Translations under genes and position numbers: made by a program
The notes under the pieces: model-generated
Databases searched by the model: none
The model's input: the letters and a program-made list of their open reading frames with translations, nothing else
What the model was told of the DNA's origin: nothing
Shown here: positions 1 through 55,739 of the stretch, piece after piece
Numbering within the stretch: position 1 is the stretch's first letter
Layout: the number at the start of each line of letters is the position of its first letter
From: Candidatus Moranbacteria bacterium RIFOXYA12_FULL_44_15
GTDB taxonomy: Bacteria > Patescibacteriota > Minisyncoccia > Moranbacterales > UBA2206
Direction of reading: 5' to 3'
DNA: 55,739 bases
Assembly: GCA_001784815.1 (NCBI GenBank)
Contig: MFSF01000012.1
Location: 1 to 55,739, forward strand

Positions 1-224
1 AGTATGGCTAGTGTCAAGAATATGTCTGATATATAAACATATATGCCGGCGTATTCATTGAATCCGCCTATGGCGGGAAGTGTTCTTTGACTAGTTCTTT
101 CGACAGGAAAATAGTCGATTACCTTCCTTAAACTTAAGGAAGAAACAAAAATAAATAAAAAGAAAAACCAAATATCCATTGGCTGATTTTTTGTTTTTCT
201 AAAAAAAACTTTTAGCTTATTCAT
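1..224 (-). CDS. Partial O-antigen ligase/polymerase-like membrane protein (N-terminus)
   Basis: The frame is open from an ATG at 224 leftwards to the window edge (74 codons, no stop), so only the N-terminus is present. It starts with a short Lys/Arg-rich stretch, followed by an aromatic/aliphatic membrane segment (DIWFFFLFIFVSSLSL), then a loop with GGFNEYAGIYVY and a second hydrophobic start (SDIFLTLAI). A Pro/Arg loop, a G-F-N-E-Y motif, then Y-x-S-D is typical of the first two helices of Wzy/O-antigen ligase-like proteins in CPR genomes; this family call is from pattern memory. A minus-strand TATAAT lies at 236-241, about 11 nt upstream of ATG. It is divergent from the flavoprotein gene at 559. 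Confidence 0.5.
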   Translation of the reverse strand, partial: MNKLKVFFRKTKNQPMDIWFFFLFIFVSSLSLRKVIDYFPVERTSQRTLPAIGGFNEYAGIYVYISDIFLTLAI

Positions 225-290
225 AACTTGGCTATATTATAGCGTATTTTAGGAAAGTAAGAAAAACGATATTGAATTTTATCTTTTTAG

Positions 291-441
291 GAACTTACGC
301 GTTTGCCTCGTCACGTCTCGTGATTCCGGCCAAGCGTTTATTCTCTGCTGGTATATGCTCCAATATTGCATAGTTCCGGGACGTTCTCTTTTTCTTGCGA
401 GCCTGCATGGACTCGCCGTTTCGAGTCAAACGCGCAAGTTC
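291..441. repeat. Palindromic dispersed element, family A copy 1
   Basis: This 151-bp element has imperfect terminal inverted repeats of about 20 bp (GAACTTACGCGTTTG at the left; its complement with two differences at the right). Related copies lie at 34439-34590 and 54306-54455, sharing the subterminal CTCG...GATTCCGGCC and CGAGTC blocks. The same outer terminus occurs on family B at 21335 and 29221. It fills the divergent spacer between the membrane-protein gene and the flavoprotein gene. No transposase is encoded. This copy is the most diverged of family A. Confidence 0.8.
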
Positions 442-558
442 TATTTTTAAGTAATTTTGTGATAAACTGCAAGTAGTTCTTTCTAGGAATATCAAGTCCG
501 GTGCGGGTTTTATTTTTTGATAGTAGACTTCTTCTATTTAGAGAAAGGGAGGTGAGGT

Positions 559-1635
559 ATGTTTCTTCCGGCACTGAAAATCGGTGATTTAATCGCAAAA
601 CTTCCAATCATTCAAGGGGGAATGGGAGTCGGCATCTCTCTTTCCGGGCTTGCCTCGGCCGTTGCCAATGAAGGGGCGATTGGCGTCATCGCCGCCGCCA
701 TGATTGGTATGAACGAGCCCGACATTTATTCGAACTACAGGAACGCCAATATACGGGCGCTCAAGGAGGAAATTCGGAAAGCTCGGGAAAAGACCAAGGG
801 CATCCTGGGCGTCAATGTAATGGTTGCGCTCACTAACTTTGCCGATATGGTCAAGGCATCCATTGAGGAAGGAATTGACGTTATTTTCTCCGGCGCCGGG
901 TTGCCCCTCGACCTGCCGAAATATCTCAAGGATGGAATCAAAACCAAGTTGGTTCCCATCGTTTCCTCCGGGAGAGCCGCCAAGTTGATATGCAAAAAGT
1001 GGCTGACGAGGTTTGATCGTCTGCCGGATGCCTTTGTGGTGGAAGGACCCATGGCGGGAGGGCATCTTGGTTTCTCTGCTAATCAACTGGATAATCCGGA
1101 CTTCGCATTGGACAAGCTCGTTCCCGAGGTGCTGGAGGCGGTGAAGCCGTTCGCGGAAGAGTGCAATATCGAGATTCCGATCATCGCCGCGGGAGGGATA
1201 TACACCGGAGCGGATATTTGCAGATTCTTGAAGCTCGGAGCGGCGGGAGTGCAAATGGCGACCCGGTTCGTTGCCACTCACGAGTGCGACGCGGATATAC
1301 GGTTCAAACAGTCGTACATCGATGCCAAAGAGGAAGACCTGGTGGTCATCCAAAGTCCGGTGGGACTGCCCGGAAGAGCCATCCGCAATGAGTTTCTTGA
1401 TGCAGTGAAGAGCGGAAAAAAGAAGCCTTTCAAATGCCCCTACCATTGCATTTCGACGTGCGACTATAAACAAAGCCCTTATTGCATTGCCTTCGCCCTG
1501 GTCAACGCCAAGAAGGGAAACCTGAAGCACGGTTTCGCCTTCGCTGGTTCGAACGCCTACAAGGTGGATAAGATTGTGTCGGTGAAGGAGCTGTTCCGGT
1601 TCCTATTGAATGAGTATAAAATCGCGTGTGAGTAG
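559..1635 (+). CDS. Nitronate monooxygenase / FabK-like FMN oxidoreductase
   Basis: The 358-residue TIM-barrel flavoprotein belongs to the 2-nitropropane dioxygenase/FabK superfamily. Visible motifs are IIQGGMGVGIS (residues 17-27), EGPMAGGH with the conserved active-site His (about 161-168), and AAGGIYTGAD followed by GAAGVQMATRF for FMN phosphate binding (about 213-236). A four-Cys cluster (CPYHC, TC, YC) begins near residue 293, as in longer members of the family. The start is fixed by a strong Shine-Dalgarno (GGGAGGTGAGGT) directly before ATG, unusual in this window. GC content looks higher than in neighbours, hinting at recent acquisition. The substrate (nitronate, or an enoyl-ACP as in FabK) cannot be decided from sequence. 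Confidence 0.85.
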   Translation: MFLPALKIGDLIAKLPIIQGGMGVGISLSGLASAVANEGAIGVIAAAMIGMNEPDIYSNYRNANIRALKEEIRKAREKTKGILGVNVMVALTNFADMVKASIEEGIDVIFSGAGLPLDLPKYLKDGIKTKLVPIVSSGRAAKLICKKWLTRFDRLPDAFVVEGPMAGGHLGFSANQLDNPDFALDKLVPEVLEAVKPFAEECNIEIPIIAAGGIYTGADICRFLKLGAAGVQMATRFVATHECDADIRFKQSYIDAKEEDLVVIQSPVGLPGRAIRNEFLDAVKSGKKKPFKCPYHCISTCDYKQSPYCIAFALVNAKKGNLKHGFAFAGSNAYKVDKIVSVKELFRFLLNEYKIACE

Positions 1636-1658
1636 AAAGTTTTGGGGAATTATTCTTT

Positions 1659-1695
1659 GGTCCGTTGGTAACACCTCAACGGACCTTCTTTTATT
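1659..1695 (+). terminator. Rho-independent terminator after the flavoprotein gene
   Basis: A perfect 9-bp stem GGTCCGTTG / CAACGGACC with a 9-nt loop is followed by TTCTTTTATT. It lies 24 nt after the stop at 1635 and before the tRNA promoter. Confidence 0.85.
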
Positions 1696-1704
1696 GTTAA
1701 CTTA

Positions 1705-1733
1705 TTGACGAAAGGGGTTAAGTTGCGTATGAT
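1705..1733 (+). promoter_or_regulatory. Promoter of the first tRNA cluster
   Basis: TTGACG (1705-1710), a 17-nt spacer, then TATGAT (1728-1733). Predicted start near 1740, about 23 nt before tRNA-Ala. It is a good sigma70-type match and the only one before this cluster. Confidence 0.7.
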
Positions 1734-1762
1734 AAAGTGTAGTTTTAGAATATTAGATAAAA

Positions 1763-1835
1763 GGGCCATTAGCTCATCTGGTAGAGCGCATCCATGGCAT
1801 GGATGAGGTGACCGGTTCGATCCCGGTATGGTCCA
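1763..1835 (+). tRNA. tRNA-Ala(GGC)
   Basis: A full cloverleaf: acceptor GGGCCAT/ATGGTCC with the alanine identity pair G3-U70, D-arm GCTC/GAGC, anticodon stem CATCC/GGATG with loop ATGGCAT (anticodon GGC), T-arm ACCGG-TTCGATC-CCGGT. Discriminator A at 1835. CCA is not encoded. Confidence 0.95.
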
Positions 1836-1848
1836 CTTTATTTATCTT

Positions 1849-1909
1849 GGACAATTAGCTCAGTTTCGGCCATAGGCCGACCAGCCTATGGCTGGGGTTA
1901 GAGCGCACA
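1849..1909 (+). pseudogene. tRNA 5'-half remnant with inserted double hairpin
   Basis: The sequence starts like a tRNA: GGACAAT, then TTAGCTCAGTT and GGTTAGAGCGC, the same D-arm as the intact tRNA-Val at 2181. It stops at the anticodon stem, where the ATG of the GIY-YIG gene (1910) begins. Inside the D-loop sits a 30-nt insertion made of two perfect hairpins back to back: TCGGCC-ATA-GGCCGA and CCAGCC-TAT-GGCTGG. No matching 3' half follows, so it cannot make a tRNA. See the finding on tRNA invasion. Confidence 0.75.
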
Positions 1910-2203
1910 ATGTTTTGTATGTTTAGTGTATATTTTATAAAAAGCAAAAAGAATAACAAGATATATGTTGGTTTTACGGAAAAAGATCCCAGAACTCGAT
2001 TAGTTGAACATAATTCAGGTGCTAATGCTTGGTCTAAAAATAACGGACCATTTCATTTGATATATTTTGAGAATTATTGTTGCAAGGAGGATGCGTTAAA
2101 AAGAGAAAAATTTTATAAGTCGGGATTTGGTAAAATTATTAAAAACAGTATTGTAGACACATTAGAAAAGCATAATTTTTGGTCGCTTAGCTCAGTTGGT
2201 TAG
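1910..2203 (+). CDS. Small GIY-YIG endonuclease (UPF0213/YhbQ-like)
   Basis: A 97-residue single-domain nuclease. The GIY-YIG motif is seen as VYFIKSKKNNKIYVGFT (residues 7-23), followed by the conserved Arg of TRLVEH (about 30-35) and Glu of FENYCCKEDALKRE (about 54-66) that help metal binding and catalysis in the family. The start is the first of two nearby ATGs (1910, 1919); the second also fits the family start. No Shine-Dalgarno is visible. The last eight codons (FWSLSSVG and stop) are read through the first 23 bases of tRNA-Val, and the TAG stop lies in that tRNA's D-loop. The position between a tRNA 5' half and a complete tRNA suggests a homing or tRNA-targeting mobile gene (inference). 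Confidence 0.85.
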   Translation: MFCMFSVYFIKSKKNNKIYVGFTEKDPRTRLVEHNSGANAWSKNNGPFHLIYFENYCCKEDALKREKFYKSGFGKIIKNSIVDTLEKHNFWSLSSVG

Positions 2204-2254
2204 AGCGTTCGATTCACATTCGAAAGGTCAGTGGTCCGAGTCCACTAGCGACCA
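2181..2254 (+). tRNA. tRNA-Val(CAC)
   Basis: Acceptor GGTCGCT/AGCGACC, anticodon stem TTCGA/TCGAA with loop TTCACAT (anticodon CAC, codon GUG), T-arm with TCCGAGT loop. Discriminator A at 2254. The first 23 bases are also the end of the GIY-YIG reading frame. Confidence 0.93.
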
Positions 2255-2274
2255 CAAAAAACAAAAGTATATAT

Positions 2275-2345
2275 GGGCCTATAGTATAGTGGTAGCACGC
2301 TACATTCGCATTGTAGAGACGCGAGTTCGATTCTCGCTAGGTCCA
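2275..2345 (+). tRNA. tRNA-Ala(CGC)
   Basis: Acceptor GGGCCTA/TAGGTCC again has G3-U70, the alanine identity pair, which supports the assignment. Anticodon stem CTACA/TGTAG with loop TTCGCAT (anticodon CGC, codon GCG). Bases 2346-2348 read CCA directly after discriminator A, so CCA may be encoded. Confidence 0.9.
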
Positions 2346-2357
2346 CCAAAATTAAAC

Positions 2358-2429
2358 GTCCCCATAGTTCAACGGATAGAACAAGAGACTCCTAAGCTCT
2401 AGATCCAAGTTCGATTCTTGGTGGGGACA
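2358..2429 (+). tRNA. tRNA-Arg(CCT)
   Basis: Acceptor GTCCCCA/TGGGGAC, D-arm GTTC/GAAC, anticodon loop CTCCTAA (anticodon CCT, codon AGG), T-loop TTCGATT. The last anticodon-stem pair (31-39) is a mismatch A-G. No encoded CCA. Confidence 0.85.
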
Positions 2430-2458
2430 CAATTTTTTGGCGCGGGGTGAAATTCCCT

Positions 2459-2476
2459 GCCTGCCTGTCGGCAGGC
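2459..2476. repeat. Small palindrome GCCTGCC-TGTC-GGCAGGC
   Basis: A perfect 7-bp hairpin in the spacer after tRNA-Arg. It belongs to the short GC-rich palindromes scattered here (also 64-77 and 8027-8044). It could fold in the tRNA precursor. Confidence 0.6.
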
Positions 2477-2491
2477 TACTGAGAGCACCAA

Positions 2492-2521
2492 CAAAAAATC
2501 GGTCTTGAGCCGATTTTTTTT
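2492..2521. terminator. Bidirectional terminator between tRNA cluster and ferritin-like gene
   Basis: An ATCGG / CCGAT stem is flanked by an A-run on the left and a T-run on the right, so it can act on both strands. It separates the plus-strand tRNA cluster from the convergent minus-strand gene ending at 2528. Confidence 0.75.
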
Positions 2522-2527
2522 GTGAGG

Positions 2528-2986
2528 TTATTTTTTGGCAATTTTTTCCAATTCTTTTCTGAGCATATTGGCGTGGCGGTCGGTGTCTTTGTTGAGGCGA
2601 TCCAGTACATCTTTGAGGGTGGCGTAATTCGGGATGAAAATTTCGAAACATTTTTTCTCCAGCATTGATTGCTCGACGCGAAGGGCGACCTCGAGCGCTT
2701 CTTCAGGCGTAAGTTTTTTGTCGCGGGCGGCTTCAAGCTGCTGATTTACATAATCGCTGACGTATTTGATGATGCCGCGGGTAAAGTTGTTTTCCTGAAA
2801 ATTCTTTTCGAAATCATCCCGTTTCATTTTGTGAATTTCTTCGGCGTGGATGATTTCTTCTTCGGAAAGATTCTCCCAAAAATCTTTGTAGTCGGTGAAT
2901 TTGTCTGAATATATAGCGTACAGCTGGCTGATTTTGAGTTCGTTTTCGGCGAAAAGATCCAGGATGGATTTTTTGGTTTCGGACAT
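2528..2986 (-). CDS. Ferritin-like / rubrerythrin-type di-iron domain protein
   Basis: A 152-residue all-helical protein. Carboxylate/His positions typical of a ferritin-like four-helix bundle are visible: E in FAENELK (helix 1, about 14-16), EEEIIHAEEIH (about 42-52, an ExxH motif), E in RVEQSMLEKK (about 103-110) and H in RHANMLRKEL (about 137-146). This suggests a di-iron site for peroxide or oxygen handling; the reaction is not known. No rubredoxin-like Cys pair is present, so it is not a full rubrerythrin. ATG has no Shine-Dalgarno. It stands alone, convergent to the tRNA cluster and divergent from the operon at 3103. Confidence 0.7.
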   Translation of the reverse strand: MSETKKSILDLFAENELKISQLYAIYSDKFTDYKDFWENLSEEEIIHAEEIHKMKRDDFEKNFQENNFTRGIIKYVSDYVNQQLEAARDKKLTPEEALEVALRVEQSMLEKKCFEIFIPNYATLKDVLDRLNKDTDRHANMLRKELEKIAKK

Positions 2987-3067
2987 GAGTTTGCGATAAT
3001 GGTTACAGTATGGATTATAAACCGCATTGGGAAAATAAAAAAGCCCGGAGGGTGCGAAGTTTTGTTT

Positions 3068-3096
3068 TTGACTGAGGGAGCGTTTTTTGGTATAGT
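3068..3096 (+). promoter_or_regulatory. Promoter of the GHKL/STAS-like operon (leaderless geometry)
   Basis: TTGACT (3068-3073), 17-nt spacer, TATAGT (3091-3096). Exactly 6 nt separate the -10 box from the ATG at 3103, so transcription would start at or next to the A of ATG. Confidence 0.75.
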
Positions 3097-3102
3097 TTTG
3101 TT

Positions 3103-3672
3103 ATGATTGATTTAGAAAAATTAGCTTATCAATGGATAACTGCGGCGCCTCGAGAGGTTGATGTCAATAGTGAATATTACTGTCAGACGAGAGATGTCTA
3201 TCAGGCAAGGTATGACAAGATGCTTCGTGAGCTTTTTAAAATGGATGATATCAAGGGTGATCCGTATGTCATTTCAGCTGTAGCCGGTGAAATTGGGAAT
3301 AATTCTTTTGATCATAATATTGGCAATTGGCGGGATGTGCCTGGAATATTTTTTGGATATAATTTTTCTGACGATTCTTTTGCTATTGTTATCGCTGATC
3401 GCGGGCAAGGCATCTGGGGAACGTTGAAAAAAGTTAAGCCGGGACTGGCTGATGACAAAGAGGCGCTGAAAGTTGCTTTTACGGAAAGAATTTCCGGCAG
3501 AGCGCCAGAATCGAGAGGTAATGGGCTAAAGTTTGTGCGGGAAAATATCGAAAGCGGAAAAATGCATCTAACTTTTCTTTCTGGGAAAGCCAAGGCCGAG
3601 CTGAATGATGAAATGGTAATTGAGGAGAACGACGAAGAAATCAGGGGATGTTTAGCTATTATAAAGATATAA
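3103..3672 (+). CDS. GHKL-family ATPase (HATPase domain, RsbW-like)
   Basis: The 189-residue protein is a lone Bergerat-fold ATPase. The N-box AGEIGNNSFDHN (residues 61-72) holds the Mg-binding Asn, G1 is IADRGQGIWG (97-106) and G2 is the glycine-rich SRGNGLKFV (137-145). No dimerisation/His-phosphotransfer domain is present, so it resembles anti-sigma kinases of the RsbW type rather than a sensor kinase. The next gene, 18 nt downstream, encodes a STAS-like domain, the usual partner of such ATPases in partner-switching. Catalytic competence as a Ser/Thr kinase is inference. Its mRNA appears leaderless. Confidence 0.75.
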   Translation: MIDLEKLAYQWITAAPREVDVNSEYYCQTRDVYQARYDKMLRELFKMDDIKGDPYVISAVAGEIGNNSFDHNIGNWRDVPGIFFGYNFSDDSFAIVIADRGQGIWGTLKKVKPGLADDKEALKVAFTERISGRAPESRGNGLKFVRENIESGKMHLTFLSGKAKAELNDEMVIEENDEEIRGCLAIIKI

Positions 3673-3690
3673 TTTTACGCGAATATCATC

Positions 3691-3972
3691 ATGGTGATTG
3701 AATTAAAAAAATATGGAGACGTGTTGACTTCTCGGCCGGCCGGCAAGGAGGCGTTTTTGACTATGTCTGCCTATAATCTGAAAGATATCAATGAAGATGA
3801 AAAAATCGAAATAGATTTTAATGGAATAAAAGTGCTGACGCCCTCATGGGCCGATGAAGTAGTAACGAAAATTGCGGTAAGGTTTAAAAACGTTACGCTA
3901 ATCAACACGGAGAATAGCTCCGTCCAAGCGACACTCAAAACTTTGCGGGAATATTCGGATTTGAAGATATAA
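3691..3972 (+). CDS. STAS-like domain protein (DUF4325)
   Basis: A 93-residue protein with the DUF4325/STAS-like core: a beta strand KIEIDFNGIKVLTPSWADEV (about 50-69), where the Ser before W-A-D-E sits where STAS-like proteins have a conserved S/T, then an RFKNVTLINTE strand. It lies between the GHKL ATPase and a membrane protein, with 18- and 35-nt gaps and no promoter between, so probably one operon. Likely role (inference): phosphorylatable or conformational switch partner of the ATPase. Confidence 0.7.
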   Translation: MVIELKKYGDVLTSRPAGKEAFLTMSAYNLKDINEDEKIEIDFNGIKVLTPSWADEVVTKIAVRFKNVTLINTENSSVQATLKTLREYSDLKI

Positions 3973-4007
3973 ATTTATCTGATAAGATAAGAAATATAAA
4001 AAAAGTT

Positions 4008-5996
4008 ATGTACAAAAAAATAACCGAAAGTTACGAACATGCTTTCTGCATCTCCGAAGAAGGCTTATATTCGATAACAGTTAAAGCGAGTTGTGAAAGA
4101 GAAAACGATCTCAAAGCAGAATTGGACGGAAAATTTTTTCGAGAAATACCGCCGGAAAACAAGCCGCAATATTATGATATTCCGCCGACTTGGAACGGGA
4201 ATGAGTTGAAAGGGACCACTAAAACAGTGGTTTTTGTTTTGAAACTTTCGGCTGGAGAACATGCTTTGAAGTTTATCCCCAGAGGGAAAGCGGAAATTAC
4301 TGAGGAGCCGAAAGCCGCATTGTTAGAAAAAAGAAGTCTTGTAACGATTTTGGGGAATGCTCAAAGTCAAAATAAAAACCGCCAGCCGTGGATAACCATA
4401 GCTTTGGTTGATCTGCCCTTAAAATTTGTTGACGCGACGGTTATTTGTCGGAAAAGGTTTTTAGATAGTGATGACGTAAAGTTGATAATTGATGGTAAAG
4501 TTCAAAAAAATCCAGATTCAAATTGGTGGGGCAAAAACTGGCTGTGGCAAGGACGATTAATGAACGGAAAAACAGAAACTAAAAGAGTAGAACCAAATTT
4601 ATCAAAAGGCGTTCACTATATTGAGTTTTGGTCGGATGAAATGCCGACGCTGGAAAAATTGAGCTTGGGATTCGGGGCGGAAAATTGCGGAGACGATGAC
4701 GAAATAACGGATCCAATAAAAGTTTCCGATGAGTTTAATCCTTTATACGTACTTAAAGACAGCGCTTTTGTGAATAACAGCTCAATGAATGAAGAAGATA
4801 TTCAAGCTTTCTTGGATTCTTATCATAAAGTACGAGATAAAAATCATATTTCTAAAATAGAATTTGAAGGAAAGAAGTCGGCTTATTGGATAAAAAAAAC
4901 AGCGGATGAGAATTCAGTAAATCCGCGATTATTACTAACCAAACTTCAAGTAGAGCAGCAACTAATTAATGGAGAAGAATCTATTAACTCTTCAAAAGAT
5001 CAATTAGACTCAGCAATGGGCGTAGGAGTTTTGGATGGGGGAATAGTTTTAGAAGAATTTCAAGGATTTGCTACGCAACTTCTTAATGCCGCAAGGACTT
5101 TTCGATCTCATTTTGACAGAGCAAAAAATGATAATTTCACGCATGAAAATATAGATGGCAAATCATTGACACTGTTAAATGCTTCGACTTATAGCTTATA
5201 TAAATACACCCCGCATATCGAGGGGGCAGAATTAGTCTACAAAGTGTATGCTGGATTTTTTGGAACCAACGATTTGGGCGGGCCAATTCAAGAAGATGAC
5301 AAAACTTTATCCTTCAAAAAAACAGCCGCTTCTATTTCTGCTATTTTGATAATAGTTTTGGGTAGTTTTTTTGGTTTTTATAAATTCAATAATCAAAAAA
5401 ATCCAAGTGTGGCCGGAGCATATTCTTATAAGAACGCGGTTGAACTGGGCGACGGATTGAGTTTGTTTTCCAGTTTATCCATATCTTCCGGTCGAGACGC
5501 GACTTGGGAAGACGGACTTTATTGCGGATTTCGATTTGGTAAGAAGTATGAGTATGACACCGTACTGCAACTGAAAAAAGGAAACTTATTGATAGATTTT
5601 GTCCAATTGACTAATCCGGAATTAGTAATGCCCTATTTATCTCATGAATATACCGATTGGTATAATCCGGTGGATGTTGACAGTGACGGCAAGAAACAGG
5701 AATTTATGGTGGCGGAATATGGCAATTGCAATGGTAATTTTGTTAGCTTTTTAAGATACAATAAAGATGATAAAAGAATAGAAAAGATTCCTATTGTAGT
5801 TGATAATCAACAAGAAACGACAGAGACTTATGTTGATATAGGTTCTGAGTCATTATTAATAAGTAACGGCATACTCGAAGCAAGATATTATTGGAACGCT
5901 CCTCGAGAAGATAAACCAACTGGATTTTATAGGAATTATTATAGTTTCGACAAAGAAAAAAATAAATTGGTTTGGCTTAAGGAGGAAAAAGAGTAA
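4008..5996 (+). CDS. Multidomain membrane protein with lysozyme-like domain
   Basis: A 662-residue protein, family not recognised as a whole. Residues 1-230 contain two beta-rich modules that resemble carbohydrate-binding repeats (both end in GEHALKF / GVHYIEF). Residues about 262-425 resemble a lysozyme/transglycosylase-like fold: EEDIQAFLDSYH, then NPRLLLTKLQVEQQLI with a candidate catalytic Glu, then repeated F-x-x-A/F-R helices. One transmembrane helix lies at about 440-462 (AILIIVLGSFFGFY). The last 200 residues form a beta-rich domain with VDVDSDGK. There is no N-terminal signal peptide, so by simple topology the glycosidase-like part would face the cytoplasm, which is odd. Third gene of the GHKL/STAS-like operon. 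Confidence 0.6.
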   Translation: MYKKITESYEHAFCISEEGLYSITVKASCERENDLKAELDGKFFREIPPENKPQYYDIPPTWNGNELKGTTKTVVFVLKLSAGEHALKFIPRGKAEITEEPKAALLEKRSLVTILGNAQSQNKNRQPWITIALVDLPLKFVDATVICRKRFLDSDDVKLIIDGKVQKNPDSNWWGKNWLWQGRLMNGKTETKRVEPNLSKGVHYIEFWSDEMPTLEKLSLGFGAENCGDDDEITDPIKVSDEFNPLYVLKDSAFVNNSSMNEEDIQAFLDSYHKVRDKNHISKIEFEGKKSAYWIKKTADENSVNPRLLLTKLQVEQQLINGEESINSSKDQLDSAMGVGVLDGGIVLEEFQGFATQLLNAARTFRSHFDRAKNDNFTHENIDGKSLTLLNASTYSLYKYTPHIEGAELVYKVYAGFFGTNDLGGPIQEDDKTLSFKKTAASISAILIIVLGSFFGFYKFNNQKNPSVAGAYSYKNAVELGDGLSLFSSLSISSGRDATWEDGLYCGFRFGKKYEYDTVLQLKKGNLLIDFVQLTNPELVMPYLSHEYTDWYNPVDVDSDGKKQEFMVAEYGNCNGNFVSFLRYNKDDKRIEKIPIVVDNQQETTETYVDIGSESLLISNGILEARYYWNAPREDKPTGFYRNYYSFDKEKNKLVWLKEEKE

Positions 5997-6079
5997 AAAT
6001 AAAAAAGACCGGAGTGTCGTGATAGACGCATCCGGGCGGGGGAAGTCTAAAGGAAAGAGATATGGTTAAAACGGTACAT

Positions 6080-6108
6080 TTGACAATTAAGTGGGGAAAG
6101 GATATAAT
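6080..6108 (+). promoter_or_regulatory. Consensus promoter of AbiE locus 1
   Basis: A perfect sigma70-type match: TTGACA (6080-6085), 17 nt, TATAAT (6103-6108). The predicted start at about 6115 gives a leader of about 43 nt before the ATG at 6158. Confidence 0.85.
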
Positions 6109-6127
6109 GGTAATATAATTCTAAAAT

Positions 6128-6143
6128 ATGTTATTTATAACAT
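6128..6143. promoter_or_regulatory. Candidate operator of AbiE locus 1
   Basis: A perfect inverted repeat ATGTTA-TTTA-TAACAT lies between the promoter and the start codon. AbiEi antitoxins are known to repress their own promoter by binding inverted repeats, so this is the best operator candidate. Confidence 0.5.
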
Positions 6144-6157
6144 AAAATAGAATCAAA

Positions 6158-6784
6158 ATGCAATATATTGATTTCCATAACCAGTTTAAAAATGCTCCGC
6201 TGATTGATTTGCGGGATGTTTTGGTTGTTTTCCCCGGTTTTGATAAAAGGCGGCTTAACGAATGGCAAAAAAGAGGCCGTATCCGAAAAATTGCCAGTAA
6301 TTTTTACGTTTTCGCCGGTATAAACATAAATGAGGATATTTTGATGTTTTGGGCGAACAAGGCGTATACGCCATCTTACGTTAGCCTGGAGTCGGCGCTT
6401 TCCTGGCACGGTCTTATCCCGGAAGGGGTTTTCGAAATTACATCCGTGACTTCCGTAAAGAAGCGAGCGATTAAAATAGATTTTCCCGAAATAAAAACTG
6501 CTTTGAACTATCGTAAAATTAAAAGAGAATTATTTTTCGGATATGTTACAGTCAAGATTGAAAGCGGCGTGAACATAATAATTGCCGAAGCGGAAAAGGC
6601 CATCTTGGATTTTTTGTATTTTCGATCGGACATCAAAACTAGAAAGGATCTTTTGGAATTGAGATTGGAGGAAGAAAAAATAAAAAAAATATTATTTGGG
6701 GAAAAGATTGGCCGGTATCTTGAAATTTTTGATTCAAGAACTTTGGAGAAAAAAATTAATATTCTAAAAAAAATATATGCTTAA
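6158..6784 (+). CDS. AbiEi-type antitoxin / transcriptional regulator (locus 1)
   Basis: A 208-residue protein with an N-terminal winged-helix region (VFPGFDKRRLNEWQKRGRI, then KIASNFYVFAG, residues about 23-54) and the AbiEi core YVSLESALSWHGLIPE (about 73-88) with EAEKAILDFLY (about 147-157). It pairs with the nucleotidyltransferase toxin gene, which starts 8 nt before this gene ends. In type IV systems such as AbiE, the antitoxin does not bind the toxin but counters its effect and autoregulates. Promoter and inverted repeat just upstream fit autorepression. Confidence 0.85.
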   Translation: MQYIDFHNQFKNAPLIDLRDVLVVFPGFDKRRLNEWQKRGRIRKIASNFYVFAGININEDILMFWANKAYTPSYVSLESALSWHGLIPEGVFEITSVTSVKKRAIKIDFPEIKTALNYRKIKRELFFGYVTVKIESGVNIIIAEAEKAILDFLYFRSDIKTRKDLLELRLEEEKIKKILFGEKIGRYLEIFDSRTLEKKINILKKIYA

Positions 6785-7550
6785 CCTCGATCAAGTTTTG
6801 AAAGAATATCCAGAAAGTTTACGAGTTTTCAAACGCTTTGCTTATAAGGAATATCTTCAGCACAAGATATTGGATATAATTTTTAAAAGTCAGTGGGGCG
6901 TAAAGCTTTCTTTTTTGGGTGGGACGGCTCTTCGAATTTGCCATGATAATCAACGCTTCTCGGAAGATCTTGATTTTGACAATTTTGGCATGGAACAGGA
7001 AGAGTTTTCTCAATTGGCGGAGGCTGTGAAAAAAAATCTCGAAAAGGAGGGATTTGAGGTGGAAATAAAAAATGTATTCAAGGGAGCATATCGTTGCTCG
7101 ATCAGGTTTTCTAAAATTCTTTTTGAATATGGACTGGCGCCCAATGAAGATGAAAAAATACTTATCCAAATGGACACTATGGCGCATAATTTCCGTTACG
7201 CGCCGGAAAAATTTCTTCTGAATAAGTTTGAGGTTTTTAGGGAGATGAATTTGACGCCGTTGGACATTATTTTATCCCAGAAATTTTATGCTATCTTTAA
7301 TCGAAAAAGAGAATTAGGACGCGACTATTATGATATTGTTTTTCTTCTGGGCAAAACCAACCCCAACTTGGATTATTTGAAACTGAAAATGAACATCTCC
7401 GCAATTTCGGAGTTGAAGGAAAAAGTTTTGCAAAAGTGCGAGACGCTGAATTTTTCGGAACTCTCCAGAGATGTCGAACCATTTATTTTTGACGAAGATG
7501 GGAAAGAAAGAGTGCTGCAATTCAAAAAGATAATCGAAATAAAACTATAG
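6777..7550 (+). CDS. AbiEii-type nucleotidyltransferase toxin (locus 1)
   Basis: The 257-residue DUF1814 nucleotidyltransferase shows motif I LGGTALR (about 48-54), motif II SEDLDFD (62-68) with the metal-binding DxD, and the downstream LSQKFYAIFNR plus GRDYYDIVFLL (about 182-190) typical of AbiEii/MenT toxins. MenT relatives add nucleotides to tRNA 3' ends; that activity here is inference. The ATG overlaps the antitoxin stop by 8 nt, implying coupled translation. Confidence 0.87.
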   Translation: MLNLDQVLKEYPESLRVFKRFAYKEYLQHKILDIIFKSQWGVKLSFLGGTALRICHDNQRFSEDLDFDNFGMEQEEFSQLAEAVKKNLEKEGFEVEIKNVFKGAYRCSIRFSKILFEYGLAPNEDEKILIQMDTMAHNFRYAPEKFLLNKFEVFREMNLTPLDIILSQKFYAIFNRKRELGRDYYDIVFLLGKTNPNLDYLKLKMNISAISELKEKVLQKCETLNFSELSRDVEPFIFDEDGKERVLQFKKIIEIKL

Positions 7551-7697
7551 GAATAATCTTTCGGGGAAAATAAAAAAGCCCGGAGCGTCGCGTTGGACGT
7601 GAATGAATAGCAACTTCTTGAAAATAAAATTACGCGCAAAAAAGCCTAAGCAATAATTTGTCTTAAATTGTATTTTTTACTGAGGGGCGTTCTGTAA

Positions 7698-7728
7698 ATA
7701 AAAAAACCTGGAGGCGGAGGCGTCCAGG
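7698..7728 (-). terminator. Terminator of the minus-strand 84-aa gene
   Basis: On the minus strand CCTGGA...TCCAGG is followed by a run of T (plus-strand A-run 7698-7706). It lies 19 nt beyond the stop of the gene at 7747-8001, which supports that gene being real. Confidence 0.7.
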
Positions 7729-7746
7729 CATTGAAAGAAGACTTGA

Positions 7747-8001
7747 TTATTTCTGTTTTGATGAGAGCAGAAGCACTGTAAGCTCGTCTATCATTGTATC
7801 GAGGGATTTTGCTTTTGCGACAATTTCTTCCCAGAAAAGACAAAGATCGAGGAGAGGATTACGGGAGGATCTCCGATCCCGGATATAGTCAAGAGCTGAT
7901 CTTGAAGCTGATGCAATATCCTCTCTTGAACCCCTAATTTTATGGCGAAAAGTCATCATTTGACCAAGTCCTTGATATTGGGTGTATTCTAATATCCACA
8001 T
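7747..8001 (-). CDS. Small protein of unknown function (84 aa)
   Basis: The 84-residue product is not recognised. It is predicted helical, with an Arg/Ser-rich centre (SREDIASASRSALDYIRDRR) and an amphipathic C-terminal helix ending LTVLLLSSKQK. Evidence that it is a gene: a strong Shine-Dalgarno AGGAGAAAAGGT directly before ATG, rare in this window, and a rho-independent terminator just after the stop. It is transcribed against its neighbours, between AbiE locus 1 and the TrmB cassette. Four-helix-type proteins related to ribosomal-protein S23/IVP-like families (WEEIVAKAKSLDTMIDELT) are a possibility only. Confidence 0.55.
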   Translation of the reverse strand: MWILEYTQYQGLGQMMTFRHKIRGSREDIASASRSALDYIRDRRSSRNPLLDLCLFWEEIVAKAKSLDTMIDELTVLLLSSKQK

Positions 8002-8026
8002 ACCTTTTCTCCTGTTCTATTTCTAT

Positions 8027-8044
8027 ACCGCCGAGGCAGGCGGT
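8027..8044. repeat. GC-rich palindrome ACCGCC-GAGGCA-GGCGGT
   Basis: A perfect 6-bp stem in the spacer upstream of the minus-strand small gene. It belongs to the same class of short REP-like hairpins as 64-77. The rest of 8002-8197 is AT-rich with no gene visible. Confidence 0.55.
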
Positions 8045-8197
8045 GGTAGGTTTTTAAGGAACACTCATAACTTTATTGTAACAACGCAGTATAGCACGAG
8101 ATACCAAAAAAGTCAAATAAAATGAGTTATAAATATCAAGTTATATAGCTAACATAAAGCAAATTAAGTGATATGATATAATTTATCATCAAAAATA

Positions 8198-8225
8198 TTG
8201 ACTAAATTTATAAAAAGAGTATAAT
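8198..8225 (+). promoter_or_regulatory. Promoter of TrmB gene 1
   Basis: TTGACT (8198-8203), 16 nt, TATAAT (8220-8225). Start near 8232 would place the whole repeat 8256-8401 in the mRNA leader as a long stem. Confidence 0.65.
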
Positions 8226-8255
8226 GAAAAAAAGGCTTGAAAATGGAAAAATATT

Positions 8256-8401
8256 GTCATTCCGAGCGGAACGCAGTGAAGTCGAGGAATCTACTGGCGA
8301 TTATCGTTGGTTTATGCTATAAATCGTAGGATTATTGGCTTTCGCGGGTAGATCCCTCAACTGCGTTTCGATGATTACATCGAAACTTCGTTCGGGATGA
8401 C
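8256..8401. repeat. Dispersed GTCATTCCGAG repeat, copy 1
   Basis: A 146-bp element bounded by GTCATTCCGAG...GTCGAGGAATC and the inverse GATCC...CGTTCGGGATGAC. It is the direct-orientation partner of 9263-9401; both share CTGGYGATT and GCCATAAAT-like interiors. Together they flank TrmB gene 1. This repeat class is common in many uncultured-bacterium assemblies (general knowledge). Confidence 0.85.
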
Positions 8402-8420
8402 ACTTCTTTTTTAAGGTTTT

Positions 8421-9257
8421 ATGAACTTAATTGAATCGCTGAAAAATCTGGGATTAAACGAAAAAGAGGCTAAAGTGTATTTGGCTTTGCTTCAGCTTGG
8501 GAAAACTACGGCGTATAATGTGGCGGTGAAAAGCGGGCTCAAAAAGCCAACTACATACGTAATTCTGGGGCAACTTGTGGAAAAAGGCTTTGCCTATAAT
8601 ATCCCGCGCGCCAAAAAACAGCTCTTTGCCGCTGAGTCACCGGAGGAGTGTTTTGCTTTGGCTAGAGAAAGACTTAATTTTTCCGAGAAAAACTTGCCGG
8701 AATTTTTGGCGATGGAGAAGGGGAAAAAAGAAAAAGTTAATGTATCATATTATGAAGGGCTGGGGGGAATTCGGGAATCATACGGGAAGCTGGTAAAAAT
8801 TATGAAAGCGGTTCCGTTTGAAAAGCGGGAGTTTGTGGGGTTCTATGCCAAGACCGACAACCTGGAAGACGAGATTAACAAATATTTTGACGAAATTACG
8901 GCGGAATTCGTGAAACACCAAATACGAAGAAGAGGGATAACTACGTACAACGACCTTATCGCCAAAAAATATCTGAGCGCGCTGGATAAATACAGTGTTT
9001 CAGGAATGAAAGCGCTTTCGGAAGGAAAATATTCCAGTTATATTTCCATTGAGATTTTTGCCGGCCGCTACGTGCACATACTTTCACAAAGAAACTTACA
9101 ATCTATCATCATCGAGGATGCTGACATTGCCGACGCAATGCGGCAGATTTTTGAGATGGTGTGGGAGTTGGTGGAAAAGGACAAGGAAAATTATTTGAAG
9201 TTTTCGTCGGTGGAACCGACGCAAAGCTACGAAACAAAAAGAGAACTAGGTAAATAA
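8421..9257 (+). CDS. TrmB-family winged-helix transcriptional regulator 1
   Basis: A 278-residue regulator. The N-terminal TrmB HTH is clear: SLKNLGLNEKEAKVYLALLQ (residues 5-24) then KKPTTYVILGQLVEKGFA (wing helix, about 42-59). A middle segment YYEGLGGIRESYGKLVKIM (about 112-130) is the usual start of the effector/middle domain. Ligand unknown; archaeal TrmB proteins bind sugars, CPR copies are uncharacterised. It is a paralogue of the regulator at 29434. It is flanked by two directly oriented repeats, so it may have moved as a cassette. Confidence 0.85.
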   Translation: MNLIESLKNLGLNEKEAKVYLALLQLGKTTAYNVAVKSGLKKPTTYVILGQLVEKGFAYNIPRAKKQLFAAESPEECFALARERLNFSEKNLPEFLAMEKGKKEKVNVSYYEGLGGIRESYGKLVKIMKAVPFEKREFVGFYAKTDNLEDEINKYFDEITAEFVKHQIRRRGITTYNDLIAKKYLSALDKYSVSGMKALSEGKYSSYISIEIFAGRYVHILSQRNLQSIIIEDADIADAMRQIFEMVWELVEKDKENYLKFSSVEPTQSYETKRELGK

Positions 9258-9262
9258 GGTTT

Positions 9263-9401
9263 GTCATTCCGAGTGAAGCATAGCGAAGTCGAGGAATCAG
9301 CTGGTGATTGTTAACGGACTTTGCCATAAATTGTAAAACCTGCATAATAGACAGTAGATCCTTCGACTTCGGCTCGAGTACGAGCCTTCGCTCAGGATGA
9401 C
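9263..9401. repeat. Dispersed GTCATTCCGAG repeat, copy 2
   Basis: A 139-bp relative of 8256-8401 in the same orientation, bounded by GTCATTCCGAG and CTCAGGATGAC. Starts 6 nt after the TrmB stop and ends 17 nt before cca. Confidence 0.85.
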
Positions 9402-9418
9402 GCTATTAGTTGCTAATT

Positions 9419-11014
9419 ATGAAAAAAGAAGAAATTAAAATCCCATCATACGTAATCGAAGTTATTGAGAGCCTGGAAAAGGCGGGTTTTGAGGCGTTTG
9501 TTGTCGGTGGATGCGTGCGGGATATGCTTTTGGGCAAGGAACCCAAGGATTGGGACATTGCCACAAATGCCAAGCCGGAGGAAATTTTAAGAATATTTCC
9601 GGATAGCGTATATGAAAATCAATTTGGGACGGTGGGTGTAAAAATTAAGACCGATGCGAATCTACGAATGAAATGCGAATCTACGAATGACGAGTCGGAA
9701 GGAAAAGAAAAAACTGAGATTGTGGAGGTAACGACGTATCGGATTGAGTCGAAGTATTCGGATAAGAGGCATCCGGATGCGATTAAATTTGCGAAGACCT
9801 TGGAAGAAGATTTGAGTCGGAGGGATTTTAGTATCAACGCTATCGCACTGAAATTTTCAATTTTCAATCCTTCGACTTCGCTCAGGACAAGCTTTAAATT
9901 TTCAAACAATTTTCAATTCAAAAATGCTCAATTGAAGAATACTGATTACGAAATTATCGATCCTTTCGGTGGGCAAAATGATTTGAAAGATAAAATTATC
10001 AGAGCTGTCGGAAAGGCTGATGATAGGTTTAATGAAGATGCTCTTCGTATGATGCGCGCAGTCAGATTTTCTGTACAGTTGGATTTTACGATTGAAGAAA
10101 AAACTTTTGAGGCGATGAAAAAGAACGCGAAAAACTTAAAATATATTTCGCAGGAGCGGATCAAGGATGAGTTGGAAAAAATTATTTTGTCTCCAGCGCC
10201 GGCGCGGGGAATAGAGTTGCTTCATGAAACGGGATTGCTTCAATATATTATTCCGGAAATTGAAGTTGGTTATGGCGTGACGCAGAGCCATCATCACTAC
10301 TACGGTCCCTATAACACGGTTTATAAACATCTGGTGGCATCTTTGGAGAAGTGCCCGTCGGAAAAACTCGAGGTGCGCTTGGCGGCGCTTTTGCATGACA
10401 TTGGCAAACCGAAAGTAAAACGAGGCGCGGGAGAAAACGCGACGTTTTATAATCACGAATATGTCGGCGCGAAAATGGCCGCGCGTATTCTCACGCGGTT
10501 GCGGTTTTCAAAGAATGTCATTGATAAAGTAGAGCTTTTGGTGAAAAGCCATATGTTCTATTATAACGTTGATGAAGTGGGGGAAGCAGGTGTGCGGCGG
10601 GTGATCCGGAAAGTGGGGCTGGAAAATATCAATGATTTGATTGACGTGCGGATCGCCGATCGGTTGGGTTCAGGCGTGCCAAAAGCCGTGCCGTATAAAT
10701 TGCGCCATTTCAAATTTATGGTGGAAAAAGTATCGCACGACGCCGTGTCAGTAAAGCAGCTTAAGATCAACGGCGATGATTTGATGAAAGAATTGAAGCT
10801 AGAGCCGGGACCAAAAATTGGGGCGATATTGGACGTGCTTCTCATGAAAGTTATTGACGAGCCGAAACTTAATACAAAAAAAGATTTGCTGAAAATAGCT
10901 GAAGATTTGAACAAAGAGGACTTTGCTTCTTTAAGAAACCAAGCCAAGCGTAAAATAGAAGAAGAGATCAAAAAAGAAGAAGAATTTATGAAAAAGAAGT
11001 ATTGGGTGGAATAA
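9419..11014 (+). CDS. cca: CCA-adding enzyme / poly(A) polymerase family with HD domain
   Basis: The 531-residue tRNA nucleotidyltransferase has the class II head VVGGCVRDMLLG and DWDIAT (metal-binding D-x-D), the RRDFSINAIAL motif, DPFGGQNDL, EDALRMMRAVRF for base recognition, and a C-terminal HD domain with LAALLHDIGKP. It repairs or builds the tRNA 3' CCA. The ATG at 9419 is preferred; a TTG at 9410 is in frame but weaker. Oddity: two stretches are made of dispersed intergenic repeats read in frame, near residues 79-91 (CGAATCTACGAATG repeat) and 150-158 (PSTSLRTS, from the CTTCGACTTCGCTCAGGA repeat). They fall in loops between conserved motifs, so the enzyme may still work. Confidence 0.9.
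   Translation: MKKEEIKIPSYVIEVIESLEKAGFEAFVVGGCVRDMLLGKEPKDWDIATNAKPEEILRIFPDSVYENQFGTVGVKIKTDANLRMKCESTNDESEGKEKTEIVEVTTYRIESKYSDKRHPDAIKFAKTLEEDLSRRDFSINAIALKFSIFNPSTSLRTSFKFSNNFQFKNAQLKNTDYEIIDPFGGQNDLKDKIIRAVGKADDRFNEDALRMMRAVRFSVQLDFTIEEKTFEAMKKNAKNLKYISQERIKDELEKIILSPAPARGIELLHETGLLQYIIPEIEVGYGVTQSHHHYYGPYNTVYKHLVASLEKCPSEKLEVRLAALLHDIGKPKVKRGAGENATFYNHEYVGAKMAARILTRLRFSKNVIDKVELLVKSHMFYYNVDEVGEAGVRRVIRKVGLENINDLIDVRIADRLGSGVPKAVPYKLRHFKFMVEKVSHDAVSVKQLKINGDDLMKELKLEPGPKIGAILDVLLMKVIDEPKLNTKKDLLKIAEDLNKEDFASLRNQAKRKIEEEIKKEEEFMKKKYWVE
9654..9690 (+). repeat. Two tandem copies of an 18-nt cgaat unit inside cca
   Basis: ATGCGAATCTACGAATGA occurs twice, 19 nt apart (9654-9671, 9673-9690). 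The same words build the hairpin between rpoB and rpoC (25524-25604). Read in frame as part of cca between FGTVGVKI and EVTTYRIE. Confidence 0.75.
9868..9892 (+). repeat. Repeat fragment inside cca (PSTSLRTS-encoding)
   Basis: CCTTCGACTTCGCTCAGGAC matches the right end of the repeat at 9263-9401. It encodes PSTSLRTS in frame, between ALKF and the DPFGG motif. The flanking residues (SIF..., FKFSNNFQFKNAQLKN) look like low-complexity insertion too. Confidence 0.75.
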
Positions 11015-11096
11015 AAAATCGCGAAAAATAAAAAATTTTCTAAATTTTGATTCGTATGACCGACGTTCGTAGTGTCGGTTCGCGAAGCGAATAACC

Positions 11097-11741
11097 ATGG
11101 CTTCACAAGTTTCGCATATTGTTTACGCCAAAAAATATTTTGATCGGTTGGATAAAATAGGATCGGATGAAAATAATATTCCGCCAAAAAAACTGGATCG
11201 AGATGAGTTTCTTTTGGGATGCGTTTTTCCGGATATCCGGAGGATTGATAGCAACATAACAAGGAAAGAAACCCATCTCAAATTTGACCCGGTGGATTTG
11301 AACTTTTCCAAGCTTTCATCTTTTGAAGCCGGGTGGAAATTTCATCTATATTGCGATATGAAACGGGAGGAGATTCTTAACGCGCATAAATTTTATGAAA
11401 TAGCAGGGGCGGGGGATTTTTACGGCCAGGCGGCCAAGTCCCTGGAGGATGAGCTCGTTTATGATGAATACAACAATTGGGAAAAAATTCGCCATTATTT
11501 CAACAATCCGCCCCGCATCGAAAACGGGATAAATGTTGAAATTGAAACTTTTAATCTTTGGTACGCCATCCTGAGCAAATATTTCGAAAAGAAACCGGAT
11601 GAAAAGTCACTTCGCATCTTTTTTACCAAGCAACCCCATCACCAGTCGAACATAAATGAACTGATGGAGAGCACATTCAGTCTTGGGAAAAATAAAAAAG
11701 CGGTGGAAATTTTGGAAAAAGTAAGCGAGGAAATTGTGTAG
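11097..11741 (+). CDS. Hypothetical protein, zinc-phospholipase C/HD-like all-helical
   Basis: A 214-residue protein, not securely recognised. The N-terminal pattern SH (residue 6-7), DEFLLGCVFPDIRRI (about 35-50), KETHL (57-61) and WKFHLYCD (about 75-82) puts His and Asp residues where zinc-dependent phospholipase C-like or HD-type proteins bind metals. Similar HxxG/FPDI arrangements occur in CPR hypothetical proteins. ATG at 11097 lies after two small hairpins (11054-11088). No Shine-Dalgarno. Followed by a clear terminator at 11780. Function is not assigned. Confidence 0.55.
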   Translation: MASQVSHIVYAKKYFDRLDKIGSDENNIPPKKLDRDEFLLGCVFPDIRRIDSNITRKETHLKFDPVDLNFSKLSSFEAGWKFHLYCDMKREEILNAHKFYEIAGAGDFYGQAAKSLEDELVYDEYNNWEKIRHYFNNPPRIENGINVEIETFNLWYAILSKYFEKKPDEKSLRIFFTKQPHHQSNINELMESTFSLGKNKKAVEILEKVSEEIV

Positions 11742-11779
11742 TTTTGGCTTAAAATACGCAAAAGTAGATGATTTTTTCG

Positions 11780-11806
11780 AAAAATGCCTTGGTTGAGGCA
11801 TTTTTT
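11780..11806 (+). terminator. Rho-independent terminator
   Basis: AAAAATGCC...GGCATTTTTT hairpin, 38 nt after the stop at 11741. Separates this gene from AbiE locus 2. The remaining spacer 11807-11944 shows nothing I can name. Confidence 0.8.
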
Positions 11807-11944
11807 GGTGACCCAAAAGAGCTTGTCTAAAAAAGGCTTAAATGAGTCACGAAAATTTGGCTTATTCTAGATACGAGAATTGGTGAAATTAGATATTTTG
11901 ACTCAAATAAGACGAATTATCCCAAGATTAGCTTGATCGTGGAT

Positions 11945-11973
11945 TTGACAAGCTGTTTTTAGTTTGTTATATT
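11945..11973 (+). promoter_or_regulatory. Promoter of AbiE locus 2 (leaderless geometry)
   Basis: TTGACA (11945-11950), 17 nt, TATATT (11968-11973). Six nt separate the -10 from the ATG at 11980, so the mRNA would begin at the start codon. Confidence 0.8.
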
Positions 11974-11988
11974 GTACATATGAGTACA
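11973..11988. promoter_or_regulatory. Candidate operator overlapping the start codon
   Basis: Perfect inverted repeat TGTAC-ATATGA-GTACA spans the end of the -10 box, the predicted start site and the ATG. A repressor bound here would block initiation, as expected for AbiEi autoregulation. Different in sequence and place from the operator candidate of locus 1. Confidence 0.5.
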
Positions 11989-12570
11989 GACCATAAAATT
12001 ATAAGAACAGGTCGATCAAAGACTTTGCACCGCTTTGCCCAGCTGGCTGCTATGGGCGAGGTAGTTTTTCATGGCTCGGATCTGGCGGCGCTTTGGCAGA
12101 TAACTAACAAAAACACTCTCTATACAACGCTCAAACGTTATACTCAGCAAAATCTTTTGTATCGTCTGTGGCAAGGGATGTACGCTCTAAAACCGGCTAC
12201 GCAGATTGATCCTTTGTTTTTGGGGATTAAGGCCATGCATACCTACGCCTATATCAGTACCGAGACTGTACTATTTAATTCCGGCATCATTACGCAACGA
12301 CCGTCAGCCATTACTCTCATTAGCTTAACTTCTCGCCGGTTTGTATTGGCTGGAACGGAGTATTCTTGTCGCAAGCTCGCTGATGAGTATCTCTATCAGT
12401 CCGAAGGAATTATTGAAAAAAACGGGGTGCGCGAGGCCAGTCCCGAGCGAGCCGTGGCCGATCTCCTTTATTATAATCCACATTCATATTTTGATGCTCC
12501 CATAAATTGGAAAGAAGTGCGGCGAATCCAAAAAACGGTTGGTTTTCCGCTCACTCCTGACCGCTATTAA
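11980..12570 (+). CDS. AbiEi-type antitoxin / regulator (locus 2)
   Basis: A 196-residue protein with an N-terminal winged helix (GSDLAALWQITNKNTLYTTLKR, about residues 31-52; then LLYRLWQGMYAL, 57-68), the AbiEi core AYISTETVLFNSGII (about 89-103) and EASPERAVADLLYY (about 150-163). It is distant from the locus 1 antitoxin. Toxin gene begins 5 nt downstream. Promoter geometry predicts a leaderless transcript. Confidence 0.85.
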   Translation: MSTDHKIIRTGRSKTLHRFAQLAAMGEVVFHGSDLAALWQITNKNTLYTTLKRYTQQNLLYRLWQGMYALKPATQIDPLFLGIKAMHTYAYISTETVLFNSGIITQRPSAITLISLTSRRFVLAGTEYSCRKLADEYLYQSEGIIEKNGVREASPERAVADLLYYNPHSYFDAPINWKEVRRIQKTVGFPLTPDRY

Positions 12571-12575
12571 TAATT

Positions 12576-13322
12576 ATGCAATTGCCTCAACCCAAAGACG
12601 CTAAGCATAAAGCTTGGCTTTATCGGATCCTTTCCTCTATATATACTGATCCATATTTGGCCAGCATCCTCTATTTCAAAGGTGGTACTTGCGCGGCCAT
12701 GCTCGGCATTTTGGATCGCTTTTCGGTTGATCTCGATTTTGATCTTGTCGGCGATAAAAAAGACTTATTGGAAGCACGGAAAAAAATGGAAAATATTTTT
12801 AGCGAATTGGGACTCGTCATTAAAGACCAGAGTCGGCGTGTGCCGCAGTATTTCCTAAAATACCCGGCGAAAGTTGGCGAGCGCAACACACTCAAAATCG
12901 ACGTGGCTTTTCCTCCGACCAAAGCGAATCAATATGAAGCCAAGCGCTTTTCCGAGATTGACCGAATTATTACTTGTCAGACATCAGACACGATGTTTGC
13001 CAACAAGCTTGTCGCTCTCATCGACCGTTATCGCCAAAAATCCGCCGTGGCCGGCCGGGATGTTTATGACATACACCATTTTTTTGAGAGTGGCTTAAAG
13101 TACAATGAAGCTGTAATTATAGAAAGAACCAATAAATCAGCAAAAGAATTTTTTGAGGAGCTGATTGATTTTGTAGAAAAAAAAGTAACCGACGAGCTTA
13201 TCGCGCAAGATCTAAATGTGCTTTTGCCATATGCCAGTTTCCGAGTGATCCGCAAGATATTGAAACAAGAGACATTGATGTTTCTTCGTGATGAATTAGA
13301 GCGGCTAAAACATTCCGCCTAA
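12576..13322 (+). CDS. AbiEii-type nucleotidyltransferase toxin (locus 2)
   Basis: The 248-residue DUF1814 protein shows motif I FKGGTCAAML (about 28-37), motif II FSVDLDFD (43-50, metal-binding D-x-D), TMFANKLVALIDR (about 140-152) and AGRDVYDIHHFF (about 159-170). These are the AbiEii/MenT hallmarks. Five nt separate it from the antitoxin gene. Same architecture as locus 1, but low similarity suggests separate acquisition rather than duplication. Confidence 0.87.
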   Translation: MQLPQPKDAKHKAWLYRILSSIYTDPYLASILYFKGGTCAAMLGILDRFSVDLDFDLVGDKKDLLEARKKMENIFSELGLVIKDQSRRVPQYFLKYPAKVGERNTLKIDVAFPPTKANQYEAKRFSEIDRIITCQTSDTMFANKLVALIDRYRQKSAVAGRDVYDIHHFFESGLKYNEAVIIERTNKSAKEFFEELIDFVEKKVTDELIAQDLNVLLPYASFRVIRKILKQETLMFLRDELERLKHSA

Positions 13323-13406
13323 GGAAAGACATACTTTTTCTTTACGAACAGCAAATAAGATACTAATATACGGATACACGAAAATAATTAGTAATTCAAA
13401 AATGGC

Positions 13407-15077
13407 ATGAAATCAGACATCCAAATCGCCCAAGAGGCGAAGATGAAACATATAAAGGAAATCGCGGCGCTAGTTGGTATCAGGGAAAAAGAGCTGGAAC
13501 TTTATGGTGACTACAAAGCTAAACTAAAACCGGAACTTTGGGGAAGACTCAAAAAGAAAAAAGACGGAAAATTGATTTTGGTAACAGCCATCAATCCCAC
13601 GCCGGCGGGAGAGGGGAAAACCACGACTTCCATTGGACTTGTGATGGCCATGAGAAAGCTCGGCAAAAACGCCATGTTGGCTTTACGCGAGCCGTCTCTC
13701 GGACCATGCATGGGGATGAAAGGTGGCGCGGCCGGCGGGGGATATTCCCAAGTGATGCCGATGGAGGATATCAATTTGCATTTTACTGGTGATATCCACG
13801 CCATAACCACGGCTAATAATCTGCTCTCGGCTATGATCGACAATCATATTTATCATGGCAACATACTAGGAATTGATCCAAAAAAAGTTGTTTGGAAAAG
13901 AGCGATGGATCTCAATGACCGGGCGCTTCGCAAAGTGGAGGTAGATTTGAGCAAAAAAAAGAAAAAGATGACGCGGATGGATGGGTTTAATATTACCGTA
14001 GCCTCGGAAATCATGGCTATCCTTTGTCTTAGTGAAAATATAGCGGATCTCAAAAAAAGACTGGCGAAAATAATTATCGCCTACACTTTTGAGAAAAAAC
14101 CGATCTTTGCCAAAGATCTGAAAGCTGTGGGGGCGCTGGCGACGCTTCTCAAAGACGCGCTAAAACCCAATTTGGTCCAGACATTGGAGCACACGCCTGT
14201 TCTCATTCATGGCGGACCGTTTGCCAACATCGCCCATGGTTGTAACAGTATTTTGGCCACTCGTTACGGACTGAAACTTGGGGACTATCTTATAACGGAA
14301 GCGGGATTTGGAGCGGATCTCGGGGCGGAGAAATTTTTTGATATCAAATGCCGGATAGCGAAACTGAAGCCGGACGCGGCGGTACTGACGACGACGATCA
14401 GGTCGCTGAAATATAACGGTGGAGTTGAAATAGCAAATTTTAAAAAAGAAAATTTAGCGGCGTTGGAAAAAGGGACAGCCAATTTGGAGCGGCACATAAG
14501 AAACATAAAAAAATTCGGCGTGCCGACTGTGGTGGCGATTAATGTTTTTCCGGATGATACCAAAGCGGAAATTGATCTCGTCGTGGCCAAGTGCCAAGCG
14601 CTGGGAGCTCAGGCAGCAGTGAGCCATGTTTGGGTCAAGGGTGGAGAAGGCGGAAAAGAATTGGCGAAAAAGGTTCTGGCAACTTTGAAAAACAGAAAAT
14701 CCGCTTTCCGTCCGATTTATGATACGAAAAAAAGTATCAAAGAAAAAATAGAGATTATCGCCAAAAATATTTATGGCGCCGGTAAAGTGGAATTTTCTCC
14801 AATGGCGGCGGAGCAGATGAAAAATTTCCAAAAAAATAAATTCGATTTGGTTCCAGTTTGCATCGCCAAGACCCAGTATTCTCTCACTGACGATCCGAAG
14901 GTTCTCGGCGCGCCGGAAAATTTCACTTTGCGCGTCCAGGACCTTCGTCTTAGCAATGGCGCCGGATTCATCGTGGCAATCGCCGGCGACATTATGACGA
15001 TGCCGGGACTGCCGAAAATTCCGGCGGCGGAGAAAATCGATGTTAGCGACGAGGGAGTGATAAAAGGATTGTTTTGA
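13407..15077 (+). CDS. fhs: Formate-tetrahydrofolate ligase
   Basis: 556 residues, full length. It makes 10-formyl-THF from formate, THF and ATP. The P-loop-like ATP site [16 protein letters not shown] lies near residue 63-78; [35 protein letters not shown] and [14 protein letters not shown] are family signatures. C-terminal [15 protein letters not shown] is the canonical end. It is followed by DUF2062 (6-nt gap) and folD (1-nt gap), giving a one-carbon operon. Stop is TGA, showing TGA is not recoded here. No Shine-Dalgarno before ATG. Confidence 0.97.
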
Positions 15078-15083
15078 TTTTCT

Positions 15084-15536
15084 ATGAAATCCAAGATAAA
15101 GCGGCTTCTTGAAAAGTTTTTTTTGATCAACGATACGCCGGAAAAAATAGCCGGCGGTTTCGCGCTGGGAGTTTTTTTGGGAATCATTCCGGGAGGAGTG
15201 GCCAGCGCTTTAGTACTGGCGTCATTTTTCCGTTTGAATCGCCTGGCAGCCATTTCCGGAGTAATGGCGACCAACATGTGGAGCACGATCGCCGTTTTGC
15301 CTTTGGCAGCTTTTGTTGGGAGTGCCATTTTTGGCAGAGGCTACGCGGAATTGGTTTTGGATTATAAAAATTGCCTTGGTTTTGGTTGGGAATATTTTTT
15401 CGGAAGAGTTGTTTTTTTCGATGTAACCTTGCCTTTACTTTTGGGATTTTTCGTGGTAGCTTTAGTTATCGCGGCGGCGGCCTACGGCATTATGTACGGG
15501 ATTTTAAAGCGTAACAAAATAAGGATGAAAAAATAG
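15084..15536 (+). CDS. DUF2062 membrane protein
   Basis: A 150-residue membrane protein of the DUF2062 family. After a basic N-terminus it has DTPEKIAGGFALGVFLGIIPGG (residues 18-39), the family signature, then ATNMWSTIAVLPLAAFVGSAI and a last helix near 117-141. Two to three membrane segments. Function unknown in the family. It is sandwiched between fhs and folD with almost no spacing, so it is co-transcribed with cytosolic folate enzymes, which gives no obvious role. Confidence 0.85.
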   Translation: MKSKIKRLLEKFFLINDTPEKIAGGFALGVFLGIIPGGVASALVLASFFRLNRLAAISGVMATNMWSTIAVLPLAAFVGSAIFGRGYAELVLDYKNCLGFGWEYFFGRVVFFDVTLPLLLGFFVVALVIAAAAYGIMYGILKRNKIRMKK

Positions 15537-15537
15537 T

Positions 15538-16386
15538 ATGGCGCGTATTTTGGATGGCAAGATTCTTTCCGAAAAAATCAAGAACAATCTCCAAATTGAA
15601 ATCAAGGAATTGAAAAAGAAAAATATTTTTCCAGGATTGGCGGTAGTGTTGGTGGGAGATGATCCGGCTTCAAAAATCTATGTCGGAAGCAAAGAAAAAG
15701 CTTGCCGAGAGTTGGGAATTCACTCGAAAGTTTTCAGACTTGGGAAAGATGCCGCGGAAAAAGAAATTCTTGAGTTGCTCGAAAGTCTGAATGCTGACAA
15801 AGAGATACACGGAATCTTGGTGCAATTGCCTTTGCCAAAGCATATTGATGAAAAAAAGATTATCGAGGCAATTGATCCTAAAAAAGATGTTGATTGTTTC
15901 CATCCGGAAAATGTTGGGCGGTTAATGGTTGGGAACGGTCAAATTTTTCCTTGTACTCCGGCGGGCGTTATGGAAATATTAAAAGAGTATAATATTGAGA
16001 TAGCCGGGAAAGACGCGGTGGTTGTTGGGAAAAGCAATATTGTGGGGAAGCCGATGGCGGCCATGCTTCTCAACGCGGGCGCGACAGTGACGGTTTGCCA
16101 TTCCAAGACAACAAACTTGAAAGAAAAAATTTTGGGCGCGGAAATACTTGTGTCGGCCGCGGGGAAACCCGGACTTATAACCGTAGATATGGTAAAGCCC
16201 GGAGTAGTTGTAATTGACGTGGGAATCAACAGAAACGCGGAAGGGAGATTGACGGGGGATGTTGATTTTGAAAAAGTAAGCCGGGTGGCAGGCGCGATTA
16301 CGCCGGTGCCGGGAGGAGTGGGACCGATGACGATCGCGATGTTGATGAAAAACACGGTGGTGGCAGCGACTCGAATTTACGAATGA
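15538..16386 (+). CDS. folD: Methylenetetrahydrofolate dehydrogenase/cyclohydrolase
   Basis: 282 residues, normal FolD length. It interconverts methylene-, methenyl- and 10-formyl-THF. Catalytic YVGSKEKAC (Tyr and Lys near residue 50), GILVQLPLPKHID, KDVDCFHPENVGRL, and the Rossmann motif VVGKSNIVGKPMAAML are all present, with PGGVGPMTIAMLMKNT at the end. Works with fhs upstream. Its stop codon falls inside a short cgaat-rich repeat (about 16372-16407), so the repeat touches the 3' end. Confidence 0.97.
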   Translation: MARILDGKILSEKIKNNLQIEIKELKKKNIFPGLAVVLVGDDPASKIYVGSKEKACRELGIHSKVFRLGKDAAEKEILELLESLNADKEIHGILVQLPLPKHIDEKKIIEAIDPKKDVDCFHPENVGRLMVGNGQIFPCTPAGVMEILKEYNIEIAGKDAVVVGKSNIVGKPMAAMLLNAGATVTVCHSKTTNLKEKILGAEILVSAAGKPGLITVDMVKPGVVVIDVGINRNAEGRLTGDVDFEKVSRVAGAITPVPGGVGPMTIAMLMKNTVVAATRIYE

Positions 16387-16438
16387 GCACTCGAATGACT
16401 CGAATAAATATTTGAGACATTCCAGTCGCTTTAATAAG

Positions 16439-16732
16439 ATGAAGCTGGAAATTAAAAATATTACAGAAAATCCGGTCAATATGTTGCGCCGGGCGGGGTA
16501 TTCCTTTCAACGGCACGAAGGCGAGGAGATGAGTTTCGTGCGGCCGTTCAGCGCGTCCGGTTATCCGCGGTTCCATATGTACGTGAATGTTTCCGGCACG
16601 GATATGACGATAAATATCCATTTGGATATGAAAAAAGAAACTTACGGAGAAGGGACGCGCCACCACGGGGAATACGAAAACGAGGGCGCGTTGAAAGACG
16701 AAGTTAGAAGATTGAAAGTTATTTTGGAATAA
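16439..16732 (+). CDS. Conserved-looking hypothetical protein (97 aa)
   Basis: A small soluble protein, not recognised. Starting at the ATG at 16439 it reads MKLEIKNITENPVNMLRRAG, then alternating beta strands (RFHMYVNVSGTDMTINIHLD) and a His/Glu-rich stretch (GTRHHGEYENEGA) before a C-terminal helix. Similar small alpha/beta proteins are widespread in CPR genomes without known role. The longer in-frame start at 16412 would read through the cgaat repeat and is rejected. Ends 4 nt before tRNA-Leu. Confidence 0.6.
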   Translation: MKLEIKNITENPVNMLRRAGYSFQRHEGEEMSFVRPFSASGYPRFHMYVNVSGTDMTINIHLDMKKETYGEGTRHHGEYENEGALKDEVRRLKVILE

Positions 16733-16736
16733 CAGA

Positions 16737-16820
16737 GGGCATGTGGCGGAATTGGTATACGCGTATGCTTCAGGAGCATATAAGAGCAATCTTGTGGAGG
16801 TTCAAGTCCTCTCATGCCCA
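16737..16820 (+). tRNA. tRNA-Leu(CAG)
   Basis: Class II tRNA: acceptor GGGCATG/CATGCCC, anticodon stem TATGC/GCATA with loop TTCAGGA (anticodon CAG), long variable arm, T-loop TTCAAGT. No encoded CCA. Confidence 0.93.
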
Positions 16821-16836
16821 CTTTTAAAATGGAAAC

Positions 16837-16920
16837 GCCCAGATGGCGGAATTGGTATACGCGCCAGTCTTAGGAACTGGTTCCCGCAAGGGATTGGAGG
16901 TTCGAGTCCTCTTCTGGGCA
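16837..16920 (+). tRNA. tRNA-Leu(TAG)
   Basis: Acceptor GCCCAGA/TCTGGGC, anticodon stem CCAGT/ACTGG with loop CTTAGGA (anticodon TAG), variable arm with CCCGCAAGGG, T-loop TTCGAGT. Ends 1 nt before the RluA start codon, so tRNA 3' processing and rlu translation are close-packed. Confidence 0.93.
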
Positions 16921-16921
16921 C

Positions 16922-17872
16922 ATGGAAATAACATATCAAGAAAAAAACGGCGAGCGAGTTGATAAATTCCTGCAGAAGGAAGTTTTTTTTAATTCGAAAA
17001 CTAGCCGCGGGGAGATTGTCCGAAACATAAAAGAAGGGAATGTTTTGGTGAATAAAAAAACCGTCAAACCGAGCTATATTTTGAAAAAAAACGATGAAGT
17101 GGAAGTAGATATTCCGGAAAAAATTATAAAGCTGCGGCCGAATGAAAAAATAGAATTTGAAATTATTTATGAAGATAAAAATTTTATCGTTATAAATAAA
17201 CCGGCGGGACTTACTGTCCATCCGAGTAGCGCTGAGAGAGATGACACTTTGGCCAGCGGGCTTTTGGCGAAATTTCCGGAAATAAAAAATGTCGGTGACG
17301 CGCCGGAAATCCGTCCGGGTATCGTCCATCGCTTGGACAAGGAGACTAGCGGTATAATGGTTGTCGCGCGGAATCAAAAAACTTTCCTGGAGCTTAAAAA
17401 TAAATTTAAGAAAAGGGAAATTAAGAAAACTTATTGGGCGATAGTATTTGGAAATTTGGGCGAAGCGGAAAGTTTCGGCATTATTGATAAACCGATCGCG
17501 CGTTCAGCTGACTATAAAAAGCAAGTCATTGCCGGAAGAAAAACCAAGACTAAAATCAGAGAGGCCGTCACGGAGTATAAAATCATAAAAAAATTTGCTG
17601 ATTATTCCTTGGTGGAAGTTTCGCCAAGAACCGGACGGATGCATCAAATTAGGGTTCATCTTAATTCAATTGGTCATCCGATCGTGGGAGATGAAATATA
17701 CAAGGCAAAAGGTTTTTTAGAAGTGGCTGAAATTAAAAGGCAGCTTTTGCACGCCAAGGAATTGAGTTTCAGTGCTTTTGGCAAAGAATACGGCTTCAAA
17801 GCCGATATCCCCAAGGATATGCGAAATTTCCTGGATTCGTTGACAAACGTCGGGAATAAAGATAGGATATAA
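16922..17872 (+). CDS. RluA-family 23S rRNA pseudouridine synthase (RluD-like)
   Basis: 316 residues. An N-terminal S4 RNA-binding domain (GERVDKFLQKEV to KPSYILKKNDEVEVDIP, residues 9-60) precedes the catalytic domain with YEDKNFIVINKPAGLTVHPS and the active-site motif IVHRLDKETSGIMVVA (Asp catalytic, about 136-151), then RTGRMHQIRVHL. This is the RluD/RluC layout; the exact rRNA site cannot be told. ATG begins one base after tRNA-Leu(TAG), without Shine-Dalgarno. Confidence 0.9.
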   Translation: MEITYQEKNGERVDKFLQKEVFFNSKTSRGEIVRNIKEGNVLVNKKTVKPSYILKKNDEVEVDIPEKIIKLRPNEKIEFEIIYEDKNFIVINKPAGLTVHPSSAERDDTLASGLLAKFPEIKNVGDAPEIRPGIVHRLDKETSGIMVVARNQKTFLELKNKFKKREIKKTYWAIVFGNLGEAESFGIIDKPIARSADYKKQVIAGRKTKTKIREAVTEYKIIKKFADYSLVEVSPRTGRMHQIRVHLNSIGHPIVGDEIYKAKGFLEVAEIKRQLLHAKELSFSAFGKEYGFKADIPKDMRNFLDSLTNVGNKDRI

Positions 17873-17905
17873 AAGCTTCAGAAAAGCTTTTGCGGGCTTT
17901 TTTTG
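17871..17905 (+). terminator. Terminator after RluA gene
   Basis: AAAAGCTT-CAG-AAAAGCTTTT hairpin immediately at the stop codon, then GCGGGCTTTTTTT. The stop TAA is within the stem region. Confidence 0.7.
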
Positions 17906-17931
17906 TTTAAAATTAATAATTTTGATATAAT
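17903..17931 (+). promoter_or_regulatory. Promoter of rplS
   Basis: TTGTTT (17903-17908), 17 nt, TATAAT (17926-17931). The leader to 18013 contains a short cgaat/cgaa hairpin region with AGCAC-ACTACGAAA-GTGCT. Confidence 0.65.
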
Positions 17932-18013
17932 AAAAGTATGCGAATAGCGGTATACGAAAAGCACACTACGAAAGTGCTCATACGAATATTGCGCGCATAC
18001 GAATACAAACCAT

Positions 18014-18475
18014 ATGAGACAAGAAATCATCGAATTCAACAAAAGTCAGAGAGTGAAAGCTGTGCCGGATCTCCAGGCGGGAGACGTAGTGAAGATTTAT
18101 ATGCGGATTAAGGAAGGCGAAAAGGAGCGCACCCAGATGTTTGAAGGCTTGATTATCGCTATTTCCGCCCGTCAAAGCTCCAGTCCGAAAATCACTGTCC
18201 GCAAAGTTTCGCACGGCGTGGGCGTGGAGCTGATTTTGCCGGTTTACTCTCCGAATATCGAAAAGATTGAATTGGTAAAGAGAGCCAAGGTGCGACGCGC
18301 CAAGTTGTATTATGTCCGCAGTCTGACTGCCAAACAGAGCCGAATGAAATACAAGGATATTAAGGATTATACGCAGAAAGACGCGGAAGGTATAAAGAAC
18401 GACACGGAAGCAGAAAAACCGGCTGAAGAAGCTAAGGCTGAAGAAGATACCGTTATAGCTGAATCCGAGCAATAG
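18014..18475 (+). CDS. rplS: Ribosomal protein L19 with acidic tail
   Basis: Residues 1-115 are standard L19, a protein at the 30S-50S interface: DLQAGDVVKIYMRIKEGEKER, QMFEGLIIA, VRKVSHGVGVELILPVYSP and RRAKLYYVR. The family ends near 115-120 residues; this one runs to 153 with a Glu/Ala/Lys-rich tail (AEKPAEEAKAEEDTVIAESE). Such tails are common in CPR ribosomal proteins. ATG at 18014 has no Shine-Dalgarno. Confidence 0.96.
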   Translation: MRQEIIEFNKSQRVKAVPDLQAGDVVKIYMRIKEGEKERTQMFEGLIIAISARQSSSPKITVRKVSHGVGVELILPVYSPNIEKIELVKRAKVRRAKLYYVRSLTAKQSRMKYKDIKDYTQKDAEGIKNDTEAEKPAEEAKAEEDTVIAESEQ

Positions 18476-18488
18476 GTATTTTTCGCGA

Positions 18489-18571
18489 GCCTTCGTGGCG
18501 GAATTGGTATACGCACATGCTTGAGGTGCATGGGTCGCAAGGCCATGCGGGTTCGAGTCCCGCCGAAGGCA
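18489..18571 (+). tRNA. tRNA-Leu(GAG)
   Basis: Acceptor GCCTTCG/CGAAGGC, anticodon stem CATGC/GCATG with loop TTGAGGT (anticodon GAG), T-loop TTCGAGT. Third leucine tRNA of the window. Confidence 0.93.
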
Positions 18572-18580
18572 CATCGTTTC

Positions 18581-18654
18581 GGATCCTTAGCTCAATTGGC
18601 TAGAGCACCTCGTTTACACCGAGGGGGTTATAGGTTCGAGTCCTATAGGATCCA
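18581..18654 (+). tRNA. tRNA-Val(TAC)
   Basis: Acceptor GGATCCT/AGGATCC, anticodon stem CCTCG/CGAGG with loop TTTACAC (anticodon TAC), T-loop TTCGAGT. Discriminator A. Confidence 0.93.
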
Positions 18655-18660
18655 CCCGCA

Positions 18661-18749
18661 GCATTTGCTAGCGATATATAGAGTAATTACTCTTCGAAAT
18701 TAGATAAACCATATATTAAGATTACTTATACAATTTCGTGAGCAAATGC
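18661..18749 (+). repeat. Hairpin spacer inside the second tRNA cluster
   Basis: GCATTTGCT (18661-18669) pairs with AGCAAATGC (18741-18749), enclosing the palindrome GAGTAATTACTC (18681-18692). It separates tRNA-Val from the split tRNA and would fold in the precursor transcript. Confidence 0.6.
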
Positions 18750-18777
18750 GGCAGGCCGGGTTAGCTCAGTGGTAGAG

Positions 18778-18892
18778 TCCCGCACCATTTTTTGTGAATT
18801 CTAGCCAGATTAGCTCAGCGGTAGAGCGAAGGACTGAAAATCCTTGCGTGCCCAGTTCGACTCTGGGATCTGGCACAAAAAATGGTGCGGGA
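18778..18892. repeat. 19-bp perfect inverted repeat around tRNA-Phe
   Basis: Left arm 18778-18796 and right arm 18874-18892 are exact inverse complements (TCCCGCACC...TTGTG). The right arm includes the last acceptor base and the discriminator of tRNA-Phe. Perfect pairing over 19 bp places tRNA-Phe at the tip of a long helix. Confidence 0.9.
18804..18875 (+). tRNA. tRNA-Phe(GAA)
   Basis: Acceptor GCCAGAT/ATCTGGC, D-arm GCTC/GAGC, anticodon stem AAGGA/TCCTT with loop CTGAAAA (anticodon GAA), T-arm CCCAG-TTCGACT-CTGGG. A complete, normal tRNA, but embedded in the inverted repeat and inside the split tRNA. Confidence 0.93.
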
Positions 18893-19148
18893 TAAACGCC
18901 GGACCGAAAATTTTACCCCGTCCCAATTCTCAAAATGAAGTTTGGCATATCGAATGTTTAAGCCGAAGGCGATTCCGGGGAAGAGACTAAAGAATCAAGA
19001 GATATTTTTTTCGGAATTGGCGCGGGGCCTTGTGTCCCCGGTTCGATCCCGGGACCCGGCACCAACAAAGAGTTAAGAGTTTATAAAGCTAAAAAGTTTG
19101 TAAAGTTCACTTTATAAACGTGTCGCTTTACAACTTTTAACTTTGATC

Positions 19149-19220
19149 GCGGGTATCGTATAGTGGCTATTATACGTCCTTGCCAAGGACGAGAGACGGG
19201 TTCGATTCCCGTTACCCGCT
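19149..19220 (+). tRNA. tRNA-Gly(GCC)
   Basis: Acceptor GCGGGTA/TACCCGC, anticodon stem CGTCC/GGACG with loop TTGCCAA (anticodon GCC), T-arm ACGGG-TTCGATT-CCCGT. Discriminator U, as usual for bacterial tRNA-Gly. Confidence 0.93.
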
Positions 19221-19238
19221 CAAGATGAAAAAACGCGT

Positions 19239-19267
19239 TTGATTTTTTGGTTGAAGCGTGCTATAAT
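19239..19267 (+). promoter_or_regulatory. Promoter before the short leader hairpin
   Basis: TTGATT (19239-19244), 17 nt, TATAAT (19262-19267). Transcription would start near 19274, only a few bases before the hairpin at 19278. Confidence 0.7.
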
Positions 19268-19277
19268 GGAAGAAGTG

Positions 19278-19310
19278 AAAACGGGTGTGTTCCCCGTTTT
19301 TGTGTTTTTT
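19278..19310 (+). terminator. Promoter-proximal terminator-like hairpin
   Basis: AAAACGGG / CCCGTTTT stem followed by TGTGTTTTTT. It begins about 5 nt after the predicted start site and ends 20 nt before the ATG at 19330, so it would either make a tiny RNA of 35-40 nt or act as an attenuator. A closely similar arrangement is at 30611-30657. Confidence 0.6.
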
Positions 19311-19329
19311 AAGGAACTTTTTGGCTTAG

Positions 19330-19932
19330 ATGAAACAAAAAAACAAAAAAGTAAAAGTGAATTTTGAACTTCCTAAGAAATTGGAGGATTTTTTGTTTGT
19401 TTTTCTTTTTGTCGTTTCCATCCTTTTCGGGGGATTGTTTTGGACGGCAGGCCAAAAAATCCAAAGAGAGATTCCGGAAGCGGCTGTTTCCAAGCCAATC
19501 AACCCGTTGGAAAAGGATATCGAAGAAATGGTCAAAGGGTACCCTATCGAGCGGATGGCAAAATATATTTCCACCAAAGATCGCAAGACGGCGGCTTTTA
19601 TGATCGGAGTGGCGAAGAAAGAAAGCAACTGGGGAAAATTTACTCCCAAGCTGGACGGCGAGGAATGCTATAATTTTTGGGGTTATCGCGGACAAAGCGG
19701 GCGGATAACCAAGAGTGGGTATACCTGTTTTGACAGTCCCAGAAAAGCGGTTAACGCCGTAGCGGCCAGAATGGGGGAGCTTATTGAAGAAAATGATTTG
19801 GATACGCCGGAGAAGATGGTAGTTTGGAAATGCGGCTGGAATTGCGATGGGCACAGCCCGGAAAGCGTTTCCAAGTGGATCGCGGACGTGGGATATTATT
19901 TCAATAAAATCAACAACAGAAGCATTAATTAA
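19330..19932 (+). CDS. Membrane-anchored lysozyme/glucosaminidase-like hydrolase
   Basis: 200 residues. A single N-terminal transmembrane anchor (FLFVFLFVVSILFGGLFW, about 21-38) follows a basic start, so the rest is extracytoplasmic. The domain has DRKTAAFMIGVAKKESNWGK (about 83-102) with the candidate catalytic Glu, then EECYNFWGYRG and SPRKAVNAVAARMGEL, as in lysozyme-like or endo-beta-N-acetylglucosaminidase folds. Likely acts on peptidoglycan. Followed by an amidase gene, so the pair could cleave glycan and peptide bonds. Two Cys pairs could form disulfides. Confidence 0.7.
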   Translation: MKQKNKKVKVNFELPKKLEDFLFVFLFVVSILFGGLFWTAGQKIQREIPEAAVSKPINPLEKDIEEMVKGYPIERMAKYISTKDRKTAAFMIGVAKKESNWGKFTPKLDGEECYNFWGYRGQSGRITKSGYTCFDSPRKAVNAVAARMGELIEENDLDTPEKMVVWKCGWNCDGHSPESVSKWIADVGYYFNKINNRSIN

Positions 19933-20046
19933 ATAGCCCTAAGGAGGCAAAAATATTTTATCATTCAATAGTAAGGTATTTTTTGTTTTTTGAAATCAAC
20001 GGATGTGCTACAATGGCCACGTAACACATGACATAAAACAAGAAAT

Positions 20047-20823
20047 ATGATTAAGAAAATTATCATTGGCGTGGGAGTCATAATTTTGGTTGGAACCGGT
20101 TGGGTATATTTTTCGAAGGGCGGTGAAAAGAAAATTAAGATTAGTGAAAATAGCGGAGTTAAAGATAAAACGGAAGAAATAGCGACAATTTCGGCAGAAG
20201 TTCAAAGCAACGCCGAAGATAATTTGACGGCGGGTGTAACGAAAGAAGCAACGGTTGAAGGAGAAGTTATGGAAAGCGTTGGAAAAGGATCGACAACTAT
20301 TGTTGAGAATAAAAACGCGCAGTCCGAATTCGAAAAAGAGGAAGAAAAAGAAGCCGAGCCCGATTTCAAAATCAACGACAGACTGGCCAGTTGGGGATAT
20401 GAAAAAGCCTCCGGCAGAAAAATCGATACCATCATACTTCATTCGACTTACAATGCCACCGGCGGAGATGAATTTGATTTGGATAAGATTATCGGAATAT
20501 ATAAATCCTACGGCGTAGCTCCACACTACATTGTCGCCCGCGACGCCAAAGTTTATCGAACGGTGGAAGACAAGAATATCGCCTATCATGCCGGAGAATC
20601 CAAAATGCCCGACGGTCGGACGGGGGTGAATAATTTTTCTATCGGCATCGAAATTATCAACTCCAAGACCAGCGGACCCACCAGCGCGCAATACAATTCG
20701 CTCAAAAAATTACTAAGCTATATTAAGGGTAATCATTCTATAAAATACACCCTCGGCCACTCCGACATCGCCCCCGGGAGAAAAGACGACCCGTGGAAGT
20801 TTGAGTGGGGGAAGGTGAAATGA
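20047..20823 (+). CDS. N-acetylmuramoyl-L-alanine amidase (Amidase_2)
   Basis: 258 residues. N-terminal membrane anchor (IIIGVGVIILVGTGWVYF, about 5-22), an acidic linker to about residue 115, then an Amidase_2 domain: zinc ligands are His in IILHSTYNAT (about 135-144), His in YTLGHSDIAPGRKDDPW (about 236-252) and the Asp after GRK; the middle motif APHYIVARDAKVYRTVED and IGIEIINS are conserved. It cleaves the MurNAc-L-Ala bond, in cell-wall remodelling or recycling. A TACAAT at 20008-20013 may be the -10 element. Confidence 0.88.
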   Translation: MIKKIIIGVGVIILVGTGWVYFSKGGEKKIKISENSGVKDKTEEIATISAEVQSNAEDNLTAGVTKEATVEGEVMESVGKGSTTIVENKNAQSEFEKEEEKEAEPDFKINDRLASWGYEKASGRKIDTIILHSTYNATGGDEFDLDKIIGIYKSYGVAPHYIVARDAKVYRTVEDKNIAYHAGESKMPDGRTGVNNFSIGIEIINSKTSGPTSAQYNSLKKLLSYIKGNHSIKYTLGHSDIAPGRKDDPWKFEWGKVK

Positions 20824-20838
20824 CGGGAAAATAATCTT

Positions 20839-21336
20839 ATGCCTGACGAAATTATTTTGGTTGATGAAAATGACCGGGAGATCGGGACGAAGGAGAAGAT
20901 GGAGGTGCATCGGAAAGGACTGTTACATCGGTGTTTTTCGATTTTGCTTTATAACTCGAAAGGCGAGATGATGCTGCAAAGACGGGCGGCGGGGAAATAT
21001 CATTGCGGAGGTTTGTGGACGAACGTTTGCTGCTCGCATCCGCGGCCGGGAGAAGATGTAATTTCGGCTGGGAAAAGGAGGCTCAAAGAGGAAATGGGAA
21101 TTAAATGTGGATTGAAAGAGGTTTTTAGTTTTACTTATCGGGCTGAATTTGCCAATGGCCTCACAGAACACGAATTTGACCATGTTTTGGTCGGAAAATT
21201 TGACGGCGAGCCGAAAATCAATCCTGAGGAAGCGGATGGCTGGCGTTGGATTGGTATAGCCGAATTAAGAAAAGAAATTCAAAACTCCCCGGAAAAGTTT
21301 ACGCCGTGGTTTGGGATGATTTTAGATAAAATTTAG
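20839..21336 (+). CDS. idi: Isopentenyl-diphosphate delta-isomerase, type I
   Basis: 165 residues, Nudix-fold. It interconverts IPP and DMAPP. Active-site Cys in TNVCCSHPRPGE (about 61-72), metal-binding His in KYHCGG, GKRRLKEEMGIKCG as the Nudix-like segment, and EHEFDHVLVG with the second catalytic Glu (about 110-119). Starts 15 nt after the amidase stop, no Shine-Dalgarno. Its TAG stop (21334-21336) coincides with the first bases of the palindromic element B1, so that element begins exactly at the gene end. Confidence 0.94.
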   Translation: MPDEIILVDENDREIGTKEKMEVHRKGLLHRCFSILLYNSKGEMMLQRRAAGKYHCGGLWTNVCCSHPRPGEDVISAGKRRLKEEMGIKCGLKEVFSFTYRAEFANGLTEHEFDHVLVGKFDGEPKINPEEADGWRWIGIAELRKEIQNSPEKFTPWFGMILDKI

Positions 21337-21465
21337 GGCTTACGCGTTTGCCTTGAATTCTGAATCAGTACCGTTTGCCATTAAGTCAACCTCGGTGTAT
21401 TCATTAGGCTTTCAGTTTATAATTCAGCAACTTGTCCATAATTCTGCGGCAAACGCGTAAGTCCT
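21335..21465. repeat. Palindromic dispersed element, family B copy 1
   Basis: A 131-bp element with 18-bp terminal inverted repeats (AGGGCTTACGCGTTTGCC; one difference between arms). Nearly identical to 29221-29351 along its whole length. Shares only the terminus with family A. Confidence 0.92.
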
Positions 21466-21481
21466 AAAATAGATAGAAAAG

Positions 21482-21769
21482 ATGAAAATCATAATTGAAA
21501 TTGAAAATAAGGCGGTTAAGATAGTTTTGAAGGACGGAAAAAAAGTTCTGGTCGAAGAAAGTTTTTTGGACGAGCATAATTTATCGCGGGTTTTGCTGAT
21601 GAAAATCGACGGTCTTTTGAAAAAAAGCGGTCTGGAAGCGGCGGAAGCGGGAAAGATGGAAGTGGTGTCCGACCAGGGCGATGCCTATACCACCACTCGA
21701 ATTGCCAAAACGGTGGCTAAGAGCTGGAATTGGGGTGTGACTACCAAAAATTTGACAAGAATAAAATAA
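21482..21769 (+). CDS. TsaB-like mini-protein (95 aa)
   Basis: The 95 residues read like the start of a TsaB/ASKHA-fold protein with most of it missing: a beta strand IENKAVKIVLKDGKKVLVEES, a helix LSRVLLMKIDGLLKKSGL, then MEVVSDQGDAYTTTRIAKTV with AKSWNWGV, which matches the order of the TsaB helix-strand-GPGSFTG-LRxGxATAKGLAWG region but lacks the phosphate loop. Function cannot be the normal one. Similar short proteins occur upstream of rpoB in some CPR genomes (memory, unverified). Confidence 0.5.
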   Translation: MKIIIEIENKAVKIVLKDGKKVLVEESFLDEHNLSRVLLMKIDGLLKKSGLEAAEAGKMEVVSDQGDAYTTTRIAKTVAKSWNWGVTTKNLTRIK

Positions 21770-21863
21770 AGAGTATAATTTGGATAAAGTTGCGAAAGAC
21801 TTCAAAAAATCAGAGGAAATTCGGAAATAAAATTTAGCAGGGTGACTTGAAATGCAAAAGGAC

Positions 21864-21891
21864 TTGCAATTATTTTTGTTTCGTGTACAAT
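21864..21891 (+). promoter_or_regulatory. rpoBC promoter
   Basis: TTGCAA (21864-21869), 16 nt, TACAAT (21886-21891). Gives a leader of about 158 nt before rpoB. Confidence 0.65.
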
Positions 21892-21899
21892 GCTTTTAC

Positions 21900-22055
21900 A
21901 TTGAGTTCGCTTGACTTTTACCGTAAATTTTCCTTTACGGCTCAAAAATCTGAAGAATAAAAACATCCGCCTGAGGGCGGAAAATTAAATATCTTTTTAA
22001 TAAACTCATTTAAGCGGCCCTTGCTTCCAAGAAAATCAACGAAGCGGGTAAATAA
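21900..22055 (+). promoter_or_regulatory. Structured rpoB leader
   Basis: Three hairpins are visible: CCGTAAA-TTTTCC-TTTACGG (21921-21940), CCGCC-TGAG-GGCGG (21967-21980) and GCTTC...GAAGC with outer CCC/GGG (22018-22048), ending 8 nt before ATG. No rplJ/rplL genes precede rpoB here, so L10/L12-type control may differ. Confidence 0.45.
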
Positions 22056-25000
22056 ATGAGCGTTATTTGTATGCTTAAAGCCCAAAAACAGCTTAAGGTT
22101 AAAGATAGCTTCGGAATGGAATCGTCCCTTTCCAAAAGGAAATTCTTCAAAAAAATGAGTATGGTGTCCCTGCCTAACCTCATTGAATCCCAGCTGGATT
22201 CTTATAGTTGGTTTTTGGAAAAGGGTCTTCGCGAGCTTCTGGATGAAGTCAATCCGATTCGGGATTTTACCGAAAAAGATTTGGAATTGGCTTTTAAGGA
22301 TTACTATTTAGATGATCCCAAATACGACGAAGTAACCGCCAAGAATAAAAATATCTCTTACGAAGCGCCTCTTCGCGCCAAAGTGCAGCTGATTATCAAA
22401 AAAACCGGAGAAATAAAGGAACAGGAAATATATTTGGGCGATTTTCCTTTGATGACTGACCGGGGGACTTTCATTATAAACGGCGTGGAAAGAGTGGTCG
22501 TCAGTCAGATTATCCGCAGCCCCGGCGTGTTTTTTTCCATGAATTACCAAAAAGGCAAGAAGCTTTTTGGCGCCAAAGTTATTCCTAACCGGGGGGCCTG
22601 GTTGGAGATAGAAACTGATTTGGACGGGGCGATTTTTGTGAAAATAGACCGCAAGAGGAAAGTGGCGATTACCTCCCTTTTGCGGGCTTTTGGGTATTCC
22701 AAAGACGAGGACCTGAAGAAAATTTTCGCTGACATTGATAACGGCGAATTTAGCTTTATTGAGAGAACGATTGAGAAAGACGTTGCTAAAAACCAGGGTG
22801 AGGGTTACAAGGAAGTTTATAAAAGGATCCGCCCGGGGGATTTGGCGACTGAATCCAACGCCAAACAAGTAATTGACGCGATGTTCTTCAATTTTGAAAA
22901 ATACGATTTTGGCGGAGTGGGGCGTTACCGCCTCAACCAAAGATTGGAAGTGGAACTTCCCAATGACGAAAAACACCGTGTTTTGACCAGGGAAGATCTG
23001 ATTTTGATAATCAAGGAAATAATCCGGCTCAACAATGATCCGATGGCGATCGCGGACGATATCGATCACCTGGGAAATAGGAGGGTGCGGTCTGTCGGAG
23101 AATTGGTTCAGAACAAATTGCGCGTGGGACTGGCGCGGACAGCCAGGAATATCAAAGACCGGATGAGTACCTGCGATATTGTCACGGTTGTGCCGGGACA
23201 ACTGATTAATTCCCGTCCAATCGCGGCTTCTATCAAGGAATTTTTTGCCAGTTCCCAGCTTTCTCAATTTATGGATCAAGTCAACCCTTTGGCTGAGCTG
23301 GAGCATAAAAGAAGAATTAGCGCCATGGGGCCGGGAGGACTTACTCGGGAGCGGGCGGGATTTGAAGTGCGCGATGTCCACCAATCGCACTACGGACGAA
23401 TTTGTCCGGTGGAAACGCCGGAAGGGCCGAACATCGGCTTGGTGGGTCATTTGGCGTCTTACGCGAAAATCAATAATTTTGGTTTTTTGGAAACGCCTTA
23501 TTTAAAGATATATAAAGAAGTTGAGAATAAAGTTGAAAATTTAATCGGCAGAATACTGGGCGAAGAAGTGGCCGGAGCCAAAGTTGGAACTAAAATTGAC
23601 GAAGAATCGGCGAAAAAAGTTGCCAAAGAAAGAGGAACTAGAAATGTTAAAGTCAGGCCGTTTATTAGCAGTGAAATCCAGTATATCAACGCGACGGTGG
23701 AAGATAGGAAAAACATCGCGCACGCGGGAATAAGAACGGATGAAAATGGGAATATCCTGGACGATTCGGTTGGAGCGCGCGTGAAAGGCAGGACAACGGA
23801 AATTGAAGTGGATAAACTAGACTATGTGGATGTTTCCGCCAAGCAGTGTATCTCGGTAGCGACAGCGCTTATTCCTTTTTTGGAGCATGATGACGCCAAC
23901 CGGGCGCTCATGGGATCGAATATGCAAAGACAAGCCGTGTCTTGCGTGAAGCCGGAAGCGCCATTGGTCGGCACCGGAATTGAAGACAAAGCGGCGGCTG
24001 ATTCGGGACAAGTGGTTATTGCCAGGAAAGAAGGCGAAGTGGTGGAAGTGGACAGTGATCATGTCATTGTCAAGGAAGAGGCGCCAGCCGGAGCCAAGAA
24101 GCCCTACATAAAAAGGGAATACCGATTGCAAACTTTCGTAAAATCCAACGCTTTCACTTCAATGAATCAGATTCCTCGAGTGATGAAGGGACAGATGGTG
24201 AAAAAGGGCCAGCTTTTGGCGGATGGCGCTTCCACTGAACACGGCGAGTTGTCTCTGGGTCAAAACATTTTAGTGGCTTTTATGCCGTGGGAAGGTTCTA
24301 ACTATGAAGACGCTATTATAATTTCCGAAAAGTTGGTCCAAGACGACCGTTACAGCTCGATTCATATCGAAGATTTTTCTATAGATGTTCGCGACACCAA
24401 ATTGGGGCCGGAAATCGTGACTCGCGACATTCCCAACATCGGAGAAGACCGGCTCAAGAACTTGGATGAAACCGGAATAATCCGCATTGGAGCGGAAGTT
24501 TCCTCCGGTGATATTTTGGCGGGAAAAATTTCTCCCAAGGGCGAAGGCGATCTTACTTCAGAAGAAAGATTGTTGCGGGCGATATTCGGAGAAAAATCCC
24601 GTGATGTCAAAGACAGTTCGCTTTATCTGCCTCACGGCGAGTACGGAAAAGTGGTGGACATAAAGATATTTTCCCGCGAACAGGGAGATAAACTTTCAAC
24701 CGGAGTGATCCAGCAAATTCAAGTTTCAGTGGCTCAGCTCAAAAAGATTTCAGTAGGCGATAAACTGGCCGGTCGCCATGGAAACAAAGGTGTGATTTCC
24801 CGAATAGCTCCCGTGGAAGATATGCCGCATCTCCCGGATGGAACTCCGGTAGATATGATTTTGAACCCGCTGGGCGTGGCCAGCCGTATGAATATCGGGC
24901 AAATTTTGGAAACGCACTTGGGCTGGGCGGCTATGAAGCTCGGCTACAAAGCGGCTACCCCGGCTCTGGAAGGAGTGACGGAAACGCAGATCAAGGAAGA

Positions 25001-25493
25001 ATTGAAAAAAGCCGGACTTTCAGAAGATGGAAAAGTGCGGTTGGTAAATGGCCGGACCGGAGAATATTTTGATAATAAAACAACTGTGGGTGTTATGTAT
25101 GTCATGAAATTGCACCATTTGGTGGACGACAAGATTCACATGCGCTCCATTGGACCGTATTCGCTTATCACTCAGCAGCCTCTTGGAGGAAAAGCCCAGT
25201 TTGGAGGACAGCGATTTGGGGAAATGGAAGTGTGGGCGCTGGAAGGATATGGCGCGGCTTATACTTTGCAGGAAATGCTGACTATTAAATCCGATGATGT
25301 TATGGGACGTTCAAAAGCTTATGAATCCATCATCAAAGGTGAGCCGATAAAGAGTCCTAATGTCCCGGCTTCCTTCCATGTTTTGGTCAGCGAGCTGAAA
25401 GGTCTGGGGCTGGACGTCGAACTCACGGAAGCAAAAAGCATCAGAGAAGAAGATGGAAAAGAAAGCGGAGAAGAAGATCTTATTCAAGCGTAA
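22056..25493 (+). CDS. rpoB: RNA polymerase beta subunit
   Basis: 1145 residues, compact for Rpo[21 protein letters not shown] at the start, the rifampicin-region [38 protein letters not shown], and the C-terminal [24 protein letters not shown] are canonical. Lacks the large lineage-specific insertions of proteobacteria. The first ATG (22056) adds about 15 residues before the conserved start; the ATG of [11 protein letters not shown] further on is a possible alternative. No Shine-Dalgarno. Co-transcribed with rpoC 125 nt downstream. Confidence 0.98.
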
Positions 25494-25502
25494 ATCAATA
25501 TA

Positions 25503-25609
25503 CCGATTCGAATCAACGAATGAATGCGAATCTACGAATAACAAGAGTAAAAGATGTAAGTTATTTGTAGATTCGTAAATTCGAATATATTCGTAGATTC
25601 GCATCGTAT
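25503..25609. repeat. cgaat-rich hairpin between rpoB and rpoC
   Basis: ATGCGAATCTACGAATA (25524-25540) pairs perfectly, 17 bp, with 25588-25604. Same vocabulary as the repeat inside cca. It ends 9 nt before the rpoC ATG and no Shine-Dalgarno follows. Confidence 0.85.
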
Positions 25610-25618
25610 TAATAATTC

Positions 25619-28600
25619 ATGGAATCAATAATCAATACTCGAATAAGCGACTTCAATGGCGTTCGGTTGAAATTGGCCAGTCCGGAAGAGATTTTGGAAT
25701 GGTCCCACGGCGAAGTGGTCAAACCGGAAACTATCAACTACCGCACCCAGCGTTATGAAAAGGACGGTCTTTTTGATGAGAAAATTTTCGGTCCCAGTCG
25801 CGATTGGGAATGTTATTGCGGAAAGTATAAGCGGATCCGCTACAAAGGGATAGTTTGCGACAAGTGCGGCGTAGAGGTGACCAGGAGCAATGTCAGGCGG
25901 GAACGCATGGGACACATAAAATTGGCTGTGCCGGTTTCTCATATTTGGTTTTTGCGGGGCGTGCCTTCAAAAATCGGTTTGGCGTTGGGGGTTGGCGTCC
26001 AGGATTTGGAAAAAGTCATTTATTTTTCCAGCTATATTGTTTTGAGCGTTGACGAGACCGAAAGAGGGAAAGCTTTCAGCCAACTTGAACAGGAATTCAA
26101 ATCCAAGCAAAAAGAAATAACCGCTAATTTTTCCCAAGAAGAAGATCTTAGACATGACAAATTGGAAGAACTAAAAAATATTTTTCGCTCATATAAAGAA
26201 GACTTGAAAAATCTTTCCCGGCTCAAGATAATTTCCGAAATAGATTATTTTAACCTTTCTTCTCGCTACGGGCAGGTTTTTACCGCCGGAATCGGAGCGG
26301 AAGCGATTAGAAAAGTTTTAGAGGAAACAGACGTAGAGAAAGAAATCGCGCGTTTAAGAAGTGAACTGGAGAAAGACGAGTCGGTTGATCGAAAAAAGAC
26401 CCTCAAACGAATCAAGCTTTTCCAGGGGTTCATTAACGCCGGTTTGAAATTGCAATGGATGCTGCCGGTTGTTATTCCGGTTATCCCGCCGGATCTTCGC
26501 CCGATGGTAGCTTTGGACGGAGGGCGTTTTGCCACTTCCGATCTTAACGATCTTTATCGGAGAATAATCAACCGCAACAACCGTTTGAAAAAGCTTATCG
26601 AAATCGGCGCGCCGGAAGTTATTACCCGTAATGAAAAAAGGATGTTGCAGGAAGCGGTAGATGCCCTTTTCGATAACAGTGCCAGGCGCAGCCAAGTCAG
26701 CGTGGCCGCTTCTACCGGTCAAAGAAGGCCGCTTCGATCTCTCGCGGATACCTTGAAAGGAAAGCAAGGGCGGTTCCGCCAGAACCTTCTCGGAAAGAGA
26801 GTGGATTATTCCGGGCGCAGCGTGATTGTGGTCGGTCCAAAACTCAAACTGCATCAGTGCGGGTTGCCTAAAAAAATGGCGCTGGAACTTTTCAAGCCTT
26901 TTATTATCAATAAACTGATCGAAAGAGAATTGGCCTATAACGTCCGCAGCGCCGGAAAAATGGTGGAAGGCGAGTCGGAGGAAGCTTATGATATTCTGGA
27001 TGAAATTATCAGTCACCATTACGTTTTGCTTAACCGCGCTCCGACTCTTCACCGCCTTTCTATCCAGGCTTTTCAGCCGGTGCTTATTGAAGGAAAAGCC
27101 ATTCAGATTCATCCGATGGTGTGCAGCGCTTTCAACGCTGACTTCGACGGAGACCAAATGGCGGTGCATGTCCCGCTGACCGACAAGGCGCGCTGGGAAT
27201 CGGAAAATTTGATGCTTTCTTCCAAGAACCTTTTGAAGCCGGCCAGCGGAGAACCGATTACCACTCCGACGCTGGATATGGTGCTGGGCTGTTATTATAT
27301 TTCGCATATTCTCGCGGGAGCCAAAGGAGAAGGAAAGATTTTCAGTTCGGCTGACGAAGCGATTTTAGCGTACGAATTGGGGCATATTGACATTCGAGCC
27401 AAGGTCAAGATTCTTATGGATGGGCAAATGGTGGAAACTTCCGTTGGACGGGTAAAACTCAATTCGATCGTTCCTGAGGGGATGGAATTCATCAATAACG
27501 AAATGACCAAGAAGGAACTGAAACTTTTGGTGGCGCAAGTTTTGGAGAATTTCGGAGTGGCTGAAACGGCTCGATTTGTAGACCGCATCAAAAACCTCGG
27601 TTTTCAGTCCGTAACCAAATCCGGAATTAGCTGGGGAATGGATGATTTGGTGGTTCCAAAGGCTAAGGGAAACATTTTAAAAGAAGCGGAAGTGAAGGTG
27701 GAAGTGATCAAAAAACAATACAACATGGGGCTTCTTACGGAAGAAGAGAGAAAAGGCAAAGTAATTGAAATCTGGAATGAGGCGAAAAACAGGATTACAG
27801 ACGCGGTGAGAGAATCTATGGACAAAGAAGGTTCTGTTTACGCGATGGTCTATTCCAAAGCTCGCGGATCGGAGTCAGTGGTAGTGCAGATGGCTGGAAT
27901 GAAAGGGCTGATGGCCGGTCCGACGGGTGAAACTATTGAGTTGCCGATTAAGAGCTGTTTCAAAGAAGGATTGAATGTTTTGGAGTATTTCATCTCTACT
28001 CACGGAGCTAGAAAAGGTATGGCGGATACCGCTCTTAGAACGGCGACCGCCGGTTATCTGACTCGTCGCTTGGTGGATGTTTCGCAAGACGTGATTGTTC
28101 GGGAAGAAGATTGCAAGGATAAAGTCGGAGCGTATATCCATCGGGAAGATTCCGACCGGATTGGACAGAGTTTTGCCAGCCGGGTTATCGGCCGGGTAGT
28201 GGCGGAAGACGTGTTTGATCCGAAGACTAAGGAAATTTTGGTTAAAAAGGGGGAAATGGTTGTGAAAGAGCAGGGGGAAAAGATTGAGAAGGCTAATGTC
28301 GTTAAAGTGAAAATCAGAACAGTGGTTACTTGCAAAACCAAACGGGGCGTTTGCCAAAAATGTTACGGCGTGGATCTAGGAAGAGGAAATTTGGTGGAAA
28401 TCGGACAAGCGGTGGGAATCGTGGCGGCGCAAGCGATTGGCGAGCCGGGAACACAGTTGACTATGCGTACCTTCCACATTGGAGGCATCGCCGGTTCCGA
28501 TATTACCCAGGGACTTCCTCGCGTGGAAGAAATTTTTGAAGCCCGTCCTCCGAAAGGAGAAGCGATCATTTCTGAAGTGGACGGAAAAGTTATCGAGATT

Positions 28601-29203
28601 GAAAACGCCGACAAGAGTATTATTGTAAGAATTGAAGCTAATGATAAGGGCAAAACCATCAAAGAATACGCCGTCTCGGCCGGTAGCACCTTGAAGGTGG
28701 CAGTTGGCGAGCTTGTTGCCAAGGGGGCGCCTCTTTCCGAAGGGCATATTGATTTGCGGAAACTTTATAAAACGATGAGTTGGGAAGACGTCCATCGCTA
28801 TATTGTCCGGGAAATCCAGGAGGTGTACGCTTCGCAAGGCGAGGGAATTAATGACAAACATATTGAAGTTATTGTCCGGCAGATGTTCTCCCGCATCCAT
28901 ATCTTGCAGGAAGGTGATACCAGTTTCTTGGTAGGCGACATCGTGGAAGCGGACGAGTTCGAAGAAGCCAACGCGACCGCCAAAGCCGGCGGCGGAGAAA
29001 TCGCCCAAGGCGAAAGATTGCTGTTGGGTATCACTAAAGTCGCTCTTTCGACTGAATCCTTCTTGTCAGCGGCTTCTTTCCAGGAAACGGCTCGCGTGCT
29101 TATTAACGCGGCGGTGGCCGGCAAAGAAGACAAGCTGCGCGGACTCAAAGAAAACGTCATTATCGGAAAGCTGATTCCGGCGGGAACAGGGTATCGGAAA
29201 TAA
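25619..29203 (+). CDS. rpoC: RNA polymerase beta' subunit
   Basis: 1194 residues. N-terminal zinc ribbon [25 protein letters not shown] (Cys pairs), catalytic [15 protein letters not shown] with the three Mg-binding Asp, [13 protein letters not shown], and the second Cys site [13 protein letters not shown] are all there. Ends RKYLN-less, at GTGYRK. Start ATG at 25619 gives [21 protein letters not shown], the expected beginning. Downstream come the element B2 and a terminator. Confidence 0.98.
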
Positions 29204-29220
29204 TTTATGATAATAGAAAC

Positions 29221-29351
29221 AGGACTTACGCGTTTGCCTTGAATTCTGAATCAGTACCGTTTGCCATTAAGTTAACCCCAATATATTCATTAGACTTTCA
29301 TTCTATAATTCAGTGGCTTGTCCATAATTCTGCGGCAAACGCGTAAGTCCT
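29221..29351. repeat. Palindromic dispersed element, family B copy 2
   Basis: A 131-bp element with perfect 18-bp terminal inverted repeats (AGGACTTACGCGTTTGCC). Lies between the rpoC stop and its terminator, so it would be in the rpoBC 3' UTR. Confidence 0.92.
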
Positions 29352-29354
29352 CGT

Positions 29355-29389
29355 AAAAAAATGCTCCGGAAAAACCGGAGCGTTTTTTG
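29355..29389 (+). terminator. rpoBC operon terminator
   Basis: GCTCCGG-AAAAA-CCGGAGC (29363-29381) preceded by an A-run and followed by GTTTTTT. Confidence 0.9.
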
Positions 29390-29399
29390 TCAGCGGCAT

Positions 29400-29427
29400 T
29401 TGACAAAATACCAACTTTGGGTATAAT
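29400..29427 (+). promoter_or_regulatory. Promoter of TrmB gene 2 (leaderless geometry)
   Basis: TTGACA (29400-29405), 16 nt, TATAAT (29422-29427); ATG begins 6 nt later at 29434. Same distance as at 3103 and 11980. Confidence 0.82.
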
Positions 29428-29433
29428 TTGTTT

Positions 29434-30198
29434 ATGTTGGAAAAGGAAATTTCAAAATTGGGGCTTTCGGAAAAAGAGGCTAAGGTGTATTTGGCTTCTT
29501 TGGAGTTGGGTCCGTCGCCGGTGCAGACCATCTCCCTGAAAGCCAAGGTTAATCGCGCCACGACCTACGTGGTTATCGACAGTTTGACGGAAATGGGCTT
29601 GATGTCGACGTACGACGAAGGCAAGAAAACTTATTTCGCGGCCGAACAACCGGAGCGGTTCTTGGACTATCTCAAAAGCCGGGAAGCAGAAGCGCGGGAA
29701 AAAACCAGGATCCTTGAGGAAAAAATGCCGGAACTCAAATCTCTTTTCGCCTTCAAAGATAAGCCGATTGTCAAATATTATGAAGGCATTGAAGGATTGC
29801 GTTCGGTGCAAATGGACTTTATTGAGACGTTAAATTCCGGAGAAACAGTTTACACCTTTTTGCCGTTGGACGAATTTTATGAGAGCCATTTAAAAGACAA
29901 TGTCTCTGATATTCGCCAAAAAAGGATGACTAAAAAAATCAGAATGGATATAATCTATACCTCAAAGAGAGGCCGGCAAATTGCTTACGAAAAAGATGAG
30001 AGAAATACTTTAAAAGAATTCTTGTATATAGATTACAAGAGGTATCCTTTCGGCGGGGGGATGAACATTTATGGCGATAAGGTTTTTATGATTGATTATA
30101 AAGGAAAGACTGGGGGGATAGTGATAGAAAATAAAACTTTAGCCAACATGCTCACGGTGTTTTTTAAGCTTATTTGGAATTCAAGAGACAGGAAATGA
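29434..30198 (+). CDS. TrmB-family winged-helix transcriptional regulator 2
   Basis: 254 residues from the ATG at 29434 (an in-frame TTG at 29428 is rejected because the -10 box ends at 29427). TrmB HTH: EISKLGLSEKEAKVYLASLE (about 4-23) and VNRATTYVVIDSLTEMGLM (about 39-57); FAAEQPERFLDYLKSRE and KYYEGIEGLRSVQ follow as in the first TrmB gene, so the two are paralogues. Effector unknown. Leaderless mRNA predicted. Confidence 0.87.
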   Translation: MLEKEISKLGLSEKEAKVYLASLELGPSPVQTISLKAKVNRATTYVVIDSLTEMGLMSTYDEGKKTYFAAEQPERFLDYLKSREAEAREKTRILEEKMPELKSLFAFKDKPIVKYYEGIEGLRSVQMDFIETLNSGETVYTFLPLDEFYESHLKDNVSDIRQKRMTKKIRMDIIYTSKRGRQIAYEKDERNTLKEFLYIDYKRYPFGGGMNIYGDKVFMIDYKGKTGGIVIENKTLANMLTVFFKLIWNSRDRK

Positions 30199-30330
30199 TT
30201 TTGCCTGGCTTATTCTTTCCACAATAACTTGTGGAGAGAAAGCGGCTATTGCAAAAGGAAAAGTAAGAGAAAGAGAAAGAGAAAGGAGCTGAATCATGGA
30301 CGGGAAAGGAGACTGACTATGTCGGATTAG

Positions 30331-30452
30331 GGTGTGGGGAGTTTTGGTCGTTTTATCGCCGGCCGTGCAACGCGGCTTGGAAAAGGGTTTGAGCGCCTAA
30401 CGGGCACTCCCCTAGTGCGGTGCGGTTCGTTCGAACCGCACTTCTTTTATTT
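30331..30452 (+). ncRNA. Candidate structured RNA with its own terminator
   Basis: GGGGAGT (30336-30342) can pair with ACTCCCC (30406-30412), enclosing about 63 nt with smaller GC-rich pairings (GCCG...CGGC, GCGCC...GGGC). It is followed directly by a 10-bp hairpin GTGCGGTTCG / CGAACCGCAC (30420-30441) and TTCTTTTATTT, a terminator. Upstream is a purine-rich tract (30250-30287) and two tiny reading frames with good Shine-Dalgarno sequences (ATG at 30296, MDGKGD; ATG at 30319, MSD). No protein gene of normal size lies in 30199-30733. Not recognised as SRP RNA, RNase P RNA, 6S or tmRNA. Confidence 0.45.
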
Positions 30453-30587
30453 CCTCCCATTTTTTTCGCTAATTTCAAAAAACAACGGGTAGTTTTTTAA
30501 AAAACATGCCAGACGAGTTATTAGAGAGTGCTTTATAAAAAATGGCGACCTTGGCGCGAGCGAAAAAGTGAGGGAGGATACATAAAT

Positions 30588-30616
30588 TTGACTTTTGGGT
30601 TTAGATGGTGTATAAT
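30588..30616 (+). promoter_or_regulatory. Promoter before a second short leader hairpin
   Basis: TTGACT (30588-30593), 17 nt, TATAAT (30611-30616). The predicted start near 30623 is just upstream of the hairpin at 30631. Confidence 0.72.
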
Positions 30617-30630
30617 AGAAAGGCAGTAGA

Positions 30631-30657
30631 AAGCGGGTGATGCCCGGCTTTTTTTAT
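30631..30657 (+). terminator. Promoter-proximal terminator-like hairpin
   Basis: AAGCGGG-TGATG-CCCGGCTT with one bulged G, followed by TTTTTATTTT. Resembles 19278-19310 in sequence (GAAAnCGGGTG) and in distance from its -10 box. Confidence 0.6.
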
Positions 30658-30733
30658 TTTTATCGGTTAATTCATTTAATTTCGCCCTTTTTAGAGCTTG
30701 AATAAGCGCTAAGAGGAGCAAAACAAAAACAAA

Positions 30734-30880
30734 ATGGAACAGGAAAAGACCTGCAACTGTCTCGAATGCGAGGCGAGGGAAAAAGCCCATAAAGAATCGG
30801 AAGATATGAACTTCGCGGTTCTGGTGGCTCTTATGCCTCTTATGGCGCTCACTGTTTTTTCCAGCATTGGGCTGATATGA
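30734..30880 (+). CDS. 48-aa membrane mini-protein with CxCxxC motif
   Basis: The product begins MEQEKTCNCLECEAREKAHK, with three Cys in CNCLEC (residues 7-12), and ends with one hydrophobic helix (FAVLVALMPLMALTVFSSIGLI, about 27-48). Cys could bind a metal on the cytoplasmic side of a tail-anchored protein. A GAGGAG sequence lies about 17 nt upstream, too far for a normal site. Support that it is real: a promoter upstream and a strong terminator 22 nt after the stop. Not recognised. Confidence 0.55.
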   Translation: MEQEKTCNCLECEAREKAHKESEDMNFAVLVALMPLMALTVFSSIGLI

Positions 30881-30902
30881 AAATTGAATAACAACTTCTT
30901 CT

Positions 30903-30938
30903 AAAAATAGGGGCGCTTCAAAAAAGCCTCTATTTTTT
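30903..30938 (+). terminator. Terminator before ftsK
   Basis: AAAAATAGGGGC / GCCTCTATTTTT, about 12 bp with one G-T pair, followed by T. Confidence 0.85.
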
Positions 30939-30988
30939 GTTTTGGAAAATTATGCTAAAATACATTTGACGTGAAAGAAAAATTCTTT

Positions 30989-33328
30989 ATGGGACGAAGA
31001 AAAAAAACACAAGGCGTTTCAAATGAAACCGCTGAAATAAAAAATAACCTGAAAATAGATATCGCCTCGGATGCCAAACGGAGCATCGCGGCGGTGGTTT
31101 TGTTTTCCCTGGCGATTCTTATGGCGCTGGGATTTTTAGGCAAAGCCGGAACAGTCGGTGGATCTTTAAATGAAGCGGCGGGAATGGCCATTGGCTGGAC
31201 TAAAATTATTTTCCCGCTTCTTCTGGCAGCGGCGGGAGCGGTTCTGCTTCTTCGAAGGGAGACTTCTTTTTATGTCGCAAAAATTTTAGGTTTATTTATC
31301 GTTCTTGTTGGCATCACCGGGTTTTCTCATTGGTTCTATGAGTCCGACAAAATGCTGAAGATGGCCAGTGGCGGCCATGGCGGGGGCTATTTGGGATATG
31401 TCGCGGCTTACGCGGCGACAAAATACTTGGGAAATGCCGGTGGTTTAGTAACAATTCTAGCTGGTTTTTTTATTGGAGCGATTGTGGCTTTCGATTTTTC
31501 CATAATGAGTTTGGCGGATAAATTCAAAAAGAAAGAAGCGGAGGCGGGAGAAGAGGAAAAGACAGCAGATGAATTGCCGCCGGAAAAAGTTCCTGTTTCT
31601 GAGGAAGCTTTCAAAGAAGAGAAAGAAATATTTGAAGATCCGAAAAATAATATAAAGAAAGTGGAGTTTGTGGAAGGTCCGGATCAGTTTGTTTCCAGTG
31701 ATTTGAATAAAAACTTCGCGGAATCCGGGCTTACGAGGCGCTCTTTGATTGTCGGGAGGAATAGCCAGAAATCTTCGAACAAGAAAAAATCAACATCAGG
31801 GGAAAAAAACTGGGAGTTTCCTCCGCTGGATCTTTTGGAAAAAAGTTCGGGATCAGCCAAAGGAGGAGACACCAATAAAAACGCGGAGATAATAGAAAAA
31901 ACGTTGCGTAATTTCGGCATAGAAGTGGAAAGAGGGGATATTTTGACCGGCCCTTCCGTTACGCAGTACAGCTTTCGGCCGGCAGTCGGCGTGAAAATTT
32001 CCAAAATTTTGGGATTGCAAAATGATTTGGCTTTGGCTTTGGCCGCTCATCCGATTCGCATCGAGGCTCCCATTCCGGGAAAATCTTTGATTGGCATTGA
32101 AGTTCCTAATAAAATTTCCGCGACAGTGAGGCTGCGGGATATTTTGGAAAGCTCCAACTTTCGTTCCAGGGAATCGGACTTGGCTTTGGCGCTCGGAGAG
32201 GATGTTAGCGGTCAGTTTATCTTTGGCAATTTGGAAAAAATGCCCCATCTGCTCATTGCCGGAGCGACCGGAACCGGAAAGTCAGTTTCCATAAATTCCA
32301 TAATCACGACTTTACTGTATCAAAACACCCCGGAGGAATTAAAATTTATTATGGTTGATCCCAAACGGGTCGAGCTTTCGCTCTATAATGGCATACCGCA
32401 TCTTTTGACTGACGTGATAGTGGAAAATGGCAAGGTGGTGAGCGCCCTTCGCTGGGCGGTTTCCGAAATGGAAAAGCGGTATCGCATCCTTCAGGATACC
32501 GGCTCGCGCGATATTCTCTCATATAAGGAAAAACAAAAACTAGGTAAAAAAATCAAATATACCGATTCGGAAACGAAAAAAACCGAGGAGCGAGAAATGG
32601 AAAATCTGCCATATATCGTCATAGTGATTGATGAATTGGCGGATCTTATGGGAAGCCATGGCAAAGAAGTGGAAGGGGCGATTGTCAGGATTGCTCAAAT
32701 GGCTCGGGCGGTGGGAATCCATTTGATACTTTCCACCCAGCGGCCGTCAGTGGAAGTTATCACCGGACTTATCAAGGCTAACGTGACTACGCGGGTGGCT
32801 TTCCAGGTGGCGACTCAGATCGATTCCCGGACTATTTTGGACATGGCGGGAGCGGAAAAACTTTTGGGAAACGGAGATTTGCTTTATCTTTCCGCCAGCT
32901 CTCCCAAACCGAAAAGAATCCAAGGAGTGTTTGTCAGTGAATCGGAAGTCAAGCGAGTGGTGAAATTCATTAAAGATCAAAAAGAAGAAAGGGGAGAGGA
33001 AGAAATTGGAGAAAATATTGTTGAAAATGTGCAACATGGCGGGCTTGATTTCAAGAACGCCGACCATGAAGAAAACGAAGATGATATGTATGAAGCGGCT
33101 AAAGCGGAAGTGACAAGGGCGAAAAAAGCTTCAGCGTCGCTTTTACAAAGACGTCTTCGCGTGGGATACGCTCGGGCGGCGCGACTTCTGGACGTTCTTG
33201 AAGAAAGAGGTATAATCGGTCCGGCAGACGGAGCCAAGCCTAGAGAAGTGTATGGCGCGGCTGAAGATGCTGTCAGTTATGAAAATCCGGTTGAAGATCA
33301 AAAGGAAAGAGATAAATGGCAAATGTAA
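30989..33328 (+). CDS. ftsK: DNA translocase FtsK/SpoIIIE
   Basis: 779 residues from ATG 30989 (a GTG at 30971 would add six). N-terminal four hydrophobic helices within the first 170 residues anchor it at the septum; an acidic linker follows; the motor has Walker A GATGTGKSVSIN, Walker B YIVIVIDELADLM, and STQRPSVEVITG; the C-terminal winged-helix gamma domain LLQRRLRVGYARAARLLDVL reads KOPS-like sites in the family. Role: chromosome segregation at division. rodZ starts 3 nt after the stop, so they form an operon. Confidence 0.95.
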   Translation: MGRRKKTQGVSNETAEIKNNLKIDIASDAKRSIAAVVLFSLAILMALGFLGKAGTVGGSLNEAAGMAIGWTKIIFPLLLAAAGAVLLLRRETSFYVAKILGLFIVLVGITGFSHWFYESDKMLKMASGGHGGGYLGYVAAYAATKYLGNAGGLVTILAGFFIGAIVAFDFSIMSLADKFKKKEAEAGEEEKTADELPPEKVPVSEEAFKEEKEIFEDPKNNIKKVEFVEGPDQFVSSDLNKNFAESGLTRRSLIVGRNSQKSSNKKKSTSGEKNWEFPPLDLLEKSSGSAKGGDTNKNAEIIEKTLRNFGIEVERGDILTGPSVTQYSFRPAVGVKISKILGLQNDLALALAAHPIRIEAPIPGKSLIGIEVPNKISATVRLRDILESSNFRSRESDLALALGEDVSGQFIFGNLEKMPHLLIAGATGTGKSVSINSIITTLLYQNTPEELKFIMVDPKRVELSLYNGIPHLLTDVIVENGKVVSALRWAVSEMEKRYRILQDTGSRDILSYKEKQKLGKKIKYTDSETKKTEEREMENLPYIVIVIDELADLMGSHGKEVEGAIVRIAQMARAVGIHLILSTQRPSVEVITGLIKANVTTRVAFQVATQIDSRTILDMAGAEKLLGNGDLLYLSASSPKPKRIQGVFVSESEVKRVVKFIKDQKEERGEEEIGENIVENVQHGGLDFKNADHEENEDDMYEAAKAEVTRAKKASASLLQRRLRVGYARAARLLDVLEERGIIGPADGAKPREVYGAAEDAVSYENPVEDQKERDKWQM

Positions 33329-33331
33329 GTT

Positions 33332-34339
33332 ATGAATGGCTTTACCAAGAAAAAAGTAGGAACTTTGACGCTGGGGGAAAAACTGAAGAAACTTCGCGAA
33401 GAAAGAAGGGTTTCTCTCGGCGAAGTGTCCCGCTGTTCTCGGATAAAAGTGGAATATCTGGAATATCTCGAGGAGGGAAATTACGAAAAGCTTCCGGCAG
33501 ATGTTTATGTCAAAGGGTTTCTCAGGAGTTACGCGGAATTTTTAGGCGCTGACGAAGAAGCGCTTATTAAATTTTATGAAAAAGAAAAAGGAATTAAGAG
33601 AAATATAAGAGGAAGTGTTGATGAAGGCAGAGATAACGTGAAGGCCATCAATATTTCTTCTTTTGTTCTTACTCCCAAAAAAATTTTTTCCGTTCTTGGA
33701 GTTATCATAATTCTTTCCGGTTTTTTGTATTTGTATCGGCAAGTAAATTCTTTTGCCAGCAATCCCAGATTGGTAGTCATAAGCCCTCGGGATAATTCAG
33801 AGGTGGACGGGAATTCAGTGGTATTGGAAGGCGTTACGGAGAAAGAGGCAAATCTTTTTATCAATGACCAGCCGATATTGGTTAATGATGAGGGAAAATT
33901 CAGGGAAGAAATTACTTTGCAATCGGGAGTAAATGTTATCAGTGTTAAATCGGTGAATAAGTTTGAAAAAGAAGCGATTGAATCCGTAACGGTAAATTCC
34001 AAATATCAGGCAGCGGACAGTCCGCAAGATAGTTCTCCTGATCCGGAAAACAAAGACGGATTGGAAAACGCCGGAAACGAAAATAACGAGGTGCAAATCG
34101 AAGTGCGCGTTGATCCGGGACCGGTGTGGCTTTCGATCGAGTCTGACGATAATCTGGTTTTCAGCGGGACGATGTTGACGGGGGCGACGCAGATTTTCAA
34201 AGCGCGGGAGAGAATCGTGGTGAATTCCGGGCGCGCCAATGCCACCTTTGTTAAATTTAACGGAAAAGATATAGGCGCTCTTAGTCAGGAGGCGGGAGCG
34301 GTTCGGGGGGTGGTATTTAATAAAGATACAAAATACTGA
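33332..34339 (+). CDS. rodZ: RodZ-like cell-shape protein
   Basis: 335 residues. N-terminal HTH (LGEKLKKLREERRVSLGEVS, about 14-33, with RIKVEYLEYLEEGNYEKLPADVYVKGFLRSYA) is the RodZ cytoplasmic domain that binds MreB in rods. A transmembrane helix is at about 113-133 (IFSVLGVIIILSGFLYLY). The outer part has a Big/IPT-like beta domain (VISPRDNSEVDGNSVVLEGV) and a C-terminal DUF4115 domain (PVWLSIESDDNLVFSG). Follows ftsK directly, linking division and shape. Confidence 0.88.
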   Translation: MNGFTKKKVGTLTLGEKLKKLREERRVSLGEVSRCSRIKVEYLEYLEEGNYEKLPADVYVKGFLRSYAEFLGADEEALIKFYEKEKGIKRNIRGSVDEGRDNVKAINISSFVLTPKKIFSVLGVIIILSGFLYLYRQVNSFASNPRLVVISPRDNSEVDGNSVVLEGVTEKEANLFINDQPILVNDEGKFREEITLQSGVNVISVKSVNKFEKEAIESVTVNSKYQAADSPQDSSPDPENKDGLENAGNENNEVQIEVRVDPGPVWLSIESDDNLVFSGTMLTGATQIFKARERIVVNSGRANATFVKFNGKDIGALSQEAGAVRGVVFNKDTKY

Positions 34340-34366
34340 TTTTCTGGTTGAACTGGTTTTTTTGGG

Positions 34367-34394
34367 TTGCCAATTTTTTAGTCTTTGGTATACT
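34367..34394 (+). promoter_or_regulatory. recA promoter
   Basis: TTGCCA (34367-34372), 16 nt, TATACT (34389-34394), the same hexamers as the tuf promoter. The leader to 34671 would be about 270 nt and contains element A2. No LexA box could be recognised. Confidence 0.65.
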
Positions 34395-34438
34395 GTAAGT
34401 AGTGGTTGAATACCACTGAAAAGTTTTTAATAAAATCG

Positions 34439-34590
34439 GGACTTATGTGTTTGACTCGTCACGGCTCGCGATTCCGGCCATACGTTTGTTTTTTATCGCA
34501 GCATACTCCAATAGGGCGCATCTTAAGGGATACTCTTTCCCGTTCGCAAGCCTTCATAAGCTCACCGTTCCGAGTCAAATGCATAAGTTC
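34439..34590. repeat. Palindromic dispersed element, family A copy 2
   Basis: A 152-bp element. Both ends differ from the other copies in a matched way: ACTTATG at the left and CATAAGT at the right instead of ACTTACG/CGTAAGT, keeping the pairing. About 80% similar to A3 at 54306. Confidence 0.88.
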
Positions 34591-34671
34591 TAAAAATATA
34601 AAATATTCGGTTGAGCTGGTCTGTAAGACTTGATAACCAGAAAACCAGCTCAACCAGAAAACCAGGTTACT

Positions 34672-35673
34672 ATGGTAGAACAAAAAAGCAAAGGGGTGGA
34701 AAATGTAGTGGATGAAATCAGGGAGAAATTCGGAGAAGGGGTCATTATGAAGTTGGGGGATGTCAAGAAAGTCAATGTGGAGTCAATTCCGACCGGATCA
34801 ATTTCTTTGGATTTGGCGCTGGGAATCGGCGGCATTCCGCGCGGGCGGGTTATTGAAGTATACGGACCGGAATCTTCCGGAAAAACTACGCTGACGCTGC
34901 ATATCATCGCTAACGCTCAGCGCGTTGGCGGAACAGCGGCGTTTATCGATGCCGAGCACGCCATGGATCCGGAATACGCCAGAAAAATCGGAGTGAATGT
35001 GAATGATCTTCTTATTTCTCAGCCGGACAACGGGGAGCAAGCTTTGGATATTGTTGAAACACTGGTTAATTCCGGTCAAATAGCGGTAATCGTGGTGGAC
35101 AGCGTGGCGGCATTGGTGCCGAAAGCGGAAATCGAGGGAGATATGGGCGACCAGCATATGGGTCGCCAGGCTCGTTTGATGTCGCAAGCGCTTCGCAAGC
35201 TTACGGCTATTGTGGCGAAAAGCAATTGCACGGTCATTTTCATCAACCAGATTCGGATGAAAATCGGAGTGGTGTTCGGCAATCCGGAAACAACCACCGG
35301 AGGCAATGCGCTCAAATTCTATTGCTCGGTCAGGATTGAGGTGAGAAGGTCGGCGCAAATCAAAAAAGGCGAAGAGATTGTCGGTAACCGCACGAAAGTA
35401 AAAATAGTTAAAAACAAAGTGGCGCCGCCTTTTCGGACAACTGAATTTGATATTATGTATAACGAAGGAATCAGCGCGGCGGGAGATATCTTGGACACGG
35501 GCGTCAAATATGAGGTTGTCGCCAAGAAAGGCAATTCCTACGCTTTCGGTGAAGTGAAATTGGGAGTCGGGCGCGAAGCGGCCAAAGCCATGCTCAAAGC
35601 CGACGCAAAACTCGCGAAAGAAATTTCCAAAAATATTTTTGAGAAAGTAAAAGAGCTGGAAAGCGCGGGATAA
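34672..35673 (+). CDS. recA: Recombinase RecA
   Basis: 333 residues from ATG 34672 (a TTG at 34630 lies in the leader hairpin and is rejected). Walker [14 protein letters not shown], Walker [38 protein letters not shown] (loop L1), [21 protein letters not shown] (loop L2) are canonical. Catalyses strand exchange in repair. The usual acidic tail is short (ending VKELESAG). Preceded by a 12-bp leader hairpin. Confidence 0.97.
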
Positions 35674-35772
35674 AAGTTGGCTTGCGAAAATAGAAATTGT
35701 TTGCTAGCATTAAGAGTAGATAAACCCTCTTGAGGTGTTTTTAATTTAATTAAACAACTAAACATTCAAAAA

Positions 35773-36852
35773 ATGAGATACATGGAAGAATTTCCTCTTT
35801 CCAGCACAAGAGTGGAGGGAGTGGCTAAAAAGTTTAATCTTTCGGATATAAACGAAAGAAAGGAATATTTTGAGGCAAAGGTTGGAGGTGAAATCGCCAA
35901 ACTCAAGAAATATTTTGAGGAAGGTAAAACCTTTATCGTGTATTTTTTGGGGAAAAAGAATGCTGGTAAAGGTACTTATACTAAGCTACTCATGGAAATT
36001 TTTGGCAAAGACAGAATCGGACATATTTCAGTGGGGGATGTAGTAAGGGACGTACACGCAGCGATGGAAAACGAGGATGAAAAGAAAAAACTGCTGGAAT
36101 ACTTGCATAAAAATTATCGGGGCTACATTACTCCGGAAGAAGGTATCGAGGCGCTTCTTAATCGCGATACCAAAACACTTTTGCCGGATGAGTTTATCAT
36201 GGCTCTTGTCAAGAGAGAAATTGACAAGATGGGTAAAAAGGCCATCTTTCTGGATGGGTTCCCTCGAAACTTAGATCAAGTTTCTTACTCGTTGTTTTTC
36301 AAGGAACTTATTGACTACCGTCAGGATCCGGATATTTTCGTGGCTATTGATATCCCGGAAGCGGTTATTGATGAACGGATGAAATACCGGGCGGTTTGTC
36401 CGATTTGCCATACGCCAAGAAATTTGAAATTATTCGCCACTAAAGAAGTTGGATATGACGAGGATAAAAAAGAATTCTTTTTGAAATGCGATAACCCGGA
36501 ATGCGCGAATGCCCGGATGAGCGCCAAAGAAGGGGATAATTTGGGTATCGAAACTATCCGTGATCGACTGGAAATGGATGATAAGTTGATCGCCAAAGTT
36601 TTCTCGCTTCATGGAGTTCCTAAGGCTCTTATCCGAAATGCCGTTCCGGTGGAAAAAGCCAAAGAATTGACAGACGAGTATGAAATCACCCCGGAGTATT
36701 ATTATGAATATGATGAAGTCTCTAAAACCGTCAGGACGCTGGAGCGGCCTTATTCCGTCAAAGACGACGAAGGAGTGGAAGTTTTCAGTCTCCTGGCTCC
36801 GCCGGTAGCCGTTTCTCTTGTCCGGCAGCTGATAAAAGTGCTTGGACTATAG
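35773..36852 (+). CDS. Adenylate-kinase-like nucleoside monophosphate kinase, extended
   Basis: 359 residues, much longer than Adk (about 215). An N-terminal extension of about 50 residues precedes the P-loop FLGKKNAGKGTYTKL (about 57-71). Then HISVGDVVRD, a family NMP-binding region with extra helices, IFLDGFPRN, and a zinc-type LID with CPICH and CDNPEC. ATP+AMP kinase activity is likely but G-K-K-N-A-G-K-G is an unusual P-loop (usual GxPGxGKG). C-terminal 70 residues are also extra. Annotated in CPR as adenylate kinase family. Confidence 0.8.
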   Translation: MRYMEEFPLSSTRVEGVAKKFNLSDINERKEYFEAKVGGEIAKLKKYFEEGKTFIVYFLGKKNAGKGTYTKLLMEIFGKDRIGHISVGDVVRDVHAAMENEDEKKKLLEYLHKNYRGYITPEEGIEALLNRDTKTLLPDEFIMALVKREIDKMGKKAIFLDGFPRNLDQVSYSLFFKELIDYRQDPDIFVAIDIPEAVIDERMKYRAVCPICHTPRNLKLFATKEVGYDEDKKEFFLKCDNPECANARMSAKEGDNLGIETIRDRLEMDDKLIAKVFSLHGVPKALIRNAVPVEKAKELTDEYEITPEYYYEYDEVSKTVRTLERPYSVKDDEGVEVFSLLAPPVAVSLVRQLIKVLGL

Positions 36853-36874
36853 AAAAGTTGAAAGACATATTTAC

Positions 36875-36907
36875 AAAAAAATCCTCCCATATGGGAGGAT
36901 TTTTTTA
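36875..36907. terminator. Bidirectional terminator between adk-like gene and rpmB
   Basis: AATCCTCCCATATGGGAGGATT perfect palindrome with A-run left and T-run right. Serves both convergent genes; the rpmB stop overlaps its right edge. Confidence 0.88.
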
Positions 36908-37081
36908 GGCTTGCTTTTTGGAAGCGGTTTTGATGCATTTGGTGCAAACTTTTTTCCTTTGACCGTCAACCTTTTTGCTTTGCAGATTAATGGCGAAAGT
37001 TCTGCGGGTTTTGACGTTGGAGTGGCTGACTTTGTGTCCGGTCATGGAACCTCGCCCGCAAACATCACAAGTTCTACTCAT
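36905..37081 (-). CDS. rpmB: Ribosomal protein L28
   Basis: A 58-residue gene on the minus strand. The start reads [20 protein letters not shown], followed by [12 protein letters not shown], then [12 protein letters not shown]: the L28 pattern of N-terminal CxxC, GxxVSHS-x-x-x-T-R-R and a second CxxC (residues 46-49), so a zinc-binding form. Start at ATG 37081. It converges on the adk-like gene. Confidence 0.93.
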
Positions 37082-37084
37082 AGG

Positions 37085-37210
37085 TTACGAAATACGAATT
37101 AAATACGAAATACGAAAGTACGAAAAATTATAATGAGAACTATCCTGTCGAGTAGCCATGATCAGCCCGTAAAATAATTTCGTATTTTCGTTTATTTCGT
37201 AGTTCGTAAA
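37085..37210. repeat. cgaaatac-type long hairpin upstream of M50 protease and rpmB
   Basis: TTACGAAATACGAA... at the left and TTTCGTAGTTCGTAA at the right are inverse to each other over about 40 bp with interruptions. Same family as 51313-51411 and 51983-52081. Lies in the divergent spacer rpmB / M50 gene. Confidence 0.75.
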
Positions 37211-37269
37211 TGGGTTGATTTGTTACGAAATATACGTTAACATACAAAAGTAATATTAGCAAGAAAAAC

Positions 37270-37965
37270 ATGCTAAATGAAATTGTCCTAATCGTTTTCT
37301 ATATCATTATTCTGCTTTACTCGGTAATTATTCACGAAGTGGCGCACGGCGTGGCGGCTTTGTGGCTGGGGGATACGACGGCCAAGTACGCCGGAAGGAT
37401 TACGGCTAATCCTTTCAAACACATTGATCCCTGGCTGACAATCGGAATGCCGATAATGATGCTTCTTCTGACGGGCTTCCGCTTTGCTTTTGGTTCGGCC
37501 AAACCCGTGCCGTATAACCCGTATAATCTTCGCGATCAGAAATGGGGTCCGGCGCTGGTGGGGCTGGCGGGTCCGGCGACCAATATTTCCATCGCGCTCA
37601 TTGCCACCGCGTTCGCCAGATTCATTTCTATTCCATCAGGCCTGAAAAGAGATATCATTATTAACTTCAATGATTGGGGGCGGATTTCTGAAGTAATTTC
37701 GGGCTCTTTTCAAACTATATTTTTTGAGCTTTTGGTAATAATAATTTTTTGGAATGTTCTTTTGGCTTTTTTTAATCTTATTCCCATTCCGCCGCTGGAC
37801 GGTTCCAAGTTGCTTTTTTCTCTTTTCCCGATGAAGATAGAAATGATGGCCATGTTGGAACAGTTCGGGTTTGTTATCCTTTTGTTTTTTATCATATTCT
37901 TTTCCGGGCCCTTGGGCGCTTTCCTGAATTTTATGTTGAGTTTGTTTTTAGGGATAACGGTTTAG
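37270..37965 (+). CDS. Site-2 protease-like zinc metalloprotease (M50)
   Basis: 231 residues, polytopic. The active site HEVAH is in the first helix (VIIHEVAHGVAALWLGD, about 21-38) and the third zinc ligand Asp is in NLIPIPPLDGSKLL (about 169-182). This is the small M50B/SpoIVFB-like rhomboid-free class without PDZ domain. It cleaves within membranes; the substrate is unknown. Stands alone before the str operon. Confidence 0.9.
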   Translation: MLNEIVLIVFYIIILLYSVIIHEVAHGVAALWLGDTTAKYAGRITANPFKHIDPWLTIGMPIMMLLLTGFRFAFGSAKPVPYNPYNLRDQKWGPALVGLAGPATNISIALIATAFARFISIPSGLKRDIIINFNDWGRISEVISGSFQTIFFELLVIIIFWNVLLAFFNLIPIPPLDGSKLLFSLFPMKIEMMAMLEQFGFVILLFFIIFFSGPLGAFLNFMLSLFLGITV

Positions 37966-37994
37966 GAGCAAAAATTGAAAGATAAGATTAAGAT

Positions 37995-38023
37995 TTGACA
38001 TATTTGGATATATCGTCTAATAT
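37995..38023 (+). promoter_or_regulatory. str operon promoter
   Basis: TTGACA (37995-38000), 17 nt, TAATAT (38018-38023), 94 nt before rpsL. The leader holds a cgaat palindrome (GAATGCATTC at about 38069-38078). Confidence 0.8.
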
Positions 38024-38116
38024 TATTTTGCTGGGCAACCGTATGCTAATTGTCGCGAATGTCTAGACGAATGCATTCGAATTCATTCGTTTTTTAATTA
38101 GAAATTATTTGCATTT

Positions 38117-38536
38117 ATGCCGACAATCAACCAACTTAAACGAAGACCAAGAAAGACAGGGAAGAAGAAAAGCAAGTCCCCGGCTTTTAAGCATGTTTTC
38201 AATACTTTGAAAAACAAGCCCGTCAGCACCGGCAGTCCTTTCAAGCGGGGAGTTTGTATCAAAGTTTCCACTACTACGCCGAAGAAACCGAACTCAGCTT
38301 TGCGGAAAATCGCGAGAGTCAAACTTACCAACGGAATGGAAGTAACCGCCTATATTCCCGGCATCGGACATAATCTTCAGGAACACTCGATTGTTATGAT
38401 TCGGGGGGGTCGCGTGAAAGACCTTCCGGGAGTCCGGTATCATATTGTCCGGGGAGTGCTGGACAGCGCCGGAACAGCCAACCGGAAGCAAGGGCGAAGT
38501 AAATATGGAGCGAAAAGAGAGAAAGCTAAAGAGTAA
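38117..38536 (+). CDS. rpsL: Ribosomal protein S12
   Basis: 139 residues. [15 protein letters not shown] with the decoding-site Lys, [12 protein letters not shown] and [17 protein letters not shown] are canonical. First gene of rpsL-rpsG-fusA. No Shine-Dalgarno. Followed by a long cgaat hairpin before rpsG. Confidence 0.98.
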
Positions 38537-38542
38537 ATAAGC

Positions 38543-38650
38543 GCGATACGAATACCACGAATTGCATACGAATACCACGAATTGTTCGTAGCATTCGTAT
38601 GTAATTCGTAGATTGGTATTGGGTTAATGTAATTCGTAGATTAGTATCGC
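38543..38650. repeat. gcgatac-type hairpin between rpsL and rpsG
   Basis: GCGATACGAAT at the left and the inverse ATTAGTATCGC at the right bound a 108-bp near-palindrome of ACGAAT/ATTCGT words, with one internal partial duplication. It ends with CGCTTGTAAAATT then ATG of rpsG, without Shine-Dalgarno. Confidence 0.85.
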
Positions 38651-38660
38651 TTGTAAAATT

Positions 38661-39128
38661 ATGCCAAGGCGCAAGAGAGTATACAAAAAAACCGCTAAAG
38701 TTGATCCGAAATACGGCAATTTGTTGGTGGGAAAATTTATCGGGAACATTATGCTGGAAGGAAAGAGATCAACGGCGGAGAAAATAGTTTACGACGCTTT
38801 TGACGCTATTCACGCGCGCACCAAAAAAGGCGGACTGAATGTTTTTGAGCAAGCTATCAAAAACGTTTCTCCCTTGGTTGAATTGAAATCCCGAAGAGTG
38901 GGAGGCGCCAACTATCAAGTGCCGGTTCCGGTGGCGGGAGAAAGAAGAGTGACGTTGGCGATTCGTTGGATAAAGAAAGCTATGAATACTAAAAAAGGCA
39001 AAAAGACGGCGGAAAAACTGGCTGACGAACTTATTGACGCGTCCAACAAAACCGGAGTGGCTATCAAAAAAAGGGAAGACGTACACCGGATGGCGGATGC
39101 CAATAAGGCGTTTGCCCACTTCGCTTAG
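38661..39128 (+). CDS. rpsG: Ribosomal protein S7
   Basis: 155 residues. Start MPRRKRVYKK; VDPKYGNLLVGKFIGNIMLEG, VSPLVELKSRRVGGANYQVPV and IRWIKKAMNT are typical. Binds 16S rRNA 3' domain. Flanked on both sides by gcgatac hairpins. Confidence 0.97.
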   Translation: MPRRKRVYKKTAKVDPKYGNLLVGKFIGNIMLEGKRSTAEKIVYDAFDAIHARTKKGGLNVFEQAIKNVSPLVELKSRRVGGANYQVPVPVAGERRVTLAIRWIKKAMNTKKGKKTAEKLADELIDASNKTGVAIKKREDVHRMADANKAFAHFA

Positions 39129-39130
39129 TC

Positions 39131-39210
39131 GCGATACGAATGCCACGAATTGCATACGAATGACACGAATTATTCGTAGCATTCGTATGTCATTCGTAGA
39201 TTAGTATCGC
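39131..39210. repeat. gcgatac-type hairpin between rpsG and fusA
   Basis: An 80-bp near-perfect palindrome, GCGATACGAAT...ATTAGTATCGC, ending CTTGTAAAATT-ATG of fusA. Right 30 bp are almost identical to the right end of 38543-38650. Confidence 0.88.
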
Positions 39211-39220
39211 TTGTAAAATT

Positions 39221-41311
39221 ATGGCCAGGAAGTATCCAATAGAAAAAATTAGAAACATTGGGATTATCGCCCATATTGACGCCGGGAAGACAACTACTAC
39301 CGAGCGTGTTTTGTTTTATACCGGAATTACCCACAAGATCGGAGAGGTGCACGAAGGAGCGGCGACAATGGACTGGATGGAACAGGAGAAAGAGCGGGGG
39401 ATTACCATCACTTCGGCCGCGACGACTTGCTATTGGAAAGACCATCAGATAAATATCATCGATACTCCCGGACACGTGGATTTTACGGTAGAAGTGGAGC
39501 GGTCGTTGCGCGTTCTGGACGGCGGCGTAGTGGTTTTTGACGGTAAAGAAGGCGTGGAGCCGCAGTCGGAAACCGTTTGGCGGCAAGCTGACAAATACAG
39601 CGTGCCGAGGATTTGTTTTATTAATAAAATCGACAAAGAAGGAGCGGATTTCTATTACGCCCTGAGAACCATTTGGGATCGGCTGACCCCGAATGCGGTG
39701 GCGATTCAAATTCCGATCGGAGAGCGAGGAGATTTCGCGGGCGTGGTGGATCTGATCAAAATGAAAGCCTATACTTTTTCCGGAGAGATGGGAGAGAAAG
39801 TGATTGAAGGGGAAGTGCCGGCGGAACTTTTGGATAAAGCCAAGGAATGGCGGGATAAAATGGTGGAAAAAGTTTCCGAGACGGATGACAAATTGATTGA
39901 AAAATATCTGGGCGGAGAAGAAATTAGCGAGGCGGAATTGAAAGCGGCCATTCGCCAAGGAGTGATTGATACCAAGTTGGTTCCGGTCTTTACCGGAACG
40001 GCTCTTCGTAACAAAGGCGTGCAGTTGGTGCTGGACGCGGTGGTGGACTATTTGCCTTCGCCACTGGACGTGCCGGCGATAAAGGCCACCGATATCAAGG
40101 ATGAGACGAAAGAAATTGAAATCAAATATGAAGACGACGCTCCTTTCGCCGCTCTGGCTTTCAAAGTGGCGACGGATCCGTTCGTGGGTCAGCTGACTTT
40201 TTTCCGGGTTTATTCAGGAACGCTCAAAGCCGGTTCATATGTTCTCAATTCTTCCAAAGGTGAAAAAGAAAGAGTGGGCCGAATACTTCAGATGCATTCC
40301 AATCATCGGGAAGAAATAGACGAAATTTATACCGGCGGAATCGGAGCGTTAGTGGGAATGAAAAACACGACTACGGGAGACACGCTTTGCGATCCGGATC
40401 AGCCGGTGCTTTTGGAGTCGATCACTTTCCCGGAGCCGGTTATCTCAATCGCGGTGGAACCGAAAACCAAAGCTGACCAGGAAAAAATGGGAATGGCTCT
40501 CCGCAAACTGGCGGAAGAAGATCCGACTTTCAAAGTAAGAACGGATGAAGAAACCGCCCAGACGATCATTTCCGGGATGGGTGAGCTTCATTTGGATATC
40601 ATTGTTGATCGGATGAAGCGGGAATTCAAAGTGGAAGCCAATATCGGTCAGCCTCAAGTGGCTTATCGCGAAACAATCAAAGCCAAGGCGGAAGCGGAAG
40701 GAAAATATATCAAGCAGTCCGGCGGACGCGGACAATACGGTCATTGCTGGGTCAAAGTGGAACCGCAAGAACCGGGAGCCGGGTTTGAATTTGTTGACGA
40801 AATCAAAGGCGGTGTTATTCCACAGGAATATATCACGCCGATTGGAAAAGGAATCAAGGACGCGATGGACTCGGGCGTGGTGGCGGGATACCCGATGGTG
40901 GACGTCAAAGCGACGGTATACGACGGATCTTTTCATGAAGTGGACTCCTCGGAAGCGGCTTTCCGTATCGCGGGTTCGATGGCTTTCAAAGAAGCAACGC
41001 GTCGCGCTAATCCGATCATTTTGGAACCGATTATGAAAGTGGTGGTGACCACCCCCGAACAGTTTATGGGCGACGTGGTGGGAGATTTGAATTCCAAGCG
41101 GGGAATTATCCGCGAGATGAATGATCGCGGCGAGGGCAACGCCCGCGTCAAAGAAATCGAAGCGGAAGCGCCGTTGGCATCAATGTTCGGTTACGCCACT
41201 CAGCTCCGCAGTATGACCCAGGGCCGCGCCAACTACACCATGGAATTCGCCCACTACGCCGAAGTGCCGAAAAGCGTGGCGGAAGAAATCACCAGCGGAG
41301 GGAAGAAATAA
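39221..41311 (+). CDS. fusA: Elongation factor G
   Basis: 696 residues, full length. G1 [16 protein letters not shown]3 DTPGHVDF, G4 [10 protein letters not shown]; domain [11 protein letters not shown]. Translocation GTPase. Third str gene, followed by a terminator, so tuf is not in this operon. Confidence 0.98.
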
Positions 41312-41333
41312 TACTTTGCTTTTTCAATAAAAA

Positions 41334-41362
41334 GCAGCCCGGCGATGTGTCGGGCTGTTTTT
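41334..41362 (+). terminator. str operon terminator
   Basis: CAGCCCG...CGGGCTG with TTTTTATTT after it, 24 nt past the fusA stop. Confidence 0.88.
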
Positions 41363-41379
41363 ATTTGGAGGAGGGGGAC

Positions 41380-41408
41380 TTGACTAATTCACCAAAATAA
41401 TATACAAT
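41380..41408 (+). promoter_or_regulatory. Promoter of the DUF4143 ATPase with repeated operator word
   Basis: TTGACT (41380-41385), 17 nt, TACAAT (41403-41408). The 13-mer TAATTCACCAAAA occurs twice in direct orientation (41385-41397, 41418-41430), 33 bp apart, one in the spacer and one after the -10 box. Confidence 0.65.
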
Positions 41409-41440
41409 TAGGATAGTTAATTCACCAAAAATACATATTT

Positions 41441-42583
41441 ATGAGAATTGTTAAGCGAAAAGTGCAGGATTTGATAGAAAAAGCTTTATTCAAGGGGAAA
41501 ATTGTAATTGTTTATGGAGCCAGACAAGTTGGAAAAACTACATTAGTTAAAGAAATACAAAAGTTTTCTTCTAAAGATTCGGTGTATTTGAATTGTGATG
41601 AGCCGGATATAAGAGAAGCCTTGACGAACAAGACTTCGACGGAGTTGAAAGTTTTTTTGGGTGGAAAAAAACTGGTTATTTTGGACGAAGCTCAAAGGGT
41701 GAAAAATATCGGGTTGACTCTTAAGCTGCTAGTCGATAACTTTCCTGAAATTCAGATTTTAGCCACAGGCTCATCTTCATTCGATCTTTTCAATGAAGCG
41801 CAAGAGCCTCTTACTGGCAGAAAATACGAATTTCAAGTTTATCCGTTGTCTCTTGAGGAATTGAGCCATGTTTATTCCGAGTTGGAGATTAGTCGTCTTT
41901 TAGAACACAGAATTATTTATGGAATGTATCCGGAAGTTGTTTTAAACGAAGATGATATAGAAAATAAATTGAAGAGTTTGGCTCGGAGCTATTTATATAA
42001 AGACGTCTTGCAATATCAAAACATAAAAAATCCGGAAGCAATAGAAAAGCTGATTAGGGCGTTGGCTCTTCAGGTGGGCAATGAGGTTTCTTATAATGAA
42101 CTGGCAGGGTTGATAGGAATAGATAAAAATACAGTGGCGAACTACATTCAGATTCTGGAAAAAGCCTTTGTTATTTTCAGATTGGAGCCTTTCAGCCGGA
42201 ACCTTCGAAGCGAACTGAAGAAGTTAAGGAAGATATATTTCTATGATACCGGTATGCGAAACGCGCTTATCAATAATTTAAATTCCTTGGACTTGCGCCA
42301 AGACACGGGGGCTCTTTGGGAGAATTTCATTATCAGCGAGAGAATGAAATATGTTAACAATAACGGGTTGGAAAAAAATACTTATTTTTGGAGAACTGTC
42401 CGCGGACAGGAAATTGATTATTTGGAAGAAGCGGGAGGGAAACTTTCAGGATTTGAATTCAAATGGACCAGTGATAAATTCAAAAAGCCGAAAATATTTT
42501 TGGATGCTTATCCCGGAAGTTCTTTGGAATTGGTCAATCGAAATAATTACAAGAAATTTGTCGGGCTGGAAAACTCTATGTAA
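41441..42583 (+). CDS. AAA_14 / DUF4143 ATPase
   Basis: 380 residues. Walker A VYGARQVGKTTLVKE (about 24-38), Walker B LVILDEAQRVKN (about 83-94), sensor ILATGSSSFDL, then the winged-helix AlbA-like region (YNELAGLIGIDKNTVANYIQ, about 219-238) and a DUF4143 nuclease-like C-terminus (FWRTVRGQEIDYLEEAGGKLSGFEFKW has the E-x-D ... E-x-K pattern of a PD-(D/E)XK fold). The family is common in CPR and archaea; its biological role is unknown, possibly defence or toxin-like. Own promoter with repeated operator words. Confidence 0.85.
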   Translation: MRIVKRKVQDLIEKALFKGKIVIVYGARQVGKTTLVKEIQKFSSKDSVYLNCDEPDIREALTNKTSTELKVFLGGKKLVILDEAQRVKNIGLTLKLLVDNFPEIQILATGSSSFDLFNEAQEPLTGRKYEFQVYPLSLEELSHVYSELEISRLLEHRIIYGMYPEVVLNEDDIENKLKSLARSYLYKDVLQYQNIKNPEAIEKLIRALALQVGNEVSYNELAGLIGIDKNTVANYIQILEKAFVIFRLEPFSRNLRSELKKLRKIYFYDTGMRNALINNLNSLDLRQDTGALWENFIISERMKYVNNNGLEKNTYFWRTVRGQEIDYLEEAGGKLSGFEFKWTSDKFKKPKIFLDAYPGSSLELVNRNNYKKFVGLENSM

Positions 42584-42689
42584 TCCTTGCTTTTTGTTTT
42601 AGGGTATGATTATATTCAGTTAGTTTTTTTGGGGAGGGGCGTTCTTTTTATTTTTTGAATATTTTCATCTGAAAGGGGGTGGATAAGAA

Positions 42690-43094
42690 ATGCCGAACGG
42701 ACATGAAAAGAAAAAGCATGGAGGACATGATTACGGCAATCGCGAGGGGACTTGTGATTGCAAACATGGCTGCGGGTGTTGGGCGGGACCCAGTCGTTCT
42801 GGCGGACCAGTTGGGCTTGATCCTTTTGGAAAATGTCCCAGCAATCCAGTCGATGGAAAGCGTCGTCCCGGTCAGATTGACTACAAAGACGTGGTTGAGC
42901 AGCGTATTCAGGATCTGGAGACGCGGCTTCATCAGGCGGAGGATCGACTTAGACAAGTCGAACCGGAAAAGATAAAACTTGCGGAAGAGTTGGCATCTGT
43001 TCAAGGCAAGCTCATAATTGTCACGAATAGATTTCAGCAAGTTTTCAAAATCTCTTCTCGAGTTCTGGACTTCCTGGGCATTCAAAGTGTCTAG
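42690..43094 (+). CDS. His/Cys-rich coiled-coil protein of unknown function
   Basis: 134 residues. The start has a His-rich head (HEKKKHGGHDYG, residues 5-16) and a Cys cluster CDCKHGCGC (about 22-30), suggesting metal binding; the second half is a coiled coil (IQDLETRLHQAEDRLRQVE, about 73-91). The frame choice rests on a strong Shine-Dalgarno (GAAAGGGGGTGG) 7 nt before ATG 42690 and a long terminator after the stop. Not recognised. Strong ribosome site and composition differ from the neighbours, so foreign origin is possible. Confidence 0.6.
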   Translation: MPNGHEKKKHGGHDYGNREGTCDCKHGCGCWAGPSRSGGPVGLDPFGKCPSNPVDGKRRPGQIDYKDVVEQRIQDLETRLHQAEDRLRQVEPEKIKLAEELASVQGKLIIVTNRFQQVFKISSRVLDFLGIQSV

Positions 43095-43102
43095 GACTGA
43101 TG

Positions 43103-43154
43103 GCTCGCATTGCGTATCTTTCCGAACGGAAGGACGCGGTGCGGGCTATTTTTT
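43103..43154 (+). terminator. Long imperfect terminator hairpin
   Basis: GCTCGCATTGCG...and its inverse GGACGCGGTGCGGGC pair over about 20 bp with several G-T pairs; TATTTTTTT follows. Confidence 0.75.
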
Positions 43155-43166
43155 TATTGATCTGAT

Positions 43167-43195
43167 TTGACATAAAAACCTATCTGCGGTAAAAT
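43167..43195 (+). promoter_or_regulatory. Promoter of the 92-aa gene
   Basis: TTGACA (43167-43172), 17 nt, TAAAAT (43190-43195). Start near 43202. Confidence 0.75.
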
Positions 43196-43239
43196 TTTTT
43201 TGAGGAGTGGAAAGTAAATTATTTTTTTGCAACGAAGAA

Positions 43240-43518
43240 ATGTTAGATAAGAAACTCAAAGAAGCGATGGAACTTTTGGGCGGAAAGGCGGTATTGGAAG
43301 ACCAGGGAAAGTATTATGTTCTTTTGACGCTCAAGGAATTTCGGAAAATCAAGCAAGAAGGACTGGAAGGCTTGACAAAGCAGGAATTGGTTGATAAGAT
43401 TAACAACGATATTGCGAGTTGGAAGTTTTCCCAGGAAAAGGACAAAATGGATCAGATTGATCTGGAAGAAATCGGGGAAATCAAAGACGAAGAGGTAAGG
43501 TATGAGAAAACCGCCTGA
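43240..43518 (+). CDS. Hypothetical protein (92 aa)
   Basis: ATG 43240 gives 92 residues; a GTG at 43207 is in frame but follows the GAGGAG by only one base, so it is rejected, although the Shine-Dalgarno word then is unused. LLGGKAVLEDQGKYYVLLTLKEFRKIK followed by an amphipathic helix and an acidic tail (QIDLEEIGEIKDEEVRYE) recalls small antitoxin-like or regulatory proteins, without a named family. Has its own promoter and is followed by the tuf promoter. Confidence 0.5.
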   Translation: MLDKKLKEAMELLGGKAVLEDQGKYYVLLTLKEFRKIKQEGLEGLTKQELVDKINNDIASWKFSQEKDKMDQIDLEEIGEIKDEEVRYEKTA

Positions 43519-43522
43519 CAAC

Positions 43523-43551
43523 TTGCCAAAAGCAAAGACTGGCGTTATACT
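43523..43551 (+). promoter_or_regulatory. tuf promoter
   Basis: TTGCCA (43523-43528), 17 nt, TATACT (43546-43551); the upstream box overlaps the end of the previous gene. Confidence 0.78.
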
Positions 43552-43604
43552 ATTTTTGGGATACATAATAAAATTTAATAACTAATTCGTAAAACATTAC
43601 GGAT

Positions 43605-43652
43605 CCCGCCTTACTTTGGGCGGGCGCTCTGGGTTTTCTCCGGAGACTACGC
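43605..43652 (+). promoter_or_regulatory. Structured tuf leader
   Basis: CCCGCC-TTACTTTG-GGCGGG (43605-43624) is followed by CTCTGG-GTTTT-CTCCGGAG inside GCG/CGC (43625-43652). Two hairpins lie in the 120-nt leader of tuf. The last is about 30 nt upstream of ATG. Confidence 0.5.
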
Positions 43653-43681
43653 GTAAATATTTACGATAAAATTAAAAAAAT

Positions 43682-44875
43682 ATGGCAGCAGAAAAATTCG
43701 AACGAACTAAGCCCCATGTCAATGTCGGAACAATCGGCCACGTTGACCATGGAAAAACCACCCTTACGGCGGCAATCCTGCATGTTTTGAGCTTTTTGGG
43801 ACAAGCCAAGGAAAAAGGTGTGGACGAAATTGACAAGGCTCCGGAAGAAAGGGAGCGTGGAATTACCATTGCGACGGCCCACTGCGAGTATGAATCGGAA
43901 AAAAGGCACTATGCTCACGTAGATTGTCCGGGACACGCCGACTATATCAAGAACATGATTACCGGAGCGGCTCAGATGGACGGCGCGATTTTGGTAGTAG
44001 CGGCCACGGACGGTCCTATGCCGCAGACTCGCGAGCACATTCTTTTGGCCAAACAGGTAGGTGTTCCTGAAATTGTGGTATTTTTGAACAAAGTCGATAT
44101 GGTGGATGATCCGGAGTTGGTGGAATTGGTGGAAGCGGAAGTTCGCGAACTTTTGACCAAATATGAATTTGACGGCGATAACGCCAAGGTTATCCGCGGC
44201 TCAGCCCTCAAGGCGCTTGAATCCAAGTCAGTTGATGAAGAAGCGGCTAAACCGGTATTGGAACTGATGACGGCACTGGACGAAAAAATCCCGGAACCGG
44301 TTCGAGAAGTTGATAAGGATTATCTGATGCCGATCGAAGATATCTTTTCCATTGAAGGACGCGGCACGGTGGTAACCGGGAGAATCGAGCGAGGTACGGT
44401 GAATATCAATGATGACGTGGAAATCGTGGGACTTCGCCCGACTCAGAAAACGACCGTAACCGGAATTGAAATGTTTAACAAGTCTCTGGATAAGGGACAG
44501 GCCGGGGACAATGCCGGAGTTTTGCTTCGAGGAACCAAAAAAGAGGACGTGGAAAGAGGACAAGTTTTGGCTAAGCCCGGCTCGATTACTCCGCACACTG
44601 AATTTGAAGCCCAGGTATATATCTTAAACAAAGAGGAAGGCGGACGGCACACTCCATTTTTCAAGGGATACAAGCCTCAGTTCTATGTTCGGACGACTGA
44701 CGTGACCGGAGAAGTGCTTTTGCCGGAAGGAACTGAAATGGTTATGCCCGGAGATACGATTAGTTTTGCCGTAAAACTTATTGCTCCCGTAGCAATGGAA
44801 GAAGGGATGAAATTTGCTATTCGAGAAGGCGGCCGAACAGTCGGCGCCGGAGCGGTAACCAAAATCTTGAAGTAG
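43682..44875 (+). CDS. tuf: Elongation factor Tu
   Basis: 397 residues. [31 protein letters not shown] and C-terminal domain [13 protein letters not shown]. Carries aminoacyl-tRNA to the ribosome. Own promoter and terminator, separate from fusA. Confidence 0.99.
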
Positions 44876-44890
44876 AAAAGTTTATTCTTT

Positions 44891-44921
44891 GCCCAGCTCT
44901 TTCAAGAGGGCTGGGTTTTAG
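44891..44921 (+). terminator. tuf terminator
   Basis: CCCAGC...GGCTGGG hairpin followed by TTTTAG; U-tract short. Confidence 0.65.
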
Positions 44922-44936
44922 AGTAAATTTAGAAGC

Positions 44937-45018
44937 GCGATACCAATCTACGAATAGCATACGAATGACACGAAAAATATTCGTAGCATTCGTATGCTAT
45001 TCGTGTCATTCGTATCGC
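44937..45018. repeat. gcgatac-type hairpin upstream of rpsJ
   Basis: An 82-bp near-palindrome, GCGATACCAAT...ATTCGTATCGC, with left and right arms of about 38 bp. Ends CTTGTAATTG, 17 nt before the rpsJ ATG. Confidence 0.87.
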
Positions 45019-45035
45019 TTGTAATTGAAAATTAG

Positions 45036-45365
45036 ATGGCTATCAGAAACGAAGAAGAGGCAAAACCGAGAATAAGGATCAAGATTAAGGCGTATGACCA
45101 TAAAATCATTGATCAATCGGCCAAGCAAATAGTTGATAACGCTTTGCGATCGGGAGCTGTCATCTCCGGTCCGGTGCCTTTGCCTACAGAAATTCGGAAA
45201 TATACCGTAAACAAATCAACGTTTGTTTTCAAGGATGCCCGCGACCAATATGAGATGCGGATTCACAAGAGATTGATTGATATACTGAGTCCGACTCCCA
45301 AGACGATAGATAGTTTGACCAATCTGGATTTGCCGGCGGGAGTGGATATCGAAATTAAAATGTGA
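45036..45365 (+). CDS. rpsJ: Ribosomal protein S10
   Basis: 109 residues. [36 protein letters not shown] and [14 protein letters not shown] are canonical. Also NusE in antitermination. First gene of the S10 operon. Confidence 0.97.
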
Positions 45366-45372
45366 GTTGCAA

Positions 45373-45452
45373 ATCTTTTACGAATGGGGGCGAATGGAGT
45401 TACAAATGAAATTAAAGAATTTGTAAAATATTCGCTTGAATTTGTAAACATT
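45373..45452. repeat. cgaatg-type hairpin after rpsJ
   Basis: ACAAATGAAATTAAAGAATTTGTAA and GCGAATGGAG / ATTCGCTTGAATTTGT form an imperfect stem. Shares words with 49568-49650 and 50919-51000. Confidence 0.65.
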
Positions 45453-45495
45453 TGTAGTCCTTCTAGTTAAAGTCCGAAAGTTTAAATCAGACAAT

Positions 45496-45570
45496 CGGAT
45501 ACTAAGCTAGCTTAAATCGGGTAACATAAGCCCATTTTAAAGCAGCTTATGGATATCCGTTTTTTATTTT
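45496..45570 (+). promoter_or_regulatory. Three-way-junction RNA with U-tract before rplC
   Basis: Outer stem CGGATA (45496-45501) / TATCCG (45554-45559). Inside are the palindrome TAAGCTAGCTTA (45503-45514) and the hairpin CATAAGC / GCTTATG (45525-45531 / 45545-45551). TTTTTTATTTTT follows. It looks like a junction whose closing helix ends at a terminator-type U-tract, in the unusually long spacer between rpsJ and rplC. Confidence 0.55.
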
Positions 45571-45579
45571 TCGAAAAAT

Positions 45580-46140
45580 ATGAAATTCATACTCGGTAAA
45601 AAGTTGGGGATGACCACGATATATGAAGGAAATAAGGCGCTAAATGTGACTTTGGTTGAATGCGCGGAAAACTCAGTTTCCCTTTTGCGAAGCGAAGAAA
45701 AGGACGGATACAAAGCAGTGGCGCTGGAAAGGTCGAAAACCGCCAAAAGAAAAGTAGTGAAGGAATTCCGGATCGAAGAAGATTCTGATTTGAAGAAAGG
45801 CGACAAAGTGGAGGTTTCTATTTTTGAAATAGGCGACAAAGTGAAGATGAGCGGGACGGCCAAGGCGAAAGGATTTCAAGGAGTAGTAAAAAGGCATGGT
45901 TTCAAGGGATCTCCGGCTAGCCATGGGCACAAACATGATCTTCGCGCTCCCGGATCCATCGGAGCGGGGTTTCCCGAACACGTAATTAAAGGAAAGAGAA
46001 TGGCGGGTCGAATGGGCGGCAAGCGCGCCACTGGAAAGAATATTGAAATTGTTTATATAGACAAAGAGAAAAATGTTTTGGGATTCAAAGGCGCCGTGCC
46101 GGGAATTCCGGGAAATATCGTGGAAATTGTAAGTTTGTAG
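45580..46140 (+). CDS. rplC: Ribosomal protein L3
   Basis: 186 residues, about 20 shorter than E. coli L3. KFILGKKLGMTTIYEG at the start, GVVKRHGFKGSPASHGHKHD and GSIGAGFPEHVIKGKRMAGR identify it. Start ATG 45580 follows the junction RNA; no Shine-Dalgarno. Confidence 0.96.
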   Translation: MKFILGKKLGMTTIYEGNKALNVTLVECAENSVSLLRSEEKDGYKAVALERSKTAKRKVVKEFRIEEDSDLKKGDKVEVSIFEIGDKVKMSGTAKAKGFQGVVKRHGFKGSPASHGHKHDLRAPGSIGAGFPEHVIKGKRMAGRMGGKRATGKNIEIVYIDKEKNVLGFKGAVPGIPGNIVEIVSL

Positions 46141-46150
46141 TTTTGAATCA

Positions 46151-46783
46151 ATGAAAATAGAAGTGTACAATTTGGCGGGCAAAAAAATTGAAGATATAGA
46201 GGCTTCTGATGCTGTTTTTGGTTTGCCCGGCAATGATGAGCTCTTACATCAGGTTTACGTGGCAATCTCAGCCAATCAAAGGCAAGTTTTGGCCCATACC
46301 AAAACCAGAGGAGAGCGAGCCGGATCCGGCATAAAACCGTGGAGGCAAAAAGGAACCGGGCGAGCCAGAGTTGGCTCAGTGAGAACTCCGGTTTGGCGAA
46401 AGGGAGGAATTGTTTTCGGACCGAGAAATGACAGGAATTTCAAACAGAAAATCAACAAAAAGATGAATGAAAAAGCTATTCTCCTGGCTTTGAGCGGAAA
46501 AATGAAAGACGGACAGATAAAAGTCGTGGATAAGTTTGATTTTTCCGAAAAGAAAACCAAGACAGCGGCCAAAGCCATGGCTGATTTGGAAATAAAAGGA
46601 AGAACGCTAATGGCGTTTTCCGAAGGAGAAAAGGAATTGAGGATAGCCAGCAGAAACATAAAAACAGTCAAGAATATTTTAACCAGCCAGCTGAATGTTT
46701 TGGATATCTTGGATAACAAAAATTTGCTTTTTACCAGAGAATCTGTTAAATATTTAGAAGAAAAGTATGGCCAGCGAAAATAA
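46151..46783 (+). CDS. rplD: Ribosomal protein L4
   Basis: 210 residues. The RNA-binding loop [20 protein letters not shown] and [13 protein letters not shown] are canonical. Overlaps rplW by 17 nt, so the two are translationally linked. Confidence 0.97.
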
Positions 46784-47069
46784 TTTAATCGCATACAAGA
46801 CGATTGTCGAACCTTGGATCACGGAAGCGGCGACAGAGATGGCGGCTTTGAATAAATATGTTTTCAAGGTTTTCAATGAGGCTGATAAGAATCAAATCAA
46901 GCGGGCAGTGGAGGAACTATACAAAGTCAAAGCAATTTCAGTTCGGACGATAAATGTCCCGGGCAAGAAAAGAGCCAGAGGAAAAATAGTCGGCCGGAAA
47001 GCGGGATATAAAAAAGCGATTGTGACGCTGAAAGAAGGGGATAGCATTGATATATTTGGAAATAAATAG
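46767..47069 (+). CDS. rplW: Ribosomal protein L23
   Basis: 100 residues. [33 protein letters not shown]-type helix, then [23 protein letters not shown]. Sits at the exit tunnel. The ATG lies within the last codons of rplD. Confidence 0.93.
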
Positions 47070-47071
47070 TT

Positions 47072-47905
47072 ATGGCGATCAAAGTTTACAAACGGAATAC
47101 CGCCGGGAGGAGAAATATGTCTGTAGTGAAGGCCGCTATTGATGTTGCTAAAAAACCGGAGAAATCCTTGCTCGCTAAAATTACTAAAAAAGCGGGACGA
47201 TCCTGGGGGAAAATTTCCGTCAGACACCAGGGAGGCGGGCATAAAAGAAGATATCGATTGGTGGATTTCAAACAAGACAAATTCGGCGTTCCGGGAATCA
47301 TCGCGGCAATTGAAAAGGATCCGGTGAGAAGCGCTTTTATCGCCTTGGTTAATTATAAAGACGGAGAGAAGCGGTATATTTTGGCGACTGAAGGGATGAA
47401 AAAAGGAAAGGAAATTATGTCCGGCGAAAACGCTTCCATAAAAGCGGGAAATCGGACTAAAGTTAAAAATATTCCAGTTGGAACTGTCATTTCAAATGTG
47501 GAACTGTTTCCGGGAAAGGGCGGCCAGGCAGTAAGGAGCGCCGGATCCGGAGCAGTGCTTACGGCCATCGAAGGGGAAAAAGCGCAGGTAAAAATGTCTT
47601 CCGGAGAAATCAGATTGGTCAGCAGCGAATGTTATGCTACGATAGGACAAGTCAGCAATTTTGAACACAATTCGATTAATATAGGAAAAGCGGGGAAATC
47701 CAGGTGGCTTGGCAAAAGGCCGGCAGTGCGAGGATCAGCGATGAATCCAGTGGATCATCCTCATGGCGGAGGCGAAGGCCGCCAGGGAATCGGACTTAAG
47801 CACCCGAAAACTCCTTGGGGCAAGCCGGCGCTTGGCAAGAAAACTCGAAAGAAGAAGAAATACAGCAATAAATTTATTATTAAAAGAAGAATGAAAAGAA
47901 AGTAA
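47072..47905 (+). CDS. rplB: Ribosomal protein L2
   Basis: 277 residues. [63 protein letters not shown] with the near-catalytic His. Gap to rplW is 2 nt. Confidence 0.98.
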
Positions 47906-47906
47906 T

Positions 47907-48251
47907 ATGACACGAAGTTTGAAAAAAGGGCCTTTTGTTGACGAGAGGCTGATAAAGAAAATTCAGAACAAGAAGCCGGAAGACAAAAGCGTGATCAAGA
48001 CGTGGCTTCGCGCTTCAGTCATTTCTCCTGAAATGATCGGGTTTACTTTCGGAGTGCATAATGGCAAAGATTTTATTTCAGTTTTTGTTACGGAAGAAAT
48101 GGTAGGGCATCGCTTGGGGGAGTTTTCTCCGACCAGGAAGTTCGTCCGGCATGGAGGAAAGATGCAGAAAGAATTGGAGCAGGCCTCCAAGCAGAAAGAG
48201 TTGGACGCGGCGAAAGCGGCGAAAGCGGCGGATACAACCAAGAAGAAATAA
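47907..48251 (+). CDS. rpsS: Ribosomal protein S19
   Basis: 114 residues, about 20 more than E. coli, the excess being an Ala/Lys tail ([20 protein letters not shown]). Core: [45 protein letters not shown]. Confidence 0.96.
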
Positions 48252-48271
48252 TTCACGAAATTAGTAAGGCT

Positions 48272-48838
48272 ATGAAAGTTAAGGCAAGTTTAAAGAGCAT
48301 ACGAATAGCGCCGAGAAAAGTGCGGCTTTCCGCGGATCTTATCAAAGGTTTGGATGTTAGGAATGCCTTGAATCAGCTAGATAACACTGTAAAAGGTTCA
48401 AATGCCGATCTCAAGAAACTTTTGGAAAGCGCGATTGCTAACGGGGAGAATAATTCAGGAATAGACAGAAATAATATGTATGTTTTCGATGTCACGGTTG
48501 GCGCCGGCCCGTCTCTTAAGAGATGGATGCCGAAAGCTTTCGGCAGAGCTGGAAGAATTCTCAAAAGAACTTCCAAAATTGAAATAGTTTTGGAAGAAAG
48601 AGAGGAAGGTAAAAACCGCAAGAGCAAGGAACAGATGGAAAAAGAAAAGAAAGAACGGCAAAAAGAAAGAGAGAAGATAGAAAAAGAAAGACAAAAGGAA
48701 AGAGAAGAGCAGGACGGGAAAGAGGGCGTCGAGACAACAACGGAAAAAGTTGAAGATAAAAGAGAAGATATTACGGGAAGGAAAGAAAATAAGACTAAAA
48801 ATTGGACGAACAGGATATTTAGAAGGAAATCAATGTGA
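48272..48838 (+). CDS. rplV: Ribosomal protein L22 with long charged tail
   Basis: 188 residues. The first 112 are L22 (SIRIAPRKVRLSADLIKGL, AFGRAGRILKRTSKIEIVL with the tunnel hairpin). The remaining about 75 residues are almost only K/E/R/Q (EKEKKERQKEREKIEKERQK) followed by an acidic patch and a basic end. The tail is predicted as a single long charged helix; role unknown. Confidence 0.95.
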   Translation: MKVKASLKSIRIAPRKVRLSADLIKGLDVRNALNQLDNTVKGSNADLKKLLESAIANGENNSGIDRNNMYVFDVTVGAGPSLKRWMPKAFGRAGRILKRTSKIEIVLEEREEGKNRKSKEQMEKEKKERQKEREKIEKERQKEREEQDGKEGVETTTEKVEDKREDITGRKENKTKNWTNRIFRRKSM

Positions 48839-48842
48839 CGTG

Positions 48843-48920
48843 CGAATCAGTTACAAATAAAAGCAAATGAAGGTACAAATTATTTGTAAGGTATTCGCTT
48901 AAATTCGTAAAAAATTTGTA
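48843..48920. repeat. cgaatg-type hairpin between rplV and rpsC
   Basis: GCGAATCAGTTACAAAT... and ATTCGCTTAAATTCGTAA pair imperfectly. Ends 2 nt before the rpsC ATG. Confidence 0.65.
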
Positions 48921-48922
48921 AT

Positions 48923-49567
48923 ATGGGACATAAAGTTAATCCAACCGGGTTTCGCATAGGGATCACTGAGAGCTGGAAATCCAAGTGGTTTGGAAAAAAA
49001 GAATACAAGAAAAACCTGAGGCAGGATATCGAGCTTCGAGTTGCCATAATGAAGAAGTGGAAGCAGGCGGCTATTGCGGGCGTCGTACTGGAACGGTCTG
49101 CCAAGATGATTCGGGTAATTATAAAGACTGCCCGTCCCGGAGTTCTGATTGGCCGGGGAGGGAGCGGAATCGAAGATATCAAACATTACATAGAAAACAA
49201 TTTTTTCAAAAGAGATAAATCCATAAATTTAAAATTAGAAGTTCAAGAGATAAAAAATCTGGAAGAAGACGCGTCAGTGGTCGCCCAAAATATGGCGGAG
49301 CAGATAGAAAAACGGATGCCTTTTCGCAGGATTATGAAATCGATGGCTGAACAGGTGATGAAGAACGGTATGATCAAGGGAGTAAAGCTGGAAATGTCCG
49401 GAAGATTGGGAGGAGCGGAAATGTCTCGGCGGGAGTGGATGTCAAAAGGGACATTGCCACTGCACACATTGCGGGCCGATATCGATTTTGCCAGAGCGAC
49501 TGCGTATACGACATACGGAACGATAGGCGTAAAGGTTTGGCTGTATAAAGGGGAAGTATTTGAATAA
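48923..49567 (+). CDS. rpsC: Ribosomal protein S3
   Basis: 214 residues. GHKVNPTGFRIGITESWKSKW, the KH loop RPGVLIGRGGSGIEDIK, and SGRLGGAEMSRREW are canonical. mRNA entry protein. No Shine-Dalgarno. Confidence 0.97.
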   Translation: MGHKVNPTGFRIGITESWKSKWFGKKEYKKNLRQDIELRVAIMKKWKQAAIAGVVLERSAKMIRVIIKTARPGVLIGRGGSGIEDIKHYIENNFFKRDKSINLKLEVQEIKNLEEDASVVAQNMAEQIEKRMPFRRIMKSMAEQVMKNGMIKGVKLEMSGRLGGAEMSRREWMSKGTLPLHTLRADIDFARATAYTTYGTIGVKVWLYKGEVFE

Positions 49568-49650
49568 TTACGAATGTTAGTTACAAATGCGAGCGAATGA
49601 AATTACGAATTTATTTGTAAACTATTCGCTGAAATTTGTAGGAATTTGCA
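49568..49650. repeat. cgaatg-type hairpin between rpsC and rplP
   Basis: ACGAATGTTAGTTACAAATGCGAGCGAATG pairs in part with ATTCGCTGAAATTTGTAGG. Ends 3 nt before rplP. Confidence 0.65.
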
Positions 49651-49653
49651 ATC

Positions 49654-50064
49654 ATGTTAATGCCACGCAAGGTAAAACATAGAAAGATCCAAAGAGGCGG
49701 AAGCATCAGAGGAAACGCCAATCGCGGGAGCGAGATCAGTTTTGGCAGTTTTGGTCTCAAGTCCGTTGGTTCCAGTTTGGTTTCTTCGCGGCAGATTGAA
49801 GCGGCGAGAAGGGCTATGACAAGATATATTCAAAGAGGCGGAAAAATCTGGATTAGAATATTTCCCGATAAACCGATGACCAAAAAGGGAGATGAAACCC
49901 CGATGGGAAAAGGAAAAGGAGCGGTGGATCATTTTGTGGCCGTTGTGAAACCGGGAAGAATTTTATTTGAAATGGACGGAGTGAAAAAAGAGATTGCTAA
50001 AGAAGCTATGCGCTTGGCGGCGTATAAACTAAATGTTAAGACCAGGTTTGTTGTTAAGGACTAA
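49654..50064 (+). CDS. rplP: Ribosomal protein L16
   Basis: 136 residues. Start [11 protein letters not shown] is the family start (a second ATG two codons on is less likely). [36 protein letters not shown] are canonical. Confidence 0.97.
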
Positions 50065-50076
50065 TAGCGGAATTAT

Positions 50077-50283
50077 ATGAAAGCGAAAGAATTGAGAGAA
50101 AAAGGAATAGAAGAACTCACGAAGCTTTTGGCGGAGAAAAGAGACTCTGTCAGGAAAGCCCGATTTGAAGTTGCCGCGAAACAGGCAAAAAATACCAAGC
50201 TTATCGGAAACGAGAAAAAAGATATCGCGAGAATTTTGACATTAATCCAGGAAAAACAAGGCGTAGCTAAACCTGCGGTATAA
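50077..50283 (+). CDS. rpmC: Ribosomal protein L29
   Basis: 68 residues, two-helix protein. MKAKELREKGIEELTKLLAE, then RKARFEVAAKQAKNTKLIGNEKKDIARILTLI. Follows rplP by 12 nt. Confidence 0.92.
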   Translation: MKAKELREKGIEELTKLLAEKRDSVRKARFEVAAKQAKNTKLIGNEKKDIARILTLIQEKQGVAKPAV

Positions 50284-50296
50284 AGAATAAAAAATT

Positions 50297-50545
50297 ATGG
50301 AAAAAAATTCCAAGGATAATAAAATATCAGCTAGGAAAAAAGGGGTTGTCGTGAGCGATAAATCCAATAAGACTGTTGTCGTTGCCGTGGAAAGCTTCAA
50401 GACGCATTCCAAATACCTCAAGAAGATAAAATCCACGAAGAAGTATAAGGTTCATGACGAAGAGAATAAATATAAGATTGGAGATGTGGTGGAAATTGTT
50501 CCAATGAGACCGATGAGCAAGGATAAATATTATAAAATAGCGTAA
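50297..50545 (+). CDS. rpsQ: Ribosomal protein S17
   Basis: 82 residues. KKGVVVSDKSNKTVVVAVES, SKYLKKIKSTKKYKVHDEEN, IGDVVEIVPMRPMSKDKYYKI. Confidence 0.95.
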   Translation: MEKNSKDNKISARKKGVVVSDKSNKTVVVAVESFKTHSKYLKKIKSTKKYKVHDEENKYKIGDVVEIVPMRPMSKDKYYKIA

Positions 50546-50551
50546 AATATT

Positions 50552-50917
50552 GTGATACAGGCGGAATCAAAATTGAAGGTAGCGGATAACTCGGGAGCTA
50601 AGGTCATCGAATGCTTCAAGGTTTTGGGCGGATCAAAGAGAAGGTTTGCCGGAATCGGAGACATTGTTGTGGCTTCCGTGAAATCGTCGGAACCGAGAGG
50701 AATGGTGAAGAAGGGAGACAAGGTGCGGGCGGTTATTGTTAGACAAAGGAAAGAACTGCGAAGAAAGGATGGGTCGTATATTCGATTTGATGAAAACGCG
50801 GCCGTGATTTTGGAAGGAAAGGAACCGAAAGGCACAAGAATTTTCGGTCCGATTGCCAGAGAAATACGGGACAAGGGATATAATAAAATTGTCTCACTGG
50901 CGCCGGAAGTACTATAG
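50552..50917 (+). CDS. rplN: Ribosomal protein L14
   Basis: 121 residues, GTG start. [73 protein letters not shown]. The family start M/V-I-Q supports GTG at 50552. Confidence 0.97.
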
Positions 50918-50918
50918 C

Positions 50919-51000
50919 AACGAATTTATTACGAATAAGGGCGAATGAAGTTACGAATTATTTGTAAAACATTCGCTAAAATTTGTAAAAAATTTGTATT
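50919..51000. repeat. cgaatg-type hairpin between rplN and rplX
   Basis: ACGAATTTATTACGAATAAGGGCGAATG pairs in part with ATTCGCTAAAATTTGTAAAAAATTTGT. 5 nt before rplX. Confidence 0.65.
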
Positions 51001-51005
51001 TTTTT

Positions 51006-51311
51006 ATGAGAATAAAGAAAAATGATATTGTTAAGATGATAGCGGGAAAAGATCGTGGGAAGACGGGCAAGGTTTTGCGTGTTTTGCCGAAAGACAGAAA
51101 AGCTGTTGTGGAAGGTTTGAATGTTGTTAAAAAACATACTCGTCCGAAAAGAGAAGGAGAAAAGGGCCAAAGAGTAGAAATTCCGAGAGGGGTGACTGTT
51201 TCAAATATGGCTTTGGTTTGCCCGAAGTGCGGGAAGACCTCTCGAATTGGGTATAAGACAACAGGGAAAATCAAGGTTAGGATTTGCAAGAAGTGCGGAT
51301 CAGAAATCTAG
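51006..51311 (+). CDS. rplX: Ribosomal protein L24 with zinc-finger tail
   Basis: 101 residues from ATG 51006 (TTG at 50994 rejected). IKKNDIVKMIAGKDRGKTGKVL is the KOW motif; the C-terminus CPKCGKTSRIGYKTTGKIKV with a final CKKCG makes a four-Cys site found in many but not all bacterial L24. Confidence 0.96.
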   Translation: MRIKKNDIVKMIAGKDRGKTGKVLRVLPKDRKAVVEGLNVVKKHTRPKREGEKGQRVEIPRGVTVSNMALVCPKCGKTSRIGYKTTGKIKVRICKKCGSEI

Positions 51312-51312
51312 C

Positions 51313-51411
51313 AGTTACGAACTACGAAATGAACGAAATACGAAATTACAAAAAAATACAAGAGTGCTAGTCTAAGAGTTTCGTAGTTCGCTTATTTCGT
51401 AGTTCGTAAAT
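51313..51411. repeat. cgaaatac-type hairpin between rplX and rplE
   Basis: GTTACGAACTACGAAATGAACGAAA pairs with TTTCGTAGTTCG..., almost the same text as 51983-52081, including CAAGAGTG/AATGACTAG loops. Confidence 0.85.
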
Positions 51412-51439
51412 TAAGAAAGTTTAATTAGTAGCAATAGTT

Positions 51440-51982
51440 ATGGTTAGCATTAGGGAAAAATATAAGAAAGAAGTCGTTGCGGAAATGAAGAAGAAGCTGG
51501 GCTTCAAGAACGACTCGGAAGCGCCTAAAATCGAGAAGGTTGTGGTTAATGTTGGAATTGGAAAATTTATTAAGGATTCCGGCATGGTTAGCGATATTTT
51601 GGAATCGCTCAAGACAATTGTCGGGCAAAAGCCTCTTATGACCAAGTCCAAAAAATCGATTGCCGGTTTCAAAATTCGGGAAGGTCTTGAGGTTGGCATG
51701 AAGGCGACATTGCGCGGAAAAAGAATGTGGGATTTTATTGAAAAGCTGGTTAGTTCGGCTATTCCTCGAATCAGGGATTTTCAAGGAATAAAAGAATCAT
51801 CCGTTGACAGCAGCGGCAATCTCAATCTCGGCATAAAAGAGCATCTCATTTTTCCGGAGATCCTGCCCGAGCAAGTAAAAAATATTTTCAGTTTAGAAGT
51901 TAATATAACCACTAGCGCCAAAAACAGAGAAGAGGGAATGGCATTATTCCGGGCGCTGGGATTTCCGATAGAGAAAAAATAG
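51440..51982 (+). CDS. rplE: Ribosomal protein L5
   Basis: 180 residues. KIEKVVVNVGIGKFIKDSGM, GQKPLMTKSKKSIAGFKIREG, GLKATLRG-type (GMKATLRGKRMWDFIEKL), NLGIKEHLIFPEI. Contacts 5S rRNA. Confidence 0.97.
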   Translation: MVSIREKYKKEVVAEMKKKLGFKNDSEAPKIEKVVVNVGIGKFIKDSGMVSDILESLKTIVGQKPLMTKSKKSIAGFKIREGLEVGMKATLRGKRMWDFIEKLVSSAIPRIRDFQGIKESSVDSSGNLNLGIKEHLIFPEILPEQVKNIFSLEVNITTSAKNREEGMALFRALGFPIEKK

Positions 51983-52081
51983 GTTACGAAATACGAAATG
52001 AACGAAATACGAAAATACGAAAAAATACAAGAATGACTAGTTCAAGAGTTTCGTAGTTCGCTAATTTCGTAGTTCGTAAAT
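51983..52081. repeat. cgaaatac-type hairpin between rplE and rpsZ
   Basis: GTTACGAAATACGAAATGAACGAAA pairs with TTTCGTAGTTCGCTAATTTCG. Near-duplicate of 51313-51411, about 0.6 kb apart in direct orientation. Confidence 0.85.
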
Positions 52082-52116
52082 GGCAGACTTAGTTAAAAGC
52101 TATAAACAACATTAGT

Positions 52117-52302
52117 ATGGCAAAGAAGTCAACAGAAGCAAGAGCGAGAAAAAAGCCGAAGTTTTCCACCCGAATCGTCAGGCGCTGTTGGAGATGCGGA
52201 AGAAAGCATGGGTATATGAGGCAGTTTGATATTTGTCGAATATGTTTTAGGGAGTTGGCCAGCACCGGTCAGATTCCGGGAGTTAAGAAATCTAGTTGGT
52301 AA
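52117..52302 (+). CDS. rpsZ: Ribosomal protein S14, zinc type
   Basis: 61 residues, the short zinc form: [23 protein letters not shown] gives CxxC...CxxC. Ends [14 protein letters not shown]. rpsH follows by 7 nt. Confidence 0.96.
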
Positions 52303-52309
52303 AATATTT

Positions 52310-52711
52310 ATGGATACTGTAGCACAAATGTTGACTAAAATAAGAAACGCCCAGATGGCTGGCAAAGAAGAGGTAGCGGTTAGCGCCTCTAAGTTGAAGA
52401 TGGCTATCGCGAAAATCCTCGAGAAAGAAGGTTTTATCGAGAAAGTGGTTCGGGTGGAGGACGGAAAGTTTTCCAACATTATAATGAAACTGAAATATTT
52501 CAAGATTTCCGGCACCAAGAGAATCCCGGCTATACAGGGAATAAAAAGGAAAAGCAAACAAGGTCAGAGACAGTATGTGAAAAATAAAGAATTGAAAAGC
52601 GTAAAAAATAATTTTGGCGTAGCGATAATTTCTACTTCGCTGGGGGTTATGACCGGGAAAGAATCGAAAGAGAAAGGGTTGGGAGGAGAATATATTTGCG
52701 AAGTCTGGTAA
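52310..52711 (+). CDS. rpsH: Ribosomal protein S8
   Basis: 133 residues from ATG 52310 (an in-frame ATG at 52226 lies inside rpsZ and is rejected). MDTVAQMLTKIRNAQMAGKE, FIEKVVRVEDGKF, VAIISTSLGVMTGKESKEKGLGGEYIC. Confidence 0.96.
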   Translation: MDTVAQMLTKIRNAQMAGKEEVAVSASKLKMAIAKILEKEGFIEKVVRVEDGKFSNIIMKLKYFKISGTKRIPAIQGIKRKSKQGQRQYVKNKELKSVKNNFGVAIISTSLGVMTGKESKEKGLGGEYICEVW

Positions 52712-52715
52712 AAAT

Positions 52716-53264
52716 ATGTCTAAAATAGGAAAAAAATCAATAGCGATTCCGGAAGGCGTGGAAGTGAAGATTGATGACAAGCGGAATGTTGAAATTAAGG
52801 GTCCCAAGGGGACGCTTGGTTTAAAGTTATATAAGGAAATCGAATTGGAAATTGAAGACAAAAAGATTTTAGTGAAAAAATCGGAAAAATTCAAGGAAGC
52901 TAACGCGTTTTGGGGATTAACCCGGGCGTTGGTGAACAATATGGTTACGGGAGTCAGCGCCGGATATGAGAAAAAGCTGGAGCTCAAGGGGGTCGGATTC
53001 AGGATGTCTCTTCAGGGCAAGAAATTGGTTATGGCGCTCGGTTTTTCCCATCCGGTGGAGATAGAGGTCCCGGAAAATATAATCGCGAAAGTGGAAGATA
53101 ATAATATACTCTCTATTTCAGGAATCGACAAGCAGGCGGTTGGGCAGTTTGCGGCTAACGTGAGGGCGCTCAAAAAAGTTGAGCCGTATAAAGGAAAAGG
53201 ATTCAGATACACGGACGAGCAGGTCAGAAGAAAAGTTGGAAAGAAGGCAGGTACAGCGAAATAG
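52716..53264 (+). CDS. rplF: Ribosomal protein L6
   Basis: 182 residues. [79 protein letters not shown]. Confidence 0.97.
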
Positions 53265-53314
53265 CGAATTCACGCGAATTTTTAAACGAATTATTACGAA
53301 TTGCGAATATCATT

Positions 53315-53665
53315 ATGGTAAAGTCAAGTAAGAATAAATTAAGATTACACAGGAAAAGAAGAATAAAGGCCAAGGTTTTTGGCACGGCTGAAAGACCTCG
53401 ACTTTGCGTTTTTCGAAGTCTTCAAAATATTTACGCCCAATTGGTGGATGATACTGAGGGGAAGACCTTGTTCTCTGCCAGTCTCAAAAAGATCAAGAAA
53501 TCCACGAATAACATCGAGGGAGCCAAAGAACTGGGCAAACTTATCGCGAAAGAGGCCGCGGACAAAAAGATAAAAGAGATTGTTTTTGATAGGTCGGGAT
53601 ATAAATATCACGGAAAAGTAAGAGCCCTCGCGGAAGGAGCGAGAGAAGGCGGACTTAAGTTCTAG
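53315..53665 (+). CDS. rplR: Ribosomal protein L18
   Basis: 116 residues. [65 protein letters not shown]. Binds 5S rRNA. The spacer before it (53265-53314) holds three short cgaat words. Confidence 0.97.
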
Positions 53666-53667
53666 TA

Positions 53668-53748
53668 GCGATACAAATGACACAAATTGCATACGAATGA
53701 TACGAAAATATTTGTGGCATTCGTATGTAATTCGTAGATTAGTATCGC
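53668..53748. repeat. gcgatac-type hairpin between rplR and rpsE
   Basis: An 81-bp near-palindrome GCGATACAAATG...ATTAGTATCGC; right 35 bp nearly the same as at 38543 and 39131. Ends CTTGTAAATTATT then ATG of rpsE. Confidence 0.87.
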
Positions 53749-53760
53749 TTGTAAATTATT

Positions 53761-54285
53761 ATGGCTAGAGACAATAAAAGATTCAAGACCAAGCGGGAAA
53801 AACCTGAATATGACCAGAAGCTTTTGGATTTGGCGAGAGTAACCCGCGTAGTGAAAGGCGGACGGCGGTTTCGGTTTCGCGCGACTTTGGTTATCGGAAA
53901 CAGAAAAGGCAAAGTCGGTGTGGGAGTGGGGAAAGGGTCGGATGTTTCGGACGCCATAAAGAAAGCTTTCGACGATGCCAAGAAAAATATGATCACGGTC
54001 GGGCTGAGCAAAAATACCATCGCCCATGATGTTTATTGCAAAAAAGGAAGTGCTAAAATAATTTTAAAACCGGCGCCGGTTGGAAGAGGAATCGTAGCAG
54101 GTGGAGCGGTAAGAGCGGTCGTTGATTTTGCCGGCATCAAAGACATCGTTTCAAAATCTCTGGGAACAGCTAATAAGCTGAACGTCGCCAGGGCGGCAAT
54201 CGCGGCCTTGCAAATGCTGGAAAGTTCCAAGTTGAAAGCCGGGAAGATGGGGAGAATCGGAAAAAAGACAGAGGACGTAAAATAG
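53761..54285 (+). CDS. rpsE: Ribosomal protein S5
   Basis: 174 residues. LLDLARVTRVVKGGRRFRFRA, VVIGNRKGKVGVGVGKGSDV, APVGRGIVAGGAVRAVVDFAG, SLGTANKLNVARAA. Next gene should be rpmD in most bacteria but a palindromic element stands there. Confidence 0.97.
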   Translation: MARDNKRFKTKREKPEYDQKLLDLARVTRVVKGGRRFRFRATLVIGNRKGKVGVGVGKGSDVSDAIKKAFDDAKKNMITVGLSKNTIAHDVYCKKGSAKIILKPAPVGRGIVAGGAVRAVVDFAGIKDIVSKSLGTANKLNVARAAIAALQMLESSKLKAGKMGRIGKKTEDVK

Positions 54286-54305
54286 CGGGGAATTTAGAAA
54301 TTGAC

Positions 54306-54455
54306 GGCTTACGCGTTTGCCTCGTCTCGTCTCGCGATTCCGGCCGAATGTTCGTTTTTTATCGTTACACATTCCAATAGGGCGCAGATTAAGGGATATT
54401 CTTTCCCGCTTGCAAGCCTTCATAAGCTCACCGTTCCGAGTCAAACGCGTAAGTC
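54306..54455. repeat. Palindromic dispersed element, family A copy 3 (in the rpmD position)
   Basis: A 150-bp element with termini GGCTTACGCGTTTG...CAAACGCGTAAGTC. Shares long interior blocks with A2 (CCAATAGGGCGCA, AAGGGATA, TTCATAAGCTCACCGTTCCGAGTC). Lies between rpsE and rplO. Confidence 0.9.
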
Positions 54456-54476
54456 TTAAGATTAAGAAACTATATT

Positions 54477-54881
54477 ATGCAAATCAATACCTTACAACTA
54501 AACAGCAAAAAAAAGAAAAGAAAGACCATCGGGCGCGGCGGGAAGAAAGGTACTTATTCGGGACGGGGAAATAAGGGGCAAAAGGCTCGGAGCGGCGGAA
54601 ATGTCAATCCTCTTTTTGAAGGCGGCCGTTCGACTTTGGTTGATCATATGAAAAAGAAACGGGGATTCACTTCCAGAAATCCCAAAAATGTCATCGTGAA
54701 ATTTTCCGATTTGTCGAAAAAATTCGAATCAGGCGCCAAGATTACCATAGAAGACTTGATTAAAAATAATCTTGTTAAGAAAGTCGAGGTTAAACGCGGC
54801 GTGAAAATTCTCGGTCCGAAAGATGGCAAAAAAGAATTTTCTTTCGGAGAAAAAATACTTGTTTCAAAGTCGGTAAGCTAA
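54477..54881 (+). CDS. rplO: Ribosomal protein L15
   Basis: 134 residues. LNSKKKKRKTIGRGGKKGTY, SGRGNKGQKARSGG, KRGFTSRNPKNVIVKFSDL. Slightly short. Precedes secY by 42 nt. Confidence 0.95.
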   Translation: MQINTLQLNSKKKKRKTIGRGGKKGTYSGRGNKGQKARSGGNVNPLFEGGRSTLVDHMKKKRGFTSRNPKNVIVKFSDLSKKFESGAKITIEDLIKNNLVKKVEVKRGVKILGPKDGKKEFSFGEKILVSKSVS

Positions 54882-54923
54882 GGCGCCTACAAGAATACAA
54901 ATTCGTAGTTTCGTAGGAAATCA

Positions 54924-55739
54924 ATGCTTAACAAAGTTATCCAAATCTTCAAAATAAAAGAACTTCGGAATAAGATATTTTTTATTCTGGCGCTTTTGGT
55001 AGTTTTTCGTTTGGCTGCCAACATTCCCATTCCGGGCGTGGATCAGGAACGCCTCCGGGATTTTTTCCAGAACAATGAATTTTTCGGCCTGCTCAATCTT
55101 TTTTCCGGTTCCGGACTTTCCAGCATTTCCATCGTGATGCTGGGAGTGGGACCGTATATCACCGCCTCGATTATTATGCAGCTGATGACGATGATCATTC
55201 CGCGTTTGGAACAAATTTACAAAGAAGAAGGCGAAGCCGGCCGGCAAAAATTCAACCAGTGGACGCGCTGGCTGACGGTGCCGCTGGCGGCGATGCAAAC
55301 TTTCGGAATGACGGCGCTTTTTCGCAGCCAGGGAATCTTGGGCGCGGCCGGAACATTCGAGCTCGCCTCGATGATAATTATTGCCGTCGCCGGAACTGTT
55401 TTTCTGATGTGGCTGGGCGAACTTATTACCGAGAAAAAAATCGGCAATGGCGTGTCGCTGGTCATTTTTGCCGGAATTGTGTCAGGAATCCCTTCGGCAG
55501 TTTCACAGATTCTGGCCACCTGGGACTCTTCCCAATTTTTCACTTATCTCATTTTCTTGGCCATCATAATCGCTTCCGTGGCGGCGGTGGTTTTCATCAC
55601 TGAAGGCCAAAGAAACATTCCGGTTTCTTACGCCAAGCGGATTCGGGGCAACAAAATGTACGGCGGGACGTCCACTCATCTCCCTCTTCGCATCAACCAG
55701 GCCGGAGTGATCCCGATTATTTTCGCCATGTCAATCATG
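54924..55739 (+). CDS. secY: Protein translocase subunit SecY (partial, 3' end missing)
   Basis: 272 residues to the window edge, no stop. MLNKVIQIFKIKELRNKIFF, ANIPIPGVDQERL (plug region start), SIVMLGVGPYITASIIMQLM, GNGVSLVIFAGIVSG and RINQAGVIPIIFA match the first six or so helices of SecY. Core of the Sec export channel. Confidence 0.97.
   Translation, partial: MLNKVIQIFKIKELRNKIFFILALLVVFRLAANIPIPGVDQERLRDFFQNNEFFGLLNLFSGSGLSSISIVMLGVGPYITASIIMQLMTMIIPRLEQIYKEEGEAGRQKFNQWTRWLTVPLAAMQTFGMTALFRSQGILGAAGTFELASMIIIAVAGTVFLMWLGELITEKKIGNGVSLVIFAGIVSGIPSAVSQILATWDSSQFFTYLIFLAIIIASVAAVVFITEGQRNIPVSYAKRIRGNKMYGGTSTHLPLRINQAGVIPIIFAMSIM

Follow-up and report, generated by a model that had tools for sequence, protein, structure and literature searches.

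The prevailing view is that Patescibacteria make their living on other microbes, and the means by which they attack, enter or compete for hosts are largely unknown. They have a widespread T4SS of their own, the role of which is an open question (PMC12102498). Bactericidal T4SS effectors of Stenotrophomonas and Xanthomonas are encoded beside immunity genes, and one of them has a wall-hydrolase-like fold (PMC11253643). Polymorphic toxin systems combine a constant N-terminal domain with an exchangeable C-terminal toxin-type domain and an adjacent partner that is exchanged together with it, and a lysozyme-fold tip is among their known tips (PMC3482391). In Streptococcus intermedius the immunity protein TipC, which carries an N-terminal transmembrane (TM) anchor and a domain outside the cell, acts against the T7SS-exported toxin TelC in the wall zone; the same paper notes that no toxin-immunity pair with a toxin that hydrolyses peptidoglycan had yet been described from Gram-positive bacteria (PMC6193138).

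The third protein (ORF3) of a three-gene locus in the window (the whole 55,739-nucleotide stretch of Candidatus Moranbacteria DNA that was analysed) belongs to an apparently undescribed Patescibacteria family; a literature search, with most subscription papers outside its reach, found no paper describing it. Its architecture and pattern of exchange suggest a family that works like a polymorphic toxin system, as it too joins a constant N-terminal domain to toxin-type domains that are exchanged at the C-terminal side, along with an adjacent partner. It differs from those systems in that its N-domain has no Pfam match to them, its carriers are Patescibacteria, its tips are almost all peptidoglycan hydrolases and roughly one member in three has the partner fused behind a TM. 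The likeness to TelC/TipC lies in a putative toxin for the wall zone, with export by a dedicated system, and in a partner with an N-terminal TM anchor and its domain outside; TelC is a lipid II phosphatase rather than a wall hydrolase, and the T7SS is a feature of TelC. The T6SS effector Tse3 (Pfam T6SS_Tse3_cat) is matched by 5 of the 78 members, 12 members having the domain with its catalytic Glu kept, and this does not imply a T6SS for the family, which has a different N-domain and membrane-anchored partners. The Stenotrophomonas/Xanthomonas effectors are comparable in lying beside immunity genes, in the wall-hydrolase-like fold of one of them and in delivery by a T4SS; they carry a C-terminal XVIPCD signal, whereas the constant domain here is N-terminal and no XVIPCD was seen.

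We put at about 0.5 the probability that ORF3 comes from a Patescibacteria family whose members are leaderless, polymorphic effectors that degrade cell walls, have an immunity partner and are delivered to other cells. This reading is preferred because of the constant front domain, the exchangeable toxin-type domains, the co-exchanged surface-anchored partner, the patchy distribution and the presence of several paralogs. An earlier, sequence-only reading of the window had taken the third protein for an effector-like output, which appears to be right; its main omission was the phylum-wide family itself, in which hydrolases are swapped and a membrane partner changes along with them.

The source genome (758 kb in 44 contigs, 90% complete) carries the three genes on the same strand (Table 1), with gaps of 18 nt between ORF1 and ORF2 and 35 nt between ORF2 and ORF3. 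A leaderless mRNA for ORF1 is plausible because the sigma-70-like promoter ends so close to the first ATG, the count of such consensus sites across the region being at chance level. The genes themselves (an ATPase, a STAS-like protein and a 662-residue protein) and the leaderless promoter were as previously described, on the evidence of the ORFs, the sigma-70-like site, the GHKL boxes and DUF4325. NCBIfam and PADLOC gave no useful match for any of the three proteins; a match of ORF1 to KwaB in this search (E 0.011) was not credible. An AbiEi/AbiEii toxin-antitoxin pair lies directly downstream of ORF3 (6158-7550), preceded by a perfect 12/12 sigma-70-type site (TTGACA-17-TATAAT, 6080-6108).

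Table 1. Positions in the window of the promoter, the three genes and the domains of the third protein.
Feature	Position	Strand	Basis or remark
Sigma-70-like promoter TTGACT-17-TATAGT, TG preceding the second hexamer	3068..3096	+	About 7 nt upstream of first ATG
ORF1, GHKL-type ATPase/kinase-like protein, 189 aa	3103..3672	+	GHKL boxes, homologs
ORF2, STAS-like DUF4325 (PF14213) partner, 93 aa	3691..3972	+	Pfam, invariant PSWADE serine
ORF3, leaderless 662-aa protein: constant N-domain, lysozyme-like hydrolase, TM and outside domain (fused layout)	4008..5996	+	
ORF3 constant tandem beta-sandwich (carbohydrate-binding-like) domain, residues 1-224	4008..4679	+	Part common to the family
ORF3 lysozyme-like domain, residues ~262-418	4791..5261	+	Same type in L090 and in secreted L013/L014
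ORF3 putative catalytic Glu316	codon 4953-4955	+	
ORF3 single transmembrane helix, residues 439-457	5322..5378	+	
ORF3 outside (extracytoplasmic) beta-rich domain, residues 458-662	5379..5993	+	Homologous only to the L090 counterpart, same hydrolase type

ORF3 has no in-frame ATG, GTG or TTG upstream of position 4008 and no hydrophobic N-terminus or signal peptide. A single TM was predicted, and the earlier description of a lone membrane helix preceded by an enzyme-like domain was upheld by this prediction together with the invariant Glu and the homology of that domain. The carbohydrate-binding-like repeats and the lysozyme-like domain that had been proposed within residues 1-440 fared differently in structure prediction. 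Residues 1-222 were confidently predicted as a tandem beta-sandwich (pLDDT ~96) that matched CBM35, CBM36 and CBM6 through the second beta-sandwich, at a modest Z of ~6, whereas the lysozyme-like part was helical and poorly predicted (pLDDT 30-70), so that the lysozyme fold was not confirmed by the predicted structure. Whole-model Foldseek rows (Cry toxins and others) were rejected as relatives, being scattered beta-sandwich matches. The lysozyme-like domain had no match in Pfam or PDB sequences; it is homologous to L090 (58%) and to the secreted L013 and L014 (29% and 38%, respectively), and the equivalent of Glu316 is invariant in these four sequences, two of which come from proteins with a signal-peptide-like N-terminus.

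The hydrolase should lie on the cytosolic side in fused members, because the N-terminal flank of the TM is the more positive one in 18 versus 5 of 26 fused rows (p = 0.008; the rows include L077, which is not truly fused). The split relatives, in which an anchor protein of its own, oriented N-in/C-out, carries the TM, also favour the cytosolic placement of the enzyme-like domain that had been proposed for the window protein. Inspection by eye just before the TM of the window protein showed no internal start from which the second part of the fusion could be made separately. A G-F(S/I) motif stands just before the TM in 11 of the 26 fused rows (L050, L098, L115 and others); it was rejected as a prepilin-peptidase-like release site, the usual Glu at position 5 being missing and the "leader" exceeding 400 aa.

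A profile of the first 230 residues of ORF3, searched against a collection of 84,980 genomes, found 78 loci, of which about 76 are counted as members after leaving out L124 (Calditrichia), a weak outlier, and L092, a broken copy; L073 is cut by a contig end. Nearly all members are labelled as Patescibacteria (CPR) groups or as unnamed bacteria, and the one labelled Saganbacteria may be misbinned. The family is patchily distributed, with members in 11 of the 383 class genomes and in 8 of the 379 phylum genomes, and several paralogs occur within one genome. All full-length members begin in the tandem carbohydrate-binding-like domain, none with a convincing signal peptide. The N-domain profile found nothing in PDB sequences, IMG/VR or plasmids, the lysozyme-domain profile found nothing in IMG/VR and the whole ORF3 protein found nothing in the phage collection. 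A second family member of the source genome, of the SleB type and in the split layout, lies beside a Fic-like gene (L002 696-2445, G000:C25), and genome G481 holds six N-domain matches, some of them broken.

By hydrolase type the family comprises 41 SleB, 12 Tse3-muramidase-like, 10 SLT and 7 DUF1402-like members, two of the window type (the window and L090) and three without a hydrolase, the SH3b/SLT, Tse3-like and SleB classes having been assigned by BLAST clusters and Pfam and the SleB motif read from the alignment. Pfam itself matched Hydrolase_2 in 42 of the 78, SLT in 9, DUF1402 in 7 and Tse3_cat in 5. The putative catalytic Glu is kept in all 72 members with a hydrolase (41/41, 12/12, 10/10, 7/7 and 2/2 in the order above). 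The TM and outside domain are fused to the hydrolase in about 26 members; otherwise they are encoded by the next gene, which typically overlaps by 4 nt and yields a partner with an N-terminal TM. The outside domain of the SleB class is a predicted beta-propeller with TolB among its structure matches, and on this model it may serve as a binding scaffold.

A tree of the N-domain requires at least 22 changes of hydrolase class and shows 15 of the fused or split state; it is a quick tree with SH-aLRT support only, on which L066 is labelled split though it is fused. Supported branches alone force at least 8 changes for SleB, at least 8 for Tse3-like and at least 6 for SLT. The outside domain follows the hydrolase through these changes. 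All 41 SleB outside domains fall in one cluster whether the layout is fused or split, all 7 DUF1402-like hydrolases have a DUF218 partner, the outside domains of the window and L090 cluster together, and an FG-GAP cluster holds those of the majority of SLT members and of around half of the Tse3-like ones. Among nearest N-domain pairs, the outside domain was shared in 31/31 cases when the hydrolase was the same and in 2/25 when it was different. Judged from these sequences, the outside domain is exchanged together with the hydrolase. Hydrolase and partner lie on one DNA stretch, which makes joint transfer easy, and the SleB enzyme was never seen with another partner despite many exchanges. Two loci resemble orphan immunity genes in having the N-domain, TM and outside domain while part of the hydrolase (L107) or all of it (L121) is missing.

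The tips extend beyond wall hydrolases. Two divergent members (L132 and L135, in G469 and G719) end in DUF6973, on which the literature search found no paper, and four others (L131, L134, L136 and L137, in G666 and G481) end in an uncharacterised tip with the motif DLYSAIHGIKKI...YDIYDFD. A multi-TM ORF follows the DLYSAIHGIKKI-motif tip in L136 and L137 and a weak SLT-like tip in L130. These members with DUF6973 and other tips belong to other classes. As in polymorphic toxins, one N-domain thus carries at least five hydrolase types, DUF6973 and other tips, and the adjacent partner, with a putative immunity role, is exchanged with the toxin-type domain.

Under the effector-immunity reading, the hydrolase would be made in the cytosol, where it would be harmless, and would then cross the envelope by a non-Sec route and enter or attach to the cells of neighbours or hosts, to cut peptidoglycan there. 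At the cell surface, the co-inherited, membrane-anchored outside domain would bind the cognate hydrolase, protecting the producer and its kin. A T4SS would be the obvious candidate route because the source genome has a VirB4/TraG-like (T4SS-type) ATPase elsewhere; by eye, no secretion gene recurred beside the family among the listed upstream and downstream genes. The fused layout is the weak point of this reading because enzyme and outside domain lie on opposite sides of the membrane unless the protein is cleaved, so that release would need a cleavage; the co-exchange, too, could follow from the adjacency of hydrolase and partner alone. More specifically, and more tentatively than for the reading as a whole, the N-domain may be a new Patescibacteria domain for trafficking or target binding, by which interchangeable peptidoglycan hydrolases, and more rarely other tips, are delivered through the reduced Patescibacteria T4SS or another route; together with a surface-anchored cognate immunity domain this would make a phylum-specific effector-immunity system, about a third of the members being one effector-membrane-immunity polypeptide processed later. 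The family gives concrete candidates for secreted cargo in Patescibacteria, would extend the hydrolase effector-immunity logic to this phylum and has many hydrolase-partner pairs that could be taken straight into assays of binding and inhibition.

The same leaderless, membrane-tethered protein with its enzyme inside would also suit self-lysis or abortive infection, in which a latent lysin at the inner face of the membrane reaches the wall only when the membrane is breached (by a phage holin or by stress) and the outside domain senses or restrains it. AbiE, Fic, PIN or MNT-like genes are frequent neighbours of family genes, the window gene included, and one SleB-type member matches phage endolysin families. 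We consider this explanation unlikely, as it accounts neither for the joint change of hydrolase and outside domain nor for DUF6973 and the other tips. A phage endolysin would be marked by occurrence in phages or prophages, and relatives were absent from IMG/VR (N-domain) and from the phage collection (whole protein).

House-keeping wall remodelling, in which the proteins are exported and trim the cell's own wall with the outside domain as activator or anchor, seems just as improbable. Wall turnover commonly involves hydrolases that carry carbohydrate-binding domains, and the partners of the DUF1402 type are DUF218 proteins, a family that includes the envelope protein SanA. A house-keeping function sits poorly with so patchy a distribution, with several paralogs in one genome and with at least 22 hydrolase replacements. 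The handling of cell-wall precursors, which had also been suggested for the window protein, found no support.

The ATPase-STAS pair that precedes ORF3 resembles SpoIIAB/SpoIIAA partner switching in that a GHKL ATPase or kinase stands next to a STAS-type protein whose invariant serine has the corresponding position, as matched by eye only. The GHKL boxes of ORF1 (EIGNNSFDHN, DRGQG and RGNGLK) are invariant or nearly so across 17 homologs, with no HATPase match in Pfam; ORF2 was assigned to DUF4325 with an E of 1.3e-8, and its PSWADE serine was found in all 30 copies read. The pair differs from SpoIIAB/SpoIIAA in that no SpoIIE-family PP2C phosphatase was matched in the 90% complete source genome, no sigma factor lies in the operon (the two of the genome are both on other contigs) and many homologous ATPases carry an extra N-terminal MerR-type HTH (Pfam MerR, HTH_17), from which the window copy is free. 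Because of this added HTH the pair is most likely a gene-control module, in which the GHKL protein may phosphorylate or bind the STAS protein and the HTH would read the result out on DNA. In the window it probably times the expression of the effector gene.

The pair is widespread and stands mostly beside unrelated genes. ORF1 homologs were present in 64 of the 383 class genomes and in 52 of the 379 phylum genomes, with a DUF4325 gene 3' of the ATPase wherever downstream DNA was examined, and in 30 class-level loci the pair was followed by another gene (trmD, mutM, yebC, dnaG, radC and others) whenever this was readable, the window excepted. In about 70 family loci, the surrounding DNA that was examined contains no such pair. 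The pair is consequently an occasional add-on rather than an obligate controller, the sequence-only reading having proposed a switch-controlled effector, and the three-gene order, whose conservation that reading had put up for checking, is repeated in L075 and L120 (MerR-ATPase, STAS and hydrolase gene on the same strand) as a minority arrangement. That pair and third gene are never linked outside the window is ruled out by these loci.

Upstream pairs were found in four lineages and as one remnant, which is above chance for 78 loci fetched from the hydrolase side (expectation ~0.04 loci at distances of up to 500 nt and 0.2 at up to 2.5 kb). In addition to L075 and L120, the pair (L058) or its STAS gene (L057) lies within 2.5 to 3 kb of the hydrolase gene. 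Across genomes, co-occurrence of pair and family was raised in one sample (5/8, p = 0.0016) and weakly in the other (4/11, p = 0.09). In L057 (STAS 7094-7375) and L058 (5142-9956) the hydrolase gene sits between the STAS gene and yebC, and in L021 the pair stands directly by yebC, STAS and yebC being neighbours without a hydrolase gene. Because the hydrolase gene interrupts the STAS-yebC neighbourhood seen in L021, the link may reflect either a shared operon or a favoured insertion place. In L098 the stop-broken tail of a STAS gene (7885-7968) lies directly downstream of the family gene, which suggests insertion into an ATPase-STAS locus. A dedicated switch, with the third protein bound and gated by direct contact with the ATPase and STAS proteins, would agree with the shared order and above-chance linkage and is nonetheless the least probable of the alternatives, as most family loci lack a nearby pair and most pairs lack a family gene, the MerR HTH of homologous ATPases points to gene control, and L057/L058 and L098 look like insertions at a STAS-yebC or STAS locus, so that the linkage may mark an insertion hot spot.

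The STAS gene of L057 looks mosaic, its C-terminal half being nearly identical to that of L058. ORF1 also matches the phage family PHROG 3364 (E 9e-11), to which no function is assigned there, and a 293-aa ORF adjoins a DUF4325 gene in a Francisella prophage (PMC7924643).

What the first reader, a model, noticed from the sequence alone, without database searches (positions are those of the whole stretch)
18755..19064. tRNA-Phe nested at the tip of a 19-bp perfect helix inside a split tRNA
A tRNA acceptor strand plus D-arm (18755-18778) and a matching T-arm plus acceptor strand with CCA (19037-19064) are 258 bp apart. Between them, a perfect 19-bp inverted repeat encloses an intact tRNA-Phe, followed by about 130 bp with its own pairing (ATTCCG / CGGAAT). 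The two half-tRNAs pair 7/7 in the acceptor. This would be a tRNA gene hosted in the interior of another tRNA gene. If the outer tRNA is functional it needs an unusual splicing or trimming path; if not, why the perfect helix is preserved needs explanation.
Basis: partly seen in the sequence, partly recalled or inferred. Interest (0 to 1): 0.85.

Follow-up and report, generated by a model that had tools for sequence, protein, structure and literature searches.

The report
Replacement tRNA nested in broken tRNA
In this Patescibacteria genome the only working phenylalanine tRNA gene sits, between two inverted-repeat arms, inside the broken remains of the older phenylalanine tRNA gene, and the same doll-in-doll arrangement recurs for at least 17 tRNA types in related bacteria, which points to an unrecognised kind of small element that breaks tRNA genes while supplying a replacement.

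Summary
Observation confirmed; interpretation only in part. The outer halves (18755-18777, 19028-19064) are letter-identical (60/60 nt) to the single uninterrupted tRNA-Phe of the only other genus member held (G001, same tRNA cluster). The outer gene is therefore the resident tRNA-Phe. It is broken by two palindromic insertions; its anticodon arm survives, damaged, between them (18901-18911). Insertion 1 is a 19-bp inverted repeat holding a complete, divergent tRNA-Phe, now the genome's only one. No intron model matches. I read the outer tRNA as a recent pseudogene and the inner one as its replacement.

This is not a one-off. A pattern that did not ask for an outer tRNA (arms CCCGCACC...GGTGCGGG around a T-loop) found 47 tRNA-bearing units, mostly in Patescibacteria, a few in Elusimicrobia records. 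Most lie inside broken tRNA genes of the same isotype (17 isotypes), in nested order in 43 of 48. One locus is a clean triple doll (Gly in Gly in Gly). The reversed-pattern control found none in 380 genomes. I propose a miniature inverted-repeat element with a replacement tRNA as cargo. The enzyme, and how cargo and target come to match, are unknown. I found no description in the papers searched.

The parts
18755..18777 (+). 5' half of the resident (outer) tRNA-Phe: acceptor 5' strand and D-arm
   Evidence: Identical 23/23 to the uninterrupted tRNA-Phe of G001:C23 (L023)
18778..18796 (+). Left arm of insertion 1, TCCCGCACCATTTTTTGTG
   Evidence: 19/19 complementary to 18874-18892; shares TCCCGCACCA with arms of dispersed elements in relatives
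18797..18803 (+). 7-nt spacer between left arm and inner tRNA
   Evidence: sequence
18804..18876 (+). Inner, complete tRNA-Phe(GAA); the only tRNA-Phe found in the assembly; no encoded CCA
   Evidence: ARAGORN; RF00005 63.3 bits; no other tRNA-Phe in the genome
18874..18892 (+). Right arm of insertion 1, CACAAAAAATGGTGCGGGA; overlaps the tRNA 3' end
18893..18900 (+). TAAACGCC: TAAA tail common after this arm in other copies, plus altered start of the outer anticodon stem
   Evidence: GGTGCGGGRYAAA in 12 of 31 genomes; reversed control 1 hit
18901..18911 (+). Remnant of the outer tRNA-Phe anticodon arm, GGACCGAAAAT (G001: GGACTGAAAAT)
   Evidence: the repeat finder D5
18912..19027 (+). Insertion 2: palindromic repeat TTTACCCCG...GCGCGGGG (arms 18916-18935 / 19008-19027; centre TTAAGCCGAAGGCGATTCCG)
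   Evidence: related copies outside tRNAs in G001, G003, G010, G020, G023, G025, G029 (71-77% over 67 nt or more; a 27-nt match in G003)
19028..19064 (+). 3' part of the outer tRNA-Phe: 3' end of anticodon stem, variable loop, T-arm, acceptor strand, CCA
   Evidence: Identical 37/37 to G001 tRNA-Phe

Best explanation
The outer tRNA is the genus's original tRNA-Phe gene, broken recently by palindromic mobile repeats. The first insertion is a miniature inverted-repeat element whose cargo is a complete tRNA-Phe of another tRNA-Phe lineage. The insertion destroyed the resident gene and supplied its substitute, so the cell stayed viable. The outer halves are now a pseudogene; the inner tRNA is presumably processed normally (5' by RNase P, 3' trimming, CCA added by enzyme) out of the tip of the helix. 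The locus is one member of a recurrent class of inverted-repeat cassettes, each carrying tRNA-X inside a broken tRNA-X, in many Patescibacteria and some Elusimicrobia records. SHOWN: identity of the outer halves with an intact homologue at the same place; two insertions; divergence of the inner tRNA; recurrence, isotype match and nested order; serial nesting. INFERRED: mobility of the tRNA-bearing unit, foreign origin of the inner tRNA (possibly spread by recombination between conserved tRNA halves), selection as the reason for isotype match, and the processing path. UNKNOWN: the enzyme and how the cargo is acquired.
For: Empty-site comparison: G001 (same genus, same Val-Phe-Gly order) has the uninterrupted outer gene, 60/60 nt identical in the two halves. 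The inner tRNA is 81% identical to the outer (47/58) but 93% to G014/G022. It is the only tRNA-Phe among the 38 tRNAs found. Recurrence: 47 tRNA-bearing units among 80 loci from a pattern that did not require an outer tRNA. In the phylum sample, 11 places in 8 of 380 genomes, all 11 with a tRNA, reversed-pattern control 0. Cognate targets: flanks match the inner tRNA better than every other-isotype inner tRNA in 30/48 and exceed 50 shuffles in 38/48; nested order beats swapped order 43 to 4. When flanks are joined, the outer anticodon equals the inner one in 9 of 18 detected, the cases where the break mostly lies outside the anticodon loop; loop breaks scramble the reading. Triple doll: L096, Gly in Gly in Gly, broken at the same position, CCCAAG|CCCCGCACC...GGTGCGGGGCAAG; L255 is a messier Thr example. 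A second case in the same genome: tRNA-Thr in tRNA-Thr on C2. Copies without tRNA exist in intergenic DNA and in the G001 16S rRNA gene.
Against: No transposase is linked: Y1 transposase-like genes occur in 20/31 genomes including this one, but paired CCCGCACC-type arms are not found flanking them. I saw no tRNA-bearing unit clearly outside a tRNA gene, which a freely mobile, merely surviving element should sometimes produce. In three units the inner and outer are 100% identical in the aligned parts (L116, L155, L157), which fits local duplication better than foreign cargo. Ten of 48 units did not exceed the shuffle control, so their outer gene is doubtful or eroded. The named tRNA-bearing examples are all metagenome-assembled genomes, and nothing shows expression.
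Confidence: 0.78

Rival explanations
1. In-place duplication: when the inverted repeat inserted or was copied by strand switching, the resident tRNA was duplicated between its arms; inner and outer then diverged.
For: Three units have inner and outer identical in the aligned parts (L116 57/57, L155 43/43, L157 62/62), and L155 repeats some upstream sequence too. It explains why cargo and target always match.
Against: Here the outer pseudogene is unchanged from G001 (60/60) while the inner differs with paired changes in acceptor and T-stems; a functional copy should not change faster than its dead template. Most units with both halves clear are 77-94% identical, typical of different lineages.
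Confidence: 0.15
2. Tandem tRNA duplication followed by palindrome insertions and deletions that happen to leave an intact copy between two broken ones.
For: Broken tRNA fragments beside intact ones are common in this order (8 of 28 tRNA-Phe loci; the loci were chosen by similarity to the window, so this rate is biased upward).
Against: It does not predict 5' halves upstream and 3' halves downstream with arms snug against the tRNA (43 nested against 4 swapped), nor the exact triple doll of L096.
Confidence: 0.05
3. The outer tRNA is functional and the 250-nt insert is an unusual intron that carries a tRNA.
For: Outer acceptor and T-arm are perfect; group I introns interrupt tRNA-Phe in five related genomes (RF00028, 77-81 bits).
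Against: No intron model matches here. The outer anticodon stem is altered (CGCCGGACCGAAAAT against CAGAGGACTGAAAAT in G001), and the outer is visibly eroded in G003, G016, G038 and G040.
Confidence: 0.02

Closest known systems
Rickettsia-specific palindromic elements (RPE) and other small bacterial mobile repeats
   Same: Short palindromic repeats with terminal inverted repeats, spread through a genome and found inside RNA genes; RPEs lie in the tmRNA and RNase P RNA genes (PMC2229807)
   Different: RPE inserts are described as possibly neutral for the RNA they enter; no RPE is described there as carrying a tRNA or replacing the gene it breaks
Integrative elements at tRNA genes, including tycheposons
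   Same: Use tRNA genes as integration sites (tycheposons bordered by a tRNA, PMC10872708); such elements commonly restore the tRNA they enter (general knowledge)
   Different: Those are kilobases long with a recombinase; these units are roughly 100-150 bp, gene-free, break the tRNA in mid-gene and bring a whole substitute
Group I introns in bacterial tRNA genes
   Same: Interrupt tRNA genes, including tRNA-Phe of close relatives
   Different: No group I core, different site, outer tRNA not restored
REPINs with REP-associated tyrosine transposases
   Same: Pairs of palindromes moved as a unit; related Y1 genes present in the genome
   Different: The arms here do not flank those genes; REPINs are not known to me to carry tRNAs
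Archaeal split, permuted and intron-containing tRNAs
   Same: tRNA gene parts separated on the chromosome (PMC4033280)
   Different: Those are rejoined by a splicing endonuclease; here no joining is indicated

Membership tests
Group I intron (RF00028) | Conserved catalytic core recognised by the covariance model | tested here: not met
   No hit in 18660-19145 at E<=10, none in the genome; five relatives score 77-81 bits
Group I intron (RF00028) | Exons join to a complete tRNA | tested here: not met
   Joining the flanks of insertion 1 gives no tRNA by ARAGORN (WIN); two insertions and an altered anticodon stem
Small palindromic mobile repeat (MITE/REP/RPE-like) | Terminal inverted repeats | tested here: met
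   19-bp perfect arms; arms of 8-20 bp in the 47 units
Small palindromic mobile repeat (MITE/REP/RPE-like) | Dispersed copies in the same or related genomes | tested here: met
   GGTGCGGGRYAAA: 40 hits in 12 of 31 genomes, reversed control 1; many are two-armed palindromes in unrelated sites
Small palindromic mobile repeat (MITE/REP/RPE-like) | Empty site in a relative | tested here: met
   G001 tRNA-Phe uninterrupted, identical halves
Small palindromic mobile repeat (MITE/REP/RPE-like) | Target-site duplication | tested here: inconclusive
   L096 can be read as a 4-bp CAAG duplication or as a CAAG tail; L107 and L147 favour a tail
REPIN/RAYT system | Palindromes flank the cognate RAYT gene | tested here: not met
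   Of 37 Y1-type loci, four hold a single CCCGCACC-type arm and none holds two
Integrative element in a tRNA gene | Encodes a site-specific recombinase | tested here: not met
   The two inserts together are about 250 nt and contain no protein-length gene

The most novel reading that the evidence does not exclude
A categorically new kind of mobile element: gene-free inverted-repeat cassettes that carry a tRNA and enter, preferentially at single-stranded positions of the cloverleaf (junction 25-27, anticodon loop, variable region, T-loop), the tRNA gene of the same isotype, replacing host tRNAs one after another and leaving nested fossils.
Probability: 0.35. Interest if true: 0.92.

Novelty: new variant of a known kind. 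Interest (0 to 1): 0.8.

Why it matters
tRNA genes are essential and often single-copy in these reduced genomes, yet here they appear to be broken and replaced in place by miniature elements, for at least 17 isotypes. That would explain how tRNA genes turn over between lineages, leaves nested fossils in order of age, and raises the testable question of how cargo and target come to match. Annotation tools report only the inner tRNA, so the phenomenon is easy to miss.

Tried and rejected
Group I, group II and tmRNA reading: Rfam at E<=10 gave only the inner tRNA and chance hits. Outer tRNA with an intact anticodon stem CCCGC/GCGGG: dropped once GGACCGAAAAT was recognised as the outer anticodon arm. 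Y1 transposase as the mover: genes present, no linkage to the arms. (order-wide pattern anchored on TAGAG) was set with a gap that even the window fails, so its zero means nothing. One search was a script error. Rebuilding outer tRNAs by joining flanks worked where the break is outside the anticodon loop; elsewhere the joined anticodon is an artefact, and mismatched left/right pairs gave tRNAs in 26 of 172, so that test is weak alone. The 33 of 80 pattern hits without a tRNA lie mostly in GC-rich genomes: chance. Misassembly: judged unlikely because the arms are 8-20 bp and the arrangement recurs in independent genomes, but reads were not available.

Full report
OBSERVATION. The described architecture is present at the stated coordinates: outer tRNA 5' half 18755-18777, a 19-bp perfect inverted repeat 18778-18796 / 18874-18892, an intact tRNA-Phe(GAA) 18804-18876 between the arms, a further palindromic stretch, and a T-arm plus acceptor strand with CCA ending at 19064. 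About 2e-7 perfect 19-bp repeats are expected by chance in 310 nt. The whole strand folds with the inner cloverleaf at the tip of the helix and the outer acceptor paired.

WHAT THE OUTER tRNA IS. The window lies in a 758-kb draft genome of 44 contigs. The same family and order include Candidatus Moranbacteria (contigs of G010, G043 and G050 have the same lengths as contigs of the records PEVT01000036, PFVO01000007 and MFSH01000016). The only other genus member held, G001, has in the same cluster (Val, then Phe, then Gly) one uninterrupted tRNA-Phe whose sequence contains both outer halves of the window letter for letter, 23/23 and 37/37 nt. The outer gene is therefore the resident tRNA-Phe. 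Its anticodon arm is still there at 18901-18911 (GGACCGAAAAT; G001 GGACTGAAAAT), with an altered 5' side, so two insertions broke the gene: 18778-18900 and 18912-19027. The second insertion is a dispersed palindromic repeat with related copies (71-77% identical) at non-tRNA places in relatives.

NOT AN INTRON. Five related genomes do have interrupted tRNA-Phe genes (G006, G015, G020, G025, G078), but with group I introns in the anticodon loop scoring 77-81 bits. The window insert has no such match and the genome has none. In other genomes with similar nesting (G003, G016, G038, G040, G050, G035) the outer copy is variously eroded, as expected for pseudogenes.

THE INNER tRNA. It is the only tRNA-Phe in the assembly (the assembly is 90% complete). 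It is 81% identical to the outer halves over 58 aligned nt but 93% to tRNA-Phe of G014 and G022. Since the dead outer copy has not changed relative to G001, the inner is unlikely to be a diverged copy of it; the simplest reading is a tRNA from another lineage.

A RECURRENT CLASS. The arms share TCCCGCACC / GGTGCGGGA with other palindromes: GGTGCGGGRYAAA occurs 40 times in 12 of 31 related genomes, with one hit for the reversed control. Many copies are palindromes without a tRNA, one of them inside the 16S rRNA gene of G001. Others enclose a tRNA and lie inside a broken tRNA of the same type: Val and Thr in G040, Thr in G010 and G016, Ala in G043 (read by eye). Together with the window these cover 17 isotypes. 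In the phylum sample the strict pattern occurs at 11 places in 8 of 380 genomes, all 11 with a tRNA, and the reversed control never.

COGNATE AND NESTED. For the 48 units, flanks were compared with the inner tRNA: 38 exceed all 50 shuffles and in 30 the cognate tRNA beats every inner tRNA of another isotype. Left flank to 5' half and right flank to 3' half scores better than the swapped order in 43, worse in 4. Joining flanks recovered a tRNA in 18; the top anticodon equals the inner one in 9, mostly the cases whose break lies outside the anticodon loop (false rate with mismatched flanks 26/172). By eye, several of the low scorers also show cognate remnants (for example L138 tRNA-Ser and L167 tRNA-Ile), but this was not scored.

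SERIAL NESTING. L096 (Falkowbacteria) is a clean triple doll of tRNA-Gly: both outer genes are broken after CCCAAG and both inserts run from CCCCGCACC to GGTGCGGGGCAAG; taking the insert out on paper leaves two complete tRNA-Gly sequences. L255 shows a more tangled serial arrangement of tRNA-Thr. The window's own genome has a second nested pair, tRNA-Thr on contig C2.

MECHANISM. Shown: insertion of palindromic units into cognate tRNA genes with an intact tRNA between the arms, repeatedly and serially. Break points cluster at unpaired positions of the cloverleaf (D-stem/anticodon-stem junction, anticodon loop, variable region, T-loop), read by eye. Inferred: a miniature mobile element with tRNA cargo; insertion into a single-copy tRNA gene survives only if the cargo replaces it. 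The cassette could also spread by recombination between conserved tRNA halves, which would explain why in the window the outer ends are native while the middle fragment (4 of 15 nt changed) is not. Unknown: the enzyme. Y1 transposase-like genes are present but their loci do not carry paired arms. The absence of clear tRNA-bearing units outside tRNA genes is not explained by survival alone and leaves targeting or local duplication open; three units with identical inner and outer tRNAs support local duplication in those cases.

NOVELTY. Known relatives are palindromic repeats entering RNA genes (RPE; PMC2229807), integrative elements at tRNA genes (PMC10872708), group I introns and archaeal split tRNAs (PMC4033280). 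Ten literature searches found no description of tRNA-in-tRNA cassettes; the library lacks preprints and most subscription journals, so priority is not proven.

Noticed in passing
L038 276-599, L039 316-640, L040 319-690, L041 309-667, L042 348-650: tRNA-Phe genes of five related genomes carry group I introns (RF00028, 77-81 bits) in the anticodon loop; ARAGORN also reports an intron in tRNA-Thr(GGT) of L053.
   Followed up: partly
L079 around 1500-1590: A palindromic element of roughly 90 nt with the same arms (CCCCGCACCAAATG...CATTTGGTGCGGGG) lies inside the 16S rRNA gene of the sister genome G001.
   Followed up: partly
L266 (G000:C2), reverse strand, about 1140-1310: Second nested tRNA in the same genome: tRNA-Thr(TGT) inside a broken tRNA-Thr, with different arms (CCTGCCCGCC / GGCAGGCGGG).
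   Followed up: partly
window 18655-18755: Another palindrome (CCCGCAGCATTTGC...GCAAATGCGGCAGG) abuts the 5' end of the outer tRNA; G001 has a similar one before its tRNA-Gly.
   Followed up: no
L040 750-1001, L041 725-1001, L042 710-1001: An ORF with an apparent helix-turn-helix start lies just downstream of three intron-bearing tRNA-Phe genes; possibly a homing endonuclease gene, not tested.
   Followed up: no
window 9410-11014: ORF that looks like a CCA-adding enzyme, which the inner tRNA-Phe would need since it has no encoded CCA; judged from sequence only.
   Followed up: no
L065, L067, L082: Palindromic copies in G003 and G013 appear to lie within or beside protein-coding genes; whether they are read in frame was not checked.
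   Followed up: no
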